A stretch of DNA of 64,000 bases from Halorussus rarus (GTDB taxonomy: Archaea; Halobacteriota; Halobacteria; Halobacteriales; Haladaptataceae): the NCBI RefSeq assembly GCF_003369835.1, contig NZ_QPMJ01000002.1:1488001-1552000 (forward strand). Direction: 5' to 3'. Positions 1 to 64,000 of the stretch are shown here, piece by piece. The notes beneath the pieces are model-generated. The model worked only from the letters and a program-made list of their open reading frames with translations. It ran no database searches and was not told the origin of the DNA. The position numbers and the translations under genes are program-made. Position 1 is the first letter of the stretch; the number at the start of each line of letters is the position of its first letter.

Positions 1-455
1 TCGTCGGCCGGCGCGGCGGTCTCCGGCGCGGTCGTGTCGTCATCGGAAGTCGTGTCGTTCCCCGGGCCCGCGTCGCCGTCCGCGGTGTCGTTGCCGAACC
101 GGTCGTCGACCACGTAGACGTACTCCGGCGGGGTGACGTTCGTGCCGAGGAGGCGCTGGACGCGGGCGAAGACTAGGGTCTGGTTCACCGGGAGCGGCGC
201 GCCCCGGGCCTCGATGGTGCCGGTATCGGCGTCAGTCGCGCCCGACGCGGCGGTCGTCGCAGTCGCCGCGGTCGTCTCACCGGGTGGCTCCGACGCGGTC
301 GGCGGCTCGCCGGTCGTGGCGGACGACGCCGTCGTCGAGGGCTGGTCGGCGACGGCGCGCTGTCCCTCGCGGACGCTCGTCGGGGCGGTGCAGCCGGCGA
401 CGACGAGCAGCGCGGCGGCGAGCAGCGCCGCGCGGGTCGGGGACGACGCGGCCAT
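1..455 (-). CDS. Lipoprotein, C-terminal end beyond window
   Basis: Reads leftward off the window edge, so the C-terminal part is missing. The N-terminus is a short lipoprotein signal: a basic residue, an Ala/Leu-rich core and the lipobox VAGC with Cys22. A Thr/Ser/Ala/Glu-rich low-complexity stretch follows, typical of haloarchaeal surface lipoproteins, then a short ordered segment (around PLPVNQTLVFARVQ) and another Asp/Thr-rich tail. The start codon lies one base after the stop of the upstream lipoprotein gene (TGA-C-ATG), so the two are co-transcribed and probably translationally coupled. The function is unknown. The ordered segment is too short to place in a family by eye. Confidence 0.75.
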   Translation of the reverse strand, partial: MAASSPTRAALLAAALLVVAGCTAPTSVREGQRAVADQPSTTASSATTGEPPTASEPPGETTAATATTAASGATDADTGTIEARGAPLPVNQTLVFARVQRLLGTNVTPPEYVYVVDDRFGNDTADGDAGPGNDTTSDDDTTAPETAAPAD

Positions 456-456
456 G

Positions 457-1398
457 TCAGGCGGTCGTGGTCGCGGGCTGGTCGTCCGAGGCGGACGAGG
501 TCGTCTCCCCGCCCGTCGTGGTCGTCGCGTTCAGACGGTCCTCGAGCGAGACGGCCGTCTCGGCCGCCGGCGGGAGCCGGACCGACACGTCGTCGCCGTA
601 GCCCGAGAACCGGAGCGTCAGCTCCTGGTGGAGGTCCATCTGCCGGCCGCGCACCGAGACGGTGGAGTTTATCGTGGTGTTCGATCTGACCGGGAGGTGG
701 CTATCCTCGGCGATCCAGTAGGTGACCGAGACGTTCTCGACCGTGCCGACCGACCTGGTCGAGACGTTGGCCGAGAGGTTCGCGTACCGCTCGGCGTCGG
801 GCGTGGCCTCCAGCACGTACGCCGCCGTGCCGTCGACCGTCTCCCGTCCGACCAGTTCGACGTCGGAGATGTTCAGGAGCTCGCGCTGGCGGGTCAGCGT
901 GTCGAGCGACGACCACCGCTGCGAGAAGTTGCCCGAGAGGTTCCTTTGGACCCACTTCGAGGAGAACGCCCGCGTGAGCTGCGGGCTCCGCTGGTAGAGC
1001 GTCCGGTTCACCACGTAGGTCGAGACGCTGTTCGACCGGCCGGCCACCCGGGCGGTCCGGTTGATGCGGAGCTCGCGTTCGGTCCGGTCGACCGCGCCGG
1101 TCGAGTTGGTGACCGTCCGACGCTCGACGTTATTCGACGAGATGAGCGTGACGATGTTGGCGTCGATGCGGTACGTCTCCACGTCGGCCATCGCCGAGAC
1201 GGCCGCTCGCTTGACCGCCGCGGCGTCCGCGGACGTCGCGGTGGAGGGGCCGTCGGCTTCGGCGGAACCGGTCGTGGTCGGGTCGACCGTGGTCGCGTCG
1301 GTCGTCGTCGCGGGGTCGGTCCCGCTGCCCGAACAGCCCGCCAGGACGACGAGCGAGGCCAGGAGGAGGGCGACGAGCGTACGCCGTGCGTTCGACAT
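457..1398 (-). CDS. Secreted lipoprotein of a haloarchaeal LolA/LppX-like family
   Basis: A 313-residue protein. The start at 1398 is chosen because the lipoprotein signal begins there (MSNARRTLV, then LAGC with Cys22); an upstream in-frame start would add a meaningless extension. After a Thr/Asp-rich linker the body reads like a membrane-anchored beta-sheet protein: short hydrophobic strands, many NxS/T sites and a pattern (VETYRIDA, ADVxx, WIAEDSHLPVRS) recalling LolA/LppX-type folds. This matches the haloarchaeal lipoproteins labelled DUF7537 in databases as I recall them; that label is tentative. A TATA-like TTTTATG lies about 30 bases upstream. It forms a two-gene unit with the downstream lipoprotein. 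The role is unknown; lipid or small-molecule binding is only a fold-based guess. Confidence 0.8.
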   Translation of the reverse strand: MSNARRTLVALLLASLVVLAGCSGSGTDPATTTDATTVDPTTTGSAEADGPSTATSADAAAVKRAAVSAMADVETYRIDANIVTLISSNNVERRTVTNSTGAVDRTERELRINRTARVAGRSNSVSTYVVNRTLYQRSPQLTRAFSSKWVQRNLSGNFSQRWSSLDTLTRQRELLNISDVELVGRETVDGTAAYVLEATPDAERYANLSANVSTRSVGTVENVSVTYWIAEDSHLPVRSNTTINSTVSVRGRQMDLHQELTLRFSGYGDDVSVRLPPAAETAVSLEDRLNATTTTGGETTSSASDDQPATTTA

Positions 1399-1533
1399 CG
1401 GGGAAAGTACCGGTATCTGACAGCATAAAACCATCGATGACCCAACAGATCGGGGCTCTCCCGGACGGCCGAGGTCGGTGACACCCCCGTCGTCTCGACA
1501 TCGTCACCCGGTCGCGCGGGACGCCGACGCAGG

Positions 1534-1546
1534 GATAAAAGATAAA
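1534..1546 (+). promoter_or_regulatory. TATA-like box of the DUF5828 gene
   Basis: The A-rich stretch ATAAAAGATAAAC stands out in a GC-rich region and sits about 30-40 bases before ATG 1577, the usual archaeal TATA distance for a short or absent leader. Confidence 0.6.
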
Positions 1547-1576
1547 CCTACCCGCGCCTTACGGTCGCCGACCAGA

Positions 1577-2263
1577 ATGGAAGAGAGCGTTTCGGGCTTC
1601 AAGCTCCGCGGCACGTGGGGCGACATCGTCGAACACGGCGAGCGCATCACCGAGGCACTCCGCGAGGCCGACGCGTCCGGCGACGCCTACGAGGAGTGGG
1701 ACGAGTGGCGGCCCAAGCACCACGAGCGGCTCGGCGAGGACGTCTCGGAGAAGACCGCCGAGCAGGCCTCCGTCGGCGAGGGCGAGGGCGAGAAGAAGGG
1801 CAAGGCGCCCGACGACGACCTCAAGACCGCGGGCGAGAAGATAAGCGAGTCCTACGAGAAGCTCGAGGACGAGAAGACCGACGAGGCCGTCGACAAGTGG
1901 CAGGACTCGGTGAGCTACGTCGCCCGCGCGGCCGACTCCGCGAGCCGGAAGGCGCTCCGGAAGGTCGAGGACACCGTCTACCAGAAGGTGATGACCCGGC
2001 TGGCGCCCTACTACTTCGACAACGACCTCATCAGCGCCAACGTCCAGCAGGTCGGCCGGGGCGACGGCGAGGAGGAGTTCGTCTTCGAGGTCAACATCAA
2101 CGACGACGACCTCAAGGAGCAGGTCAGCGACCGGCTGGCCGAGTACGAGGACGAGGTCACCCGGTGGCACGTCGCGACCGAGAAGCGGACCGACACCGCG
2201 GAGGCCGCCGAGGGCGTCGAGCCGCCCGAGGAGCTCGAGGAATCTCACTCGAAGACGACCTGA
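1577..2263 (+). CDS. DUF5828 family protein
   Basis: A 228-residue, very acidic soluble protein with no signal peptide or membrane segment. Start ATG 1577 lies about 30-40 bases after a clear A/T-rich box (1534-1546), which fits a leaderless message. The first third (MEESVSGFKLRGTWGDIVEHG) looks ordered and is the conserved part of the haloarchaeal DUF5828 family as I remember it. The middle (residues about 65-115) is Lys/Glu-rich and probably coiled-coil. The C-terminal half (APYYFDNDLISANVQQV, then EEFVFEVNIND) resembles a small alpha-beta domain. The gene is divergent from the lipoprotein pair, with separate promoters in the 178-base gap. Function unknown. Confidence 0.85.
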   Translation: MEESVSGFKLRGTWGDIVEHGERITEALREADASGDAYEEWDEWRPKHHERLGEDVSEKTAEQASVGEGEGEKKGKAPDDDLKTAGEKISESYEKLEDEKTDEAVDKWQDSVSYVARAADSASRKALRKVEDTVYQKVMTRLAPYYFDNDLISANVQQVGRGDGEEEFVFEVNINDDDLKEQVSDRLAEYEDEVTRWHVATEKRTDTAEAAEGVEPPEELEESHSKTT

Positions 2264-2392
2264 ACGCCGAGACGACCTGAGCGCCGAGACGGCCCGCGGC
2301 CCCGCTCGGTTCGTGCCCCGCGAGGCGACGGTTCCGGGAACCGAGGACCCCGAAGCCGGTACACTATTCTACCGTCGGTAACACGTTCACCC

Positions 2393-3580
2393 ATGGTCGG
2401 GAGTGGCGTCGTCACGTTGGTAATCGCAGCCCTGGCCAGCCTCTTCATGGCGTGGGCCATCGGCGCGGGATCGTCGGGGTCGACCCCGTTCGCGCCCGCG
2501 GTCGGCGCGAACGCCATCTCGGTGATGCGCGCCGGCTTCTTCGTCGGCCTGCTGGGGTTCCTCGGCGCGGTGATGCAGGGCGCGAACGTCTCGGAAGCGG
2601 TCGGAACGGAGCTCATCGGCGGCGTCCAGCTGACCGCCATCGCGGCCACGACGGGGCTGCTCGTCGCGGCCGTGCTGGTCGCGGTCGGCGTGTTCACGGG
2701 CTACCCCATCGCCACGGCGTTCACCGTCACGGGCGCCATCGTCGGCGTCGGCCTGGCGATGGGCGGCGACCCGGCGTGGGCGAAGTACCGCCAGATATCG
2801 GCGCTGTGGGTGCTGACGCCGTTCATCGGGAGCTCCATCGCCTACGCGACCGCGAGGCTGCTTCGCTCGGAGCGGACCTCCGAGCGGGTCGTCAACCCGG
2901 TGCTCGCCGGACTGATCGGGCTCATCCTGGCCAACATCAAGTTCGTCGCGCTCGGCCCGCCCGACGTCAGCCAGTCGGTCGCCGAGACCGTCGCGGCGTC
3001 GCTGGCGCTGCCGCCGGTCGCGGGGATCGAGACGGGGCGAATCGTCGTCTCGCTCGCCATCGCGGCCGCCATCGCGGGGGTGCTGGCGTGGGACGTCCAC
3101 CGCGACCTCGAGGCCGGCCAGCGCCACTTCCTGCTCGCGCTCGGGAGCCTCGTGGCGTTCTCGGCGGGCGGGTCGCAGGTCGGGCTGGCCATCGGCCCGC
3201 TGGTCCCGCTGCTCGACCCGTTCGACATCCCGCTGGTGCCGGTGCTGGTCGGGGGCGGCCTCGGCCTGCTCGCCGGCTCGTGGACCGGCGCGCCCCGGAT
3301 GATAAAGGCGCTCGCCCAGGACTACTCGGCGCTCGGCCCGCGCCGGTCCATCGCGGCGCTCATCCCGTCGTTCGCCATCGCGCAGGTCGCGGTGTTCTTC
3401 GGGATTCCGGTCTCGTTCAACGAGATCATCGTCAGCGCCATCGTCGGCAGCGGCTACGCCGCCGGCGAGGGCGGCGTGAGCCGGGAGAAGATGGGGTACA
3501 CCGTGCTGGCGTGGATCGGGTCGCTCGTGCTGGCGATCGGCGTGGGGTACGCGGCGTTCGCGCTCATCGAGACGCTGTAG
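2393..3580 (+). CDS. pit: Inorganic phosphate transporter, PiT family
   Basis: A 395-residue polytopic membrane protein with about 10-12 hydrophobic segments. It carries the two PiT signature halves. Near the N-terminus is AWAIGAGSSGSTPFAPAVGA followed by NAISVMRAGF, a variant of the GANDxxN motif. Near the C-terminus is a matching SFNEIIVSAIVGSGYA segment. The family couples phosphate (or metal-phosphate) import to Na+ or H+. The gene stands alone: the next gene converges on it with a gap of only about 50 bases. The start is the first Met of the hydrophobic segment, preceded by an A/T-rich stretch (ACTATTCTACC) about 30 bases upstream. Substrate choice, phosphate versus sulfate, is inferred from the family. 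Confidence 0.88.
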   Translation: MVGSGVVTLVIAALASLFMAWAIGAGSSGSTPFAPAVGANAISVMRAGFFVGLLGFLGAVMQGANVSEAVGTELIGGVQLTAIAATTGLLVAAVLVAVGVFTGYPIATAFTVTGAIVGVGLAMGGDPAWAKYRQISALWVLTPFIGSSIAYATARLLRSERTSERVVNPVLAGLIGLILANIKFVALGPPDVSQSVAETVAASLALPPVAGIETGRIVVSLAIAAAIAGVLAWDVHRDLEAGQRHFLLALGSLVAFSAGGSQVGLAIGPLVPLLDPFDIPLVPVLVGGGLGLLAGSWTGAPRMIKALAQDYSALGPRRSIAALIPSFAIAQVAVFFGIPVSFNEIIVSAIVGSGYAAGEGGVSREKMGYTVLAWIGSLVLAIGVGYAAFALIETL

Positions 3581-3631
3581 CCGGAAGCAAACTCAGAGGG
3601 AGAAGGACGGGCAGTCGAAGCGGAGCGGCCG

Positions 3632-5044
3632 TCAGTCGCTCTCCGTTTCGACGCCCTCGCCGACCTCGACGCCGTCCTCGGTCGCGTCCTCGCTCTCGGC
3701 GCGCTCCTGCTCGTCGAGCTTGGTCACGCGGGCCTTCATGATGCGGGTGTTCTCGACCTGTTCGACGTGGAGCCGCACCCCGTCGTAGGTGATGGTCTCG
3801 CCCTCCTCGACCAGCCGGCCCGCGCGGTTGAAGATGAAGCCCGCGATGGTCTCGAACTCCTCGCCCTCGGGGAGGTCGATGTCGAGCGCCTCGTTGACCT
3901 CGTCGATGTTGAGCTCCCCGCGGACGATGATGGTGTCGTCTTCGACGTACTCGACGGGTTCCTCCTCCTCGCCCTCGAGGATCTCGCCGACGATCTCCTC
4001 GACCATGTCCTCCATCGTCACGAGCCCCTCGGTGGTGCCGAACTCGTCGATGACGATGACCATCTGCATCCGGTTCTCGCGCATCTCGGCCAAGAGCTCG
4101 TCGACGTTCTTGCTCTCGGGGACGTGGAGGGTCGGCTGGATGACGTCCTCGAGTTCGAGGCCGTCGTGCTCGCCGTAGGTGTGCTCGCGGACCAGGTCGC
4201 GGATGTGAATGACGCCGATGACGTTGTCGAGGCTCCCCTCGTAGACGGGGACCCGCTCGTGGCCGCTCTGGACCAGCGTCTCGATGGCCTCCTCGACGCC
4301 CGCGGTCTTGGGCACCGCCGTCATGTCGAGCCGCGGGGTCATCACCTCCTTCGCGATGGTGTTGTTGAACCGGAAGATGCGCTGGAGCATCTCGCGCTCG
4401 TCCTCCTCGATGACCCCCTCGCGCTCGCCGGTCTCGATCATGTCCTGGATCTCGTCGCGGGTGACGTAGGAGGTCTCGATGGCCGACCGCCCGCCGGTGA
4501 CCTTGTTGACGACCCGCGTCAGGTAGTCGAACGTGACGACCAGCGGGAGCAGGGTGTACTCCGAGTACTTCAGTGGTTTCGCGATGCGGAGCGCCCACGA
4601 CTCGGTGTTCTCGACCGCGTAGGACTTGGGGGCGCTCTCGCCGAACAGGAGGACCAGTGCGGTGATGCCGAAGGTGGCGACCGCCACGGCCTGTCCCTGC
4701 GTGAGGTGGAGCGCCAGCACCCCGGTCGCGATCGAGGACATCGCGATGTTGACGATGTTGTTGCCGACCAGGATCGTCACCAGCAGGCGGTGGGGGTCGG
4801 ACTTCAGCTCCGCGACCGCCTCGGCGCCGGGCACGCCGTCGTCCAGAAGAGCGTTGACGCGGTGCTTCGCGAGCGAGAACATCGCGATCTCCGACGAGGA
4901 GAAGAAGCCCGAGAGCGCGATGAGGACGACGATGGCCGCGGCTCCGAGGATCGTGATCTCCATGTCAGAGATGGGAACGCCGAACACCTCCGCCAACGGA
5001 ACCGGACCGACGGTCGCAGCAGCGAGTATCGGGAGTGACACCAT
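3632..5044 (-). CDS. CNNM/CorC-like hemolysin family protein
   Basis: A 470-residue protein with family-typical order: an N-terminal DUF21/CNNM membrane region with about four helices (residues about 30-190), a tandem CBS pair (about 215-340) and a C-terminal CorC_HlyC domain (about 355-440, EEFETIAGFIFNRAGRLVEE). A charged tail follows. CNNM/CorC proteins are implicated in Mg2+/Co2+ export and its control by nucleotide binding at the CBS pair; the 'hemolysin' name is historical. An A/T-rich box (around 5078-5090) lies about 35-45 bases before the start. The gene is convergent with the phosphate transporter and divergent from the glutaredoxin-like gene. No missing domain or frameshift was seen. 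Confidence 0.9.
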   Translation of the reverse strand: MVSLPILAAATVGPVPLAEVFGVPISDMEITILGAAAIVVLIALSGFFSSSEIAMFSLAKHRVNALLDDGVPGAEAVAELKSDPHRLLVTILVGNNIVNIAMSSIATGVLALHLTQGQAVAVATFGITALVLLFGESAPKSYAVENTESWALRIAKPLKYSEYTLLPLVVTFDYLTRVVNKVTGGRSAIETSYVTRDEIQDMIETGEREGVIEEDEREMLQRIFRFNNTIAKEVMTPRLDMTAVPKTAGVEEAIETLVQSGHERVPVYEGSLDNVIGVIHIRDLVREHTYGEHDGLELEDVIQPTLHVPESKNVDELLAEMRENRMQMVIVIDEFGTTEGLVTMEDMVEEIVGEILEGEEEEPVEYVEDDTIIVRGELNIDEVNEALDIDLPEGEEFETIAGFIFNRAGRLVEEGETITYDGVRLHVEQVENTRIMKARVTKLDEQERAESEDATEDGVEVGEGVETESD

Positions 5045-5177
5045 TCAACAGTCCACCTTGAGGGTCGGCGGGATTAACTCTTTATTCTTTTCCTCGGACG
5101 TGACGCGTCGCTGTCGTGCAGCGCGCGGGACTGCCGCGAGCGAAGACCTTACGGCGCTTTCGCGCCAACAGACGCCC

Positions 5178-5495
5178 ATGAGCCAGTCAGCGACCGGCGG
5201 ACCTGCCATCACGCTGTACCGCCTGCAGGCGTGTCCGTACTGCGAGCGCGTCGTCCGGACGCTGCGGGACCACGACCTCGACTACCGGTCGCGGTTCGTC
5301 GAGCCGATGCACAGCGACCGCGACGCGGTCAAGCGCATCTCGGGCAAGCGCACCGTCCCGGCCATCGTCGACGAGAACACCGGCGTCACGATGAGCGAGA
5401 GCGCCAACATCGTCGACTACATCGAGAACACCTACGGCGACGTGACCCGGACGGACGGCGGCCGCGCGCCGGCCGACGAGGGAGGCGAGCGCTGA
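5178..5495 (+). CDS. Glutaredoxin/GST-N-like thioredoxin-fold protein
   Basis: A 105-residue thioredoxin-fold protein. The redox motif CPYC sits near residue 19 after a short strand (ITLYRLQACPYCERV). The cis-Pro TVPAIVDE and the SESANIVDYIENTYG segment are as in glutaredoxins and the N-terminal domain of glutathione S-transferases. Haloarchaea use gamma-glutamylcysteine rather than glutathione, so the low-molecular-weight thiol partner is inferred to be different. The stop overlaps the start of the following redoxin gene by one base (TGATG), so the two are co-translated and probably act on the same substrate. The start at 5178 is the Met closest to the fold. Confidence 0.88.
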   Translation: MSQSATGGPAITLYRLQACPYCERVVRTLRDHDLDYRSRFVEPMHSDRDAVKRISGKRTVPAIVDENTGVTMSESANIVDYIENTYGDVTRTDGGRAPADEGGER

Positions 5496-6007
5496 TGCCG
5501 GACTTCGACGTCGTCGAACTCCCCGAGACCGACCACGTCGCCGAGGGCGACACCGCGCCGGACTTCACCCGACCGCTGGTCGACGAGGAGTACTGGGAGG
5601 ACGCCTCGCTGTCGGACCTGACCGACGAGGGACCGGTGCTGCTCGTGTTCTTCCCGATGGACGGGGCGTTCCCCGCGACGTACGTCTGGAACGAGATTCG
5701 AGATAGAGGATGGGGACGCGACGAAGATGTCACCGTCGTCGGCCTCTCCATCTCGGACCCGTACGCCCACAAGCAGCTCATCGAGGAGCGCGGGATGGAC
5801 TACCGGTTGTTCTCGGACCCGCAGAACGGCGTCGCCGAGGAGTACGGCATCGTCAACGACCTCGACGGGATGGCGGGGGTGAGCGAGCCCCGGCCCGCGG
5901 TGTTCCTGCTCGACGAGGACCGCACCGTCGAGTACGCCTGGGTCGCCGAGGAGTGGCCCGACTTCCCCGACTACGACGAGGTCGAGGACGCGCTCGAAGC
6001 GGCGTAA
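5495..6007 (+). CDS. Redoxin/AhpC-TSA-fold protein without cysteine
   Basis: A 170-residue protein of the peroxiredoxin fold: GDTAPDFTRPL opening, the VLLVFFPMDGAFPATYVWNE segment where peroxiredoxins carry the peroxidatic Cys, YRLFSDPQNGVAEEYGI, and the final EPRPAVFLLDEDRTVEYAWV. No cysteine occurs anywhere in the chain; the usual T-x-x-C site reads PATY. It therefore cannot work by the standard thiol mechanism. It overlaps the CPYC protein gene by one base, so it may be a binding or regulatory partner that borrows that protein's thiols. That is inference. It should not be annotated as an active peroxidase without a test. Confidence 0.85.
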   Translation: MPDFDVVELPETDHVAEGDTAPDFTRPLVDEEYWEDASLSDLTDEGPVLLVFFPMDGAFPATYVWNEIRDRGWGRDEDVTVVGLSISDPYAHKQLIEERGMDYRLFSDPQNGVAEEYGIVNDLDGMAGVSEPRPAVFLLDEDRTVEYAWVAEEWPDFPDYDEVEDALEAA

Positions 6008-6046
6008 TCGACGCGCATTTTCCTCCGAAGCGCGTACCTCCGCCCG

Positions 6047-6676
6047 ATGAACCAGGCGGACATCGAGCGGGCCGCGACCGCGATTCGGGAGGGCGACCTC
6101 GCGGTCTACCCGACCGAGACGGTGTACGGACTGGGCGCCGACGCGCTGAGCGAGGCGGCCGTCGAGCGAGTGTTCGAGGCGAAGCGACGGTCCCGCGACA
6201 AGCCGGTGTCGCTGGCCGTGCCGGACGTCGACGCCGCGCTGGAGTACGTCCGGGCCACCGAGCGCGAGCGGCGGTTCATGCGCGAGTTCCTGCCCGGCCC
6301 GGTGACGGTGCTCTGCGAGAAGCGCGAGGCGGTCCCCGACGCGCTGACCGGCGGTCGCGAGCGCGTGGGGGTCCGCGTCCCGGACCACGAGGTCGCGCTC
6401 GGCCTGCTGGAGGAAGTCGCGCCGGTCACGGCGACGAGCGCGAACGTCAGCGGGCGGCCGAGCGCGACCCGGGTCGCCGACCTCGACGAGGAGATACGGG
6501 ACGCCGCCGCGGTCGTGCTCGACGGGGTTGCCGAGCCACGGTCGGCAGCACGTCAGACGGAGTCCGACGATGACGAGACCGGCGACACCGGCAGCACCGT
6601 GGTGAACGTCGAGACCGGCGACATCCACCGCCGGGGCCCGAACGCCGACGACGTGGCGGCGTGGCTGGCCGAGTGA
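6047..6676 (+). CDS. Sua5/YciO/YrdC-type threonylcarbamoyl-AMP synthase
   Basis: A 209-residue protein with the YrdC fold. Visible motifs are YPTETVYGLGADA, KRRSRDKPVSLAVPD (the KR..KP ATP/threonine pocket), LPGPVTV, VGVRVPDH and TATSANVSGRPSAT. The family condenses L-threonine, bicarbonate and ATP into threonylcarbamoyl-AMP for t6A37 on ANN-decoding tRNAs, working with Kae1/KEOPS. It lacks the C-terminal Sua5 domain, so it is the short TsaC/YrdC form. A charged stretch (about residues 163-182, rich in Ser/Asp/Glu) is inserted just before the terminal STVVNVETG strand. It follows the redoxin gene by about 40 bases and may share its transcript. Confidence 0.9.
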   Translation: MNQADIERAATAIREGDLAVYPTETVYGLGADALSEAAVERVFEAKRRSRDKPVSLAVPDVDAALEYVRATERERRFMREFLPGPVTVLCEKREAVPDALTGGRERVGVRVPDHEVALGLLEEVAPVTATSANVSGRPSATRVADLDEEIRDAAAVVLDGVAEPRSAARQTESDDDETGDTGSTVVNVETGDIHRRGPNADDVAAWLAE

Positions 6677-6961
6677 CCGCCGACCTGTCGGGCGATACTG
6701 CGGTCCGCCTCGGCGGATGGGCGCCGCGGTTTCGTCGGGGGCGGTCCCGCGCGCTCGGTCGACATGTTCCTCGCGGCGGTCGCACCGATATCGGGGAGGG
6801 CCGGCGCGCCGAGTCGCGGAACCGAGAGGCTGCCACCGAGCGTAAGCGGTGATTACCACGACGCTGACATTGACTGCCGTATCGGCGGGCTCGCGACCGA
6901 GCGGCGTCAGGCGGGTCGTAACAAAGGGACCGGAGCGTTACGGTGTGAATAGGGACGACCA

Positions 6962-7279
6962 ATGGCAACCACAGCAAAGAACACCGCGGCGGAGCCGCTG
7001 TACCGGGCGAACCACGACCGGGACCGCGACGGGCCGTTGAGCGACGCCGTCGTCGAGGCGCTCGCCGCGGTCGAGAACGTCGACCCCGACGAACTCGACC
7101 TGCGGCTGTACGACAGCGTCGACGGCGACGCGCTCGACCGCCTCTACGAGGTCACCGCCGAGCGCAGCGAGCGACTCCGCGTCACGTTCTCCATCGGCGA
7201 CTACGAGGTGACGGTGCGGGACGACGGCCTGCTCGAGGTTCGGGCCCGGAGCGACGGTCCGGTCGGAGACGGTCGGTGA
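6962..7279 (+). CDS. HalOD1 output-domain protein
   Basis: A 105-residue acidic protein matching the HalOD1 domain, a haloarchaeal output module often found alone or at the end of signalling proteins. The recognisable part is LSDAVVEALAAVENVDPDEL, then LYDSVDGDALDRLYE, and the closing strand pair RVTFSIGDYEVTVRDDGLLEV. A basic N-terminal tail precedes it. The molecular role of HalOD1 is not established. The gene is monocistronic, converging on the Cas4-like gene with only a few bases between them. The 285 bases upstream (6677-6961) hold no gene that I can support. Confidence 0.85.
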   Translation: MATTAKNTAAEPLYRANHDRDRDGPLSDAVVEALAAVENVDPDELDLRLYDSVDGDALDRLYEVTAERSERLRVTFSIGDYEVTVRDDGLLEVRARSDGPVGDGR

Positions 7280-7286
7280 GACCGGA

Positions 7287-7958
7287 TCACAGCCCGAGCA
7301 GCGACTTGAGCGAGCGCGTCCGGACCCCGCACTCCGAGCGGTACTCGCAGGCGTCGCACTTCGCGTCGCCCCGGAGCCGCGGCGGCGGGCCGTCGAGCGA
7401 CCGGACCGCCTCGACGGCCGAGCGGTAGGCGGCCTTCCGGCGGGTCGTGAGCTCTATCTCCCGAACCGCTCCGTGAGCGGGGTACTCGACGAAGGCGCGG
7501 TCGACCGACCGCTCGGCCTCCCACGACAGCGCCTTGGCGGCCGCGACGGTCCGGACCGCCTGGGGCTCCCAGACGCCCTGCTCGGGCGGGTCGCCCGCGA
7601 AGACCATCGCCGGCGCGAGACCGACCGCGTCGTCCGAGAGCACCTTGTGGACGACGCCCCGGCACTCCCGGCCCTCGGCCAGCCGGTCGCGCTCGCTCGG
7701 GTCCCGAATCGCGAACCACGCCGCCTCGAACCGCCGTCGTGCGCGATCGAGGTTCGCCCGGAACTCGGCCGGTCCGACCGCCAGCGGGAGGTCGACGAGG
7801 CTCTCGGCGGGACCCTCCAGCAGGTCGCCGTACCGGAACGCGAGATCGCGGCGCTCGGCCACCCGCTCGGGTACGTCGACCCCGTCGCGCCGCCGGTAGT
7901 AGAGCTTCCGCGGGCAGTACGCCGCGGTCTCGAGTTCGCTGAAGGGAATCTTCGACAC
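7287..7958 (-). CDS. Cas4/Dna2-like Fe-S protein, stand-alone
   Basis: A 223-residue protein with the Cas4/RecB-like layout: an opening ELETAAYCPRKLYYRRRD (first Cys and the basic patch), a central region, and a C-terminal cysteine cluster (CDACEYRSECG) expected to complete a 4Fe-4S site. Residues that would form the PD-(D/E)xK nuclease centre are unclear: where Cas4 has a D...ExK core this protein reads HKVLSDDAVGLAPAMVF, with no obvious ExK. It may be a degenerate or non-nuclease member. No cas gene or CRISPR array lies within the window. A TATA-like TTTATACC precedes the start by about 25 bases. Such solo Cas4 proteins are common in haloarchaea; a repair or structural role is a guess. Confidence 0.78.
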   Translation of the reverse strand: MSKIPFSELETAAYCPRKLYYRRRDGVDVPERVAERRDLAFRYGDLLEGPAESLVDLPLAVGPAEFRANLDRARRRFEAAWFAIRDPSERDRLAEGRECRGVVHKVLSDDAVGLAPAMVFAGDPPEQGVWEPQAVRTVAAAKALSWEAERSVDRAFVEYPAHGAVREIELTTRRKAAYRSAVEAVRSLDGPPPRLRGDAKCDACEYRSECGVRTRSLKSLLGL

Positions 7959-8039
7959 GGGAAGGGTTCGTCCCGTTCTCCGGTATAAAGGTCAGCACCG
8001 AGAGCCGGCGAGTAATCACCCGTCAAGAGCACCTCCAAG

Positions 8040-8272
8040 GAGGACCCCGGAACGAGCATCCGCGCGAGCGCCGGAAGAGCCTCGCTCTTCCGAGCAGTCG
8101 CGCCTTCGGCACGACGAAGCGAGCGCGGTTCTCCGCGAGCGAGGAGCGCAGCGACGAGCGAGCGGACCAAGGAACCCTCGAAGGGGCGAAGCGACTGAGG
8201 GGGTGACGCCGTGTTTTTGGCCGAGTTTTTGCAAGCGAGCGGCGTTCAGGCCGCGAGCGCTGGAAAAGGTCG
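8040..8272 (-). repeat. Dispersed structured repeat C, copy 1 (3' side of cmi4)
   Basis: This gap has no credible gene. It carries a hairpin-rich block that begins a few bases after the stop of cmi4 and matches a block after polC. Shared parts, on the + strand, are CCAAGGAACCCTCGAAGG, then GCGAAGCGACTGAGGGGG and TGACGC (8166-8209), and TTTTGCAAG (8227-8235), then a stem-loop (8239-8254, five pairs, six-base loop) and AAAAGGT next to the stop. The part farther from the gene has GAGCGAGGAGCGCAGCGACG-type hairpins. It lies in the 3' untranslated region of the minus-strand message, so it may serve as a terminator or RNA-processing element. Confidence 0.75.
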
Positions 8273-8274
8273 TT

Positions 8275-8877
8275 TCAGAAGGAAACGTTCGTCTCCATCC
8301 CCTCGGTCGCGTCGTCGAGGCCGTCCTCCTGGACGCCCTCGGTCATGCGGTCGGAGAGCTCGCGGTCCTGGAGGACGTTCTCGAACTCGTTGCGGAACTG
8401 GTCGTTGACGGTGCGGCGCTGCTGCTGGGCCTCGAGGACCCGGCGATAGCGCCGCACCGTCGACTCGCTCACGTCGAGTTGTCCGGCGCACTCGGTGGTC
8501 GACGCGTCGTCGTCGAGCAGGTCGCGGAGGTCGTCCATGTCGAACGGCGCGTCCTCGTCAGCGTCGCGGATGAGATGCAGGTCGATGCGGGCGCGCGAGA
8601 CGGTCTTGCCGAGCGACGAGTCGCCGAGCTCCCGGGCGATCTCGGCGTCCGAATCGCCGGCGTAGTACCCCCGGACGACGGTCACGAGTTCCTCGTCCGA
8701 GAGCGAGGTGCCGAAGTCGTAGCGGTCGCGCATGCGCGCGACAACCTCCTGGAGGCGCTCCTCGACCGCCGTCTCCGAACTCAGCGAGCCGTGAGTCTCC
8801 TCCTGGCGTTCGGTGACGGTCGATTCGTCGGTGACATCCATGAAGATGTCACGTAGTTCCTCTGTCTTCTCGTCCAT
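8275..8877 (-). CDS. cmi4: Conditioned medium-induced protein 4 (Cmi4), HTH protein
   Basis: A 200-residue acidic protein. The N-terminus MDEKTEELRDIFMDVTDEST and overall pattern match the haloarchaeal protein named conditioned medium-induced protein 4. Two helix-turn-helix-like segments are visible: SDEELVTVVRGYYAGDSDAE, which continues into IARELGDS, and CAGQLDVSESTVRRYRRVLE, which looks like a sigma-70 region 4 or homeodomain-like recognition helix. It is therefore probably a DNA-binding regulator linked to cell density, by analogy only. Start 8877 is supported by a strong TATA-like TTTTTATATAAG box about 30-45 bases upstream; the longer reading frame would run through that promoter. A structured repeat follows immediately after the stop. 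Confidence 0.85.
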   Translation of the reverse strand: MDEKTEELRDIFMDVTDESTVTERQEETHGSLSSETAVEERLQEVVARMRDRYDFGTSLSDEELVTVVRGYYAGDSDAEIARELGDSSLGKTVSRARIDLHLIRDADEDAPFDMDDLRDLLDDDASTTECAGQLDVSESTVRRYRRVLEAQQQRRTVNDQFRNEFENVLQDRELSDRMTEGVQEDGLDDATEGMETNVSF

Positions 8878-8948
8878 TCTCCTATGGTGTGGGTGCCTCG
8901 TCACCCTTATATAAAAAGGTGGCGGCGGTCCGAAGGCGGCGCGAGCTT

Positions 8949-8978
8949 CGTCAACCGAACCTTTCATTCCGGTTGACG
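8949..8978. promoter_or_regulatory. BirA-like operator upstream of bioY
   Basis: A perfect inverted repeat, CGTCAACCG - 12 bases - CGGTTGACG. Read as GTCAACC-N14-GGTTGAC, it has the arm order and 14-base spacing known for BirA operators of biotin genes. It ends 15 bases before the bioY start codon, where a repressor would cover the promoter. The neighbouring cmi4 starts divergently about 70 bases away. Confidence 0.7.
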
Positions 8979-8992
8979 GAGCACGGTCGAGT

Positions 8993-9577
8993 ATGAGTAC
9001 GGACACTGCCTCAGTCGAACTGGTCGGCGAAGAGACCGCGGGGAACGTCGCGCGCGCGGCGCTGCTGGCCGCGCTGACCGGGGCGTTCGCCTACGTCTCG
9101 TTCCCGAACCCCATCTCGCCGGCGCCCGTGACACTGCAGGTGCTCGGCGTCTTCCTCGCCGGACTCCTGCTCGGACCGGTCTGGGGCGGCGCGTCCATGG
9201 TCCTGTACCTCGCCGCCGGAGCGGTGGGTGCACCGGTCTTCTCGGGCGGCTCGGCCGGAGTCGCGGTGCTCTGGGTGCAGCCCACGAGCGGCTACCTCTG
9301 GTCGTACCCGATCGCGGCGTCCGCCGTCGGCGCCGTCGTCCACGGCGGCCTGCGGATTCGGGACCCCGCCGAGCGGAGCCTCGTCCGGCTCGTCGCCGCG
9401 ATGGTCGTCGGGACCGCGGTCATCTACGCCTTCGGCGTGGTCGGTCTCGCGCTGGTGCTCGACATGTCGCTCCGGACGGCGTTCGTCGCCGGCGCGGCCG
9501 CGTTCATCCCTGCCGAGGCGTTCAAGATCGCGGCCGCGGTGGGCGTGGTCCGGAGCGACCAGATCGCCGCCGCGTAG
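8993..9577 (+). CDS. bioY: Biotin transporter substrate-binding subunit BioY
   Basis: A 194-residue integral membrane protein, the S-component of the biotin ECF transporter. It shows the BioY signature: FPNPISPAPVTLQVLGVFLA, then LLGPVWGGASMVLYLAAGAV, GAPVFSGGSAG and the PTSGYLWSYPIAA segment that lines the biotin pocket. About six membrane helices are predicted by eye. Start ATG 8993 sits just downstream of the BirA-like palindrome. It is the first gene of a three-gene operon with the ATPase and EcfT genes, so a dedicated, complete biotin importer is present. Confidence 0.93.
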   Translation: MSTDTASVELVGEETAGNVARAALLAALTGAFAYVSFPNPISPAPVTLQVLGVFLAGLLLGPVWGGASMVLYLAAGAVGAPVFSGGSAGVAVLWVQPTSGYLWSYPIAASAVGAVVHGGLRIRDPAERSLVRLVAAMVVGTAVIYAFGVVGLALVLDMSLRTAFVAGAAAFIPAEAFKIAAAVGVVRSDQIAAA

Positions 9578-9597
9578 CGATCCTCGGACGATCCCAG

Positions 9598-10326
9598 ATG
9601 ATAGAGACCCGCAACCTGGTCCACCGGTACGGCGACGACGGCCCGGCGGCGGTCGACGGCGTCTCGCTGTCGATCGCCGACGCCGAGTTCGTCCTGCTGG
9701 CCGGCCCCAACGGATCGGGCAAGTCCACGCTGGTCCGGCACTTCAACGGCCTGCTCGCCCCCGACGAGGGTGACGTTCTGGTCGACGATACTCCGGTCGG
9801 CGAGGACCTGGTGGCCGCCCGTACGAAGGTCGGGATGGTGTTCCAGCAGCCCCGCGACGGCTTCGTCGCGGCCACGGTGGGCGCCGACGTGGCGTTCGGT
9901 CCCGAGAACCTGGGGCTGGCCCACGACGAGATCGACCGCCGGGTCGAGGCGGCGCTGGCCGCGGTGAACATGGCCGACCGGCGCGAGGAGCGCATCGACG
10001 AGCTCTCGGGCGGCGAGCGCGAGCGGGTGGCCATCGCGGGGGCGCTGGCAATGGAGCCCGACCACCTCGTGCTGGACGAACCGTTCACCGGGCTCGACGC
10101 GCCCGCGCGCGAGTCGGTGGTCGACCAGTTGCGGGCGCTCGGGGAGTCCGGCACCGGCGTCGTCCTCGTCACGCACGACCTCCGGGACGCCGTCGACCTC
10201 GCGGACAGGGTCGTCGCGCTCGCCGACGGGCGAGTGGCCGCGGACGGGACGCCCGACGAGGCCCGCGATCGTCTGCCCGACCTCGGGATACGAGTGCCGC
10301 CGCGGAGGGCGACCGAGCGACCGTGA
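9598..10326 (+). CDS. bioM: Biotin ECF transporter ATP-binding protein (BioM/EcfA)
   Basis: A 242-residue ABC ATPase. Visible motifs: Walker A GPNGSGKST near residue 40, Q-loop VFQQPRDGFVA, signature LSGGERERVAIAGALA, Walker B HLVLDEPFTGLDA and switch His in LVTHD. The ATPase drives the EcfT scaffold and BioY. The gene follows bioY by about 20 bases and overlaps the EcfT gene by four bases (GTGA), consistent with an obligate complex. Biotin specificity is inferred from the bioY neighbour and the BirA-like operator. Confidence 0.92.
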   Translation: MIETRNLVHRYGDDGPAAVDGVSLSIADAEFVLLAGPNGSGKSTLVRHFNGLLAPDEGDVLVDDTPVGEDLVAARTKVGMVFQQPRDGFVAATVGADVAFGPENLGLAHDEIDRRVEAALAAVNMADRREERIDELSGGERERVAIAGALAMEPDHLVLDEPFTGLDAPARESVVDQLRALGESGTGVVLVTHDLRDAVDLADRVVALADGRVAADGTPDEARDRLPDLGIRVPPRRATERP

Positions 10327-11030
10327 CGCTCAGCTACCGGCCGGGCGACTCGTTCGCCCACCGGCTCGACCCCCGGACGAAGCTGGGCTTCCAGGTCGCG
10401 TTCGCGGTCGCGGCGTTCGCACACACCACGCCGGCGGGGCTAGCGGCGCTGACGGCGGTGACGGTCGGAGTACTCCGGAGCTCCGGGCTGTCGGCTCGCC
10501 GGGCGCTCGTCGAGTACCGGTTCGTCTTCCCGTTCCTGGTCGCCGGCCCCGTCCTCTCGGCGCTGACGCTGGGGCCGCCGTGGGTCCGGTGGGAGCCGGG
10601 GTTCGACACCGCGCTCGCCAGCTACCGGGTCGTCCTGGTCCTGCTCGTGAGCGCCGCCTACCTGCGGACGACCCCCATTAGAGACTCGCGGGCCGCCATC
10701 CAGCACCTCGTTCCGGGCAGGGCCGGCCGGCTGCTCGGCACCGGCGTCGGCTTCGTCTTCCGGTTCCTGCCGGTACTGCAGGCCGACCTCCGGCGGATCC
10801 GCGACGCCTCGGCCGCTCGACTGGGCGACCAGCGGGCGCTCACGAGTCGGATGCGGCTCGTGGGGGTCGCGGGGCTGGCGCGGGCGCTCTCGCGGGCCGA
10901 CCGGTTCGCGCTGGCGCTCCGGGCCCGGTGTTTCTCGTGGAACCCGACGCTGCCGCCGCTGTCGTTCTCGCGGTCCGACCTGCCCGCGCTGGCGGCCGGG
11001 CTCGCGCTGCTGGCGTGGGCAGTCGCGTGA
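10323..11030 (+). CDS. bioN: Biotin ECF transporter transmembrane scaffold (BioN/EcfT)
   Basis: A 235-residue membrane protein of the CbiQ/EcfT family. The N-terminus (SYRPGDSFAHRLDPRTKLGF) and the coupling-helix region with Ala-Arg motifs (SRADRFALALRARCFSWNP) are typical. Hydrophobic segments fall at about 20-60, 75-110 and the C-terminus. The GTG start at 10323 overlaps the ATPase stop (GTGA), so translation is coupled. It is the last gene of the bioY operon; about 160 bases separate it from the next gene. Confidence 0.9.
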   Translation: MTLSYRPGDSFAHRLDPRTKLGFQVAFAVAAFAHTTPAGLAALTAVTVGVLRSSGLSARRALVEYRFVFPFLVAGPVLSALTLGPPWVRWEPGFDTALASYRVVLVLLVSAAYLRTTPIRDSRAAIQHLVPGRAGRLLGTGVGFVFRFLPVLQADLRRIRDASAARLGDQRALTSRMRLVGVAGLARALSRADRFALALRARCFSWNPTLPPLSFSRSDLPALAAGLALLAWAVA

Positions 11031-11188
11031 GTTCCGGAACCGAATCTGACGCTCGGAGACGGGCCGGCGCGGTCGTCGCCGAGGTGGCGCGGCTCTGAAC
11101 GGAGAACTATAAACTCCGCGTCCGTTTTCTCGCGGGGGGACGGCCTGAGTCGGTAAAACTTAAGCGAATCGTGTTCCCCGTGTAGAAC

Positions 11189-13375
11189 ATGGCAAGATTC
11201 GTGCTGGCGCAGGCGGGGGCCGAGACGACCCGGCCGACGTTCTGGCAGATCGGCCACATCGGCGAGGCCATCTTCTACTACCTCTCGGCGGTGGCGATAG
11301 CCATCTTCCTGTTCGGGCTCTACGAGCGGTTCGCCACGTACGCGACGGGGACCGAGTCGTGGTTCGACCGCCTCGACGACCTGTCGGGCCGGGTCGCCTC
11401 GGCGACGAAGATCGTCTTCTCGAACCAGAAGCAGTTCGACCGGGACCTCTACGCGGGACTGATGCACGCGTTCATCTTCTGGGGCTTCCTGACCCTGCTC
11501 ATCGGGACGACCATCCTGGCCATCGACATGGATATCTGGACGAAGGCGCTCGGCCAGGAGTCGTTCTTCGAGGGGGCGTTCTACCTCTCGTACTCGCTGG
11601 TGATGGACGCGATGGGCCTGCTGTTCGTCGTCGGGGTCGGCATGGCCATCTACCGGCGCTACTGGGTCCAGAACCGCCGGCTCTGGGGCCGCCACACCTC
11701 GGTCGAGGACGACCTGTTCGTCTGGACGCTGTTCCTGCTGGGCGTCGGCGGCTACCTCACCGAGGGCGTCCGCATCCTCGGGACGAGCGCCACGCGAAAC
11801 GTCTCGTTCGAGACGGTCAGCTTCGTCGGCTGGTTCGTCTACGACGTGATGCGGGCGGTCGGCGTCACCCCCGAAATGGCGACCGCGGCCTACCCCGTGG
11901 TCTGGTGGTCCCACGCCGTCCTGGCGCTGGCGTTCGTCGCCTCGGTGCCGTACGCCAAGCCGTTCCACATGATCTCGTCGTTCGCCAACGTCGTCACCCG
12001 CGACGAGAAGGCGGGCAAGCGCCTGCCGGGCGTCCCCGACGACGCCAGCCCCGAGGAGATCGGCCACGGCTCCATCGAGGACTTCTCGTGGAAGGAACTG
12101 CTCGACCACGACGCCTGCACCAAGTGCGGGCGCTGCTCGTCGGTCTGCCCCGCGAAGGCCTCCGACCGGCCGCTCGACCCGCGGGACGTCATCCTCGACC
12201 TGAAGCGGTACCGCGAGGACCGGGACGCCGGCCGGGTCGAGGACATCCCCATCATCACCGACACCACGACCGACCAGACGTACTCGCCGGAGGGCGTGAC
12301 CGAGGCGGTGGCCGACGGGGGTACCGCGACCGCCGACTCGGTCGTCGCGAGCGAGACCATGGAGGCGTGCATGTCCTGCATGGCCTGCATGGACGCCTGC
12401 CCGGTCGAGATCGAGCACGTCGAGCAGTTCACTCAGATGAACCGCCGGCTGACCGAGTCGGGCCAGATGGACCCGAACGTCCAGGACACGATGATGAACG
12501 TGTTCCAGAACGGCAACACGTTCGGCGAGCCCGAGCGCAAGCGGCCCGAGTGGGCCGACGAGTTGGACTTCGAGATTCCGGACGCCCGCGACGAGCCGGT
12601 CGAGTACCTCTGGTACGTCGGCGACTACCCCAGCTTCGACGAGCGAAATCGGAAGGTGGCGCGGTCGCTGGCGACCATCTTGGAGAAGTCGGGCGTCGAC
12701 TACGGCATCCTCTACGAGGACGAACAGGCCGACGGCAACGACGTGCGCCGCGTCGGCGAGGAGGGCCTCTACGAGATGCTCGTGGAGGACAACGCCGCCG
12801 CCATCCAGGACTGCGAGTACGACAAGATCGTCTGCACCGACCCCCACAGCTACAACACCTTCAAGAACGAGTATCCGGAGTTCGACGCCTGCGAGTGGAC
12901 GGAGGACGACGTGTTCCACTACACCCAGGTCGTCGAGGAACTGTTCACCGAACTCGGCCTGACGGGGTCGGAGCTCGACTACACCGTCACCTACCACGAC
13001 CCGTGCCACCTCGGCCGGTACAACGACGAGTACGAGGCCCCGCGCGAGATCGTGAGGGCGACGGGCTGCGAGCTCGACGAGATGCCGCGCAACCGCGACA
13101 ACTCCTTCTGCTGCGGCGGCGGCGGGGGCGGCCTCTGGATGGACTTCGACGAGGACCCCAAGCCGAGCGAGGAGCGGCTGCGCGAAGCCCTCAACGACAC
13201 CGACGCCGGCAGCCGGGTCGAGAAGTTCGTCGTGGCCTGCCCGATGTGCATGACGATGTACGAGGACGGCCGCAAGACCGGCGGCTACGAGGACGACATC
13301 GACATCGTGGACGTCTCGGAGCTACTGGTCGAGGCCATCGGCGCGAAGGAGCGCGTCGAGGTCGCGGCGGACTGA
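11189..13375 (+). CDS. Membrane-bound HdrD/GlpC-like Fe-S oxidoreductase
   Basis: A 728-residue protein with three parts. Residues about 20-265 hold five to six membrane helices resembling a NarI/HdrE-type cytochrome b subunit. Residues about 305-420 hold two 4Fe-4S motifs, CTKCGRCSSVCP (Cys near 310) and CMSCMACMDACP (near 394). The C-terminal part holds a CCG domain with CHLGRYNDEYEAP, then FCCGGGGGGLW (near 640) and CPMCMTMYEDG; the first CCG repeat is degenerate. Such fusions are annotated as heterodisulfide-reductase-related or GlpC-like and are thought to pass electrons between a soluble dehydrogenase and the quinone pool. The physiological donor is unknown. A TAAAACTTAA box lies about 30 bases upstream. 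The gene is monocistronic. Confidence 0.88.
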   Translation: MARFVLAQAGAETTRPTFWQIGHIGEAIFYYLSAVAIAIFLFGLYERFATYATGTESWFDRLDDLSGRVASATKIVFSNQKQFDRDLYAGLMHAFIFWGFLTLLIGTTILAIDMDIWTKALGQESFFEGAFYLSYSLVMDAMGLLFVVGVGMAIYRRYWVQNRRLWGRHTSVEDDLFVWTLFLLGVGGYLTEGVRILGTSATRNVSFETVSFVGWFVYDVMRAVGVTPEMATAAYPVVWWSHAVLALAFVASVPYAKPFHMISSFANVVTRDEKAGKRLPGVPDDASPEEIGHGSIEDFSWKELLDHDACTKCGRCSSVCPAKASDRPLDPRDVILDLKRYREDRDAGRVEDIPIITDTTTDQTYSPEGVTEAVADGGTATADSVVASETMEACMSCMACMDACPVEIEHVEQFTQMNRRLTESGQMDPNVQDTMMNVFQNGNTFGEPERKRPEWADELDFEIPDARDEPVEYLWYVGDYPSFDERNRKVARSLATILEKSGVDYGILYEDEQADGNDVRRVGEEGLYEMLVEDNAAAIQDCEYDKIVCTDPHSYNTFKNEYPEFDACEWTEDDVFHYTQVVEELFTELGLTGSELDYTVTYHDPCHLGRYNDEYEAPREIVRATGCELDEMPRNRDNSFCCGGGGGGLWMDFDEDPKPSEERLREALNDTDAGSRVEKFVVACPMCMTMYEDGRKTGGYEDDIDIVDVSELLVEAIGAKERVEVAAD

Positions 13376-13477
13376 CTCCTCTCGCTGCTCGTCTTCTCGA
13401 CGGCGCCGAAGCTTCGGGAGTGGCTACCGGAGTGACCGGGTTCTCGAAAAAGACTGCCGCACCCATCGCGGCAGAGA

Positions 13478-13532
13478 TGCGCTCGCGTGACGTTCATTGC
13501 ATGGCACGCGATGAGGTCGGCACGCGAGCGCA
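13478..13532. terminator. Long hairpin between convergent genes
   Basis: Perfect 12-base arms (TGCGCTCGCGTG and CACGCGAGCGCA) flank 31 bases that contain a second, nearly perfect stem (TTCATTGC / GCGATGA). A smaller hairpin (CTGCCGC / GCGGCAG, 13454-13474) lies just before it. The position between the convergent Fe-S oxidoreductase and DedA genes fits a bidirectional transcription barrier. No U-run follows, so the terminator role is inferred. The rest of the 280-base gap holds no gene. Confidence 0.5.
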
Positions 13533-13655
13533 ATCTGGGTTACGTACCGCTGCTTGTTAGGTCTGACGCATACCAGTTCGCGGAGAAACGCGTTTCGATA
13601 GCGAGTCGAGTTGTGTCGGCCTCCGAGCTAAATCCCGAACCTCCCAGACCCGGAC

Positions 13656-14381
13656 TCAGAGGAACCCGAAGAGTCCGAGTTCGAGCGCGTACAGCGCGGC
13701 GGCCGCGAGCCACGTCTGGAAGATCAGGGTGCCGAGCGCCGAGAGGACGATGAACTCCCCGTCGTTCATCTCCGCGAAGCCGGCGGGCACCGTGAGCATC
13801 CCGCGGGTGAACAGCAGCGCGTTGCTCACCGGGACGACGACCCGGCCCCACTTCTGGAACCAGCCGTCGAAGCGGTCGAGCTGGCCCTCGTCGATGCGGA
13901 ACCACCGCTTCTCCAGCAGGTACTCCCGGCCGCCGCGCTTGGCCAGCAGGAACAGCGCGTACTGGCCGATGGTCGCGCCGACCACCGCGACGCCGATGAC
14001 CGCCGCGATGGAGGCGTAGTCGGTCGCCGACTCCGCGAGCAGGGTGACGCCCAGCGGGACGAGGCTCTCGCTCGGCGCGAAGTACAGCAGCATCGCGCCC
14101 TCCAGGATCAGGATGAGGAAGAGCGCGAGCAGGCCGTACTGGTCGAGCCACTGCCTGGCGAGCTCCTCGTTCCCGACGAAGAACAGGCCGACGCCGACGA
14201 CCGCCGCGAGGACGACGCCGACCGCGAGCAGCAGGAGTCCGTTGTCGGCGAAGAACTGCCGGATAGCGCCGGGTTCGGTCGCGTTCGACAGCAGGACGCC
14301 GGCGACGAACGGAATGCACGCGAGCAGGGCCGCTCCGAGGGCTATCGGCGCGTCGGCGACGAGGGCGAACGGGGACAGCAT
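13656..14381 (-). CDS. DedA/VTT-domain membrane protein
   Basis: A 241-residue membrane protein with the DedA (SNARE-associated/VTT) core: YFAPSESLVPLGVTLLAE (the E/P-S-E re-entrant motif), GATIGQYALFLLAKRGGREYL with the G-x-x-x-G and basic end, and RFDGWFQKWGRVVVPVSNAL followed by LFTRGMLTVPAGFAEM, the F/R-P-x-x-R-x-x-x-x-x-x-A-G-like second loop. An extra N-terminal membrane segment precedes the core. DedA proteins are linked to lipid flipping and membrane proton balance; the haloarchaeal substrate is unknown. It faces the Fe-S oxidoreductase tail to tail across a hairpin. Confidence 0.88.
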   Translation of the reverse strand: MLSPFALVADAPIALGAALLACIPFVAGVLLSNATEPGAIRQFFADNGLLLLAVGVVLAAVVGVGLFFVGNEELARQWLDQYGLLALFLILILEGAMLLYFAPSESLVPLGVTLLAESATDYASIAAVIGVAVVGATIGQYALFLLAKRGGREYLLEKRWFRIDEGQLDRFDGWFQKWGRVVVPVSNALLFTRGMLTVPAGFAEMNDGEFIVLSALGTLIFQTWLAAAALYALELGLFGFL

Positions 14382-14503
14382 TCGTGACTGTCGTATCGAC
14401 AGGGGTGACTAAAGGCGTTGTGACCCCGACTCAGCGATGCGTTTGCGGGGGGTTGTCCCGAAGGAATCGACGGTAGTGACCGAGATGTGGCGAAAACGGT
14501 GTA

Positions 14504-14531
14504 GAAAGCCCCCGCCGCTCGCGGCCCTTCC
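14504..14531 (-). repeat. Collapsed copy of structured repeat A
   Basis: Read on the minus strand this is GGAAGGGCCGCGAGCGGC followed by GGGGGCTTTC. It has the same two ends as the longer repeats at 37381 and 62011 (GAAAGGGGCCG ... CGGGGGCTTTC) but only a short middle. It lies in the 250-base gap between the DedA start and hemB, which otherwise holds no gene. Confidence 0.55.
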
Positions 14532-14632
14532 AGTTCCGCCCGGATGAGCGCCCGCCGGGAGAAGGATTCCGAGAGATTCCCGAGCGTTCCGCGAGCGACG
14601 CGGTTTTGACACCTGCGCCGCAACATCCGGAC

Positions 14633-15619
14633 ATGAATCTCACCGACCGGCCCCGCCGGCTCCGGCGGGACGGCATCCGCGGGATGGTCAGCGAGACCGA
14701 CGTGGACGCCTCGGACCTCATCGCGCCCGTCTTCGTCGACGCGACGACCGACGAGCGCGTCCCCATCGAGTCGATGCCCGGCCACGACCGCGTCCCGGTC
14801 GACGACGCGGTCGCCCGGGTCGAGGAGGTGCGCGAGACCGGCGTCGAGGCGGTCATGGTCTTCGGCATCCCCGAATCGAAGGACGAGCGCGGCACCCGGG
14901 CGTGGGCCGAGGACGGCGTGGTGCAGGAGGCGGTCCGCCGGATCTCCGCGGAGACCGACGCCTACGTCATCACCGACGTCTGCCTCTGCGAGTACACGAG
15001 CCACGGCCACTGCGGGGTGCTCGAGGACGGCGCGGGCCCCGAATCCGACCCCCGCCTCACGGTCCGGAACGACGAGACGCTCGACCTGCTGGCCCGGACT
15101 GCCGTCTCCCACGCCGAGGCCGGGGCCGACATGGTCGCGCCCTCGGCGGCGATGGACGGGATGGTCGGGGCCATCCGCGAGGACCTCGACGACGCCGGTT
15201 TCTCGGACGTCCCCATCATGAGCTACGCCGCCAAGTTCGAGTCGGCGTTCTACGGCCCGTTCCGGGACGCCGCCGACGGCGCGCCCGCGTTCGGCGACCG
15301 GCGCCACTACCAGATGGATCCCGCGAACCGCCGGGAGGCGCTGCGGGAGGTCCGACTCGACGTCGAGCAGGGCGCCGACGTGCTGATGGTCAAGCCCGCG
15401 CTCCCGTACCTCGACGTGGTGCGGGACGTCCGCGAGGAGTTCGACCACCCGGTCGCGGCGTACAACGTCTCGGGCGAGTACGCGATGCTCCACGCCGCGG
15501 CCGAGAACGGGTGGCTGGACTTGGAGGAGGTCGCGTTGGAGTCGCTGGTGTCGATGAAGCGCGCCGGGGCGGATTTGATTCTGACGTACTTCGCCGAGGA
15601 CGTGGCCGACGCGCTCTGA
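14633..15619 (+). CDS. hemB: Delta-aminolevulinic acid dehydratase (porphobilinogen synthase)
   Basis: A 328-residue enzyme joining two 5-aminolevulinates into porphobilinogen in haem and corrin synthesis. It carries the metal-site segment [14 protein letters not shown] (three cysteines, the zinc-type form), the catalytic lysines in [18 protein letters not shown] and [10 protein letters not shown], and the YNVSGEYAM loop. Start 14633 ([19 protein letters not shown]) is the family start; an upstream TTG would add nine residues without support. It stands alone here, but hemL, hemC and hemD follow within about 12 kb, so the early pathway is loosely clustered. Confidence 0.95.
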
Positions 15620-15852
15620 GAGAACTCGGCCGTCTCCGGCGGTCCGAGCGACGGCCGCCGGGGTTACCGGTAGTTGGCAAGAGAATTCCGCCACCGGTTC
15701 GAAGTAGAGAAAGTCACGATTAGTACGGAGCGTGTGTTCGTAAGGGTCGTGTATCACCGCTCTCCTCCTCCGCCGGTTACCGACGCCAGCCGTATGAGGC
15801 GAGCCGAACGAGTGGGAACGAGACGCCCCCGGCACTGGACGGAGTCTCGCAG

Positions 15853-16731
15853 TCAGTCGTGGGAGGGTGCTTCGATTTCACCCACGTTCGTGATTTCGAG
15901 TCCGCCGGAGAGTTCGGTGTTGGGGTACGGCATGTCGAGCTCTTCGGCGTCGAACCGCTCTTTGACCGCCTCGACGAACCGGGCGCGGATCGCGCCGTAG
16001 CTACTCTCGTTCGGGTCGATCCAGACCCGTCCCGACAGCACGACCGCCGAGTCACCCAACTCCGTGACCGGGGCCGACGGCGCGGGGTCAGCGAGTACCC
16101 CGCCGATGCGCGCCCCTTCGTCGATGATGGCCTCCCGCGCCTGTTCGATGTCGTCGTCGTATCCGATACCGAAATCGCAGGCCACCCGGCGTTCGTCGTT
16201 GGCCACGTTGTTCAGGACTGCTGCGCTGGCGAGGTCGCTGTTCGGCACCGTCACCAGTTCGTTGTCGAACGTGTCCAACTTGGTCGTTCGGAGATTCACT
16301 TCCCGAACCACACCGCTGTTGCCGCTCCATTCGATCCAATCGCCAACGGTGAATGGTTCGTCCTGAATGATGAAGATGCCCGCGACGAAGTTGGAGAGCA
16401 GGTCTTGGGCGGCGAAGCCGACGGCGAGCGCGAGCGCTCCGGCCAAGGTTGCGAACGCGGCGAGGACGACCCCGAAGCCAGCGACCGTTGCGGCCAGCGC
16501 GACCGCCACTACAGCAGTAATCGCGGCAGTTATGGTCACCGCGAGATTGATGAGTAATTCGTCAAAGTCGCGGTGTTCGAGGCCGCGACGCACGGCGCGG
16601 GTCATGAAGTATTTCCCGAGCCAGTAAATGACGGCGAAGACGACGATGAACAACACGACAGTCGTGACGGCACTGACGATTGCTGGTTGGTACTGCTGTG
16701 GGTCGAGTGGCAATCCTTGCAGCGGTATCAT
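15853..16731 (-). CDS. Small-conductance mechanosensitive channel (MscS family)
   Basis: A roughly 292-residue protein. About three membrane helices come first; the third is the Gly/Ala-rich pore helix (FATLAGALALAVGFAAQDLL). The MscS beta domain follows (IIQDEPFTVGDWIEWSGNSG, then VVREVNLRTTKLDT and VTVPNSDLA), then the alpha-beta C-terminal domain. It releases solutes on osmotic down-shock. The start is uncertain: Met at 16731 is preferred because an A/T-rich box sits about 25 bases upstream, but an in-frame ATG at 16761 would add ten residues. Codon use is visibly less GC-biased than that of neighbouring genes, which hints at acquisition. Convergent with hemB across about 230 bases that hold no gene. 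Confidence 0.88.
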   Translation of the reverse strand: MIPLQGLPLDPQQYQPAIVSAVTTVVLFIVVFAVIYWLGKYFMTRAVRRGLEHRDFDELLINLAVTITAAITAVVAVALAATVAGFGVVLAAFATLAGALALAVGFAAQDLLSNFVAGIFIIQDEPFTVGDWIEWSGNSGVVREVNLRTTKLDTFDNELVTVPNSDLASAAVLNNVANDERRVACDFGIGYDDDIEQAREAIIDEGARIGGVLADPAPSAPVTELGDSAVVLSGRVWIDPNESSYGAIRARFVEAVKERFDAEELDMPYPNTELSGGLEITNVGEIEAPSHD

Positions 16732-16815
16732 AGCCGCCAACTGAATACAATGGATAATCATGAAAAACTGTCGCCTCCTGAACCCCCGTCCAGCGGACTG
16801 CGCTACGAATCACCG

Positions 16816-17310
16816 TTACTCCGGACCCGCAGTCATCTCGGTGAGTTCGGCGCCACAGGACGCGCAGGAGAGCACGTACGTCTCGCCGCCGTCGCGCTCC
16901 TCGTAGTCGCGGTCGGTCTCCTCGCCGCACTCCGGACACTCCTCCTCGATGATGGCGCCGTCGGCCGCCTTGGGCGCCCCGACCGCGACGATTCGCGCGG
17001 GCTCCTCGCCCGCCGCGACCGCGCGCTGGCGGGCCTCCGGCGGGACGAAGAACGCCTCCCCCGATTCGACGCGGTAGTCACCGTCGGGGGTCTCGACGCG
17101 GATCTCGCCCGCGAGGACGTACAGCAGTTCCTCGTGGTCCGGGTGGCGGTGCTCGCCCCAGGGCAGTTGCTGGCCGGGGTCGGCGACGAACACGTTGAAG
17201 CCGAACTCGGTGGCGCCGACCGCCTCGTCGACCTCCTTCTTGCGCCGGGTGGGGTTCGGGGCGTCGGGCAAATCGTCGACCGCGACCTTGCGGAACTCGC
17301 CGTCGGTCAT
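16816..17310 (-). CDS. Cupin-domain protein with C-terminal zinc ribbon
   Basis: A 164-residue protein. Residues about 35-110 form a cupin barrel (WGEHRHPDHEELLYVLAGEI with metal-ligand His/Glu spacing, then GEAFFVPPEARQRAV). The C-terminus adds a four-cysteine ribbon (CPECG ... CASCG). The start at 17310 (MTDGEFRKVAVDDLP) fits the domain; a longer reading frame runs into the amtB promoter region. Single-domain cupins bind a metal and may be enzymes or sensors; the ligand is unknown. The gene is divergent from the ammonium transporter, sharing a 280-base intergenic region. Confidence 0.83.
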   Translation of the reverse strand: MTDGEFRKVAVDDLPDAPNPTRRKKEVDEAVGATEFGFNVFVADPGQQLPWGEHRHPDHEELLYVLAGEIRVETPDGDYRVESGEAFFVPPEARQRAVAAGEEPARIVAVGAPKAADGAIIEEECPECGEETDRDYEERDGGETYVLSCASCGAELTEMTAGPE

Positions 17311-17494
17311 GCGCCCCGATAGGGCGCCGACCCCGAAAAGGGTCCGCCTCCGGTCCGTCGGCGAAGGGAGTTCTCCCGCGCGCACCGCGGGAACCGGCGT
17401 CGCGAACCCTCGACAACCCCGTCCGACGAACGGTCGGAAATCGGGTGGTCGAACGACCGGTTTCTGGACGGAATACAACCTTATATCGCTATTA

Positions 17495-17511
17495 TCCGAT
17501 TGTAAATCGGA
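17495..17511. promoter_or_regulatory. Palindrome in the amtB upstream region
   Basis: A perfect inverted repeat TCCGATT-gta-AATCGGA, placed just after a TATA-like CCTTATATC (17479-17487), where a repressor would cover the transcription start. It lies in the gap shared with the divergent cupin gene. Regulator unknown; nitrogen control is inferred only from the neighbouring gene. Confidence 0.45.
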
Positions 17512-17590
17512 CGAGCGTCTATTCAACCCCTTCTATTTTGGATAATGACAACACTTAGGCTTATGTACTGTGTCGCCGTGGCAGTATATC

Positions 17591-17686
17591 GTGAGCGAAC
17601 ACACGAACCAAGAAGAATTCGAGGTTTTCCTGAACAGTCGTCCAGACGACCTGGTCGAAGTGTCCACGGAGGGCGAGCAATGCTAG
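17591..17686 (+). CDS. Possible 31-residue leader peptide of amtB
   Basis: A GTG-started frame encodes an acidic 31-residue peptide ([20 protein letters not shown], then [11 protein letters not shown]). Its TAG stop overlaps the amtB start by seven bases (ATGCTAG). A GGAGGG ribosome-binding site lies inside its last codons (17668-17673), correctly spaced for amtB. The amino-acid make-up is typical of haloarchaeal proteins, which supports real translation, but the frame is short. It may couple amtB translation to an upstream event, or be a tiny subunit. Confidence 0.4.
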
Positions 17687-19323
17687 ACGTTCCCCTGCAG
17701 GTCGACCCCGGCGCCATCGCCGACGGGGTCAACAACGTCTGGGTCCTGACCGTGACCTTCCTCATCTTCTTCATGCACGCGGGCTTCGCGATGCTGGAGG
17801 CGGGGCAGGTCCGGTCGAAGAACGTCGCCAACCAGCTGACCAAGAACATGCTGACCTGGAGCGTGGGCGTCGTCGTCTACTTCCTGGTGGGCGCGGGCAT
17901 CTCGTCGATAGTCGGCGGGGCGGCCGACCCGTTCGCCTACGTCAACGGCGGGTCGGACTCGTGGATCGGCTGGCTGTTCGGCGCGGTGTTCGCCATGACC
18001 GCCGCGACCATCGTCTCCGGTGCGGTCGCGGGGCGGGCGAAGCTCCGGGCGTACGTGACCTACACCGTCCTGCTGTCGGCGGTCATCTACCCGGTCGTCG
18101 TCGGCTTCACCTGGGCCGGCGGCTTCCTCACCGGCGTCGGGCCGGGCTTCCAGGACTTCGCGGGCGGCGTCATCGTCCACGGCATGGGCGGCATCGCCGG
18201 GCTCACCGCGGCCTGGATCCTCGGCCCGCGGGTCGACCGCTACAACGACGACGGCTCGGTCAACGTCATCCCGGGCCACTCGGTGACGTTCGCGGTGCTC
18301 GGGACGCTCATCCTCTGCTTCGGCTGGTACGGCTTCAACGTCGGCACGGCCGCGAGCGTCTTCGTGGTCGAGAACGGCTCGCTCGCGCTCGGCGCGTTCG
18401 CCGACACGGTGGGCCGGGTCGCGCTGACCACCACGCTCGGGATGGCCGCGGGCGCCATCGGCGCCGGCACCCTCTCGCTGGTCAAGACCAGGAAGGTCGA
18501 CACCCTCTACGTCGCCAACGGGATGCTCGCCGGCCTGGTCGGCATCACCAGCAACACCAACGGCATCACGTGGGTCGGCGCGCTCGCCATCGGTCTCATC
18601 GCGGGCGGCCAGCTCCCGGTCGTCTTCGAGTTCGTCGAGAAGCGGCTCAAGATCGACGACGTCTGCGCGGTGTTCCCGGTCCACGGCTCGGCGGGCGTGC
18701 TCGGCGCGCTGCTGTTCCCGTTCTTCGCCGTGCCGGGCTACGAGGTCAGCTTCGTCGCCCAGGCGACCGGCGTCGCCGTCATCGCGGCGTGGACCGTGGC
18801 CGCGACCGCGCTCGTCTTCGGGGTCCTGAAGGCGCTCGGCCAGGCCCGGGTCAGCAAGGAGCACGAGCGCGAGGGGCTCGACATCTCCGAGCACGGCGTC
18901 GACACCTACCCCGAGTTCGGCGGCCCGGACGTCTCCGAGGGGAGCGCGGTCCGGACCGACGGGGGCGAAGTCCCCTCGGGTGAGATCAAGATGGTCACCG
19001 CAGTCATCCGGCCCGACCGGCTGAGCGACGTCAAGACCGCGCTCGCGGAGGTCGGCGCGCCCAGTCTCACCGTCACGAACGTCTCGGGCCGCGGGAGCCA
19101 GCCGGCCAAGACCGGCCAGTGGCGCGGCGAGGAGTACACGGTCGACCTCCACCAGAAGGTCAAGATCGAGTGCGTCGTCGCCGACGTGCCGGCCGACGAC
19201 GTGGTCGAGGCCATCCGCGAGGCCGCCGACACCGGCGAGCCCGGCGACGGCAAGATATTCGTGCTGCCGGTCGAGGACGCGGTCCAGGTCCGGACCGGCG
19301 CGCGCGGCCCGGAGGCGGTGTAA
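17680..19323 (+). CDS. amtB: Ammonium transporter AmtB fused to a P-II (GlnK) domain
   Basis: A 547-residue fusion. Residues about 1-430 are an Amt/Mep/Rh channel ([30 protein letters not shown] with the pore His, then [10 protein letters not shown] and [16 protein letters not shown] with the second pore His). After a charged linker, residues about 440-547 form a complete P-II domain ([20 protein letters not shown], the T-loop around [16 protein letters not shown] with the conserved Tyr, and [20 protein letters not shown]). In most organisms GlnK is a separate protein that plugs the channel at high nitrogen. Here the regulator is tethered. Start 17680 has a GGAGGG site six bases upstream. Confidence 0.93.
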
Positions 19324-19446
19324 GCGGGCGCTGCTCTACCCGCAGACGGCCGTCGTCTCGCTGACGCGCATCGAACGCTCTCGAACCACTCCTGCTTCCG
19401 GCACGGACACCACTGACCCGACAGCCGCCGGCACGGCCAACATACT

Positions 19447-19465
19447 TGTTCTCGCGCTGAGAACA
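19447..19465. promoter_or_regulatory. Palindrome before the DUF5518 gene
   Basis: Inverted repeat TGTTCTC-gcgct-GAGAACA, directly after an A/T-rich AACATACT and ending six bases before the start codon, an operator-like position. No regulator can be named. Confidence 0.4.
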
Positions 19466-19471
19466 GTCTGT

Positions 19472-19888
19472 ATGGCTGAGAGACAACGCACCGCCCGGTC
19501 GACGAGCCGCGCCCCCTCGTCCGCCGACAGGCCGCCCCGCGACGAGCCCAACACCCTGCTGAACGCGGTCGTCGGCGCGGTGGTCACCGTGGTGACCGCG
19601 CCGGCGCTCCCGTTCGCCGCCATCGTCGGCGGCGCGGTCGCGGGTTACCTCCAGCGGGGGACCCTCGGGGAGGGCGCGACGGTCGGCGCGCTCGCGGGCG
19701 CGATGGCGGCGATTCCGGCCGCGCTGTTCGCGTGGGTCGTCGTCGGCTTCCTCTTCATCGGGGCCGACCCGTTCTTCGCGCTGTCGACCGTCTTCGCCGC
19801 CGTCCTCTTCGTCGTGGTCGCGGCGTACCTGGTCGGCGCCGGCGCGCTCGGCGGCGCGCTCGGGACGTACCTCCGCCGGGAGCTGTGA
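19472..19888 (+). CDS. DUF5518 domain membrane protein
   Basis: A 138-residue protein. A basic, Ser/Arg-rich cytoplasmic tail of about 28 residues is followed by three to four Gly/Ala-rich membrane segments, the DUF5518 pattern common in haloarchaea (AVVGAVVTVVTAPALPFAAI, then GGAVAGYLQRG and a final GALGGALGTYLRREL). The glycine-zipper-like helices suggest oligomer formation. Function unknown. A palindrome in its promoter suggests regulated expression. Confidence 0.82.
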   Translation: MAERQRTARSTSRAPSSADRPPRDEPNTLLNAVVGAVVTVVTAPALPFAAIVGGAVAGYLQRGTLGEGATVGALAGAMAAIPAALFAWVVVGFLFIGADPFFALSTVFAAVLFVVVAAYLVGAGALGGALGTYLRREL

Positions 19889-20016
19889 GCCCGAACGACC
19901 GGTCCCGGCGTCCGCCCCGAGAACGACGCGCTCGGACGACCGCCGGAGACGTTCCGCGACGCCGCGGTCCGGACGTGCTACCTTTATAACCGCGTGCCGA
20001 CACGCTTCCGGTAACA

Positions 20017-20667
20017 GTGCCCGACGTCGAGGCCGGCGGAGAACTGCCCCTGTCGCCCGAATCCCTACCTGAGGGGACGAACGTCCTGATCGCCGGCGAG
20101 CCGCTGACCAGGAAGCGCGCGGTGATGCTGGAACTGCTGGAGACGCCCGACCGCGCGGCCATCCTCGCGACGACCAAGCTGAGCGCGGCCCGGATGCAGG
20201 AGTCGTTCGACCGGCGACACGACGCCGCTGCGTGGGACCTCCGGTTCGTCGACTGCGCGAGCAGGAGTCGGTCGGTCAATCCCGTCCGCGAGACCGGGAC
20301 GGTGAAGTACGCGAGCGACCCCGGCGACCTCACCGGCATCGGCATCGACCTCTCGGGGTTCATGCAGGAGTTCTACCACCGCGACGACGCCGACCACGTC
20401 CGGCTGGGCTTCGGTTCGCTGTCGCCGGTCCTGATGTACGCCGACCTCCGGCGGGTGTACCAGTTCCTCCACGTCATCACCGGTCGCGTCGCGAGCTCCG
20501 GCTTCGCGGGGGTGTTCACGCTCGACACGGTCGGCGGCGACGATCAGATCACCCGGCAGCTGACGCAGGTGTTCGACGCGCTCGTCGAGGTCCGGAGCAC
20601 CGCGGAGGGCCAGGAGCTCCGAGTGCGGGGCGGCGGGTTCGGCCCGGAGACGTGGACCGAGTTCTGA
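20017..20667 (+). CDS. RecA-fold protein with degenerate P-loop (DUF7504-like)
   Basis: A 216-residue protein resembling the haloarchaeal HTR-like/RAD55-type family: the N-terminal strand and loop TNVLIAGEPLTRKRAVMLEL, then RAAILATTKLSAARMQESFD, VDCASRSRS, and a C-terminal DALVEVRSTAEGQELRVRGG. The P-loop position reads GEPLTRKR, lacking GK(S/T), so ATP hydrolysis is doubtful. Related proteins are thought to act in signalling or gas-vesicle-like regulation, but no role is proven. The GTG start at 20017 follows a TTTATAA box by about 30 bases. It converges on the next small gene with a two-base gap. Confidence 0.78.
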   Translation: MPDVEAGGELPLSPESLPEGTNVLIAGEPLTRKRAVMLELLETPDRAAILATTKLSAARMQESFDRRHDAAAWDLRFVDCASRSRSVNPVRETGTVKYASDPGDLTGIGIDLSGFMQEFYHRDDADHVRLGFGSLSPVLMYADLRRVYQFLHVITGRVASSGFAGVFTLDTVGGDDQITRQLTQVFDALVEVRSTAEGQELRVRGGGFGPETWTEF

Positions 20668-20669
20668 CG

Positions 20670-21110
20670 CTACTCGTCCTGGAGGTGGCGCTTCGCGAGG
20701 TCGACGATGGGCGACTCGTGGCGGTCGAACACGAACGCCAGGCCCGACCACTCGCGGTAGGGGAAGTGGGCGACCTGGACGTTCTCGTACCACCGGACGG
20801 TCGCGTCGAGCGTCCCGAAGTCGAACAGCGGCTCCTCGCGCGGCGGGTCGCCGAGTCCCTTCATCACGATGGTCTCGATCCGCTCTTCGAGCTCGGCGTC
20901 GGTGTACTGCTCGCGGACGTCCTCCCGGATGAACAGCACGTCCGACTCGTCGCCGCTGAACCGGACCGCGAGCCGGAGCGGAGCCGCCCTCCGGTCGCGG
21001 AGCTGGTCGATGAGGTCCCGGATGTCGGCGTTCACGTCCTCCAGGTCGTCGGATATCTCCTCCAGCTCCTCGTCCAGATTCTCCTGGGGCTCCTGTGGGG
21101 CGTCGACCAT
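20670..21110 (-). CDS. Uncharacterised acidic haloarchaeal protein with coiled coil
   Basis: A 146-residue soluble protein. The first 40 residues are Glu/Asp/Leu-rich heptads (LDEELEEISDDLEDVNADIR) and probably form a coiled coil. The rest looks like a small alpha-beta domain (LRLAVRFSGDESDVLFIRED, then VRWYENVQVAHFPYREWSGL). I do not recognise a named family. It shares a TATA-containing divergent region with hemL (GTTATACC on this strand, about 28 bases before the start). Function unknown. Confidence 0.78.
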   Translation of the reverse strand: MVDAPQEPQENLDEELEEISDDLEDVNADIRDLIDQLRDRRAAPLRLAVRFSGDESDVLFIREDVREQYTDAELEERIETIVMKGLGDPPREEPLFDFGTLDATVRWYENVQVAHFPYREWSGLAFVFDRHESPIVDLAKRHLQDE

Positions 21111-21239
21111 GTGGTTGCACCAACCGAGGCGGGGTCGTGGTATAACAGTTGTTGAAGTCTCGAGGACGACCGGTCGCGGGGAGGGTCAGTGGTCCCGGAG
21201 ACAGAAATCGACTTCACGCAGGAGTCCGAACTCCCGCGC

Positions 21240-22580
21240 ATGAACCGCGACCGCTCGCGAGACCTGTACGACCGGGCGCTGTCGGTGCTGCCGGGCGGGG
21301 TCAACTCCCCCGTCCGGGCGACCCGGCCCTACCCGTTCTTCGTCGAGAAGGGCGACGGGGCCCGCGTCGTCGACGCCGACGGCAACAAGTACGTCGACTA
21401 CGTGATGGGGTACGGCCCGCTGCTGCTGGGCCACGACCTGCCCCAGGAGGTCCAGTCGCGCATCCAGTCGCAGCTCGCCGACGGGCCGATGTACGGCGCG
21501 CCCACCGAGGTCGAGGTCGAACTCGCGGAGTTCATCGCTCGCCACGTCCAGAGCGTCGAGATGCTCCGGTTCGTCAACTCCGGCACCGAGGCCACGACCT
21601 CGGCGGTCCGGCTGGCCCGCGGGTACACCGGTCGGGACAAGATAGTGGTGATGCAGGGCGGCTACCACGGCGCCCAGGAGTCGACGCTCGTGGAGGGCAA
21701 GTCCGGAGGCGTCGGCTCCCCGAGCTCCGACGGCATCCCCGCGGCCTTCGCCGAGGAGACCATCACCGTCCCGTTCAACGACGAGCGGGCGGTCCGGGAG
21801 GTGTTCGAGGAGCGGGGCGACGAGGTCGCCGCGGTGCTCACCGAGCCGATCCTGGGCAACTGCGCCTCCGTGGGGCCGGTCTCCGGCTACCTCGACGCGC
21901 TCCGGGAGGTCACCGACGAGCACGGCGCGCTCCTGATATTCGACGAGGTGATGACCGGCTTCCGGGTCGGCGGCCTCCAGTGCGCCCAGGGCAAGTTCGG
22001 CGTCACGCCCGACCTCACCACCTTCGCGAAGGTCATCGGCGGCGGCTTCCCGGTCGGCGCGGTCGGCGGCCCGGCCGAGATTATGGAGCAGTTCACGCCC
22101 ACCGGCGACGTGTTCCAGGCCGGCACCTACTCGGGCCATCCACTCTCGCTCACCGCGGGCCTGGAGATGCTGCGGTACGCGGCCGAGAACGACGTCTACG
22201 ACCGCCTCGCCGACCTCGGCGAGCAGTTGCGCTCGGGGCTGACCGACATCCTCGCCGACCGCGCGCCCGAGTACACGGTCACGGGCTACGACAGCATGTT
22301 CAAGGTCGTGTTCACCCGCGAGGGGCCCCGGGACCTCTCGGGCCAGTGCGAGGCCGGCAGTCGCCAGGACCCCGACTGTCCCCGGTACGAGTACGCCCCG
22401 AAGAACAAGGCCGACGTCGACGCCGCCGAGACCGAGCGGTGGGAGCGGCTGTTCTGGCCGGCGATGCGCGAGGAGGGCGTGTTCCTGACCGCCAACCAGT
22501 ACGAGTCGCAGTTCCTCAGCGACGCCCACACCGAGGAGGACGTCGAGCAGACGCTCGAAGCGTACAAGGAAGTGCTGTAG
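21240..22580 (+). CDS. hemL: Glutamate-1-semialdehyde 2,1-aminomutase
   Basis: A 446-residue PLP enzyme producing 5-aminolevulinate from glutamate-1-semialdehyde in the C5 haem route. Motifs: [11 protein letters not shown] near the start, [18 protein letters not shown] (cofactor phosphate), [21 protein letters not shown] and the PLP lysine in [15 protein letters not shown]. Start ATG 21240 ([20 protein letters not shown]) is preferred; the frame is open 17 residues upstream to a GTG, also possible. The family is usually about 430-445 residues, so this is full length. It belongs with hemB (upstream) and hemC/hemD (downstream). Confidence 0.94.
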
Positions 22581-22781
22581 CGCGGTTTCGTACTCGACAG
22601 CCCACCGGAGTCTTCGACCTTCAGTGGCCGTCGATACGCGGTGTGAACTCTCACTGATGGCCACGCCACTCGGCGGAGAGGAACCGATCGGACGGGGTTG
22701 GCGGCTGTTTCTGCGGAAGATACCCGGAAAACGACTACTCGGGCGTAAGAAGTAGGTGTCTATCCCGTCGTTATCGAACTA

Positions 22782-24131
22782 GTGCCCAATCGGTTTCGCC
22801 ACCCCCTCGTCGCGGTTGCCGTCGCGCTGGTACTGACAGTCCCGTGGATCGCGACGTTCGTCTCGTCCGGCGGATACGGAACCGTGCACCCGGGCGAGAA
22901 CATCACGCCCGGTATGGCAGTCCTCGTCGGTGGCCTCGCGATCGTGGGTGCGGCGTTCCTGCTCGCGTGGGCGGCCGAGACCGCCGAGAAGGACGTCCCA
23001 CAGGCGTTCGCCATCGCGGTACTGGCGGTGCTCGCCGTGGCTCCCGAGTACGCCGTCGACGCGCTCTACGCGTGGCAGGCCGGTGCCGGCTCGAGCGAGG
23101 CCGCCAACCTCGCAGTGGCCAACATGACCGGTGCGAACCGGATTCTCATCGGCCTCGGATGGTCGGGCATCGCGTTGTTCACGATCTACCGCGCGAATCG
23201 CACCGCCGACGCCGCCGTCGAGGACCGCCCGGGGTTCCTCACCGATGCGGTCACGCTCGACCCGGGAATCGCTACCGAGATCACGTTCTTGCTGGTAGCG
23301 ACGGCGTACGCGTTCTTCATCCCGCTCAGTGGCGGTATCGGGCCGATCGATACGCTCTTTTTGGTCGGACTGTTCGTGCTGTATCTGCTCGTCGTCATCC
23401 GCGGTGACGTCGAGCACTCCGAAGAGCATGTCGGCGTCCCCGCGTACTTCCAGCAGTATCCGAAGATACCGCGCATCGCGTTCGTCCTGCTCGGCTTCGC
23501 GTTTTCGGGCGCGATAATCTTCACCGCCGTCCACCCGTTCGCCGAGGGGCTCGAGCAGTTGGGCCTGCAGTACGGCATCCCCGAGTTCTTCATGATCCAG
23601 TGGTTCGCACCGCTCGCCTCGGAGAGCCCCGAACTCATTGTCGTCGCCTACCTGGTGAACAAGGCCCGCTCGACTGCCGGCTTCAACGCGCTCATCTCCT
23701 CGAAGCTCAACCAGTGGACCCTGCTCATCGGCACGCTGGCCGTCGTCTACTCCATCTCGGCCGGTGCTATCGGGACGCTCTCGTTCGATTCGAAACAGGC
23801 GGCGGAGATCTGGATCACCGCCGCCCAGAGCCTCTTCGCGATCGCGATCCTGACGAACTTCGAGATCAGCATTCGAGAGGCCGTTACGCTGCTCGTCCTG
23901 TTCGCTACGCAGGTTCTGGCGGAGTTCTACGTGATTCAGACCTACGCTGAACCGACCGCAACCAGGATCAGTATCTCAATCCTCTACGCCTTTACCGCGG
24001 TCTACGTCGTTCTCGGTCTCGGGTTGTTCATCAAACGCGGCGAGAGCGTTCGCGAACTCCTCCGGCGAAGCGTCTCGAACGCTCGGACTGCGATAGGACT
24101 CGGTACGAGCCGGTCGGAACACGCGGACTGA
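22782..24131 (+). CDS. Sodium/calcium exchanger family antiporter
   Basis: A 449-residue protein with about eleven membrane segments and two inverted alpha-repeats. Repeat 1 is VAPEYAVDALYAWQAGAGSS, continuing through EAANLAVANMTGANRI. Repeat 2 is APLASESPELIVVAYLVNKA followed by TAGFNALISSKLNQWTLL. Each holds the acidic residue and Asn/Ser positions that bind Ca2+ and Na+ in NCX/CaCA proteins. The cation and coupling are inferred. The start is GTG 22782; about 200 bases upstream contain only a doubtful mini-frame. Codon use is less GC-skewed than in neighbours, and the gene interrupts the hemL-hemC order, so it may be an insertion. Confidence 0.87.
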   Translation: MPNRFRHPLVAVAVALVLTVPWIATFVSSGGYGTVHPGENITPGMAVLVGGLAIVGAAFLLAWAAETAEKDVPQAFAIAVLAVLAVAPEYAVDALYAWQAGAGSSEAANLAVANMTGANRILIGLGWSGIALFTIYRANRTADAAVEDRPGFLTDAVTLDPGIATEITFLLVATAYAFFIPLSGGIGPIDTLFLVGLFVLYLLVVIRGDVEHSEEHVGVPAYFQQYPKIPRIAFVLLGFAFSGAIIFTAVHPFAEGLEQLGLQYGIPEFFMIQWFAPLASESPELIVVAYLVNKARSTAGFNALISSKLNQWTLLIGTLAVVYSISAGAIGTLSFDSKQAAEIWITAAQSLFAIAILTNFEISIREAVTLLVLFATQVLAEFYVIQTYAEPTATRISISILYAFTAVYVVLGLGLFIKRGESVRELLRRSVSNARTAIGLGTSRSEHAD

Positions 24132-24303
24132 CACCGCCGCATCGACGGAGTGACGCCACTACTCGGCCACCGTGGTTGTGCGAACCCGTCCCCACCGCAC
24201 CCGGACGCCGTCGGCTTCGTCGATGACGACGCACGGATCGACGTGATGGGTGACGTGTTCAGTTGTTCAGATTCTCGTCACGGCGAGGTCGACTCGGCCG
24301 GCC

Positions 24304-24501
24304 CTACGGCCCGGAGTAGTCGACCTTCCCCTCCTCCTCGCTCGTCTCGATGGCGTAGAGCCGCGTGTCCGGGACGTGGAGGTAGCTGCCGTCCTCGCGC
24401 TGGACGCGGACGCCGCGGACCTTCCCGGACTCGGATACCTTCCCGCCGTCGACCTCCAGGGTCTCGACGCCGTCGGGGTCCTCGTAGGTGATTCTCGCCA
24501 T
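24304..24501 (-). CDS. Small acidic haloarchaeal protein, function unknown
   Basis: A 65-residue protein made of short beta strands (MARITYEDPDGVETLEVDGG, then VRGVRVQREDGSYLHVPDTR and LYAIETSEEEGKVDY). No cysteine or membrane segment. Start 24501 is supported by a TTATTGG box about 28 bases upstream on this strand; the longer reading frame crosses into the next gene's promoter. Its compact, strand-rich pattern suggests a small barrel domain. I do not recognise the family. Confidence 0.72.
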   Translation of the reverse strand: MARITYEDPDGVETLEVDGGKVSESGKVRGVRVQREDGSYLHVPDTRLYAIETSEEEGKVDYSGP

Positions 24502-24634
24502 GCCCGCAACGTGGGCGCCCCAGTCCAATAAGGATGATTGCGGCGGTGGCAAGCCGCCCCGTCGAGGTTCCCCGCGCTCGGCCGGCTCGACCGCTTGCGA
24601 CACGGGTTTAGGGGTCGCGTCCCCAACTCCGACC

Positions 24635-25093
24635 ATGAGCAGCGAACGCGCGAGCGGGAACCGCACGAGGCGTCGCCGGTCGCATCACTGGTACTGGGTG
24701 GCCGCCATCCCCGCGGCCTTCTGCCTCTGGCTGGCGAGCCTCGCGTGGCTGGCGGTGGCGTCGACGTGGGAGGCGTTCGGCTTCGGCCAGAACACGTTCT
24801 CGCTGTCGCTGGTCGCGCTCGGCGTCCCGTTCCTGTTTCTGACCGCCTACTTCCCGCTGGCGGTGTACCGCGACGCCGACTACGTGAACCGCACCAGCGG
24901 GAAGTGGGCGCCCGACCCGAGACAGCAGGCGCTGCGGGCCACGGCGGGGCTGGTCGTCCTGGTGCTCGCCGCCGTCACGTCCGTGCTGCTCGGCCTGCCT
25001 CCGACGGTGCCAGTCGTCGCCGGGTTCGTGGTCAGCGTCCCGTTCGCGGCCTACTACCTCTACCGACGCCACGAGACGGTCGGGACGCCGTAG
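24635..25093 (+). CDS. Three-to-four-helix membrane protein, function unknown
   Basis: A 152-residue protein with a basic N-terminal tail (MSSERASGNRTRRRRSHHWY) and hydrophobic segments at about residues 20-45, 57-77, 100-120 and 122-142. A small loop (VYRDADYVNRTSGKWAPDPR) is conserved-looking, with the pattern common in haloarchaeal multi-pass proteins. Start 24635 follows a GTTTAGG box by about 27 bases. Divergent from the 65-residue protein and upstream of hemC. Function unknown. Confidence 0.75.
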   Translation: MSSERASGNRTRRRRSHHWYWVAAIPAAFCLWLASLAWLAVASTWEAFGFGQNTFSLSLVALGVPFLFLTAYFPLAVYRDADYVNRTSGKWAPDPRQQALRATAGLVVLVLAAVTSVLLGLPPTVPVVAGFVVSVPFAAYYLYRRHETVGTP

Positions 25094-25183
25094 GCGACGC
25101 GGACGCCGTCGCGCCGGCGAACTCGGCCGCGCGCCCGCCCCGCGAACGAACAATGTTTCAACGTCCGACGCCGACCCTCCCAC

Positions 25184-26359
25184 ATGAGCAGACACGGGAC
25201 AGAGATACGCCTGGCGACGCGGGGGTCGGACCTCGCGCTCCGGCAGGCGGGCGAAGTCGAGGCCGCTCTCGAGGACCGGCGCTTCGAGGTCGAACTCGTG
25301 GAGGTCGAGACGACCGGCGACGAGATACGCGACGAGCTCATCCACCGGCTGGGCAAGACCGGCGCGTTCGTCCGGAGCCTGGACGAGAAGGTGCTGTCGG
25401 GCGAGCTCGACGGCGCCATCCACTCGATGAAGGACATGCCGACAGACAGCCCCGACGAGCTGGTGGTCGCGGCCATCCCCGAGCGGGCCAGCGCCAACGA
25501 CGTGCTGGTGACCCCCGACGGCGAGAGCCTCGACGACCTCCCCGAGGGCGCGACGGTCGGCACCTCCAGCCTCCGGCGGCAGGCCCAGCTGCTCCACCAC
25601 CGCGAGGACCTGGACGTCCAGCCGCTCCGGGGCAACGTCGACACTCGGGCCGAGAAACTGCTCGCGCCCGCGCTCCAGCGCGAGCACGAGCGCCGCACCG
25701 AGGCCGAAGCGGAGGAACGCTCGGACAAGGCGAAGGCCCGGAAGGGCCACAAGAAGGAGTACGAGGGCGAGTTCGACCGGACCGTCGAGGAGTGGTTCAA
25801 CGACCTCGCCGAGATCGAGCGCCGGGCGCTCGAGCGCGAGGTCGAGACCGAGTACGACGCCATCGTGCTGGCGCAGGCGGGCCTCGAACGCAGCGGGCTG
25901 GCCCACCACCTCGAGTACGTCGAGCTCCCGAGCGGCGAGTTCGTGCCCGCGCCGGGCCAGGGCGCGCTCGCGGTGACGGCGCTCGACGGCGAGCTGGCGA
26001 GCGACGTCAACGCGGTGCTCGACCACCCCAGGACGCGGGTCGAGACCACCGTCGAACGGACCATCCTCGCGGAACTCGGCGGCGGGTGCGTCGCGCCCAT
26101 CGGCGTCCACGGGCTCATCCAGGGCGAGCACGTCCACGTCGACGTCCAGGTGTTCTCCCAGGACGGCGCGGAGGTCGTCGAGGCCAGCCGGGACGTGCCG
26201 GTCGAGAACCACGTCGCGGCCGCCAAGGAGCTCGCGGCCGACCTCGCCGACCGGGGCGCCGACGAGCTCATCGCGGCCGCCACGGCGGACGCCGACGCCG
26301 ACGAGCCGGAGGGCAAGCGCGGCGAGTCGGTCCACGAGGAGGACGTCGAGGATGAGTAG
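25184..26359 (+). CDS. hemC: Hydroxymethylbilane synthase (porphobilinogen deaminase)
   Basis: A 391-residue enzyme that polymerises four porphobilinogens. Motifs: LATRGSDLALRQAGEV, HSMKDMPTD, VGTSSLRRQAQLLHHRE, LRGNVDTRAEKL, and the cofactor Cys in LGGGCVAPIGVHG. It is about 80 residues longer than bacterial HemC. The extra part is mostly a Lys/Glu-rich insertion at about residues 165-230 (around RKGHKKEYEGEFDRTVEEW), as in haloarchaeal homologues, plus an acidic tail. It overlaps hemD by eight bases, so the two are co-translated. Confidence 0.94.
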   Translation: MSRHGTEIRLATRGSDLALRQAGEVEAALEDRRFEVELVEVETTGDEIRDELIHRLGKTGAFVRSLDEKVLSGELDGAIHSMKDMPTDSPDELVVAAIPERASANDVLVTPDGESLDDLPEGATVGTSSLRRQAQLLHHREDLDVQPLRGNVDTRAEKLLAPALQREHERRTEAEAEERSDKAKARKGHKKEYEGEFDRTVEEWFNDLAEIERRALEREVETEYDAIVLAQAGLERSGLAHHLEYVELPSGEFVPAPGQGALAVTALDGELASDVNAVLDHPRTRVETTVERTILAELGGGCVAPIGVHGLIQGEHVHVDVQVFSQDGAEVVEASRDVPVENHVAAAKELAADLADRGADELIAAATADADADEPEGKRGESVHEEDVEDE

Positions 26360-27146
26360 CGAGGTCCGGGTCGCGGTCTTCCGACCGGACGACGAGCGCC
26401 TCGCGGAGGCCGTGGAGCTGCTGGACTCGCTGGGCGCCGACCCGGTCGCCGACCCGATGCTCGAAGTCCGGCCGACCGGGAACGCGCCCGAGGCGGGCGA
26501 CTACGTCGTCCTGACGAGCAAGACCGGCGTCGAGCTCGCGGCCGGGGCCGGGTGGGAGCCGGGCGAGGTCTCCGCGAGCGAAGCGAGCGGAGGCTCGGAA
26601 GAGCGGGAATCTTCCGGTGCCACCGTCTGCGCCATCGGCGAGAGCACCGCCGACGCACTCCGCGAGGCGGGCTACGAGGTCGACGTCGTGCCCGCGGAGT
26701 ACTCCTCGACCGGCCTGGTCGAGGCCCTCGAGGACGAGGTCGCGGGCCAGCGGGTCGAGGTGGCCCGCAGCGACCACGGGAGTCCCGTTCTGACCGAGGG
26801 GCTGGCGGACGCCGGCGCCGACGTAAATGAAACTGTGCTATATCAATTGGTGCGCCCCGAGGGCTCGGGCGAATCCGCGGAACTCGCCGCGGAAGGCCGT
26901 CTCGAGGCCGCTCTCTTCACTTCCTCGCTGACCGTGGCCCACTTTCTCGAGGCCGCAGACGAGCGCGGCGTCCGCGAGGCGGCCGTCGCGGGGCTGAACG
27001 ACGCCGTGGTCGGCGCTATCGGCGAGCCGACCCGCGAGACCGCCGAGAGCGAGGGCATCGCGGTCGACGTGGTGCCGGAGGTCGCGGACTTCGAGCAGCT
27101 GGCGTGCGCGGTGGTCGAGGAGGCCGCGCCGTCGTATAACGGCTGA
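26352..27146 (+). CDS. hemD: Uroporphyrinogen-III synthase
   Basis: A 264-residue enzyme closing and inverting ring D of hydroxymethylbilane. Recognisable are VAVFRPDDERLAEAVELLDS, VVLTSKTGVEL, AIGESTADALREAGYEVDVV, FTSSLTVAHFLEAA and VGAIGEPTRETAESEGIAVD. The start overlaps hemC. Residues about 72-89 (EVSASEASGGSEERESS) are encoded by an in-frame copy of a dispersed hairpin repeat (26563-26619), between the first TGVEL helix and the ATVCAIGESTA strand. The frame is intact, so the enzyme is probably still made with an extra surface loop. Confidence 0.9.
   Translation: MSSEVRVAVFRPDDERLAEAVELLDSLGADPVADPMLEVRPTGNAPEAGDYVVLTSKTGVELAAGAGWEPGEVSASEASGGSEERESSGATVCAIGESTADALREAGYEVDVVPAEYSSTGLVEALEDEVAGQRVEVARSDHGSPVLTEGLADAGADVNETVLYQLVRPEGSGESAELAAEGRLEAALFTSSLTVAHFLEAADERGVREAAVAGLNDAVVGAIGEPTRETAESEGIAVDVVPEVADFEQLACAVVEEAAPSYNG
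26563..26619 (+). repeat. Double-hairpin repeat unit embedded in hemD
   Basis: Two hairpins in tandem: CTCCGC - gagcgaagcga - GCGGAG (26570-26592) and GGAAGA - gcgggaa - TCTTCC (26597-26615). The same unit with different but still pairing stems lies at 27215-27269 (CTGCGT/ACGCAG and GTCAGA/TCTGAC). The first loop and linker are the same in both. Here it is read in frame as protein. Confidence 0.8.
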
Positions 27147-27170
27147 CCGCGGTATTTTCAGAACTGGTGT

Positions 27171-27363
27171 CCGGCGCGCGCTGGCGCGGCCCCTGTGGCC
27201 GCGCCGATATGCGCGAGGTCTGCGTGAGCGAAGCGAACGCAGGCTCGTCAGAGCGTGCTCTGACGGTGGAGGCGGCCGCGTTTATGCGGCCGCCGAGGCT
27301 GGGGAGGGGGAGGCCCGCGGCCGCGGTGTGGTGCGGTACAGAGGTACCGGCAGTAGCTAGCTC
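27171..27363 (+). repeat. Structured repeat B, left arm of the kptA-flanking pair
   Basis: The 347-base gap after hemD is mostly this repeat. It starts with CCGGCGCGCGCTGGCGCGGC, includes the double-hairpin unit found in hemD, then a GGCGGCCGCG/CGCGGCCGCC-like stem and GGGGAGGG, and ends TGCGGTACAGAGGT ... CAGTAGCTAGCTC. Both ends recur in reverse complement at 28252-28419, on the other side of kptA. A kptA promoter may lie in the A/T-richer bases 27364-27430 (ACAGTTTATCG). Confidence 0.85.
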
Positions 27364-27493
27364 AAACGCAATTCCCCTCACAGTCACTGCATCACCCCCT
27401 TCACCGCGAAACAGTTTATCGAATCCCTCTAATCTACGAACCGACAATCGACGCCGAGCCGCCTTTCCGCGACGAACGACTACCTCCGACAGC

Positions 27494-28159
27494 GTGACCG
27501 ACCCCATCTACCGCTGTCCGGACCACGGGTTCGTAACCACAGCCGAGGGAGCAGCCCCGAAATGTCCCGAGTGCGGGGACGACGTCGAGCGAGTGCTCGC
27601 CGGCGGGTGCAGGCGACAGCTCTCGAAGTTCGTCAGCGGCGCGCTCCGGCACTTCCCCGACGACGCCGGACTCGAACTCGACGACGGGGGACGGACCGAC
27701 TACGACGACCTGGTCGACGCGGTGGCCCGCAAGTACGACTGGGCCGGGCGCGAGCAGGTCGACGCCGTGGTCGCGACCGACCCGAAGGGCCGGTTCGAGC
27801 GCCGGGAGGGCCGGAACGGACGGGACCGAATCCGCGCGGCGTACGGTCACTCCGTCGACGTCGACCTCGAAGACGCCGAGTCGGACGTGCCGGACCGGCT
27901 GTACCACGGCACCGACCCGGGCAACCTCGACTCGATTCTGGCCGAGGGCCTGCAATCGATGAACCGACAGGAGGTGCACCTTTCGGCGACGCCCGCGGAG
28001 GCCCGGGGAGTCGGACGGCGCCACGCGTCGGAGCCGGTCGTGCTCGGCGTCGACGCTGCCGGGATGGTCGCCGACGGGCGGCGGGTGTCGAAGCGGGGCG
28101 AGGGGACGTACACCGCCGACGAGGTGCCCCCGGCGTATCTGGCGGTTCGGGAGGAGTAG
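27494..28159 (+). CDS. kptA: RNA 2'-phosphotransferase, Tpt1/KptA family
   Basis: A 221-residue protein. An N-terminal zinc-ribbon-like segment (CPDHGF ... CPECGDD) precedes the Tpt1 core: LSKFVSGALRHFPDDAGLEL, RNGRDRIRAAYGHSVDVD (Arg and His of the active site), LYHGTDPGNLDSILAEGLQS, then MNRQEVHLS and VLGVDAAGM. The family moves the 2'-phosphate of spliced RNA to NAD+; in archaea, whose tRNA splicing leaves no such phosphate, the natural substrate is debated. The GTG start at 27494 is chosen because the zinc ribbon begins there; an earlier start would run through the repeat. The gene is boxed by inverted copies of repeat B, which suggests it moves or moved as a unit. Confidence 0.88.
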   Translation: MTDPIYRCPDHGFVTTAEGAAPKCPECGDDVERVLAGGCRRQLSKFVSGALRHFPDDAGLELDDGGRTDYDDLVDAVARKYDWAGREQVDAVVATDPKGRFERREGRNGRDRIRAAYGHSVDVDLEDAESDVPDRLYHGTDPGNLDSILAEGLQSMNRQEVHLSATPAEARGVGRRHASEPVVLGVDAAGMVADGRRVSKRGEGTYTADEVPPAYLAVREE

Positions 28160-28251
28160 AAGGAGACTCGTATCCGTGGCCCGGGACAGGGAGGGGCAAT
28201 CGAAGCCGAGGATTTCGTATCTGCACTACCAGCAGTACAGCAAGAAGGAGG

Positions 28252-28419
28252 GAGCTAGCTACTGCCGTCACCTCTGTACCGCAACCGTACGGCTCCGCGA
28301 CCGCGGGCCTCATCCCTCCCCGGCCGCCTGCGCGTCTCGGTCGTCGCTTCGCCCCTCCCTGCGATGCTCAGCCCTCGCGCAGAGATGGTGCGGCATGAAG
28401 CCGCGCCAGCGCGCGCCGG
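28252..28419 (-). repeat. Structured repeat B, right arm of the kptA-flanking pair
   Basis: Reverse-complement copy of the repeat at 27171-27363. The inner end GAGCTAGCTACTG and the outer end GCCGCGCCAGCGCGCGCCGG match the left arm perfectly (13 and 20 bases). Between them CCTCTGTACCGCA and the GGGCCTCATCCCTCCCCGG block also match. The middle differs, with another hairpin set. The remaining bases of this 349-base gap carry the promoter of the next gene (TTTATAAGCG near 28477). Confidence 0.85.
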
Positions 28420-28508
28420 TCGTTGAGTCCCGCTCATCGAAGCGTCGAGAGACGTCCCCGAGCCGCCAAGCGGAGGTTTATAAGCGATAGCGACCTACCT
28501 GCCCTCGA

Positions 28509-29966
28509 ATGGCTTCCGCTGGTCCAGTTCCCGCCCTCGCCGAGCGTGCCGCCGCGTGCGCCGACCGCCTGCGGGACGCCGACGAGGTGCTGCTCGCGTC
28601 CCACATCGACGCCGACGGGCTGACGAGCGCGGCGATCGCGTCCGCGGCGCTCGAACGCGCCGGGATTGCCTTCGAGACCGTCTTCAGCAAGCAGCTCGAC
28701 GCCGAGGAGGTGGCGTCCATCGCGGCGACCGATTACGAGACGGTGCTGTTCACCGACTTCGGGAGCGGCCAGCTCGACGTCATCGCCGACCACGAGGCCG
28801 CGGGCGACTTCACGCCGGTCATCGCCGACCACCACCGGCCGGCCGACCCGGACACCGAGTTCCACCTCAATCCACTGCTGTTCGACGTCGACGGCTCCTC
28901 GGAGCTCTCGGGCGCGGGCGCGGCGTACGTGCTCGCGCGAGCGATGGAGTCCGACGGGGTCGACAACCGCGACCTGGCCGGCCTCGCGGTGGTCGGCGCG
29001 GTCGGCGACATGCAGACCACCGACGGCGAACTGGTCGGCGCGAACCGGGCCATCGTCGAGGAGGGCGAGGCGGCGGGCGTCGTGGAGTCCCGTACCGACC
29101 TCGCGATGTACGGCAAGCAGACCCGGCCGCTCCCGAAGATGCTGGAGTACGCCAGCGACACGCGGATTCCCGGCATCACGAACAACGAGAACGGCGTCCT
29201 CCGGTTCCTCGACGGGCTCGACGTGACGCTCACCGACGGCGACGGCGAGTGGCGGTGCTGGGTCGACCTGACCGAGGACGAGCGAAGCACCGTCTCGAAC
29301 GCGCTCATCCAGCGCGCGCTCTCGAAGGGGGTCAGCCCCGACCGCATCGACCGGCTGGTCGGCACGGCGTACACGCTCACCGCCGAGACCGAGGGGACCG
29401 AGCTCCGGGACGTGAGCGAGTTCTCCACCCTCCTCAACGCGACCGCCCGCTACGAGCGCGCCGACGTGGGGCTGGCCGTGTGTCTGGGCAACGTGACCGA
29501 CCTGGAGAACCGCGACGGCGCGCTCGAACGCGCGCGGGAACTGCTCCGGAACCACCGCCGGAACCTCTCTGAGGGGCTCCAGAAGGTCAAGCGCGAGGGC
29601 GTCACCCGCGAGGACCACGTCCAGTGGTTCCACGCCGGCGACGAGATCCGCGAGACCATCGTCGGCATCGTCGCCGGGATGGCGGTCGGTGCGGAGGGCA
29701 TCGACCGGGGCACGCCCATCGTGGCCTTCGCCGAGAAGACCGACGAGGACGGCGCCGACGCCACGGAGGTGAAGGTCTCGTCTCGCGGGACGCCCTCGCT
29801 CACCCGGCGCGGTCTCGACCTCTCGACCGTCATGCGCGAGGCCTCGCAGGCGGTCGGCGGCGACGGCGGCGGTCACGACGTCGCGGCGGGCGCGACGATT
29901 CCGAAGGGCACCGAGTCGGAGTTCCTCGAACACGCCGACGATGTCGTCGGCGAGCAGTTGGGGTAG
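28509..29966 (+). CDS. DHH-family RecJ-like exonuclease (GAN-like)
   Basis: A 485-residue nuclease of the DHH superfamily. Motifs in order: LLASHIDADGLTSAAIA (metal-binding Asp), VLFTDFGSGQLDV, VIADHHRPAD (the DHH triad), LSGAGAAYVLARAM and VVGAVGDMQT, with the DHHA1 nucleotide-binding end GGHDVAAGATIP. The archaeal members (GAN, RecJ-like) bind GINS and digest single-stranded DNA or RNA primers at the replication fork. Start 28509 follows a TTTATAAG box by about 27 bases. Hef, Hel308 and the PolD large subunit lie elsewhere in the same window. Whether this one is the GINS partner or a paralogue cannot be told here. Confidence 0.9.
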   Translation: MASAGPVPALAERAAACADRLRDADEVLLASHIDADGLTSAAIASAALERAGIAFETVFSKQLDAEEVASIAATDYETVLFTDFGSGQLDVIADHEAAGDFTPVIADHHRPADPDTEFHLNPLLFDVDGSSELSGAGAAYVLARAMESDGVDNRDLAGLAVVGAVGDMQTTDGELVGANRAIVEEGEAAGVVESRTDLAMYGKQTRPLPKMLEYASDTRIPGITNNENGVLRFLDGLDVTLTDGDGEWRCWVDLTEDERSTVSNALIQRALSKGVSPDRIDRLVGTAYTLTAETEGTELRDVSEFSTLLNATARYERADVGLAVCLGNVTDLENRDGALERARELLRNHRRNLSEGLQKVKREGVTREDHVQWFHAGDEIRETIVGIVAGMAVGAEGIDRGTPIVAFAEKTDEDGADATEVKVSSRGTPSLTRRGLDLSTVMREASQAVGGDGGGHDVAAGATIPKGTESEFLEHADDVVGEQLG

Positions 29967-30524
29967 CCGACGCCGAATCGGAATGAAACACTGTGTATCT
30001 TCGAGCGACTGCTGTCGGTAGCGTCGCCGTTCTGCGAGCGCATGAGATCGGCGTGACGGAATCAGCGCCTCTGCCCGCCGAGCTCGGCGGCTCTATCGAC
30101 GTTCCGCCGACAACTACCAGTGAGTGAACACGGACGAATTAGTATCGTAGTATTTGGTTTATGCCGACGCGGATACTGATTCACCCGATCTGCCGAATCA
30201 CGCGTCGAAATGGTGTGAGCTACCGAGACACCTACTCACACTCGTGAACCGCCCGGACACAGGTGCGTACCGCACTTCTCCCAGTCGAATCGGACGACCA
30301 GGCGGACGTCGGAAGTGGTCCGAACGGTGGCGGACAGAAGGGGAGTCGCGCAGTTCCAGATGGGGACGCTCGGTATCAGATGATAGAGGGCAGCACTGAG
30401 CACGGAGTTAGTATCAGTCCTCGCGCACGCGTGAACCACTTTACGGGCCACTGTCGTGCTTCCCCACGGACCGCTGCCGCGAGGCATCGCCCGACTTTTA
30501 TCCGCGCTCGTCCAACTCCGGCAC
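29967..30524. other. Large A/T-richer gap without a recognisable gene
   Basis: No frame in these 558 bases has a haloarchaeal amino-acid pattern or a homologue I recognise. The composition is clearly lower in GC than flanking genes, and stop codons occur in all frames. The last 35 bases hold the promoter of the next gene (GACTTTTATCC, about 30 bases before its start). It may be the eroded remnant of a former gene or insertion. Confidence 0.6.
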
Positions 30525-30857
30525 ATGAGCGACTTCGACCCCGAGAAGTTCGAGGAGAAGTACGTCCACTACTTCAACGAACTCCAGCGGGCGTACAAAA
30601 ACGCGTTCAACCGGCTCAACGAGCAGTACGACTCGGAGCTGATCCACGCCATCGACCAGCAGATCCTCAACGAGTCCGAGCCGTTCTACGAGGGCGACGG
30701 CGAGTTCCGCGTCGAACTCCCCGACGACCCCGTGGACCGCGTGGAGGGTATCGTCGTCGCCGACGAGAAGGTCGCCGAGATGCTGGACATCTACGTCGAG
30801 GAGATCGAGACAGAACTCCGGCGGGTGTTCGGGTTCGAGTCCGGCGGCGAGGAATGA
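30525..30857 (+). CDS. DUF5783 family protein
   Basis: A 110-residue, strongly acidic soluble protein. The N-terminus MSDFDPEKFEEKYVHYFNEL and the segment LQRAYKNAFNRLNEQYDSEL with LIHAIDQQILNESEPFYEGD match the haloarchaeal family DUF5783. It is likely all-helical in the first 60 residues, then a short strand pair (EFRVELPDDP) and a C-terminal helix. Start 30525 is supported by the upstream TTTTATCC box. Function unknown; a single-gene transcript. Confidence 0.83.
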   Translation: MSDFDPEKFEEKYVHYFNELQRAYKNAFNRLNEQYDSELIHAIDQQILNESEPFYEGDGEFRVELPDDPVDRVEGIVVADEKVAEMLDIYVEEIETELRRVFGFESGGEE

Positions 30858-31101
30858 CCGACCCGGCGCGACTGCCGACCGTCGATCACCGACACGTCGG
30901 GCGGGTTGTCGATCTCTCTCATCGAACTGGGGCCGGTTTCCGGTAGAATGGAAACGTGACCGCTTAGCTCACGCTCCTCGCAAAAGACGGTAGATACGGA
31001 ACGATTCGGTCGTGAACTGTATCTTGCTATATCGAATACTGCCAACCGGTCCGAGAACGGACTGCGAAGGTTCCACTCGGGAGTCCGCGGAGCCGCGACC
31101 A

Positions 31102-31119
31102 GTTTAGGCGAACCAAAAC
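31102..31119. promoter_or_regulatory. Upstream DtxR-like box, imperfect
   Basis: GTTTAGG-cgaa-CCAAAAC, one mismatch from the perfect palindrome 29 bases downstream. With that site it would give two repressor positions around the promoter. Confidence 0.5.
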
Positions 31120-31130
31120 CATTAAGCGGT

Positions 31131-31148
31131 GTTTAGGCTACCCTAAAC
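31131..31148. promoter_or_regulatory. DtxR/IdeR-like iron box before the siderophore-binding gene
   Basis: Perfect palindrome GTTTAGG-ctac-CCTAAAC, ending one base before the start codon at 31150. It resembles the TTAGG...CCTAA operators of the DtxR/IdeR family, whose haloarchaeal relatives repress iron-uptake genes when iron is sufficient. The A/T-rich CATTAAG at 31120-31126 between the two boxes may be the TATA element. Confidence 0.7.
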
Positions 31149-31149
31149 T

Positions 31150-32394
31150 ATGGACGGAGCGCCAACTTCGAGATTGACGCGGCGGAGACTCCTGAGAGGT
31201 GCCGGCGCGGCGGGCGGCGCCGCCCTCGTCGCCGGCTGTACCGGCGGCAGGTCGGGCGACGCCGACACGACGACAGGGACAGACTCGACGACCGCAGAGC
31301 GGACTTCGACCGAGAAAAGCGCTACGACCGCAGACGGGACGGGACCGTACTCGGTGACGATGTCGCCGATGGGCGAGGTCGAGTTCGAGGGGGTGCCCGA
31401 GAACGTCTTCACGGTGTTCCCGCAGTACGCGGACATGGCGGTCGCGCTCGGCCACGGCGACGCGGTGAACGCGACGTACGTCCCGGAGATGTCCGGGACG
31501 ACGATGAACCACTACTACCACCACCTCGACGGGGTCTCGTTCGACTGGGAGGGGCTGGCCGACCCGCTGACCGACGGACTGCCCAAGGAACTGCTCTTCG
31601 AACTCGACAGCGACGTCCACCTCGCCGACCCCGCGTGGGCATCGACCCAGGACAACTGGACGAAGACCGACGTCGAGGAAATCGAGTCCCAGATCGCCCC
31701 GTGGTTCGGCAACTTCTACAGCGGGACGCAGGCGCCCGCGCCCGAGGGGTACGACGACTACCGGTACTACGACCTCTGGGAGCTGTTCGGCAAGGTCGCC
31801 GCGGTGTTCCGCGAGACCGAGCGCTACGAGGCGCTGGCGCGGATTCACTCGGACCTCGTGTCCACCATCCAGGAGAAGCTCCCGCCGAAGGAGGAGCGGC
31901 CGACCGCGGTGCGGGTGACGCTCGCGGGCGACGGCGAGTCGTTCTGGACCTACCACCTCAACAAGCCCGGCTACTGGCTGGCGGACACCCGGCCGCTCGG
32001 CGCGAACGACGCGTTCGCCGAGGAGGACTGGGGCAGCCTCTGGGGCCAGGTCGACTACGAGACCATGCTCCAGGCCGACCCCGACGTCGTCCTCCACCTC
32101 TGGGGGATGACGCCGAACTACAGCATGAGCGACACGCTCGCGTCACTGCAGGACCACCCGGTCGGGAGCCAGCTCACCGCGGTCGAGAACGACCGGGTCT
32201 ACCCCGCCGGCATGCGGTACCAGGGCCCGATCATGAACCTGTTCCAGATCGAGATGGGCGCCAAGCAGCTCTACCCCGACCTGTTCGGCGAGTGGCCCGA
32301 CTACGAGGACGGCCAGCACTACCCCGAGGTTCCCGAGGACGAACAGCTGTTCGACCGGACCGAGGTGGCCGAGATCATCGCGTCGGGCGGCTGA
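31150..32394 (+). CDS. Iron-siderophore ABC transporter substrate-binding lipoprotein
   Basis: A 414-residue exported protein. A Tat signal (TSRLTRRRLLRGAGAAGGAA) is followed by the lipobox VAGC and a Thr/Asp-rich linker. The body is a Periplas_BP_2/FecB-like fold: FPQYADMAVALGHGDAVNAT, DVEEIESQIAPWF, a helix-bridged C-lobe and a final segment LTAVENDRVYPAGMRYQGP. Class III binding proteins take up ferric siderophores or haem; ferric siderophore is favoured because two DtxR-like boxes overlap the promoter. No permease or ATPase gene adjoins it, so its partners are elsewhere. The start is immediately after the operator, so the message is nearly leaderless. Confidence 0.86.
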   Translation: MDGAPTSRLTRRRLLRGAGAAGGAALVAGCTGGRSGDADTTTGTDSTTAERTSTEKSATTADGTGPYSVTMSPMGEVEFEGVPENVFTVFPQYADMAVALGHGDAVNATYVPEMSGTTMNHYYHHLDGVSFDWEGLADPLTDGLPKELLFELDSDVHLADPAWASTQDNWTKTDVEEIESQIAPWFGNFYSGTQAPAPEGYDDYRYYDLWELFGKVAAVFRETERYEALARIHSDLVSTIQEKLPPKEERPTAVRVTLAGDGESFWTYHLNKPGYWLADTRPLGANDAFAEEDWGSLWGQVDYETMLQADPDVVLHLWGMTPNYSMSDTLASLQDHPVGSQLTAVENDRVYPAGMRYQGPIMNLFQIEMGAKQLYPDLFGEWPDYEDGQHYPEVPEDEQLFDRTEVAEIIASGG

Positions 32395-32550
32395 CGAAAT
32401 CGACCCCGACCGAGGTGGTCGGGAGCCGCCGAATCGACGGGTTGACGCCCGGATGCGGCCATCGAGTAGCGTCGTCTCCGGGGCTCGCCCGGCCGTTTCC
32501 GTCCCGGGGACAGGAAAAGGTTGAAGACCGCACACACCCTACCTCGCAGT

Positions 32551-32916
32551 ATGAGCACCGAGACTCAGGACGACGGAGACGACCTCGAGGAGCGGGTCAG
32601 CAACTTCCTGCGCCGCAACTTCCCCCAGATCCAGATGCACGGCGGGAGCGCGGCCATCCAGAACATCGACCGAGAGACCGGCGAAGTCAGCATCCAGCTC
32701 GGCGGCGCGTGTTCGGGCTGCGGTATCTCGCCGATGACCATCCAGGCCATCAAGAGCCGGATGGTCAAGGAGATCCCCGAAATCGAACAGGTCCACGCCG
32801 ACACCGGCATGGACGGCGGCAGCGGCATGGGCGGCGGTGGCGGCATGAGCCCGTCGTTCCCCGGCGAGACGACCGACGACGGCGACGACGACGAGGGTCC
32901 GCAGGCCCCCTTCTAA
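32551..32916 (+). CDS. NifU-domain Fe-S scaffold protein
   Basis: A 121-residue protein. The NifU C-terminal domain spans about residues 12-85: LEERVSNFLRRNFPQIQMHG, VSIQLGGACSGCGISPMTIQ with the CxxC cluster motif, and MVKEIPEIEQVHAD. A Gly/Met-rich linker and acidic tail (GMGGGGGMSPSF) follow, unusual for the family and likely flexible. The role is Fe-S cluster assembly or transfer. The gene follows the iron-siderophore binding protein by about 150 bases on the same strand, a sensible but not proven link to iron supply. Its own A/T-poor upstream contains GGAAAAGGTTGAAG. Confidence 0.88.
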   Translation: MSTETQDDGDDLEERVSNFLRRNFPQIQMHGGSAAIQNIDRETGEVSIQLGGACSGCGISPMTIQAIKSRMVKEIPEIEQVHADTGMDGGSGMGGGGGMSPSFPGETTDDGDDDEGPQAPF

Positions 32917-32972
32917 GTTCGGATTTCCGGCCCGGAAACGGCCCAATTCTTCGCGTAGAACGCGGCTAACAT

Positions 32973-32987
32973 CAGGATATTTATCCC
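32973..32987 (+). promoter_or_regulatory. TATA-like box of the sulfatase-superfamily gene
   Basis: CAGGATATTTATCCC lies about 25-37 bases before ATG 33011 and is the only A/T-rich block in the preceding gap. Confidence 0.55.
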
Positions 32988-33010
32988 GAAGGGTGTTGGA
33001 CGGTACTGGT

Positions 33011-34543
33011 ATGACCAACGACGATGCGGGGAACGTCGTGTTCGTGGTCATGGACACGGTTCGCAAGAGCCACCTCTCCGTCTATGGCTACGACAGACCG
33101 ACGACGCCGGGCCTGGAGCGGTTCGCCGAGGAGGCGGCCGTCTTCGAGCAGGCGGTCGCCCCCGCGCCGTGGACGCTGCCGGTTCACGCCTCGCTGTTCA
33201 CCGGGATGTACCCGAGCGAGCACGGCGCGAGCCAGGAGAACCCGTACCTGGAAGGCGCGACGACGCTCGCCGAAACCCTCTCGGACGCGGGCTACGAGAC
33301 GGCCTGCTACTCGTCGAACGCCTGGATCACGCCCTACACCCACCTCACCGACGGCTTCGACGACCAGGACAACTTCTTCGAGGTGATGCCCGGCGAGTTC
33401 CTGTCGGGCCCGCTGGCGAAGGCCTGGAAGACGATGAACGACAACGAGACGCTCCGGAAGGCCGCCGACTGGCTGGTGTCGGTCGGCAACAAGATCCACG
33501 AGTACACCGCCTCCGGCGAGGGCGCCGACTCCAAGACCCCGGAGGTCATCGACCGGACCATCGAGTTCATCGACGACGCCGACGACGACTACTTCGCGTT
33601 CATCAACCTGATGGACGCCCACCTGCCGTACCACCCGCCCGAGGAGTACAAGGAGGAGTTCGCGCCCGGCGTCGACTCCACCAAGGTCTGCCAGAACTCC
33701 AAGGAGTACAACTGCGGCGCCCGGGACATCTCCGACGACGAGTGGGAGGCCATCGAAGGACTCTACGACGCCGAGATCCGCCACATCGACTACCAGCTCG
33801 CGCGGCTGTTCTCGTGGATGGAGCAGAACGACGAGTGGGACGACACCATGGTCGTCGTCTGCGCCGACCACGGCGAACTCCACGGCGAGCACGACCTCTA
33901 CGGCCACGAGTTCTGCATCTACGACCCGCTGGTCAACGTCCCCCTGCTGGTCAAGCACCCCGAGATGGAGACCGACCGGCGCGACGACCAGCAGGTCGAA
34001 CTGCTCGACCTCTACCACACCGTCCTCGACCACGCCGGCGTCGACGCCAGCCGGGCGACCGTCCCGCTCGACCGGACCCGGTCGCTGCTGTCGGCCGACT
34101 ACCGGGACTTCGCGGAGAGCGGCGCGTCGGGCGCCTCGAAGTCGCCCGGGAGTCACCCGGGCGACGGCGACTACGCCTTCGTGGAGTACTACCGGCCGGT
34201 GGTGGAGCTCAAGCAGTTAGAGGAGAAGGCCAGCGACGCCGGCATCGAACTCGACCGCGACTCGCGGTTCTACTCCCGGATGCGGGCCGCCCGCCGCCCC
34301 GACGCCAAGTACATCCGCAACGAGCGCATCGCCGACGAGTTCTACCACCTCGACGTCGACCCCGGGGAGACCGACAACGCCCGCGGCGAGGGGAGCGACG
34401 AGGAGCTCGAGCTCGAGGGCGCGCTCTCGGAGTTCGAGGAGAGCGTCGGCGGCGAGTGGAAGGAGGTCGAGGACGAGGACGTGCTCGACGACATGAGCGA
34501 CGACGCGAAGGACCGCCTGCAGGACCTCGGCTACATCGACTGA
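33011..34543 (+). CDS. Sulfatase/alkaline-phosphatase superfamily enzyme
   Basis: A 510-residue soluble protein. The fold is clear: VVFVVMDTVRKSHLSVYGYD (first metal Asp), TLPVHASLFTGMYPSEHGAS, the INLMDAHLPYHPPEEY region, VVVCADHGELHGEHDLYGHE (second metal site) and a C-terminal YIRNERIADEFYHLDVDPGE. The nucleophile position has Thr in T-L-P-V-H instead of the C/S-x-P-x-R sulfatase signature, so formylglycine cannot form. This favours a phosphoglycerol-transferase/LtaS-like or phosphodiesterase activity over a sulfatase. A low-complexity loop (about residues 371-389, GASGASKSPGSHPGDGD) is inserted late. No signal peptide: cytoplasmic or unusual export. Confidence 0.86.
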   Translation: MTNDDAGNVVFVVMDTVRKSHLSVYGYDRPTTPGLERFAEEAAVFEQAVAPAPWTLPVHASLFTGMYPSEHGASQENPYLEGATTLAETLSDAGYETACYSSNAWITPYTHLTDGFDDQDNFFEVMPGEFLSGPLAKAWKTMNDNETLRKAADWLVSVGNKIHEYTASGEGADSKTPEVIDRTIEFIDDADDDYFAFINLMDAHLPYHPPEEYKEEFAPGVDSTKVCQNSKEYNCGARDISDDEWEAIEGLYDAEIRHIDYQLARLFSWMEQNDEWDDTMVVVCADHGELHGEHDLYGHEFCIYDPLVNVPLLVKHPEMETDRRDDQQVELLDLYHTVLDHAGVDASRATVPLDRTRSLLSADYRDFAESGASGASKSPGSHPGDGDYAFVEYYRPVVELKQLEEKASDAGIELDRDSRFYSRMRAARRPDAKYIRNERIADEFYHLDVDPGETDNARGEGSDEELELEGALSEFEESVGGEWKEVEDEDVLDDMSDDAKDRLQDLGYID

Positions 34544-34629
34544 CGAAGCGAGGCCTCCCGATCGATTTCGCCGGCCGGAGAACGCGAACGGCCCTCTCCC
34601 TTCTCACACCGAGCTGATTCTCACACCGT

Positions 34630-35655
34630 TCACACCGAGTCGACGCCGACCAGGCTCACGACCCCGCCGCCGATGGCGATGGGGACCCAGTAGATCGCGC
34701 CCCGGAAGATGATGACAGCCGCGAGGGCGGTCTCCCAGCCGATCCCGATGCCGGGGAGGCTGGACAGCAGTCCGACCAGCACCGCCTCGATGCCGCCCGC
34801 GCCGCCGGGGAGCGGCGTCACCCCGGCGATGGCGCCCACCGGGACGACGAACAGGAGGACCGGGAACGGGATGGGCGAGCCGATGGCCGCGAACGCCAGC
34901 CACAGCGCGACCATCTGGCACACCCACCCCGCCGTCGAGGCGGCGAGCGCGAGGGTCAGGCCGCGCCGGTTCGTCGCCACGCGCTCGATCGAGTCGAAGA
35001 ACTCGCCGACCCGCGTCTCGAGGGTCTCGCGGCTGAGCGACACGTCGACGGGGGCGACCCGCGTGACGAACCGGAGCACCGGGGCGAGCACCCGCGCGAT
35101 GGCCCGACGGAGTCGCCCCCGGTTCCGCCAGCCGAAGAACCCCGCGAACGGGACGGCGACCGAGAGCACGACGATGGCCGCCGTCGCGAGCCGGAGGCGG
35201 CGACCGAACGTCGTCTGAGTCGCGTAGAACCCCGCGCCGCCGAGCGCGAGCACGATGGACGGGACGAAGTTGAGCGAGTCGACGCTCGCGATGGCCGCCA
35301 GGCCGCGCTCGTACTCGGTGTCCGCCACCTTCGAGATGAGCAGCGCCGTCACCGGCTCGCCGCCCGCCTGCCCGAAGGGCGTGATGTTGTTCGAGAACAT
35401 CGCGCCGTTCAGGATGAAGAAGGACTTGACGAACGACACGTCGACGCCGAGCACGTCAAGGACCGTCCGGAGGCCGAACCCCCACGCGCCGAGCCAACCG
35501 AGCGTGACCAGCACCATGAGCGCGACGGTCTCGCCGTCGGCCCGGCGGAGCTCCCGGACGAACTCCTCGATGCCGACGAAGTACAGCAGCAGGCCGAGAA
35601 CCGCGAACGTCCCGAGAAACCCGATAATCGTGGTCCGCAGCTGCGCCCCGTTCAT
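34630..35655 (-). CDS. YbhN/AglD-like flippase-domain membrane protein
   Basis: A 341-residue membrane protein of the lysylphosphatidylglycerol synthase transmembrane (UPF0104) family, with about eight helices. The conserved block LNGAMFSNNITPFGQAGGEP is present, as is the C-terminal GVTPLPGGAGGIEAVLVGLL. Homologues without a glycosyltransferase domain are linked to lipid or polyprenol transfer; AglD of Haloferax has this domain behind a glycosyltransferase. Here only the membrane part exists. It ends about 90 bases from the convergent sulfatase-like gene. Substrate unknown. Confidence 0.88.
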   Translation of the reverse strand: MNGAQLRTTIIGFLGTFAVLGLLLYFVGIEEFVRELRRADGETVALMVLVTLGWLGAWGFGLRTVLDVLGVDVSFVKSFFILNGAMFSNNITPFGQAGGEPVTALLISKVADTEYERGLAAIASVDSLNFVPSIVLALGGAGFYATQTTFGRRLRLATAAIVVLSVAVPFAGFFGWRNRGRLRRAIARVLAPVLRFVTRVAPVDVSLSRETLETRVGEFFDSIERVATNRRGLTLALAASTAGWVCQMVALWLAFAAIGSPIPFPVLLFVVPVGAIAGVTPLPGGAGGIEAVLVGLLSSLPGIGIGWETALAAVIIFRGAIYWVPIAIGGGVVSLVGVDSV

Positions 35656-35931
35656 GGCCGTTGCTTGCCGTCTGCACTAATCAGTATGTCGAAACCGCCA
35701 CTCGGGGCTCCGGGACGGAACGGGAGACGCGTCGGCATGGGTTCTCGCCTAAGAGGGCGTCGGCGGAGCAGTTCAATCCTGTGGGCGGTCCGCGCCTCAC
35801 AGGCCGGCTTAGAATCGTTAAGGCGCGGTTGACCGCCGCTCTACGATTCGACACGAGCGGAAGATGGGCTTTCTCCGGGGGCTTGCCACAGCAAGGGCAC
35901 GCTATTTCCCCGTGGAGCGACTATCGAACGT

Positions 35932-36126
35932 ATGGCGAACTTCAACGCGGACTCGGCGAACAAGCTCAGCATGGTCTCGACGCTGGTCGACGCGGCGATG
36001 GCCTTCGCCCGCGGCCGACCCAAGAGCGGACTCCTGCTGGTGGGCGCCGCGGCGCTGTCCTCGCGCGTCCCCGGCCTCGGCACCGCGACGTCGCTGCTGC
36101 TGCGTCTGGTCCGGCGGTTCCGGTAA
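35932..36126 (+). CDS. Small 64-residue hydrophobic protein
   Basis: The chain has a polar start (MANFNADSANKLSMVSTLVD), a basic patch (ARGRPKSG), a Leu/Val/Ala stretch that could cross the membrane (LLLVGAAALSSRVPG) and an Arg-rich end (LRLVRRFR). Make-up and codon use fit a real haloarchaeal gene, but no family is recognised. An A-rich stretch is missing upstream, so the promoter is unclear. The 276 bases before it hold only a hairpin (around 35787-35812) and no gene. Confidence 0.55.
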   Translation: MANFNADSANKLSMVSTLVDAAMAFARGRPKSGLLLVGAAALSSRVPGLGTATSLLLRLVRRFR

Positions 36127-36190
36127 TCCGCCTCGCGGTCCAGGCTCGCTATTTTTGGTGAGAAGCTAGGAGATGTAACAGAGCGGTCGC

Positions 36191-37150
36191 TCAGTCCCGC
36201 GGGTCGCCATCGACGTGGCCGTCCTCCCAGGCGCGGAGGAGATTCCGGAGCGTCCGGTTGACCGGGACCGGAACGTCGCGGTCGCCGGCGGGCCCGTCGT
36301 CGGCGTCGCGCGTGCCGGCGGCCGCGTTCGCGTCCGCCCGGGCGACGACGTACCCGTTGATGGCCTCGACCTCGGTCCGGCGGCCGGCCGCGACGTCCCG
36401 GCGCATCGACGACTCGTTGGCGGCGGTGGCTTCGGCGACGAGCTCGGCGGCCCGCACCGCCTCGTCGCCGCCCAACTCGACGCCCTCGGCCCGGGCGACT
36501 CCGGCAGTCTCGCGAGCGGCCTCGGCGGCCACCTCGCGGGCCGGTCCGTCGAGCAGCGCGCCGTTCTCCACGCGGGCCAGCGCGGTGGTCGCGTTGATTC
36601 CCGCGTTGACCGCGAGCTTCTCCCAGAGGCGGCGGGGCATGTCGTCGGCGACGGTCGTCTGGATGCCCGCGGTGGAGAAGGCTCGGCCGACACGGTCGGC
36701 CGCTTCCGAGGCGCCGCCCTCTCGCGGTCCGAGGACGACCTCGCCCCGGCCGGTGCACTCGACCAGACCGGGCTCCCGGAGCACCGCGCCGTAGGTCGCG
36801 GTGCCGGCGAGAATCGGGCAGTCGAGGCGCTCGGCGAGCGCCTCCTCGTTGCCCATCCCGTTCTGGAGCGAGAGCGCGGCGTCGAACGCGCCGGTCGAGA
36901 GCGTCCGGGCCGCCGCGTCGGTGTCGAAGGCCTTGACCGTCACCACCGCGAGGTCGGCCGCGAGCCCGGTCCCGTCGGTGGTCGCGTCGGGACGCACCGT
37001 GAAGTCGTACTCCCCGCCGACGCGCAGGCCCGACTCCCGGACCGTCCCGACGTGGGGGTCGCGGCCGACCAGCGTGACCGCGTGCTCGCGGGCGAGCAGG
37101 CCCCCGACGAGGCTCCCGAGGCTCCCCGCGCCGAACACGACGACGTCCAT
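36191..37150 (-). CDS. Ketopantoate reductase-like protein (PanE/ApbA)
   Basis: A 319-residue NADPH enzyme family: Rossmann start MDVVVFGAGSLGSLVGGLLA, the ketopantoate segment VTVKAFDTDAAART, SLQNGMGNEEAL, GTATYGAVLREPGLVECTGRG, the catalytic Lys in LWEKLAVNAGINATTALARV and a final SMRRDVAAGRRTEVEAINGY. It would reduce 2-dehydropantoate in coenzyme A synthesis, as in archaea generally. The closing part has an acidic, Ala/Asp-rich insert (GTRDADDGPAG). Start 37150 is the Rossmann Met; a much longer frame upstream crosses structured repeats and is not used. Confidence 0.88.
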   Translation of the reverse strand: MDVVVFGAGSLGSLVGGLLAREHAVTLVGRDPHVGTVRESGLRVGGEYDFTVRPDATTDGTGLAADLAVVTVKAFDTDAAARTLSTGAFDAALSLQNGMGNEEALAERLDCPILAGTATYGAVLREPGLVECTGRGEVVLGPREGGASEAADRVGRAFSTAGIQTTVADDMPRRLWEKLAVNAGINATTALARVENGALLDGPAREVAAEAARETAGVARAEGVELGGDEAVRAAELVAEATAANESSMRRDVAAGRRTEVEAINGYVVARADANAAAGTRDADDGPAGDRDVPVPVNRTLRNLLRAWEDGHVDGDPRD

Positions 37151-37250
37151 GTCCGCACGGTGGAACCGCGGGTAGAAAAATCGGTGCGTCTCGTCGGCGA
37201 GCGGAGAAGGTGGATCATCCGCCTCGGCGCGTACGGTGAATCGTCCGATA

Positions 37251-37378
37251 CCGGCGCGCACTGGCGCGGCCTCTGTGCCGCGCCATCTCCGTGCGAGGGA
37301 CGAGCATCGCAGCGAACGCAGTGAGCGAGAAGCGCAGGAGGTTGGGGAGGTGTGAGGTCTGCGGTGCGGTGTTTGGGT
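37251..37378 (+). repeat. Structured repeat B, third copy
   Basis: Begins CCGGCGCGCACTGGCGCGGC, one base different from the outer ends of the kptA-flanking copies, followed by the same GGCGCGGC-loop-GCCGCGCC hairpin and a GCGAGGGACGAGCATCGCAG block that matches the right-hand copy. It lacks the CAGTAGCTAGCTC inner end. It runs straight into repeat A. There is no gene in this 461-base gap. Confidence 0.75.
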
Positions 37379-37380
37379 GG

Positions 37381-37500
37381 GTGAAAGGGGCCGGCCGGTC
37401 GCGCCCGAAGGGCTTGGTCGCTTGCGCGACCACTCTCCGACGCAACCACGTCCGTCGGAGATGTTGCGCAACGACCGCGACCGGCCGGGGGCTTTCGAGG
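37381..37500 (+). repeat. Structured repeat A, copy 1
   Basis: Ends GTGAAAGGGG and GGGGGCTTTCGAG frame a long stem: CCGGCCGGTCGCG (37391-37403) pairs perfectly with CGCGACCGGCCGG (37476-37488), and GAAAG pairs with CTTTC. Inside are two smaller hairpins, GGTCGC/GCGACC (37416-37431) and CTCCGACG/CGTCGGAG (37435-37460), then the palindrome GTTGCGCAAC. A second copy with the same ends is at 62011-62135. Confidence 0.8.
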
Positions 37501-37611
37501 CGTTCGTCACTACGATGGTCGTGATACTGGCCGAGTCAATCGCGAGGGAGTACGAGTCGATAGCAAAAACGTCCGCCGTGCAAATTCCACACCCGGAAGG
37601 AAAGCGTGCGC

Positions 37612-37953
37612 CTAGTCCTCGGTCCAGTACATCAGCGCTTCCTTGGACTCGCCGCAGTTCGGGCACTCGTCCGGGATGCCCTCGTCGATCTCGCCCATCT
37701 CGCCGCACTCGGTGCAGCGCCACATCAGTTCGCCCTCGCCGAACTCGTGGCCGGCCCGCGAGTGCTCGACGCTCAGGCTCTCGACGCCCGAGCGCGTCGA
37801 GACGAAGAACCCGCCCTTCTCGAGGCCCCGAATCCGGCCGAGTTCGTTGCCCTCGTCGTCGTACACCGTCTCGCCGAAGTCGACCTCGCGGGTCATCGCC
37901 TCGGCCTCCGTGTCGCCGTCGTCCTCCACCGGTTGCTCTCCGTGACCACTCAT
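37612..37953 (-). CDS. Rubredoxin-like zinc-ribbon protein (DUF7130-like)
   Basis: A 113-residue protein. An N-terminal half resembles a small beta domain (TREVDFGETVYDDEGNELGR, then GGFFVSTRSGVESLSVEHSR). The C-terminal 35 residues hold two CxxC pairs (WRCTECGEMGEIDEGIPDEC, then PNCG) spaced as in rubredoxin-like metal sites, ending ALMYWTED. It probably binds zinc or iron. The family appears to match the haloarchaeal DUF7130 group, a tentative label. It ends next to repeat A/B and is followed, past a gap with repeat C, by polC upstream. Confidence 0.8.
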   Translation of the reverse strand: MSGHGEQPVEDDGDTEAEAMTREVDFGETVYDDEGNELGRIRGLEKGGFFVSTRSGVESLSVEHSRAGHEFGEGELMWRCTECGEMGEIDEGIPDECPNCGESKEALMYWTED

Positions 37954-38034
37954 ACCAGACCGTACGCCGTCGTGCGTGATAAAGCCCGTCGCCGATTTGA
38001 AGGTGGGCGAGTGCGGAACGGGCCACGTCAGTAG

Positions 38035-38168
38035 TTCCACCGCGAGCGAACGCAGTGAGCGAGCGGGCCAAGGAACCCTCGAAGGAGCGAAGCGACTGAG
38101 GGGGTGACGCAGGCTTTTCATGAACGTTTTGCAAGGGAGCGCCGCCTGGGGCGCTCCCGCAGCAAAAG
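38035..38168 (-). repeat. Dispersed structured repeat C, copy 2 (3' side of polC)
   Basis: Starts three to eight bases after the polC stop. Shared with the block behind cmi4: CCAAGGAACCCTCGAAGG (38068-38085), GCGAAGCGACTGAGGGGG, TGACGC and TTTTGCAAG (38127-38135), then AAAAGGT. The terminal stem is GGGAGCGCC/GGCGCTCCC (38135-38158), a different sequence from copy 1 but with the loop of six bases at the same offset. The distal part carries GCGAGCGAACGCAGTGAGCG. Confidence 0.75.
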
Positions 38169-38171
38169 GTT

Positions 38172-41100
38172 CTACATGAAGTCCGCGATGCTGCCCTGCT
38201 TGTTCTTGTCGTTCTCGAAGATGCTCTCCAGCCGGGTGTCCATGATCTCGAGGCGCTGCTTGGTGTACTCCCGGCAGTCGTACTTCTCGGCCACCTGGAT
38301 GGCGGTCTCCATGTACTTGTTCACCGACCCCTGGTGGACCGTGAGGTTGACCCTGCCGCCGCACTCCCGGCACTCGCCGGTCAGGGGCATCCGGCGGTAC
38401 TTCTCGCCGCAGTCGAGACACCGGGTCTCCTGCCGCGAGAAGGCGCGGAGATTGCCGATGAGGTCGGGCAGGAAGTGGTACTCGATGACCCGCTCGGCCA
38501 CGTCGGTCTCGTCGACCGACCGGAGCTTCCGGGCGAGCTCGAGCTGGGCGTCCATCTTGTCCATCATCGAGCCGAGGGTCTTGTACGCCGAGAGGTCCGG
38601 ACCGAGCGCGATGTCGGCGGTGTCGTGGCTGTGGTGGAAGTCGGTGTACTCGCGGTCGGTTCCCAGGTTCTCCTCGGCGATGGTCATTACGTCCTCGACC
38701 TCGCCGGGGTCGGCCATCTCGCGGGTCGCCTCGTAGAACTCCAGGGGGTACTCCCGGACGATGTCCATGTTGTGGGCCTCGTCGTCGATCTCCGAGGGGT
38801 CGATGCGCGAGGACATCACCAGCGGCGCGTCCATCTGTCCACCCCGCTTGTCGGGCAGGAACTCTTTGCTGAAGTTGAGCAGGCCGTCCATCAGGAGCAT
38901 TACGCAATCCTCGTCTCCGTCGCAGTTTGCGGTGTAGAGGCCGTTCGCTACCAGCGAGTGGGTGTCCGCGACCGTAATTGAATAGGTGTGTTCCGTGTCG
39001 CTTTGGACGATTTCGACGGATGCAACCTCGTCTGGTTCGACCGCACCACCGTCAGCGACTACCTCCGAAGCGGCGGAGGTGTCGGTCGTTGCTGGAAGGT
39101 TCGGTTGCGCAGGAAGTTCGTCCCCGGGGCCGACCTCGTGGGAATTGACGCGCTCGACACCGTCACCGTTCCAGACGAGAACGGGGTGGTCCGGAGTAAC
39201 CGTAATCTCCCGGCCACTCCGAGTCTCGATCTCCACGAGGTGCTCGGGCGCGGGATGCTTCGAGACAGCCTCGACCGGCTTCTGAACGACATCACCGTCT
39301 TCGTCTACCGAGGGGACCCACACGTCTCCGTCCAACTCCTCGACCAATGCGCCGAAGTCGTCCTCGCGCGGGTCCTTCAGCCGGTCTTCGACCAACGACC
39401 GAATCTCGTCGTAATGCCAGTCACCGGACTCGTCTTCGTACCAGACCTTCGTCTCGGGGTGGAAGCAATTCCGGCGTTTCGCGGCGTGAAAGTACGGATG
39501 CGCGTATCCCACGGCCGCCGAGGTGAATCCGACGATGCGGCCCACCACTGCAGCGGAGGTGTGAGGCGCCATCCCGAAGACGAGTTCGCCGACGAGTTCG
39601 TCGCGCTCGTCCACCTCGTAGAACGGCTCCAGCCCGTAGTACTGCTCCAGCAGGTCGTCGACGAAGTCGGCGGTCTGCAGCAGGTGCTCGGCCGCGCCGT
39701 CCGAGAGCACGATGTCCTGAACCTTGAGCTCGACCAGCTGGTCGTCGTGGCGCAGCGGGTCGCCGTGGACGTCCTCCTCGTAGCCCAGCGACCGGAAGTG
39801 GTCGGCCGACACGTCGAGTTCCGCGGGCCGGACCGACGTCACCGGCAGGTCGGTCATGTCGTACCGGACCGTGCCGTCCTTGAAGGCCGAGACGTCGTGC
39901 TTCGCGCGGAGGACGCCCTTCTCGATGGGTTCGGGCGTCTTGTACGACGACGACAGCCCCTTGACGCCTTTCAGCGTGTCGAAGGCGTTCTCGCGCTCCC
40001 CGACCGACTCCAGGGCCGACCGGAACTCGTCGTTGACGTCGATGGTCCGGTACTCGACCGAGGAGGCCTCGACCTCGCAGCGGTCGCAGACCGCACGGCC
40101 CGACTCGTCGAGTTCGACCACCTGGTCGCAGTCGGGACACGTGAAGTGGGCGAAGGTGTTGCCGCCGCACTCGGGGCACTCGGCCTTGAAGGTGTGTTCG
40201 CCGCAGTCCTCGCACTCCCGGCGGCCGACCTGGGCCTCGACCAGGCCGGGCGTGCTCTCCATGTCGGGCGCGTGTTTCGCGGCCGCCGCCACGTCGCGCT
40301 GGCTGCCGCCGGCCTCGCCGATGGGGAAGAGGGTGTGGACCGCCGGCGAGAGCTCGCGCTCCTCGGACTTCTCCGGGCGACCCATCCGGTTGCCGATGCG
40401 GGTCGGCGCGCGCTCCCGGACCTCGAACGGGGCGACCTCGTTGACCGCGCGGACCGCGTTGTCGCCGTCCGCGTCCTCGCCCCAGTTGCGGGCCTCCGGC
40501 GAGAGGTCGTCCCACGTCCGCTCCAGGTCGCCGGTCTCGTCGTCCACCTCGACGCCTAGGGAGCGCGCGAGGGGTCGCCATTCGGGGATTCGAATGGTTT
40601 CGTCCCCCTGTTCGTGGGGGACGAGGATGCATTCGAGCGCGGTCCGGACGGCCTCCTCGGTGAACTCGATCACCAACTCGCCGTCGACCAGTTCCCCGAC
40701 CGCGACTGCGTCGGCGAGCGCCTCGAACTGTGCGACGGTCAGGTCGTGCCAGAGGTAGGTGTACTTCGGGTGGAGCGGGCAGTCGTACTCGGTCGCCCAC
40801 GTCAGCGCCTCGGCGGGGGACGGGTCCGAGAGGTCGACGCTGGGCGAGTCGCGCAGCGCCTGCACCTCGGCGCCGGCGTCCTCGAACTCCTTGACCCACC
40901 ACTCGACGGTGTAGGAGGCGGGCGCCAGCGGATGGTTGTTCTCGACGAACTCGCCGTAGTTGACCAGGTACTCCCCGAGGTCCAGGATCTTCTCGACCCC
41001 GTTGCGGAGTTCGAGCGCCTCGTCGGGGTCGTCGATGCGCCGGACGTCGCCGTTCGCCAGCCGGACGGTCGGCCCCTCGATGGAGTCGACCGGCACCACG

Positions 41101-42266
41101 CCCGCGGCCTTGCCGGGCCGCTCGGTCTTGATCTGGGTCCCGGTCGCGAGGAAGTCGTCGACGAGGTGCATCGTCGCGGGGTGGACGCCCGCGGTCGCGA
41201 ACCCGTGGTTGCGCGCCCGACCGTAACGCAGGCGGAACCCGCCCGACTCGCTGGGGTGGCCGAAGACGGGGCGGCCCGCGATGAGGTCGCGGAGGAACTT
41301 GGTCGCCGGCTCGACCCGGGGCGGGCCGTCGACCGCCTCGAGTTCGTCGGCGGCGTCCTCCTCGGCCGCGTCCGCGTCGGCGTCCTCCTCGGCATCTCCG
41401 TCGTCGGCCTCCTCGTCGCCGTCCTTGCCGATAGTGCCGTCGATGAGGTCCTGGAGCCACGGCCAGTCGACCTCGTCGAGGTTCCGGGTGTAGCGCTGTA
41501 TCTTGGGCGCCTTGAGCGCGATGCCCTCCGCGAGGACCAGACACATGCCGCCGCGGGCGTTGTTGGTGTCGACCCGTTCGAGGTCGCGGAACCCCGAGAC
41601 CTCCTCGTCGCCCGTCGCCTCGCCGTCGAGCATGATGGGCATGTGCTCGGCGATGAACTTCGACTCCTTGTCCTTGGGCGAGTACTGGAGCCCCGTCTCC
41701 TTGTCGTAGAGGTTTATCTCCTCGGCGTAGCGCTCGATCTCGTCGTCGCGACCCTCGTACTCCTCGATACCGATGAGCGCGCGGGTGTAGTCCGCGACGA
41801 GGACCGACAGCGCCTGAGCGGTCCCGCCGGCCGACCGGATCGGCCCGGCGTAGTAGACGTTGACGAACTCGGTGCCGTCGTCGTTCTCCAGGATCTCGAC
41901 CCGGTCGATGCCCTCGATGGGGGCGGCGACCACGCCCTCGGTCAGCAGCGCGACCGCGGTCCGGACCGCGCCCTCGACCTTGCCGGCCCTGCTCTCGTAG
42001 TCGCCGACCCGGCCCTCCGCGAAGTCCTCGGCGAGCTCCAGGGCGGCCTCCTCCCTGCTCATCTCGCCCTCCAGTTCGCGGACGCGCTCGGCGACCCCGT
42101 CGATGCCGAGGATGTTCTCGACCCGGTCGGCCATGTCCTTGGCGACCGGAATCTCGACCTCGGGCTTGGGGTCGCCGCCGTTCGCACGGGCGTCGCGGGC
42201 GACCTCGAAGGCGTCGTCCAGGTCGGCTTCGAGGTCCTCGAAGTAGCGCTCGTCCTCCGCGCGCAT
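38172..42266 (-). CDS. polC: DNA polymerase D (Pol II) large subunit DP2 with mini-intein
   Basis: A 1364-residue precursor of the euryarchaeal replicative polymerase DP2, which pairs with the DP1 exonuclease subunit. Landmarks: N-terminal [57 protein letters not shown], zinc fingers ([24 protein letters not shown]), the active-site [20 protein letters not shown] and a C-terminal zinc motif with DP1-interacting tail. A 181-residue intein splits the active site (AKRRN/CDGDED). Without it the product is about 1183 residues. Start 42266 overlaps the stop of the PPC-domain gene by one base (TAATG). An acidic insertion lies near residues 280-310. Structured repeat C follows the stop. Confidence 0.95.
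   Translation of the reverse strand: [1364 protein letters not shown]
38925..39467 (-). other. Mini-intein in DNA polymerase D large subunit
   Basis: It begins with Cys ([17 protein letters not shown], block A), contains the block B pattern [18 protein letters not shown] with T-x-x-H, and ends [16 protein letters not shown] followed by the +1 Cys of the DP2 motif. At 181 residues it has only the splicing domain; no LAGLIDADG endonuclease is present. The usual penultimate His is replaced by Ala (TAN). Base composition is visibly richer in A/T than the surrounding extein. Insertion at this DP2 site is known from other archaea. Confidence 0.9.
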
Positions 42267-42685
42267 TATAGCCAGAGGTCGAGGTCGGTGGGTTCGTCGG
42301 GCTCGCGCACCAGTTCGTCCTCGAAGGACCGCACGTACAGCTCCCCGGCGAAGACGGTGGCGGCGTCGAGGTGGCCCGAGAGGGTCTGGCCGCTCTTGCG
42401 CGAGAGGACGGCGTGAGTGTGGGCGAACCGGTCGCCGTCCAGCCACGAAATGTTGCCCACGCAGGACGCGACCTCCAGCGGTTCGTCGAACTCGACCTCG
42501 CGGTACTCGAGTTCGTCCTGGTCGTAGTACCAGACGGTGGCGTCCTGTACCGCGCCCATGGCGAGGAACCAGGCCGCGTCGACGTCCTCCTCGGCGGCCA
42601 GCGATTCGATCTCCGCACGCCAGTCCTCGCCGTGGCCGAGTCGCGCTACGAACTCGCGATCCCCTGAGACCTCCCGATAGTTCAT
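42266..42685 (-). CDS. PPC (DUF296) domain protein
   Basis: A 139-residue protein of the PPC/DUF296 fold: MNYREVSGDREFVARLGHGE, DWRAEIESLAAEEDVDAAWF, then AMGAVQDATVWYYDQDELEY and the GNISWLDGDRFAHTHAVLSR strand with metal-type His-x-His. The C-terminal GELYVRSFEDELVREPDEPT is typical. Archaeal members are predicted DNA-binding or metal-binding trimers. The stop overlaps the polC start (TAATG), so translation is coupled and a tie to DNA replication is plausible, though unproven. Confidence 0.87.
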   Translation of the reverse strand: MNYREVSGDREFVARLGHGEDWRAEIESLAAEEDVDAAWFLAMGAVQDATVWYYDQDELEYREVEFDEPLEVASCVGNISWLDGDRFAHTHAVLSRKSGQTLSGHLDAATVFAGELYVRSFEDELVREPDEPTDLDLWL

Positions 42686-42785
42686 GTTCCGGGGAAGGAG
42701 GACCGTCGGCAAAAAGGTTCAGTATTGCCCCGCTACCGTCGGGCAGCGGGTCGTGTCGAGTCGACCGGAGGCCGGGCCGCGACCG

Positions 42786-42956
42786 CTACTGCCAGTCCTG
42801 GAGAGGTGCGCTCCCCGAGACGGGGACCGAGAGCCACGCGTCGTCGGCCGCCGTGTCTGCGATGATGAGCCGCTCCGTGCGACCGTCGTCGTCCAGCGAG
42901 GCCATGACCTCGCCCTGTGCGACCGAGTCCGACGGAGCAGCCGTATTCGGCGCCAT
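42786..42956 (-). CDS. Small acidic haloarchaeal protein (DUF7556-like)
   Basis: A 56-residue frame, too short for most gene finders: MAPNTAAPSDSVAQGEVMAS, then LDDDGRTERLIIADTAADDA and WLSVPVSGSAPLQDWQ. The pattern, with Asp-rich turns and short strands ending WLSVP, matches a small haloarchaeal family I recall as DUF7556; the label is tentative. Start 42956 lies about 25 bases after a TTTATCAA box on this strand, and a 12-base palindrome sits between box and start. Function unknown. Confidence 0.65.
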   Translation of the reverse strand: MAPNTAAPSDSVAQGEVMASLDDDGRTERLIIADTAADDAWLSVPVSGSAPLQDWQ

Positions 42957-42964
42957 ATGTGACA

Positions 42965-42976
42965 CGTGGTACCACG
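42965..42976. promoter_or_regulatory. 12-base palindrome before the small acidic protein gene
   Basis: CGTGGTACCACG, a perfect palindrome, lies between a TATA-like TTTATCAA (42979-42986 on the minus strand) and the start codon at 42956. This fits an operator. The regulator is unknown. Upstream (42990-43213) I see nothing else besides an A/T-rich stretch. Confidence 0.4.
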
Positions 42977-43216
42977 GGTTGATAAACGCACCGATACGTC
43001 AGACCTGCGTCGGAAACCGACGCGTTCATATATGCGATTCGGTACCGCATTTCAGTCCGTCCGGAACGCCGTCACATTACGGTCGGGCCGTCGCGACCGT
43101 TGTTTCCGGATACGCGTCGGATACGAAGCGCGAAAATCAGACAGATGGCGGTAAAGCAGCCCATATAGGAGACGATTCGAGGGTTGTGGAACCCTTTCTC
43201 GAAGTAATAAACGGTA

Positions 43217-43224
43217 ACTTTATC
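43217..43224 (+). promoter_or_regulatory. TATA-like box of the peptide/nickel ABC operon
   Basis: ACTTTATC, about 27-30 bases before ATG 43251, which is therefore preferred over the in-frame ATG 43239, only 15 bases from this box. Confidence 0.5.
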
Positions 43225-43250
43225 CGGGGCGCTTTGCAATGAGCGGTTGG

Positions 43251-45065
43251 ATGACAGATACTGACAGCGTTAGCCGCCGCCGCTTCCTGCAGGCGACGGG
43301 CGGTGCGGCATCAGCGGTAGCTCTAGCTGGTTGTACCGGCGGAGACGGCAGCGACTCCGAGGGGACGACGACCGACGGCTCCGGTGACAGCGGCGAGGGA
43401 CGCAACCTCAAGGTCACGTGGCGGCCGCTCGACACGCTCGACCCCATCGCGTCGACCGACTCGGCGTCCGGGTGGGTCATCCAGCAGGTCAACGACACGC
43501 TGGCAAACTACAAGGAGGGGACCGTCGAGATCGAGAGCCGGCTCGCGACCGACTGGTCCATCGAGAACAACACGAAGTACACGTTCACGCTCGCGGAGAA
43601 CGCCAAGTTCCACAACGGCGAGGACGTCACGGCCGACGACGTCGTCTACTCGCTCGAGCGACTGGCCGGGTCGCCGAGCTCCCGGCGGGCGTCGTTCATC
43701 CTCAGCGACCTCGGCGTCAAGCACGAGACCCGGACGGTCACCAAGGACGGCGAGCAGGTCGAGGAGTACAAGCCCGGCACGCTCGCGGTGAACGCCGAGG
43801 ACGAGCACACGGTGTCCATCGAGCTCGAGGAGCCGTTCCACGCGAGCCTCCCGATGCTGGCGTACACCTCGTTCGCGGTGATCCCGGAGGGCATCATCGG
43901 CGACGTCGGCGACTACGAGGGCCAGATGAGTCAGAAGAAGTTCGCGAAGGAGCCCGTCGGCGCCGGGCCGTTCGAGTTCGACCACTGGAAGCAGGACACC
44001 GAGGCCGTCGTCACGCGGTTCGAGGACTACCACGGGAAGGTTCCCGAGGTCGCGGGCGTCCACTGGCGGCTCATGTCGGACGACACGGCCCGGTACACCT
44101 ACCAGATGAACAAGAACGCCGACATCTTCAACATCCCCACCTCGAAGTTCGACCCGAGCATGGTCTCGGTCGAGGAGACCGACGACATGGGGCGCAAGCA
44201 CGGCACCTACGGCCCCGTGCGGAACGGCGAGACCGTCAACTTCGGCCGGGTCGGGACCATCAGCAACCACTACGTCGGCTTCAACTGCGAGAAGGTCGAC
44301 AAGAAGGTCCGCAAGGCGTTCGCCTACGCGCTCAACCAGGAGACGGTGGCCAACACCATCTTCAAGGGCCGCTCGAAGCCCGCCCAGCACTTCACGCCGC
44401 CCGCCATCTTCCCCGGCGGCGCCAGCGGCTACGAGGAGCACGCCAAGGACTACCCCTACGGCAGCGACGAGCTCAGGCTCCAGAAGGCCAAGGAGCTGAT
44501 GAAGGAGGCCGGCTACGGGAAGAACAACAAGCTCGACATCACGCTGACCACCTACGACGCGAACGTCTACATCGAGATCTCGAATCTCCTCCGGGACAAG
44601 CTCGCGAGCGCGTACATGAACATCTCGGTCGAGCCCGTGCAGTTCCCCACGCTGGTCAACCGCGGCCGGAACGGGAAGCTCGAGGCGTACACGCTCGGGT
44701 GGCTCATGGACTACCCCGCGCCGGACAACTTCCTGAAGCTGCTGTACCCGCCCAAGACCGACACCTCGAAGAAGGGGATGGCGTCGTACGTCAACTGGTC
44801 GGGCACCGAGGCCGCCGAGAAGGCGACCCAGGCGTGGGAGAAGATCCAGGCCAACACCAAGCCCACCGAGGCGGCCCAGAAGGCCCGCAACGAGGCGTAC
44901 CTGGCGATGGAGGAGGCCAACTGGGAGGACGCGGTGATGATTCCGCTGGACCACCCGTACGAGGACCGGATGTCGTACGACTGGGTCGACGTGCCGATGT
45001 TCGGCGGCGGCGGACGCTCGCGCCAGATGCTGAACACCGCGAAGTTCACCGGCAAGCGCAACTGA
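43251..45065 (+). CDS. ABC transporter substrate-binding lipoprotein, SBP_bac_5 family
   Basis: A 604-residue exported protein. The Tat signal (SRRRFLQATGGAASAVA) and lipobox LAGC lead to a Ser/Asp/Thr-rich linker. The mature part is a family 5 binding protein: NLKVTWRPLDTLDPIASTDS, LAENAKFHNGEDVTADDVVY, LEEPFHASLPMLAYTSFAVI, FNCEKVDKKVRKAFAYALNQ and MIPLDHPYEDRMSYDWVDVP. Ligands in this family include oligopeptides, nickel complexes and sugars. It is the first gene of a five-gene operon with two permeases and two ATPases. Start 43251 is preferred on promoter spacing; 43239 is an alternative adding four residues. Confidence 0.9.
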   Translation: MTDTDSVSRRRFLQATGGAASAVALAGCTGGDGSDSEGTTTDGSGDSGEGRNLKVTWRPLDTLDPIASTDSASGWVIQQVNDTLANYKEGTVEIESRLATDWSIENNTKYTFTLAENAKFHNGEDVTADDVVYSLERLAGSPSSRRASFILSDLGVKHETRTVTKDGEQVEEYKPGTLAVNAEDEHTVSIELEEPFHASLPMLAYTSFAVIPEGIIGDVGDYEGQMSQKKFAKEPVGAGPFEFDHWKQDTEAVVTRFEDYHGKVPEVAGVHWRLMSDDTARYTYQMNKNADIFNIPTSKFDPSMVSVEETDDMGRKHGTYGPVRNGETVNFGRVGTISNHYVGFNCEKVDKKVRKAFAYALNQETVANTIFKGRSKPAQHFTPPAIFPGGASGYEEHAKDYPYGSDELRLQKAKELMKEAGYGKNNKLDITLTTYDANVYIEISNLLRDKLASAYMNISVEPVQFPTLVNRGRNGKLEAYTLGWLMDYPAPDNFLKLLYPPKTDTSKKGMASYVNWSGTEAAEKATQAWEKIQANTKPTEAAQKARNEAYLAMEEANWEDAVMIPLDHPYEDRMSYDWVDVPMFGGGGRSRQMLNTAKFTGKRN

Positions 45066-45071
45066 CCGCGG

Positions 45072-45093
45072 ACGCCGTCGGCGGTATTTTTTC
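45072..45093 (+). terminator. Possible partial terminator after the binding-protein gene
   Basis: A short hairpin (CGCC-gtc-GGCG) followed by a run of six T (45087-45092) lies just behind the stop codon. As the permease genes follow on the same strand after about 200 bases, it may act as an attenuator, giving more binding protein than permease. Confidence 0.4.
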
Positions 45094-45276
45094 TGAGACG
45101 ATGAACAGTTATGATTACTAGATTTGGGTATAGACAGGTTGAGCCGTCTGAGATGGGCGGTTGGGGGAAAACACAAGACCTAATGAGACGACTGTCAAAA
45201 TAGCGGTCATGTGCGCGGTCCAGTTTGGGTACGTTCAACACGACAGGAGTAGCCGTATCTGCGGCGGTGGTTCGCC

Positions 45277-46293
45277 GTGAGCAGGTGGCAGTACTTCGCG
45301 AAGCGGGTACTGCTCTCGGTTCCGGTGTTGCTGTTCGGGGCGTCGATCACGTTCCTCGTGATCCGAGCGGGACCCCTCGACCCGGTGTCCGCGATACTGG
45401 GACCGCAGGGGAACCCGCAGGCCTACCAGACGATCCGACGCCAGCTCGGGCTGAACCAGCCGCTCTGGCAGCAGTACATCGACTACATGATCAACATGTT
45501 CACCTTCGACCTGGGCGAGTCGTGGGTAATCAGCCCCGACACCAGCGTCTACTCGCTGGTGACCAGCTACGCGCCCCGGACCATCTGGCTGGGGTTCTGG
45601 TCGGTGCTCATCGCCATCTTCATCGGCATCCCGCTGGGGTTCTACGCGGGGCTCAACCCCAACACGTTCAGCGACTACGTGGCGTCGTTCGGCGGCATCG
45701 TCTGGCGCGCCATGCCGAACTTCTGGCTGGCGGTCATCCTGATGAGCGTCCTCTCGCAGTCGGGCGACTTCATGTTCGGATTCGACTGGGAGAACTGGCT
45801 GTACTCGACGAACGTGACGGGCCCGCCGCCGCTGGGCAACCTCACGTCGTTCGAGGGGTTCGTCACGGCGCTCAAGAAGATCGCCCCGGCCGCGCTCGTG
45901 CTGGGGTCTGCGTCGATGGGCAACGAGATGCGCATCGGTCGGACCGCCGTGCTGGAGACGGTCAACTCGAACTTCATCGAGACGGCGAAGGCCAAGGGCG
46001 TCCCGCCCCGGTCGCTCGTCTGGAAGCACATCTTCCGGAACGCGCTCATCCCGCTGGTGCCGATCATCACGGGCGAGGCGTTCATCCTCATCGGCGGGTC
46101 GGTGCTGGTCGAGACGGTGTTCGACATCAGCGGCATCGGGTTCCTGTTCTTCCAGGCGGTCAAGAACGGCGACATGCCGCTGGTGGGATCGCTGATGTTC
46201 ATCTTCATCCTGCTGGTGGTCCTCATCAACATCATCCAGGACGCGCTGTACACGATAATCGACCCGCGGGTCGGCTACGACGGAGGTGCCTGA
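45277..46293 (+). CDS. Peptide/nickel-type ABC transporter permease 1 (DppB-like)
   Basis: A 338-residue permease with about six membrane helices. Family marks: FAKRVLLSVPVLLFGASITF, the LGLNQPLWQQYIDYMINMFT segment, FDLGESW, and the coupling helix region IETAKAKGVPPRSLVWKHIF with RNALIPLVPIITGE. The GTG start at 45277 gives the usual short N-terminus. A periplasmic-side loop around GFDWENWLYSTN is longer than in bacterial DppB. The gene is followed one base later by the second permease gene (TGA-C-ATG). Confidence 0.92.
   Translation: MSRWQYFAKRVLLSVPVLLFGASITFLVIRAGPLDPVSAILGPQGNPQAYQTIRRQLGLNQPLWQQYIDYMINMFTFDLGESWVISPDTSVYSLVTSYAPRTIWLGFWSVLIAIFIGIPLGFYAGLNPNTFSDYVASFGGIVWRAMPNFWLAVILMSVLSQSGDFMFGFDWENWLYSTNVTGPPPLGNLTSFEGFVTALKKIAPAALVLGSASMGNEMRIGRTAVLETVNSNFIETAKAKGVPPRSLVWKHIFRNALIPLVPIITGEAFILIGGSVLVETVFDISGIGFLFFQAVKNGDMPLVGSLMFIFILLVVLINIIQDALYTIIDPRVGYDGGA
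46282..46287 (+). promoter_or_regulatory. Ribosome-binding site of the second permease gene
   Basis: GGAGGT lies seven bases before ATG 46295, inside the last codons of the first permease gene. It fixes the start at ATG 46295 rather than the in-frame GTG at 46286. Confidence 0.65.
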
Positions 46294-46294
46294 C

Positions 46295-47692
46295 ATGAGC
46301 GCAGACCAGGACCGAGAGGACGTCTCGATTCTCGAACGCATCCGGGAGAACCCCGGGCCAGCGATGGGGTGGCTCGCCGGCGCGCTGGTGCTGTTCGCGC
46401 TCGAAGCCGGCGCAGTCGTCCACTTCGTGACCAGCCTGGTGGGGTCGCCGGTCGACCTGCCGACGCTGCTCACCCGCGACCTCATCCCGAACAACGGGTA
46501 CGTGACGCCGGGCGGAGCGTGGCAGGAGACGTTCCTGAACCTGCCCGCCGCCTACGCGTGGGCGATCCGGGTCGTGCTCGTCTACGTCTACGCGTTCGTG
46601 TGTATGGTGTGGCTCTGGCGGGGCTACGAGATCTTCCGGGAGCACTACCGCTACGCCGACTGGACGCCCCGCGACGACATGGTGGACCGACTCAGGGGCC
46701 ACCGCTGGGGCCAGTTCGGCGCGGTCATCGTGTTCGCGTTCGTCGTGATGGCGATGTTCGCGCCCGCTCTCGGGCCGACCACCGTCGAGCGGACCATCTC
46801 GAACCCGTACTCCCACTACATCGAGTACTACAACGACCAGGGCCAGCTCGAGAACGTCACGGTCGGGTCGGCCAACCTTGGGGCGCGCTCGCAGGGGACC
46901 CCGGACCAGAACGTCGGCCCGATGCAGTACGACCAGTACGGCCGGTGGCACCCGTTCGGGACGTTACCCAGCGGGAAGGACATGTTCACCTTCATGGCGG
47001 CCGGGGCGAGGATATCGCTGTTCATCGGGCTGACGTCCATCCTCGTCAGCGGGTTCGTCGCCGTCTCGTTCGCGCTGGTGACCGCCTACTACAAGGGGCT
47101 GGTCGACCTCCTGGTGGTCATCCTCGGCGACTCGATCATGTCGCTGCCGAGCCTGCTGTTCGTGATGCTGTTGTCGGTGGTGCTCGGCGGGACGTGGCTG
47201 GCCGAGATATACAGCGGCGGCTTCCTGCTGGCGGTCATCTTCGCGATAACCGGGTGGCCGTTCCTCTGGCGGTCGGTCCGCGGCCCGGCGATGCAGATCG
47301 CCGAGCAGGAGTGGATCGACGCCGCCAAGAGCTTCGGCCAGCGGCCCCGGGTGACGATGCAGAAGCACATGGCGCCGTACATCCTGGGCTACCTGCTGGT
47401 GTACGCCTCGATGCGGCTGGGCGGCATCATCATCGCGGTCGCGGGTCTGTCGTTCCTCGGGCTGGGCATCAACCCGCCCACGCCAGAGTGGGGCCGCGCG
47501 GTCAACATCGGCCAGGGGTACGTCACCACGGCGTCGTGGCACATCTCGTTCATCCCCGGCGTGCTCATCGTGCTGGTCGTGACCGCGTTCAACGCGCTGG
47601 GCGACGGCATCCGCGACGCCGTCGACCCGCAGAGCGAGGGCAGCGAAGGCGAGGGCGCTGAAGCCGCCGCGGCCGGCGGAGGTGGTGCCTGA
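46295..47692 (+). CDS. Peptide/nickel-type ABC transporter permease 2 (DppC-like)
   Basis: A 465-residue permease, clearly longer than the roughly 300 residues of bacterial DppC. The extra N-terminal part (about residues 1-140) adds two or three membrane helices before the usual start around [20 protein letters not shown]. The core has [20 protein letters not shown], the coupling helix [20 protein letters not shown] and [20 protein letters not shown]. It ends with a charged Gly/Ala-rich tail. The stop overlaps the next start by one base (TGATG). Confidence 0.91.
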
Positions 47693-48770
47693 TGGCACAG
47701 CGCGAGACCGCCGCGACCCGCGGCGAGGAGCGAGCGCTGCTGTCGGTGGAGAACCTCCAGACCGCCTTCTTCACGGACAAGGAGGTCATCCGGGCGGTCG
47801 ACGGCGTGAGCTTCGACATCCACGAGGGCGAGACCGTCGGCATCGTCGGCGAGTCCGGGTCGGGCAAGAGCGTCACCGCCCGGTCGATCATGGGACTGGT
47901 CGACACGCCCGGTCGGGTGCTGGAGGGCAGCAGCATCCAGTTCGACGGCGAGGAGCTGACCGACAAGTCCGAGAGCGAGTACCGGGCGCTCCGCGGGAGC
48001 GACATCGCGATGGTGTTCCAGGACCCGCTGACCTCGCTCAATCCGGTGTACACGGTTGGCAACCAGATCAAGGAGGCGCTCCGGCTCCACCAGGACATGC
48101 GGGGCGCGGCCGCCACCGAGGAGGCCATCGACCTGCTCGAGGCGGTCGGCATCCCCGACGCCTCCCGGCGGGTCAGGGAGTACCCCCACGAGTTCTCGGG
48201 CGGGATGCGCCAGCGCGCGGTCATCGCGATGGCGCTGGCCTGCGACCCGGAGCTGCTGATCTGCGACGAGCCGACCACCGCGCTCGACGTCACCATCCAG
48301 GCCCAGATCCTGGAACTGCTCGACGACCTGCAGGCCGAGCGGGACCTCGCCATCATGTTCATCACCCACGACATGGGCGTCATCGCCGAGGTCTCCGACC
48401 GCGTGAACGTGATGTACGCCGGCGAGATCGTCGAGAGCGCGCCGGTCGAGGAGCTGTTCGAGAACCCCCGGCACCCCTACACCCGGGGCCTGCTCAAATC
48501 GATCCCGGGCAACCAGCCCGGCGCCGACCGGCTCTCGACCATCGAGGGCGACGTGCCCACGCCGAACGAGCCGGCGACCTACTGCCGGTTCGAGCCCCGG
48601 TGCCCCGAGGCGTTCGAGGACTGCACCCGGGTCCACCCGGCGTCGGTCGAGGTCAACGACGACGCCGAGGACCACACAGCGGCGTGCCTGCTGTACCCCG
48701 AGGACGCCACCCAGGCGGAGGCGGTCGAACTCCACGAACAGCGCGAGAGCCAGCGCGAGGTGAGCGAACG

Positions 48771-48774
<4 letters not shown>
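47692..48774 (+). CDS. Peptide/nickel-type ABC transporter ATPase 1 (DppD-like)
   Basis: A 360-residue ABC ATPase with Walker [12 protein letters not shown]-loop [12 protein letters not shown], signature [20 protein letters not shown], Walker [15 protein letters not shown] and the switch His in ITHDMGV. The C-terminal oligopeptide/dipeptide extension ([20 protein letters not shown]) carries the three Cys that bind a 4Fe-4S cluster in this subfamily. It overlaps the second ATPase gene by four bases (ATGA). Confidence 0.93.
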
Positions 48775-50102
<1,328 letters not shown>

Positions 50103-50130
50103 ATGTGCCAGCGGGCCAATCGACCGATAG

Positions 50131-50613
50131 ATGTCGTCAACTGAGCGGTCCGCGACGTCCGGGGCCTCCCGGCGGGTCCGGCAGGCGGTCGACGCCGCGG
50201 TGTACGCGCTCGCGGTCGCCGCGGTGGTGTTCGTCGTCGGCGCGATACTCGGATTCGTCGTCGGCGGCGGGCTCGTGACCGCGAAGTACGTGATGTTCGT
50301 CGTCGGCCTGCTCGCGTTCGGCTACGGCACGCTCCAGCTCCGGCCCGACCCGCCGTGGAGCACCGAGGAGGGCGAGGAGGGCGAGATCAAGATCGTCAAG
50401 GAGGAGCGGCCGTCGGGCACCGTGGTCAACAGCCGGGAGGAGACCGCGTTCCAGGCGGCGGTCCAGCGGATTCCGCCGCTACCGTGGTACTCGCTCCCGC
50501 CGGACGAGCGCATCTCGGTGGCGTTCAAGATCTTCCTGGCCGGGCTGGCGACGCTCGGGTGGTCGTTCGCGATGGAGGCGGTGTTCGGCGTCGTCGCGGC
50601 GGGCGCGGCGTGA
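50131..50613 (+). CDS. Two-to-three-helix membrane protein, function unknown
   Basis: A 160-residue protein: short polar N-terminus, two membrane helices (about residues 24-48 and 50-70), a cytosolic acidic stretch (EEGEEGEIKIVKEERPSG) and a third helix near the C-terminus (IFLAGLATLGWSFAMEAVFG). The PPLPWYSLPPDERISVAFKI motif looks conserved. It matches a haloarchaeal family of unknown role (DUF7555 as I recall; tentative). It starts 28 bases after the ABC operon and may be read through from it. Confidence 0.75.
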   Translation: MSSTERSATSGASRRVRQAVDAAVYALAVAAVVFVVGAILGFVVGGGLVTAKYVMFVVGLLAFGYGTLQLRPDPPWSTEEGEEGEIKIVKEERPSGTVVNSREETAFQAAVQRIPPLPWYSLPPDERISVAFKIFLAGLATLGWSFAMEAVFGVVAAGAA

Positions 50614-50703
50614 CGGGCGGGCCGGCGTCGCCCCTCACCCGATAACGGGCTCTTGCCCACCCAAGCAACAGGCTTTACCATCAGAAGGCCGTCAGACGGA
50701 CAC

Positions 50704-51279
50704 ATGCCAGAGACTGGGGCCGGGGACGACGACCCGGACTACGCCGAGCAGATCGCAGCGAGCGCGGACGTCCACAAGGGCGCCTGGCAGCGCACCCTCG
50801 ACGACATGCAGGCGATGGAGGAAGAGCTCGAGGAGGAGGGCTGGGACGTCGTGGCCGTCGGCGCCGGCCACACCGCGCCGACGAACCCCGACGCCGGCGA
50901 GACCGACCGGTGGGGGTTCGTCCACGTCATTCCGGACAACAAGGCCGAGCCCTTCGAGGCGGCGGTCGAGACCGGCGCGTTCCCGCAGTACCGGGTGTTC
51001 CGCAACGAGATGCAGGGCCGGGTCTTCATGCTCACCCAGCTGCTCGACCCCGAGTCCGAAACCGCCGTCCTCCTCGCGGGTAACTTCGAGATGCGCCACG
51101 CGCCCGGGCTGGTCAAGACGGCGCTGAAGGAGGGCGAGATGTACACCCACGTCCAGACGCTCGACGGCACCCACCGGGGGTCGTTCCGCCACGACGACGT
51201 CGAGAAGTTCTTCCCCGACCCGCACAAGTACACGGGCTACGAGGTCGAGTTCGACGGCGTGCTCGACGACGAGGAGTAA
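50704..51279 (+). CDS. Acidic haloarchaeal protein, function unknown (DUF7529-like)
   Basis: A 191-residue soluble protein with no signal or membrane segment. Segments that look conserved: GAWQRTLDDMQAMEEELEEE, GWDVVAVGAGHTAPTNPDAG, WGFVHVIPDNKAEPFEAAVE, QLLDPESETAVLLAGNFEMR and VQTLDGTHRGSFRHDDVEKF. The alternation suggests an alpha-beta domain. I recall the haloarchaeal family as DUF7529, not certain. Start 50704 is favoured because an A/T-rich CTTTACCATC is about 27 bases upstream. Function unknown. Confidence 0.78.
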   Translation: MPETGAGDDDPDYAEQIAASADVHKGAWQRTLDDMQAMEEELEEEGWDVVAVGAGHTAPTNPDAGETDRWGFVHVIPDNKAEPFEAAVETGAFPQYRVFRNEMQGRVFMLTQLLDPESETAVLLAGNFEMRHAPGLVKTALKEGEMYTHVQTLDGTHRGSFRHDDVEKFFPDPHKYTGYEVEFDGVLDDEE

Positions 51280-51425
51280 TCACCGAGCGAGCCGGGCGTC
51301 GAACCGATTCTGATCCCCTTCTATCGATACGGTGTGACCCTTCGGACCGCCGACCCGCCGAGTCGAGCGTCGCGGGAACGCTCGGTTCGTAGACTACAAG
51401 GCGCCCCGCCCCGTATCGCGCGAAC

Positions 51426-52274
51426 ATGAAAGTCGGCGAAGCCATGACGCCCCGCTCGGAGGTCGTCACCGTGGAGCTTCCGGGCACCCGCGACGACGTA
51501 CTGGAATATCTGCAGGAGCGGTCGTTCTCGTCCGTTCCCGTGGTCAAGAACAGCGGCGGGTCCGAGGAGTTCCGCGGCCTCATCTCGCGGGACGACCTCA
51601 TCGAGAACCCCGACGAGGACCAGCTTGCGATGCTGATGCGGGAGGTCCCGACCACCACGCAGGACACCACCGTCGAGGAGGTCGCCGCGCTGATGGTCCG
51701 GGAGGGCGCCCGCCGGGTGCCGGTCGTCGACGGGGAGCTCGAGGGCATCGTCACCGTCACCGACGTGGTGCGGGCCGTCGCCGACGGCGACGCCGACGGC
51801 GACGAGTCGGTCGCCGACATCGCCTCCCGGGACGTCAACACCACCTACGTCGAGACGCCGCTGACCGTCGCCGAGCGCGAGCTCTACTACGCGAACCTCC
51901 CGTACGCCGTGGTGCTCGACGAGGAGGGCGAGATGGGCGGCGTGCTGACCGAGGTCGACATCATCGAGGTCGCCCGCGTGGTCGAAGGCGAGGACGACAC
52001 CGGCGACTCCATCGCCGACGAGGACGACGACTGGAAGTGGGAGTCCATCAAGGCGGTCGGCAAGCGCTACCTGCCGACCCGGAACGTCGAGATCCCGACC
52101 GCGCCGGTCCGGGACTTCATGACCGCCGACGTGGTGACCGTCTCGGGCGAGAAGACCGCGAAGGACGCCGCCCAGACCATGCTCACCAACGACATCGAGC
52201 AGATTCCGCTGGTGCAGGGCGACGAGCTGGTGGGCATCGTGCGCGACATCAACCTGCTGGAGGCGATACGGTGA
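51426..52274 (+). CDS. Four-CBS-domain protein
   Basis: A 282-residue protein built of four CBS motifs in two Bateman modules: VGEAMTPRSEVVTVELPG, VEEVAALMVREGARRVPVVD, the ITEVDII-like VLTEVDIIEVARVV, and VRDFMTADVVTVSGEKTAKD with ALQ-type closing IEQIPLVQGDELVGIVRDIN. CBS pairs bind adenosine nucleotides. The stop overlaps the glyS start by four bases (GTGA), so it is co-translated with glycyl-tRNA synthetase, an association that could link ATP/AMP sensing to aminoacylation (inference). No enzymatic domain is attached. Confidence 0.9.
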   Translation: MKVGEAMTPRSEVVTVELPGTRDDVLEYLQERSFSSVPVVKNSGGSEEFRGLISRDDLIENPDEDQLAMLMREVPTTTQDTTVEEVAALMVREGARRVPVVDGELEGIVTVTDVVRAVADGDADGDESVADIASRDVNTTYVETPLTVAERELYYANLPYAVVLDEEGEMGGVLTEVDIIEVARVVEGEDDTGDSIADEDDDWKWESIKAVGKRYLPTRNVEIPTAPVRDFMTADVVTVSGEKTAKDAAQTMLTNDIEQIPLVQGDELVGIVRDINLLEAIR

Positions 52275-54019
52275 CCCGCAACGACCTCGTGGAGCTGGCC
52301 AAGCGCCGGGGGTACTTCTTCCAGTCGGCCGGCGCCTACGGCGGCGTCTCGGGCTTCTACACCTACGGTCCCCAGGGCGCGACGCTCAAGCAGAACGTCG
52401 AGAACACCTGGCGCGAGCGGTTCCAGATCCGGGAGGGCCACCGCGAGATCGACGCCCCGACCGTGATGCCCGAGCCCGTCTTCGAGGCGTCGGGCCACCT
52501 CGACACCTTCGACGACATGCTGGTCGAGTGCCCCGAGTGCGGCGCGAGCCACCGGGCCGACCACCTCATCGAGGACAACACCGACATCGAGGAGGCCGAG
52601 AGCATTCCGATTCCGGAGGTCGAGGAGCTCATCCGGGAGCACGACCTCCAGTGCCCGAACTGCGGCGCCGCGCTGGCCGGCGAGCCGGTCGAGGAGTTCA
52701 ACCTCATGTTCGAGACCAACATCGGTCCGGGCAGCTCCTCGCCGGGCTACCTCCGGCCCGAGACCGCCCAGGGCATCTTCGTCGAGTTCCCCCAGCTCGC
52801 CGAGTACGCCCGCAACCAGCTCCCGTTCGGCATCACTCAGATCGGCAAGGCGTACCGGAACGAAATCAGCCCCCGGAAGTCGATCGTCCGGGTCCGTGAG
52901 TTCACCCAGGCCGAGCTCGAGCACTTCATCGACCCCGAGGAGGACGAGCCCGAGCTCGACCGCGTGGCCGACGTGGATCTCAAGCTCTACCCCGCCGAGC
53001 AGCAGGAGAAGGCGGAGGGGACCGAGTACGTCCACAGGACCGTCGCCGAGGCGGTCGAGGAGGGTCTCGTCCACGAGTGGGTTGCCTACTACCTGGGCGT
53101 CGGCAAGCAGTGGTACGAGTCCATCGGCGTCGACATGGACCGGTTCCGGTTCCGCCAGCACCTCGGCGGCGAGCTCGCCCACTACGCCGCGGACTGCTGG
53201 GACGCCGAGGCCGAGGTCGACGGCGACTGGATCGAGATCACGGGCTACGCCTACCGGAGCGACTACGACCTCTCGAAGCACGACGAGTACTCCGACGACG
53301 ACTTCACCGTCTTCAAGCAGTACGACGAGCCGAAGGTGGTCGAGCGCGCGACGGTCGACCCCGACATGAGCTACCTCGGCCCGGAGTTCGGCGGCGACGC
53401 GGCCGACGTGGCCGCGGAGCTCGAACTGCTGGCCGAGCGCGACCGAGCGGCGTTCGACGACGAGGAGGTGACCGTCGAGGTCGACGGCGAGGAGTACGCG
53501 ATCCCGACCGAGAAGACCGGGTTCGCCGTCGAGGAGGTCAAGGAGAACGGCGAGCACGTCATGCCCCACGTCGTCGAACCCTCCATCGGCATCGACCGGG
53601 TCATCTACACCGTGCTCGACCACGCCTACGAGGAGGACGAGATCGAAGGCGAGGCCCGGAGCTACCTCGCGCTCGAGCCCGAGGTCGCGCCCACGTTCGT
53701 CGGCGTCTTCCCGCTGGTGAGCAAGGAGGGGATGGACGACCGCGCCCGCGAGATCGCCGACGACCTCCGGGCGGAGGGCTTCGACGTGAGCTACGACGAC
53801 TCGGGCTCCATCGGTCGGCGCTACCGCCGCCAGGACGAGGTCGGCACGCCGTTCTGCGTCACGGTCGACGACGAGACCGACGACACCGTGACCCTTCGGG
53901 AGCGCGACTCGACCGACCAGGTCCGGGTCCCCATCGACGACCTGCCGGAGCTGCTCGCGGCCCTCCGCGAGGGCGAGACCACCTTCGCGGACCTCGACGC
54001 GCCCGCTCCCGAACAGTAA
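52271..54019 (+). CDS. glyS: Glycyl-tRNA synthetase, archaeal alpha2 type
   Basis: A 582-residue class II synthetase. Motif 1 region around GAYGGVSGFYTYGPQGATLK, motif 2 around FGITQIGKAYRNEISPRKSI with the RVREFTQAELEHFI segment, motif 3 near VVEPSIGIDRVIYTVLDH, and the C-terminal anticodon-binding domain (APTFVGVFPLVSKEGMDDRA ... LLAALREGE). A zinc-ribbon-like insert (CPECGASHRADH, CPNCGAALAG) sits between motifs 1 and 2. The GTG start overlaps the CBS gene. The next gene begins two bases after the stop. Confidence 0.95.
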   Translation: MTRNDLVELAKRRGYFFQSAGAYGGVSGFYTYGPQGATLKQNVENTWRERFQIREGHREIDAPTVMPEPVFEASGHLDTFDDMLVECPECGASHRADHLIEDNTDIEEAESIPIPEVEELIREHDLQCPNCGAALAGEPVEEFNLMFETNIGPGSSSPGYLRPETAQGIFVEFPQLAEYARNQLPFGITQIGKAYRNEISPRKSIVRVREFTQAELEHFIDPEEDEPELDRVADVDLKLYPAEQQEKAEGTEYVHRTVAEAVEEGLVHEWVAYYLGVGKQWYESIGVDMDRFRFRQHLGGELAHYAADCWDAEAEVDGDWIEITGYAYRSDYDLSKHDEYSDDDFTVFKQYDEPKVVERATVDPDMSYLGPEFGGDAADVAAELELLAERDRAAFDDEEVTVEVDGEEYAIPTEKTGFAVEEVKENGEHVMPHVVEPSIGIDRVIYTVLDHAYEEDEIEGEARSYLALEPEVAPTFVGVFPLVSKEGMDDRAREIADDLRAEGFDVSYDDSGSIGRRYRRQDEVGTPFCVTVDDETDDTVTLRERDSTDQVRVPIDDLPELLAALREGETTFADLDAPAPEQ

Positions 54020-54021
54020 CC

Positions 54022-54606
54022 GTGTCGCTCCACAGCGAGGTCAAGCGCCGGCTGGTCCACGTCGCCGGGACGGGGTACCCGGCGCTGTACCTGCTGGACC
54101 TCGCGTCCTACGACGAGTTGCGGCTCCTGCTGGTGGCGAGTGCGGTCGCCGCGCTGATCCTCGAGGTGATCCGGCTGTTCGTCGGCCTCGGCTGGCGGAT
54201 ATTCGACGAGCTCACCCGCGAGTACGAGCAGGACAACCTCGCGGGCTACGCCCTCTACATGTTCGGGATGACCGCGGCGGTGCTGGCGTTCGAGCCCCGG
54301 ATAGCGATCCCCGCCATGCTGATGCTCACCATCGCCGACCCCGTCAGCGGGCTCGCGGGGTCGGGCGAGCTCGGCGTGAAGGCGACCCACACGCTGCTGC
54401 TGACGTTCGGTACCTGCCTGCTCATCACCAGCCTGTCGGGGCTCCCGCTGGTGACCGCCGCGCTCGGCGCGCTGGCCGCGACGCTGGCCGACGGGATGAA
54501 GCCCATCGTCGCGGGCTACGTCATCGACGACAACCTCACCATCCCGGTCGGGTCGGCGGTCGTGATGTACCTCGCGTTGCGGTACCTGCCGACCGCGGCG
54601 GCGTAG
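54022..54606 (+). CDS. Dolichol/phytol kinase-like membrane protein
   Basis: A 194-residue integral membrane protein with about six helices, resembling the SEC59/phytol kinase (CTP-dependent) family: KRRLVHVAGTGYPALYLLDL at the start, then MLTIADPVSGLAGSGELGVK (the D-P-x-x-x-x-G motif), THTLLLTFGTCLLIT and AALAATLADGMKPIVAGYVI (the D-x-x-x-P-like motif). In archaea such kinases may recycle dolichol phosphate for N-glycosylation. The GTG start is two bases after the glyS stop, so both are on one transcript. Confidence 0.82.
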   Translation: MSLHSEVKRRLVHVAGTGYPALYLLDLASYDELRLLLVASAVAALILEVIRLFVGLGWRIFDELTREYEQDNLAGYALYMFGMTAAVLAFEPRIAIPAMLMLTIADPVSGLAGSGELGVKATHTLLLTFGTCLLITSLSGLPLVTAALGALAATLADGMKPIVAGYVIDDNLTIPVGSAVVMYLALRYLPTAAA

Positions 54607-54652
54607 CTCCTTTCGGACGAAAGCGGAGGACGGCGAACGGGACCGATAGCGG

Positions 54653-56023
54653 TCAGGCCAGCGGGAACAGCGTCGAGAGGACGAGCACCGTCACCAGTCC
54701 CGTGACCGAGATGACGGTCGTAAGCACGGTCCAGGTCTTGAGCGTCTCGGCCTGGGTGAGCCCGCAGATCTCCTTGACCAGCCAGAACCCGCTGTCGGGG
54801 TACCACGAGCAGATGTTCCCGCCGGCGCCGATGGCCATCACGAGGTAGGCCGGGTTGACCGAGAGGCCGCCTGCGAGCGGCGCCATGATGCCGGCGGTCG
54901 TCAGCATCGCGACGGTGGCCGACCCCTGTGCGATCCGGACCGCGGCGGCGATGAGCCACGCCGTCACCAGCAGGCCGATGCCGATCTCCTCGAGACCGCC
55001 CGCGATGTAATCTCCGATGCCCGCCGTGGCCAGCATCGCGCCGAACGCGCCGCCCAGCGCAGTGATGGCCGCGATGTGCCCGCCGTTCTTGAGCGCCTCG
55101 ATGAGCTCGTCGGTCCACGCGTTCTCCGAGAAGTTGCTGTAGCGGTAGAGCGTGGCGGCCGCCACCAGCGCGGCCGCGGTCAGCGCCACGTTGGGGTCGC
55201 CCCCGAACCGCGTGACGGGGCCGAGCGCCGAGCCCTCGCCGACGAGGTTGTTCACGATCGTGTTCGAGGCGACGAGCGCGACCGCGACGAAGATCGGCGC
55301 CAGCGATTCGAGAACGCCGGGGAGTTTGGCGGTCGAACGGTCGGCCACCTCCGCCAGCCCCTCCGCGTCGGTGCCCATCGCGTCGCGGAGCGGAATCTCC
55401 ATCCGCCTGTTTATCCACCGACCGTACCCGATGCCGCCGACGAGCGCCGAGGGGACGGCGACGGCCAGTCCGACGCCGATAGTGAGAAGCAGGTTCGTTC
55501 CGGGAATCTCCTCGGCGACCGCCAGCGGACCGGGCGTCGGCGGGACGAACACGTGCGTCGTGGCCGCGCCGGCGCCGACGACGACGATGTACAGCGAGTA
55601 GTTGCTCCCGACCCGTGAACGCATCGAGCGTGCCAGCGGCGCCATCAGGTAGAACACGTTGTCGAAGAACACCGGCACCGCGAGGAGCGAACTGCTCCCC
55701 CAGAGCGCGAAGTCCGCGTTGTCCCGGCCGGTCACGCTCGTGAACCCCCGGACCACGCGCTCGGCCGCGCCGCTCTCCATCATCGACTTCCCGATGACGG
55801 CGGCCATCAGTATCGGGATACCGATGCCCGCCATCCCGTTACCGAACGCCGAGGCCATCTCGGACGGCACCTCGCCGGCCGGAATCTCCGGGGCGACGAG
55901 GCCGACGACCAGCGACGCGATGATGAGTCCGAAGACCGCAGGGAGATCGAAGTACGCTAGCAGTAGTATCACGGTAACTATGCCCACGATAAACGCAACC
56001 AACGGACTGTGTGGGTACGCCAT
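54653..56023 (-). CDS. gntP: GntP-family permease (gluconate:H+ symporter)
   Basis: A 456-residue membrane protein with about 12-14 helices and the GntP/DctM-like repeats: GIGIPILMAAVIGKSMMESG, VPVFFDNVFYLMAPLARSMR, PTPGPLAVAEEIPG, AVRIAQGSATVAMLTTAGIM and the C-terminal ICSWYPDSGFWLVKEICGLT. Known substrates of the family are gluconate and other sugar acids, D-serine and L-idonate; the exact one here is not known. A TATA-like ATTATTAG lies about 35 bases upstream on this strand. It converges on the dolichol-kinase gene with a short gap. Confidence 0.88.
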   Translation of the reverse strand: MAYPHSPLVAFIVGIVTVILLLAYFDLPAVFGLIIASLVVGLVAPEIPAGEVPSEMASAFGNGMAGIGIPILMAAVIGKSMMESGAAERVVRGFTSVTGRDNADFALWGSSSLLAVPVFFDNVFYLMAPLARSMRSRVGSNYSLYIVVVGAGAATTHVFVPPTPGPLAVAEEIPGTNLLLTIGVGLAVAVPSALVGGIGYGRWINRRMEIPLRDAMGTDAEGLAEVADRSTAKLPGVLESLAPIFVAVALVASNTIVNNLVGEGSALGPVTRFGGDPNVALTAAALVAAATLYRYSNFSENAWTDELIEALKNGGHIAAITALGGAFGAMLATAGIGDYIAGGLEEIGIGLLVTAWLIAAAVRIAQGSATVAMLTTAGIMAPLAGGLSVNPAYLVMAIGAGGNICSWYPDSGFWLVKEICGLTQAETLKTWTVLTTVISVTGLVTVLVLSTLFPLA

Positions 56024-56390
56024 TATAGTCCAGCCCGGATTTGCAGGTTCGCGCCCTAATAATTGACTACTGCGAGATATGTTAATGTTTGTTCGGTGGA
56101 GACCAATTCTGACGTCTTTCAGCCGTTATAGCAGTTATTCTCCCGTTGTTCCCTAACCCCCAATATAATTAATTGTAGTTATGGATGTAGTTCGTCGCCA
56201 TCCGGGTTCACCTGACGGAGGAGGAGGAGGAGGAGGAGGAAGTGAGTCTGCGGTGGTGCGGGACCACGTGTCGGGTCTGAGTCGCGTCGAGACGGCCGAC
56301 GCGCAGTGACGACTGCGGCGACGGCCCGAGTTTTACTTTCACCCCGATAGCCGAACCCTTTAATCGGAGGACGACCAACCCCCGGGGTGA
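56024..56390. other. A/T-rich divergent intergenic region with a (GGA)8 tract
   Basis: It contains the gntP promoter (minus strand, near 56055-56064) and, at the other end, the hef promoter (CCCTTTAATCGG near 56348-56359). Bases about 56040-56195 are strikingly A/T-rich (AATATAATTAATTGTAG). A polypurine run (GGA)8 lies at 56217-56240. No gene is supported; long frames here are low-complexity shadows. Confidence 0.6.
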
Positions 56391-58898
56391 ATGGCGACGA
56401 CCGGGGACCAGCAGTACGTGGACCACGAACTCCTCGTCCCGGAGTTCATCGAGCGGCGGATGTACCAGCTCCAGCTCGCGGGGTCGGCCAAGGACCGCAA
56501 CACCCTGGTCTGCCTGCCGACCGGGCTGGGGAAGACGACCGTGAGCCTGCTGGTCACCGCCGAGCGGCTGGCCGACGTCGGCGGCAAGAGCCTGCTGCTC
56601 GCGCCGACCAAGCCCCTGGTCCAGCAGCACGCCGACTTCTACCGCGAGGCCCTCGAGATCGACGACGAGGACATCGTGGTGTTCACCGGCGAGGTCCGGC
56701 CCGACGAGCGCACCGAGCTCTGGCGGAGCGCGCGCATCGTCATCGCGACTCCCCAGGTCGTCGAGAACGACCTGGTCGGCAGCCGCATCGACCTCGGTCC
56801 CGTGACCCACGTCACCTTCGACGAGTGCCACCGCGCGACCGGCGACTACGCCTACAACTACATCGCCGAGCGCTACCACCAGGACGCCGACAACCCCCTC
56901 GTCACCGGGATGAGCGCGTCGCCCGGCGGCGACGAGGAGGAGATCCTGGAGGTCTGCGAGAACCTCGGCATCCGGAACGTCGAGGTGATGACCGAGGAGG
57001 ACTCGGACGTCGACGAGTTCACCCACGACACCGACGTCGAGTGGGAGCGGGTCGAACTCCCCGACGACGTCCTCGAGATCCGCGACGCGCTGAACGACGT
57101 GGTGGAGGACCGCCTGGAGAAGCTGAAGGAGCTGGGCATCACCCGCAAGACCAGCGCCGACCTCTCGGAGACCGATATCAAGAAGATGCGCGCGGAGCTC
57201 CAGCAGCTCATCGACAACGACCAGTCGGAGGGGTACAAGGGGATGTCGGCGCTGGCCGAGATCCGGAAGCTCCGGACCGCGGTGACCTACGTCGAGACCC
57301 AGAGCGTCGAGGCCCTCCGGCGGTACTTCGAGCGCCAGCGCAACGCCGCCCGGTCGTCGGGCGCGTCGAAGGCCAGCCAGCGGTTCGTCTCCGAACCCAA
57401 GGTCAAGGAGGCGATGCGCCGGGCCGAGGAGTACGACGGGCTCCACCCGAAGTACTCCCGTGCCCGGATGCGCATCGCCGAGACGCTGGGCATCGAGAAC
57501 GGCGAGCGCGTCATCGTGTTCACCGAGTCCCGCGACACCGCCGAAGCCCTCACGGAGTTCCTGGGCCAGCACTTCGACGCCCAGCGGTTCGTCGGCCAGG
57601 GCGACAAGGAGGGCAGCGACGGGATGACCCAGACCGAACAGCAGGACGTCCTCGACCGGTTCCGGGCCGGCGACTTCGAGGTGCTGGTGTCGACCTCCGT
57701 CGCCGAGGAGGGTCTCGACGTGCCCGAGGTCGACCTCGTGCTGTTCTACGAGCCGGTGCCGACCGCCATCCGGTCGATCCAGCGCAAGGGCCGGACCGGC
57801 CGGCAGGCGAAGGGCCGGGTCGCGGTCCTGCTCGCCGAGGACACCCGCGACGAGGCGTACTTCTGGATCTCCCGGCGCCGCGAGAGCGAGATGGAGGACG
57901 AGCTCCGGAAGCTCAAGGGCGTCGCCGACGAGGTCGAGGAGGAGCTCGACGACTCCCAGCGACGGCTCGGCGACTTCGGCGCGCCGGGCGGCGATGACGG
58001 CGGCTCCAGCGAGGTCGAACACGGCCTCCAGTCGTTCGGCCCGGACGACGGGGACGCCGAGCCGGACGACGACTCGACAGACGCAGGGGAGGGTCCCGAC
58101 CACGACAGCGACGAAGAAGCCGCCGAGACTCCGGACATCGAGGCCTCGAACATCGAAACCGCCGCGGACGCGGAAACGACCGCGACCCCCGACGAGACCG
58201 ACGAGTCCGAAGAGGGCGTGGTCGCGACCGCCGAACCGGACGGCGAGACGGTCGAGATCGTGGCCGACCAGCGCGAGCTCGACTCGACCATCGCGCGGGA
58301 CCTCTCGACCCGCGAGGGCGTCGAGACCCGCCTTGAGACCCTCTCGGTCGGCGACTACGTGCTGAGCGACCGGGTGGTGGTCGAGCGCAAATCGGTGAGC
58401 GACTTCCTCGACACGCTGACCGGCGGCGACCGGTCGCTGTTCGAGCAGCTGGGCGACGCGACCCGCCACTACGCCCGGCCGGTGCTGGTGCTGGAGGGCG
58501 AGGGCCTCTACGAGGAGCGCAACGTCCACCCCAACGCGGTCCGGGGCGCCTTGGCGTCGTTAGCGGTCGACTTCGGCGCGAGCGTGCTCCGGACGACCGA
58601 CGAGGCCGACACCGCCGACCTTCTGGAGGTCATCGCGACCCGCGAGCAGGAGAACGAGGACCGCGAGGTGTCGGTCCACGGCGAGAAGCAGAGCAAGACG
58701 CTGGCCGAGCAGCAGGAGTACGTCGTCTCCTCCATCGCCGACATCGGACCGGTGACCGCGCGGTCGCTGCTCGAGGAGTTCAGGACCGTCGAGGCCGTGA
58801 TGACGGCCCGGGAGGACGACCTGCTCGACGTTCAAGGCGTCGGTGAAGTGACCGCCGAGCGCATCCGCGAGGTCGTCGGCAGCGAGTACGACCGGTAG
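56391..58898 (+). CDS. hef: Hef, fork-structure helicase/nuclease
   Basis: An 835-residue protein with the XPF-like Hef layout. Residues about 20-520 are a superfamily-2 helicase: Walker A LPTGLGKTT, VTFDECHRATGDYAYNY (DECH), GMSASPGG and QRKGRTGRQAKGRVAVL. An acidic, low-complexity linker follows (about 545-610). Residues about 620-745 are an ERCC4 nuclease with VVVERKSVSDFLDTLTGGDR. Two HhH motifs end the protein (TARSLLEEFRTVEAV and LLDVQGVGEVTAERIREVV). Hef acts on stalled forks and flaps as a dimer. An upstream TTTAATCGG box is about 35 bases before the start. All catalytic motifs look intact. Confidence 0.94.
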   Translation: MATTGDQQYVDHELLVPEFIERRMYQLQLAGSAKDRNTLVCLPTGLGKTTVSLLVTAERLADVGGKSLLLAPTKPLVQQHADFYREALEIDDEDIVVFTGEVRPDERTELWRSARIVIATPQVVENDLVGSRIDLGPVTHVTFDECHRATGDYAYNYIAERYHQDADNPLVTGMSASPGGDEEEILEVCENLGIRNVEVMTEEDSDVDEFTHDTDVEWERVELPDDVLEIRDALNDVVEDRLEKLKELGITRKTSADLSETDIKKMRAELQQLIDNDQSEGYKGMSALAEIRKLRTAVTYVETQSVEALRRYFERQRNAARSSGASKASQRFVSEPKVKEAMRRAEEYDGLHPKYSRARMRIAETLGIENGERVIVFTESRDTAEALTEFLGQHFDAQRFVGQGDKEGSDGMTQTEQQDVLDRFRAGDFEVLVSTSVAEEGLDVPEVDLVLFYEPVPTAIRSIQRKGRTGRQAKGRVAVLLAEDTRDEAYFWISRRRESEMEDELRKLKGVADEVEEELDDSQRRLGDFGAPGGDDGGSSEVEHGLQSFGPDDGDAEPDDDSTDAGEGPDHDSDEEAAETPDIEASNIETAADAETTATPDETDESEEGVVATAEPDGETVEIVADQRELDSTIARDLSTREGVETRLETLSVGDYVLSDRVVVERKSVSDFLDTLTGGDRSLFEQLGDATRHYARPVLVLEGEGLYEERNVHPNAVRGALASLAVDFGASVLRTTDEADTADLLEVIATREQENEDREVSVHGEKQSKTLAEQQEYVVSSIADIGPVTARSLLEEFRTVEAVMTAREDDLLDVQGVGEVTAERIREVVGSEYDR

Positions 58899-59096
58899 CG
58901 CGACGTTTGCTGGCTGAACCGTCGTGAACTTCCGGCGGAACCCCGCGTTTCCGCCGGGCGTTTTGGCGGTTACGGCGTGCGAAACAGACGCTTACTTTCG
59001 GGTAGGCGCCGTTTAACGCGGCCTTTTCCGGCGAAACTGAGGAGAACGGCCGGGGTGTCTTAAGCCTGCTGGGCATCTCCGTTAGTAACAGAGTAA

Positions 59097-59408
59097 ATGA
59101 GATACGAACACCCTTCCACCGAGCGTCGTGGGGAACGCGCGGAGTCGCTCTACGGCGACTCCGAATCCGAGACCGACGGGGTACGCGACGAGCGGGTACT
59201 GTACGGCGAACCCCGCCACGAGGCCGAGCGCGACCGCGACGAGCAGACGCTGTACGGCGAGCCCCAGCACGAGACCCGGGACGACGACCGGGAGCTCCCC
59301 GACCCGGAGCTGCTGTTCGTCCGGATGCGGGCTCGGGCCGCCGGGCCGGCCGTGTTCCCCGAGCGCTCGCGGCCGGAGTCGCCGGCGACGAGCGCTACGG
59401 AACGATAG
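59097..59408 (+). CDS. Small protein with LYGEPxHE tandem repeats
   Basis: A 103-residue, highly charged protein. The first half holds repeated units ending LYG: ESLYGDSESE, RVLYGEPRHEAERDRDEQ, TLYGEPQHETRDDD. The second half is Pro/Arg-rich with one short hydrophobic stretch (ELLFVRMRARA). It is probably disordered; function and family are unknown. It starts about 200 bases after hef and overlaps the universal-stress gene tail to tail by about 14 bases. GTTAGTAACAGAGTAA precedes the ATG. Confidence 0.55.
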   Translation: MRYEHPSTERRGERAESLYGDSESETDGVRDERVLYGEPRHEAERDRDEQTLYGEPQHETRDDDRELPDPELLFVRMRARAAGPAVFPERSRPESPATSATER

Positions 59409-59787
59409 TCACCGGCACCGCCTCTTCTTCGACGACCGTGTGCGCGGCGCTCCCGAGGATGGCCCGGTCGATAGTGCCGCTGCCGTGGTGTCCCATGACG
59501 ACGTGGTCGTAGCCCCGCTCCTCGACGAGTTCGAGGATGTCGGCGCCGATCCGGTCGGCGGGCCGGAACGACAGCTCCACGTCGGTCGACACCTCCGGCT
59601 CGCAGTCGAGGTCGGTCCCCGCGAGCCGTTCGCGGGCGCGTTCGAGGATATCGTCGGTGGCGTCGGTCTCGTTGTCGGTGAAGTGGACGACGTGGAGCGT
59701 CGCCTCGAACCGGCGGGCGAACTCGATGGCGAAGTCGAGCGCGCGGAAGCTACACTCCGAGCCGTCGATGGGAACCAGAATTTCCAT
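59395..59787 (-). CDS. Universal stress protein, UspA family
   Basis: A 130-residue single-domain UspA protein: EILVPIDGSECSFRALDFAI at the start, LHVVHFTDNE, then VVMGHHGSGTIDRAILGSAA with the G-x-x-G-(9)-G-S ATP-binding pattern and a final VEEEAVPVTIVP strand. ATP-binding type by motif. The acidic middle (ADRIGADILELVEERGYDHV) is typical. Overlaps the small repeat protein gene at its 3' end. Regulator-like roles in stress are known for the family. Confidence 0.9.
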   Translation of the reverse strand: MEILVPIDGSECSFRALDFAIEFARRFEATLHVVHFTDNETDATDDILERARERLAGTDLDCEPEVSTDVELSFRPADRIGADILELVEERGYDHVVMGHHGSGTIDRAILGSAAHTVVEEEAVPVTIVP

Positions 59788-59903
59788 GGTCGGTGATAGG
59801 GTGGCTGCGAGTTAACAGTTCTCCCGTGGAGGCGGGTCGAGATCCGTCCGGAGAGTGAATCGGTAGTTCGTCCGAGAGCGAATCAGCGAGTTGACGGGGT
59901 GAG

Positions 59904-60773
59904 TCAGCGGTCCGCCCGGTCGAGCGCGGCGAGCGCCTCGGCGGCCTCGCGGGTGGCCGCGAGCAGGTCGCGGGCGCGGGCGACGTCGTCGGTCTGCTCG
60001 GCCTGGCGCGCGAGAGCCGAGAGCTTCCGGACCAGCGACTCGCGAGCGGTCGCGAGGTCGCCGCCGCCGGACGCGGCCGCGTCGGGCGAGGCCGCCGAGT
60101 GGCCGTGGACGTGGTCGCGGCCGGCCTCGGTTCCGGCGCCGCGGTCGCGCGCGGAGCGCCGGGAGCCCCGCCCACGACGGTCGTCGGCCGGTCGATCCCG
60201 GACCGACTCGCGGCGGCCGCGGGCCGGTTCCCCGCGACGGTCGTCGCCGGATTGCGACGGCGGACTGCGCACGTCCGACCGGTCGACGTGCCGGTCGCCG
60301 ACCCGGACGCCCTCGATCTCGACGCGGGGTTGGTCGTCGGCGTCGCCGGCCTGCTCGCTCGGTTGCGAGTCGCCGGTGGCTTCGGCGGGTACGGCATCGT
60401 CGTCGGCACTCAAATCCGGGTCGGGGCCGGCCTGGGCTTGCGCCGCGTCCTCGGCGGACTGGCCCGACGCTTCGGCGGACCGGCCGGCCGACTCGGCGGG
60501 CTGGCCGGACTGGTCGACGCCCTCGCCGTTCTGCTGTTGGGCCTGGGCCTGCGCGTCGGCCTCGTGCTGGCAGGTCGGGCAGAACTCCTGGCCGTCGTAG
60601 CGGAAGATGGGGTCGCCACAGCGGTCGCAGTGCTTGCCCGTCATGGTCGCGCCCTGGAGCAGGAGCTCGCTCATCCGGCGCGTGTTCTCCCGGTCCTTCT
60701 GGTCCTGCTCGTACTTCTCCCGGAGTTTCTCGCGCTCGGCCTCCTTGTCGAAGCCTGAGTCGTCGCTGCTCAT
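59904..60773 (-). CDS. Zinc-ribbon Sjogren/scleroderma autoantigen 1 family protein
   Basis: A 289-residue protein. Residues about 1-65 form the family part: helix ([20 protein letters not shown]), then [20 protein letters not shown] with CPTCQ as the zinc ribbon. A long, low-complexity middle follows, rich in Gln, Ala, Ser, Asp and Arg. The last 55 residues form a helical region ([20 protein letters not shown], then [20 protein letters not shown]). The eukaryotic relative SSSCA1/ZNRD2 links to telomere and ubiquitin proteins. The archaeal role is not known. Start 60773 is fixed by the helix; the longer frame runs into mdh upstream DNA. Confidence 0.83.
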
Positions 60774-60966
60774 GTACGTGAGAAGGCGTTCCGTCCCGAA
60801 AAGTCTCCGGTCTCGCGACCCGGGCGGCCGGCGGGGGCTAGCGCAGTGGATTCCGCCGGATTTTCGACTGTCGTCGAACGAGCGAAACGTCGCGCGACGT
60901 CTTACGGGGTCGGTATTCGGGGGTTCCGAAGCGCTTAACCGAATAGCGGGAGGGGTTTTACGTGGT

Positions 60967-61881
60967 ATGACGAAAATCAGCGTGGTCGGCGCGGCCGGAA
61001 CCGTCGGGGCCGCGGCGGCGTACAACATCGCGCTCCGGGACATCGCGGACGAACTGGTGCTCGTGGACATCCCGGACAAGGAGGAGGACACCGTCGGCCA
61101 GGCGGCCGACGTGAACCACGGCGCGGCGTACGACGCCAACACGGTCGTCCGGCAGGGCGGCTACGAGGCCACCGAGGGCTCGGACGTGGTCGTCATCACC
61201 GCCGGCATCCCGCGCCAGCCCGGCCAGACCCGCATCGACCTCGCGGGCGACAACGCGCCCATCATGGAGGACATCGGCTCCTCCGTCGCGGAGTACAACG
61301 ACGACTTCGTGACCGTCACGACCTCGAACCCGGTCGACCTGCTCAACCGCCACCTCTACGAGACCGGCGAGCGGTCGCGCGAGAAGGTCGTCGGCTTCGG
61401 CGGCCGGCTCGACTCCGCGCGGTTCCGCTACGTCCTCAGCCAGCGCTTCGACGAGCCCGTGCGGAACGTCGAGGCGACCATCCTGGGCGAGCACGGCGAC
61501 GCCCAGGTCCCGGTGTTCTCGAAGGTCCGCGCCAACGGCAAGGACCCCGAGTTCAGCGACGCCGAGAAGGAGGAGATCCTCGAGGAGCTCCAGCAGAGCG
61601 CGATGAACGTCATCGAGAAGAAGGGCGCGACCGAGTGGGGTCCCGCCACCGGCGTCGGCCACATGGTCGAGGCCATCGTTCGGAACACCGGCGAGGTCAT
61701 CCCGGGCTCCCTCAAGCTCGAGGGCGAGTACGGCCACGACGACGTGGCGCTGGGCGTCCCGCTGAAGCTCGGCGCGAACGGCGTCGAGGAGGTCGTCGAG
61801 TGGGACCTGACCGAGTTCGAGCGCGAGCAGCTCGGCGAGGCCGCCGACAAGCTCTCCGAGCAGTACGACGAGATCGCGTAA
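60967..61881 (+). CDS. mdh: Malate dehydrogenase
   Basis: A 304-residue NAD(P)-dependent enzyme of the LDH-like malate dehydrogenase family. Motifs: [19 protein letters not shown] (Rossmann), [16 protein letters not shown] with the substrate Arg residues, [29 protein letters not shown] with the catalytic His and a C-terminal [19 protein letters not shown]. The malate-type Arg replaces the Gln of lactate dehydrogenase. Highly acidic, as in the well-studied Haloarcula enzyme. Converts malate and oxaloacetate in the citric acid cycle. Divergent from the zinc-ribbon gene; structured repeat A follows. Confidence 0.95.
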
Positions 61882-62010
61882 CGACGATATCGCGTCGCGA
61901 GTTCCGAATCGGCCTTTTTCTGGGCGAGTGTCTCCGGCGAGTCGAGTGCGAGCACCTCGACTGACGTTGTTCTGGTTCGCGATTATGGACCAGTTTACCT
62001 GCGGTGGGAC

Positions 62011-62135
62011 TGAAAGGGGCCGTCCGGTCGCGGGCCGGAGGCCCGTGGTCGTCTGACCGACCCCTATCCGAAGGCGAGCGAAGCGAGCCGAGGATATGTC
62101 GGTCAGTGACCGCGACCGGGCGGGGGCTTTCGAGA
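62011..62135 (+). repeat. Structured repeat A, copy 2
   Basis: Same ends as the copy at 37381: TGAAAGGGGCCG and CGGGGGCTTTCGAG. CCGTCCGGTCGCG (62021-62032 region) pairs with CGCGACCGGGCGG (62111-62123), with one G-T wobble where copy 1 has a G-C pair. Inside: CGGGCC-gga-GGCCCG (62031-62045), CTGACCGAC/GTCGGTCAG (62052-62106) and GGC-gagcgaagcga-GCC with the loop also found in hemD. It fills much of the 392-base gap between mdh and hel308; no other gene lies there. Confidence 0.8.
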
Positions 62136-62202
62136 CCGAACTGACCACGCTTCTGTTGGCGCTGAACCCGGGTTGACCATCACAATCACACATCCTGACC
62201 CG

Positions 62203-62213
62203 ACAGTTTAAAC
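62203..62213 (+). promoter_or_regulatory. TATA-like box of the hel308 message
   Basis: ACAGTTTAAAC, about 28-35 bases before ATG 62239. This places transcription start near the ATG of a 12-codon mini-frame, not at the hel308 GTG. Confidence 0.5.
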
Positions 62214-62238
62214 CAGAAGACGCGCCAAGGGCGGGGTA

Positions 62239-62277
62239 ATGACTACTTTCGTCTCCCGCGGGCGGTGGTCGGCGTGA
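62239..62277 (+). CDS. Possible 12-codon leader peptide of hel308
   Basis: ATG 62239 opens a 12-residue frame ([12 protein letters not shown]) whose TGA overlaps the hel308 GTG start by four bases (GTGA). The TATA-like box lies about 30 bases upstream, so the mini-frame would start the message as a leaderless codon. Whether it is translated is unknown. Confidence 0.3.
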
Positions 62278-64000
62278 CCGTCGCCATCGACGACATCCCC
62301 GACCTGCCCGACGGCGTGGCCGACCACTTCCGCGAGCAGGGCATCGAGGAGCTCTACCCGCCCCAGGGCGAGGCGGTCGAGGCCGGCGTCGCCGACGGCG
62401 AGAGCGTGGTCGCCAGCGTCCCGACCGCCAGCGGCAAGACCCTCATCGCCGAACTGGCGATGCTGACCAGCGTCGCCCGCGGCGGGAAGGCCCTCTACAT
62501 CGTCCCGCTCCGCGCGCTCGCCAGCGAGAAGAAGGCGGAGTTCGAGGAGTTCGAGCAGTACGGAATCGAGGTGGGAGTCTCGACCGGCAACTACGACAGC
62601 GACGGCGACTGGCTGGCCCAGAAGGACATCATCGTCGCGACCAGCGAGAAGGTCGACTCGCTCGTCCGGAACGGCGCCCAGTGGGTCGACGACCTGACCT
62701 GCGTGGTCGCCGACGAGGTCCACCTGGTCGACTCGAAGAACCGCGGGCCCACGCTGGAGGTCACCCTCGCGAAGCTCCGGAAGCTCAACGAGAACCTCCA
62801 GACGGTCGCGCTCTCGGCCACGGTCGGCAACGCCGGGGAGATCGCCGAGTGGCTCGACGCCACCCTCGTCGACTCGACGTGGCGACCCATCGACCTCCAG
62901 AAGGGCGTCCTCTACGGGCAGGCGCTCCACCTCGACGACGGGTCGAAGAAGCAGATATCCAGAGGCAACGAGAAGGCCACCGCCGCGCTGGTCGAGGACA
63001 CCCTCTCCGACGAGGGCTCCTCGCTGGTGTTCGTCAACTCCCGGCGCAACGCCGAGGCCGCGGCCCGGCGGCTCGGCGACGTGACCCGCGACTACCTCGC
63101 GCCCGAGGAGCGCCAGGAGCTCGCCGACGTCGCCGCCGAGATCCGGGACGCCAGCGACACCCAGACAAGTGACGACCTGGCCGACGCCGTCGAGAAGGGC
63201 GCGGCGTTCCACCACGCCGGGCTCTCCTCGCGGAGCCGCGAGCTGGTCGAGGACGCCTTCCGCGACCGGCTCGTGAAGGTCATCTCGGCGACGCCGACCC
63301 TGGCGGCGGGGGTCAACACGCCCTCCCGCCGGGTCATCGTCCGGGACTGGCGGCGCTACGACGGCGACGTCGGCGGGATGCAGCCCCTGGACGTGCTGGA
63401 GGTCCACCAGATGTTCGGGCGGGCCGGCCGGCCCGGGCTCGACCCCTACGGCGAGGCGGTGCTCATCGCGAACAGCCACGACGAGCTCGACGAGCTGTTC
63501 GACCGCTACGTCTGGGCCGACCCCGAGCCGGTCAGGTCGAAGCTCGCGGCCGAGCCCGCGCTCCGGACCCACATCCTCGCGACCGTCGCCTCCGGATTCG
63601 CCGACTCCGAGGACGAACTGGTCTCGTTCCTCGAGCGCACGCTCTACGCGACCCAGACCGACGAGACCGGCCGGCTCGAAACGGTGACCCAGAACGTGCT
63701 GGAGTACCTCGAGCGCAACGAGTTCCTCGAACGCGAGGACGGTGGATTGCGCGCAACGGGGCTCGGCCACCGCGTCTCGCAGCTGTACGTCGACCCGATG
63801 AGCGCCGCGGAGATCATCGACGGCATCCGATCGGCCGACGACCGGCCCACCGCGTTCGGCCTCTTCCACCTGGTCGCGCGCACCCCCGACATGTACGAGC
63901 TCTACCTCCGGTCGGGCGACCGCGAGGAGTACACCGAGCTCGCCTACGAGCGCGAGTCGGAGTTCCTCGGGTCGATGCCCTCGGAGTTCGAGGACCACGC
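62274..64000 (+). CDS. hel308: Hel308-type DNA helicase, 3' end beyond window
   Basis: The first 575 residues of a superfamily-2 helicase. Visible motifs: [20 protein letters not shown] (Q-motif region), Walker [26 protein letters not shown] in [16 protein letters not shown], then [34 protein letters not shown] and [16 protein letters not shown]. The winged-helix domain follows (residues about 430-510); the ratchet and HLH parts lie mostly beyond the window end. Hel308 unwinds lagging-strand forks and removes proteins. The GTG start 62274 overlaps the mini-frame; GTG 62265 is also possible. Confidence 0.93.

Follow-up and report, generated by a model that had tools for sequence, protein, structure and literature searches.

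A very small, probably mobile double-hairpin element of haloarchaea with compensated stems and in-frame copies in conserved genes

Two copies of an unusual double hairpin lie in the window, by which we mean the whole 64,000-nucleotide stretch of Halorussus DNA that was analysed, and we consider it probable that they represent a mobile palindromic element of haloarchaea that is very small and non-autonomous and is copied or moved in trans as a folded single strand. The element consists of two adjacent hairpins of about 50 nt with the consensus 5'-GTCTNNNN-GA-RC-N3-GY-GA-NNNNAG-GCT-CG(N6)...(N6)CG-GYG-3'. As far as sequence comparison can establish it, the copies form a dispersed family in which the outer bases, the linker and the cap are fixed and the stems vary freely but pair. 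Within the same limits, the unit is shown to be a discrete module, with GTCT at one end and CGGYG at the other, whose insertion duplicates no more than one base and which sits in frame in several conserved genes.

A sequence-only reading had placed one copy inside hemD and the other in a repeat beside kptA, and both placements are confirmed (Table 1). Read at its coordinates, unit 1 is GTCTCCGC-GAGCGAAGCGA-GCGGAGGCTCGGAAGAGCGGGAATCTTCCGGTG and unit 2 is GTCTGCGT-GAGCGAAGCGA-ACGCAGGCTCGTCAGAGCGTGCTCTGACGGTG, which gives the common form GTCTNNNN-GAGCGAAGCGA-NNNNAGGCTCG-hairpin-CGGTG. This agrees with the earlier statement that the two share their loop, linker and outer bases, and that both stems differ yet still pair. 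Rfam covariance models returned only chance-level matches, none of them at the unit positions. The composite hairpin-rich repeat that flanks kptA in inverted copies is roughly 190 bp long, and many further copies of it are present in the genome.

Table 1 Features of the two units and their host loci (window coordinates).
Feature	Position	Strand	Basis and remarks
Unit 1, double hairpin inside hemD	26568-26619	+	Pattern match; net insertion of 51 nt = 17 codons; absent from 26/26 relatives
Unit 1, hairpin 1	26570-26592 (arms CTCCGC 26570-26575 / GCGGAG 26587-26592)	+	Sequence; family covariation
Unit 1, cap GAGCGAAGCGA	26576-26586	+	GA opposite GA, two base pairs, GAA triloop
Unit 1, hairpin 2	26596-26616 (arms CGGAAGA 26596-26602 / TCTTCCG 26610-26616)	+	Sequence; folding
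hemD, uroporphyrinogen-III synthase, host of unit 1	26352-27146	+	ORF; Pfam HEM4, E 2.5e-46
Unit 2, double hairpin within left composite repeat beside kptA	27218-27268	+	Sequence; pattern match
Unit 2, cap GAGCGAAGCGA	27226-27236 (arms CTGCGT 27220-27225 / ACGCAG 27237-27242)	+	Sequence; folding
Unit 2, hairpin 2	27246-27265 (arms CGTCAGAG / CTCTGACG)	+	Sequence; folding
Left composite hairpin-rich repeat flanking kptA, carries unit 2	27167-27365	+	Alignment with right copy and other genome copies
Right inverted copy of composite repeat, without unit	28252 to 28430-28440	-	Alignment

The loop GAGCGAAGCGA is found four times in the window, where 0.20 occurrences are expected, and at 60 sites in the genome (4.37 Mb, 7 contigs), 13 of which have a contiguous flanking stem of at least 6 bp, against 0.56 expected when the flanks are shuffled. 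A pattern describing the unit matches 28 times in the genome and twice in the reversed control, and all 17 congeners are positive. When the pattern was made strict, fixing the outer bases, the linker and a degenerate cap and leaving the stem arms free, it retrieved 25 complete units here, each of 14 congeners yielded 4-29, and no reversed control gave any. In a class-wide sample, at least one match was found in 115 of 394 haloarchaeal genomes and in 41 of 86 genera, again with reversed controls at zero; copy numbers are highest in Halorussus, and no contig of IMG/VR matched the unit, so that no viral carriage was seen. These counts are of copies and not of evolutionary events, and pattern searches overlook degraded copies. 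When hairpins of 6 bp with 11-nt loops were counted de novo in a 464-kb sample, the loop GAGCGAAGCGA appeared only in the two window copies, so the cap is not a general property of hairpins in this genome. The folding energies of the single copies do not differ significantly from those of shuffled sequences (z = -1.2 and -1.3); we therefore dropped them as evidence, and the case for the element rests on the family.

The variation in the stems is compensated throughout the family. The 124 distinct units carry 35 different 5' arms of stem 1, and in 94 of them all four free base pairs of this stem are Watson-Crick, compared with a mean of 6.9 and a maximum of 17 when the 3' arms are shuffled (2000 trials). 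For hairpin 2, 94 units likewise show pairing of 7 bp or more, against 15.1 on shuffling. Restricting the count to distinct arm combinations, which limits the effect of kinship among copies, leaves 27 of 49 fully paired against 1.4 (maximum 7, 5000 shuffles), and sliding the register by one base lowers stem pairing from 93% to 18-19%. The proposal that compensated stems lie beneath conserved loops is thus borne out by arm shuffling, with covariation far above what composition would give, and the refuting condition set in advance for the stems is not fulfilled. The accompanying proposal, that the element is selected or generated as a hairpin, fares less well: the covariation is real, but selection and generation are separate hypotheses between which the data do not yet choose, and any cause, whether a hairpin needed for copying or the rewriting of arms, is inference only. 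Mismatches read on the + strand show a slight excess of G.T (25) over A.C (16), and G.T intermediates are few overall (25 of 1364 cells). Stem differences between paired copies comprise 22251 transversions and 12182 transitions, counted over sequence pairs that are not independent events. An identical hairpin 2 is found with up to four different, fully paired stem-1 types, which indicates that the hairpins reassort.

The 11-nt loop has the consensus GA-RC-N3-GY-GA. Its inner pair covaries (G-C in 86 units, A-T in 33, mismatched in 5); 122 of the 124 units have C-G as the next pair. The pattern used had imposed GA at the loop ends and a G.A in the triloop; in a second reading that left the loop letters free, 73 of 73 loops both start and finish with GA, and the triloop is GNA in about four fifths. 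Many of these loci were retrieved through GAGCGAAGCGA, so the triloop frequencies are biased. GA opposite GA in the cap constitutes a tandem G.A mismatch. GCGAAGC is a very stable DNA mini-hairpin with the motif d(GCGNAGC), and the usual cap core of the unit, also GCGAAGC, is the same motif. A GNA triloop is a feature of this mini-hairpin; about a fifth of the unconstrained loops carry another triloop, and the likeness is one of sequence alone. Because the cap joins a tandem G.A mismatch to this stable DNA mini-hairpin, we infer that the folded form is more likely DNA than RNA.

The hemD site is empty in every relative compared. The 26 relatives without the segment are 16 congeners and 10 family members, so the objection raised in advance, that all hemD homologues might carry it, fails. 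The insertion adds 17 residues in frame between the junctions GGCGAG|GTCT and CGGT|GCCACC, and in an AlphaFold2 model it is predicted to be disordered, with pLDDT below 50 for residues 73-87 and confident values elsewhere (mean 86.9). The Kae1-Bud32 gene has an insertion of 48 nt relative to Halorussus and other relatives. An NAD-kinase-like gene carries a further one at a site that is empty in 16 of the 18 species compared and occupied in another species by a degraded unit. Each of these three insertions is found in only one or two of the species compared. Four further genes hold related hairpin inserts, some of which are other hairpin types, and two of which are common to one further species. 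The boundaries are unclear in BirA, where unit-like inserts occupy a variable loop in many species and the gene's own codons form, and so appear to supply, the 5' arm. Only 2 of 30 loci from relatives lie in convincing ORFs, so, short of a systematic survey, the majority of copies are likely to lie outside genes.

Several side observations concern the same genes and their surroundings. The Kae1-Bud32 gene (locus L037) has a second in-frame insert, SVSESHSEARRTQSDG, near its N-terminus, and in-frame inserts of other hairpin types occur in conserved genes at loci L251, L252, L002/L260 and L033/L269, some of them in two Halorussus species. A single TnpB gene was found in the genome (L346:1360-2619, C3:100455 region); it encodes VAGSDATGGSSGWPDGG, apparently a decayed unit that had inserted into this gene. 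At loci L013 and L014, units lie directly upstream of tRNA genes, their 3' hairpin arm apparently running into the 5' end of the tRNA.

The element had been thought able to enter coding DNA and keep the frame. Such insertions are evident in hemD, Kae1 and others, but frame-keeping is not intrinsic to the element: units range from 49 to 67 nt, and only 67 of 124 have an insert length, taken as the unit less one nucleotide, that is divisible by three. Hairpin-1 caps within ORFs are read in one frame, and full units give VSxSEAxGGSSDxSDG. Of the six frames, only this one, sense frame 0, is clearly acidic (+1.35; others -4.5 to +0.07); it contains stops in 9 of 124 units. All in-gene copies are in the sense orientation, which we attribute to selection for the only acidic frame, and for this reason orientation was dropped as a clue to mechanism. 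The gene-borne copies are a subset of the right length, in the one acidic and mostly stop-free frame.

Evidence that the unit itself moves comes from one congener, in which identical units stand in unrelated flanks; in the cleanest pair (L325/L326) identity starts exactly at GTCT and stops just past CGGTG. Movement is inferred here from aligned copies and was not observed. Insertions have no constant tetranucleotide upstream. Several copies are embedded in larger composite repeats, among them the repeat that flanks kptA both with and without the unit, and some of these copies (e.g. L320-L322) may have moved together with those repeats. The Y1_Tnp domain is absent from the unit-bearing genome with its 28 copies and from seven other Halorussus, and across the genus its presence does not correlate with unit copy number (rho 0.15, p 0.54). 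The unit motif was not found near the single TnpB gene or six Y1_Tnp loci, other haloarchaeal IS605 elements being outside this survey. The Y1/RAYT and IS605-end hypotheses are thus unsupported, and neither a RAYT nor a PATE model fits as far as tested. Two options for movement remain live: a folded single-stranded intermediate handled in trans, and template switching on the hairpin.

Rickettsia palindromic elements (RPEs) are selfish palindromic DNA of about 150 bp, bacterial, that is found in frame in unrelated conserved protein genes (PMC10969869). The unit resembles them in its in-frame insertion into conserved genes (hemD, Kae1, the NAD-kinase-like gene and others) and differs in its smaller size, its archaeal hosts and its stems, which vary with compensation under a constant cap. 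REPs of the GTAG and CGTC superfamilies, surveyed in bacterial phyla, are short hairpins present in many copies, whose stem residues vary but stay complementary; they often occur in pairs, some are intragenic, and the CGTC REPs have no dedicated transposase (PMC3733652). Our unit is also short, palindromic and multicopy, but it has no unpaired GTAG/CGTC tag, starting instead with GTCT as part of the stem and finishing with CGGYG; its constant part is the cap and linker, and it lacks the link to a Y1/RAYT transposase, in its own genome and genus-wide. Haloquadratum walsbyi has transposase-free mobile repeats termed SMRs, PATEs and MITEs; SMRs and PATEs leave no target duplication, SMRs measure about 80-110 bp, carry terminal inverted repeats, target other mobile elements and have a mobilisation called enigmatic, and PATE ends relate to IS605 ends (PMC3119063). 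The unit, by contrast, is shorter than SMRs and has no terminal inverted repeats, and targeting of mobile elements was not found for it, nor were IS605-related ends at the TnpB gene and six Y1_Tnp loci checked. It also differs from MITEs, as GTCT and CGGYG are not inverted repeats and at most 1 bp is duplicated. For each of REP, RPE, SMR and MITE, one or more of the defining traits checked is missing, and the PATE assignment has no support, so we file the unit among small mobile palindromic repeats. On the best reading it is an archaeal counterpart of REPs and RPEs that works like an RPE or an intragenic REP, with the reservation that no RPE sequences were compared. A literature search, thin on subscription journals, found no named haloarchaeal element of this kind.

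We hypothesize that an activity supplied in trans would copy or move the unit as a folded single strand, more likely of DNA than of RNA. Mainly fold-competent copies would then propagate, so that the structure is kept as the sequence drifts; hairpins 1 and 2 would be reassorted by recombination at the constant AGGCTCG linker. A copy in a gene would persist only if its insert length is divisible by three, it is read in the acidic frame and it falls in a tolerant loop. The closest competitor, possible if unlikely, dispenses with a transposase: template switching on the hairpin as the DNA replicates (quasi-palindrome correction) would copy one arm from the other, and microhomology-mediated switching onto units already present would make new copies. 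The minimal target duplication and lack of a resident mobiliser suit it, as do the prevalence of transversions and the few G.T intermediates, which block rewriting would give, and the resemblance of the target to the unit's 5' arm in BirA and the gene at locus L001. However, great age and GC-rich composition could also yield the transversion counts, which come from non-independent pairs, and the constant ends and identical complete units in unrelated flanks look like module mobility. A speculation that we hold only loosely is an element defined by shape and not by sequence, in which the hairpin pair moves single-stranded and an unidentified archaeal activity propagates it. Each arm would serve to rewrite the other, or both would be re-templated when the unit inserts, and stems of many sequences would thus stay paired beneath a constant cap.

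The covariation and class-wide presence could also reflect a functional RNA or DNA hairpin, such as a regulatory or mRNA-stability element, kept by selection site by site after an old and incidental dispersal, and the slight G.T excess and the copies near tRNA genes would fit this. We find it improbable, as the hemD, Kae1 and NAD-kinase-like sites are not conserved, one NAD-kinase-like copy is degraded, the host genes have no common regulatory logic and Rfam offers no match. An IS200/IS605 relic of PATE or REP/RAYT type, its two hairpins being fused ends recognised by a Y1 transposase, is disfavoured and has little going for it beyond two near-terminal palindromes and the absence of target duplication, as in Haloquadratum PATEs (PMC3119063); against it stand the Y1_Tnp and TnpB results above and the lack of a constant upstream tetranucleotide. 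That the loop letters (GAG/GCG/AGC runs) are common haloarchaeal codons, and that single copies fold unremarkably, might suggest chance similarity from GC-rich codon usage, but near-zero controls accompany a covariation and a clean insertion relative to 26 relatives that refute it. A mobile element copied in trans remains the reading we prefer.

Rickettsia is the best-known setting for palindromic DNA inserted in frame into conserved genes. Archaea now show the same phenomenon: roughly half of the haloarchaeal genera sampled have the unit, Halorussus carries dozens of copies, and empty sites are clear between sister species. Two questions become testable: what moves tiny repeats without a recognisable transposase, and how the two arms of a stem come to change in step. 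Haloarchaeal proteins contain peptides such as VSASEASGGSSDSSDG, which are explained as mobile DNA, and the unit motif can be used for annotation. The same cap also occurs in another repeat, ATCC-GA-GGC-GA-GC-GAA-GC-GA-GCC-GA-GGAT, at 62064-62100 of the window and at loci L020, L036, L038 and L045, where two successive tandem GA mismatches lie within one stem.
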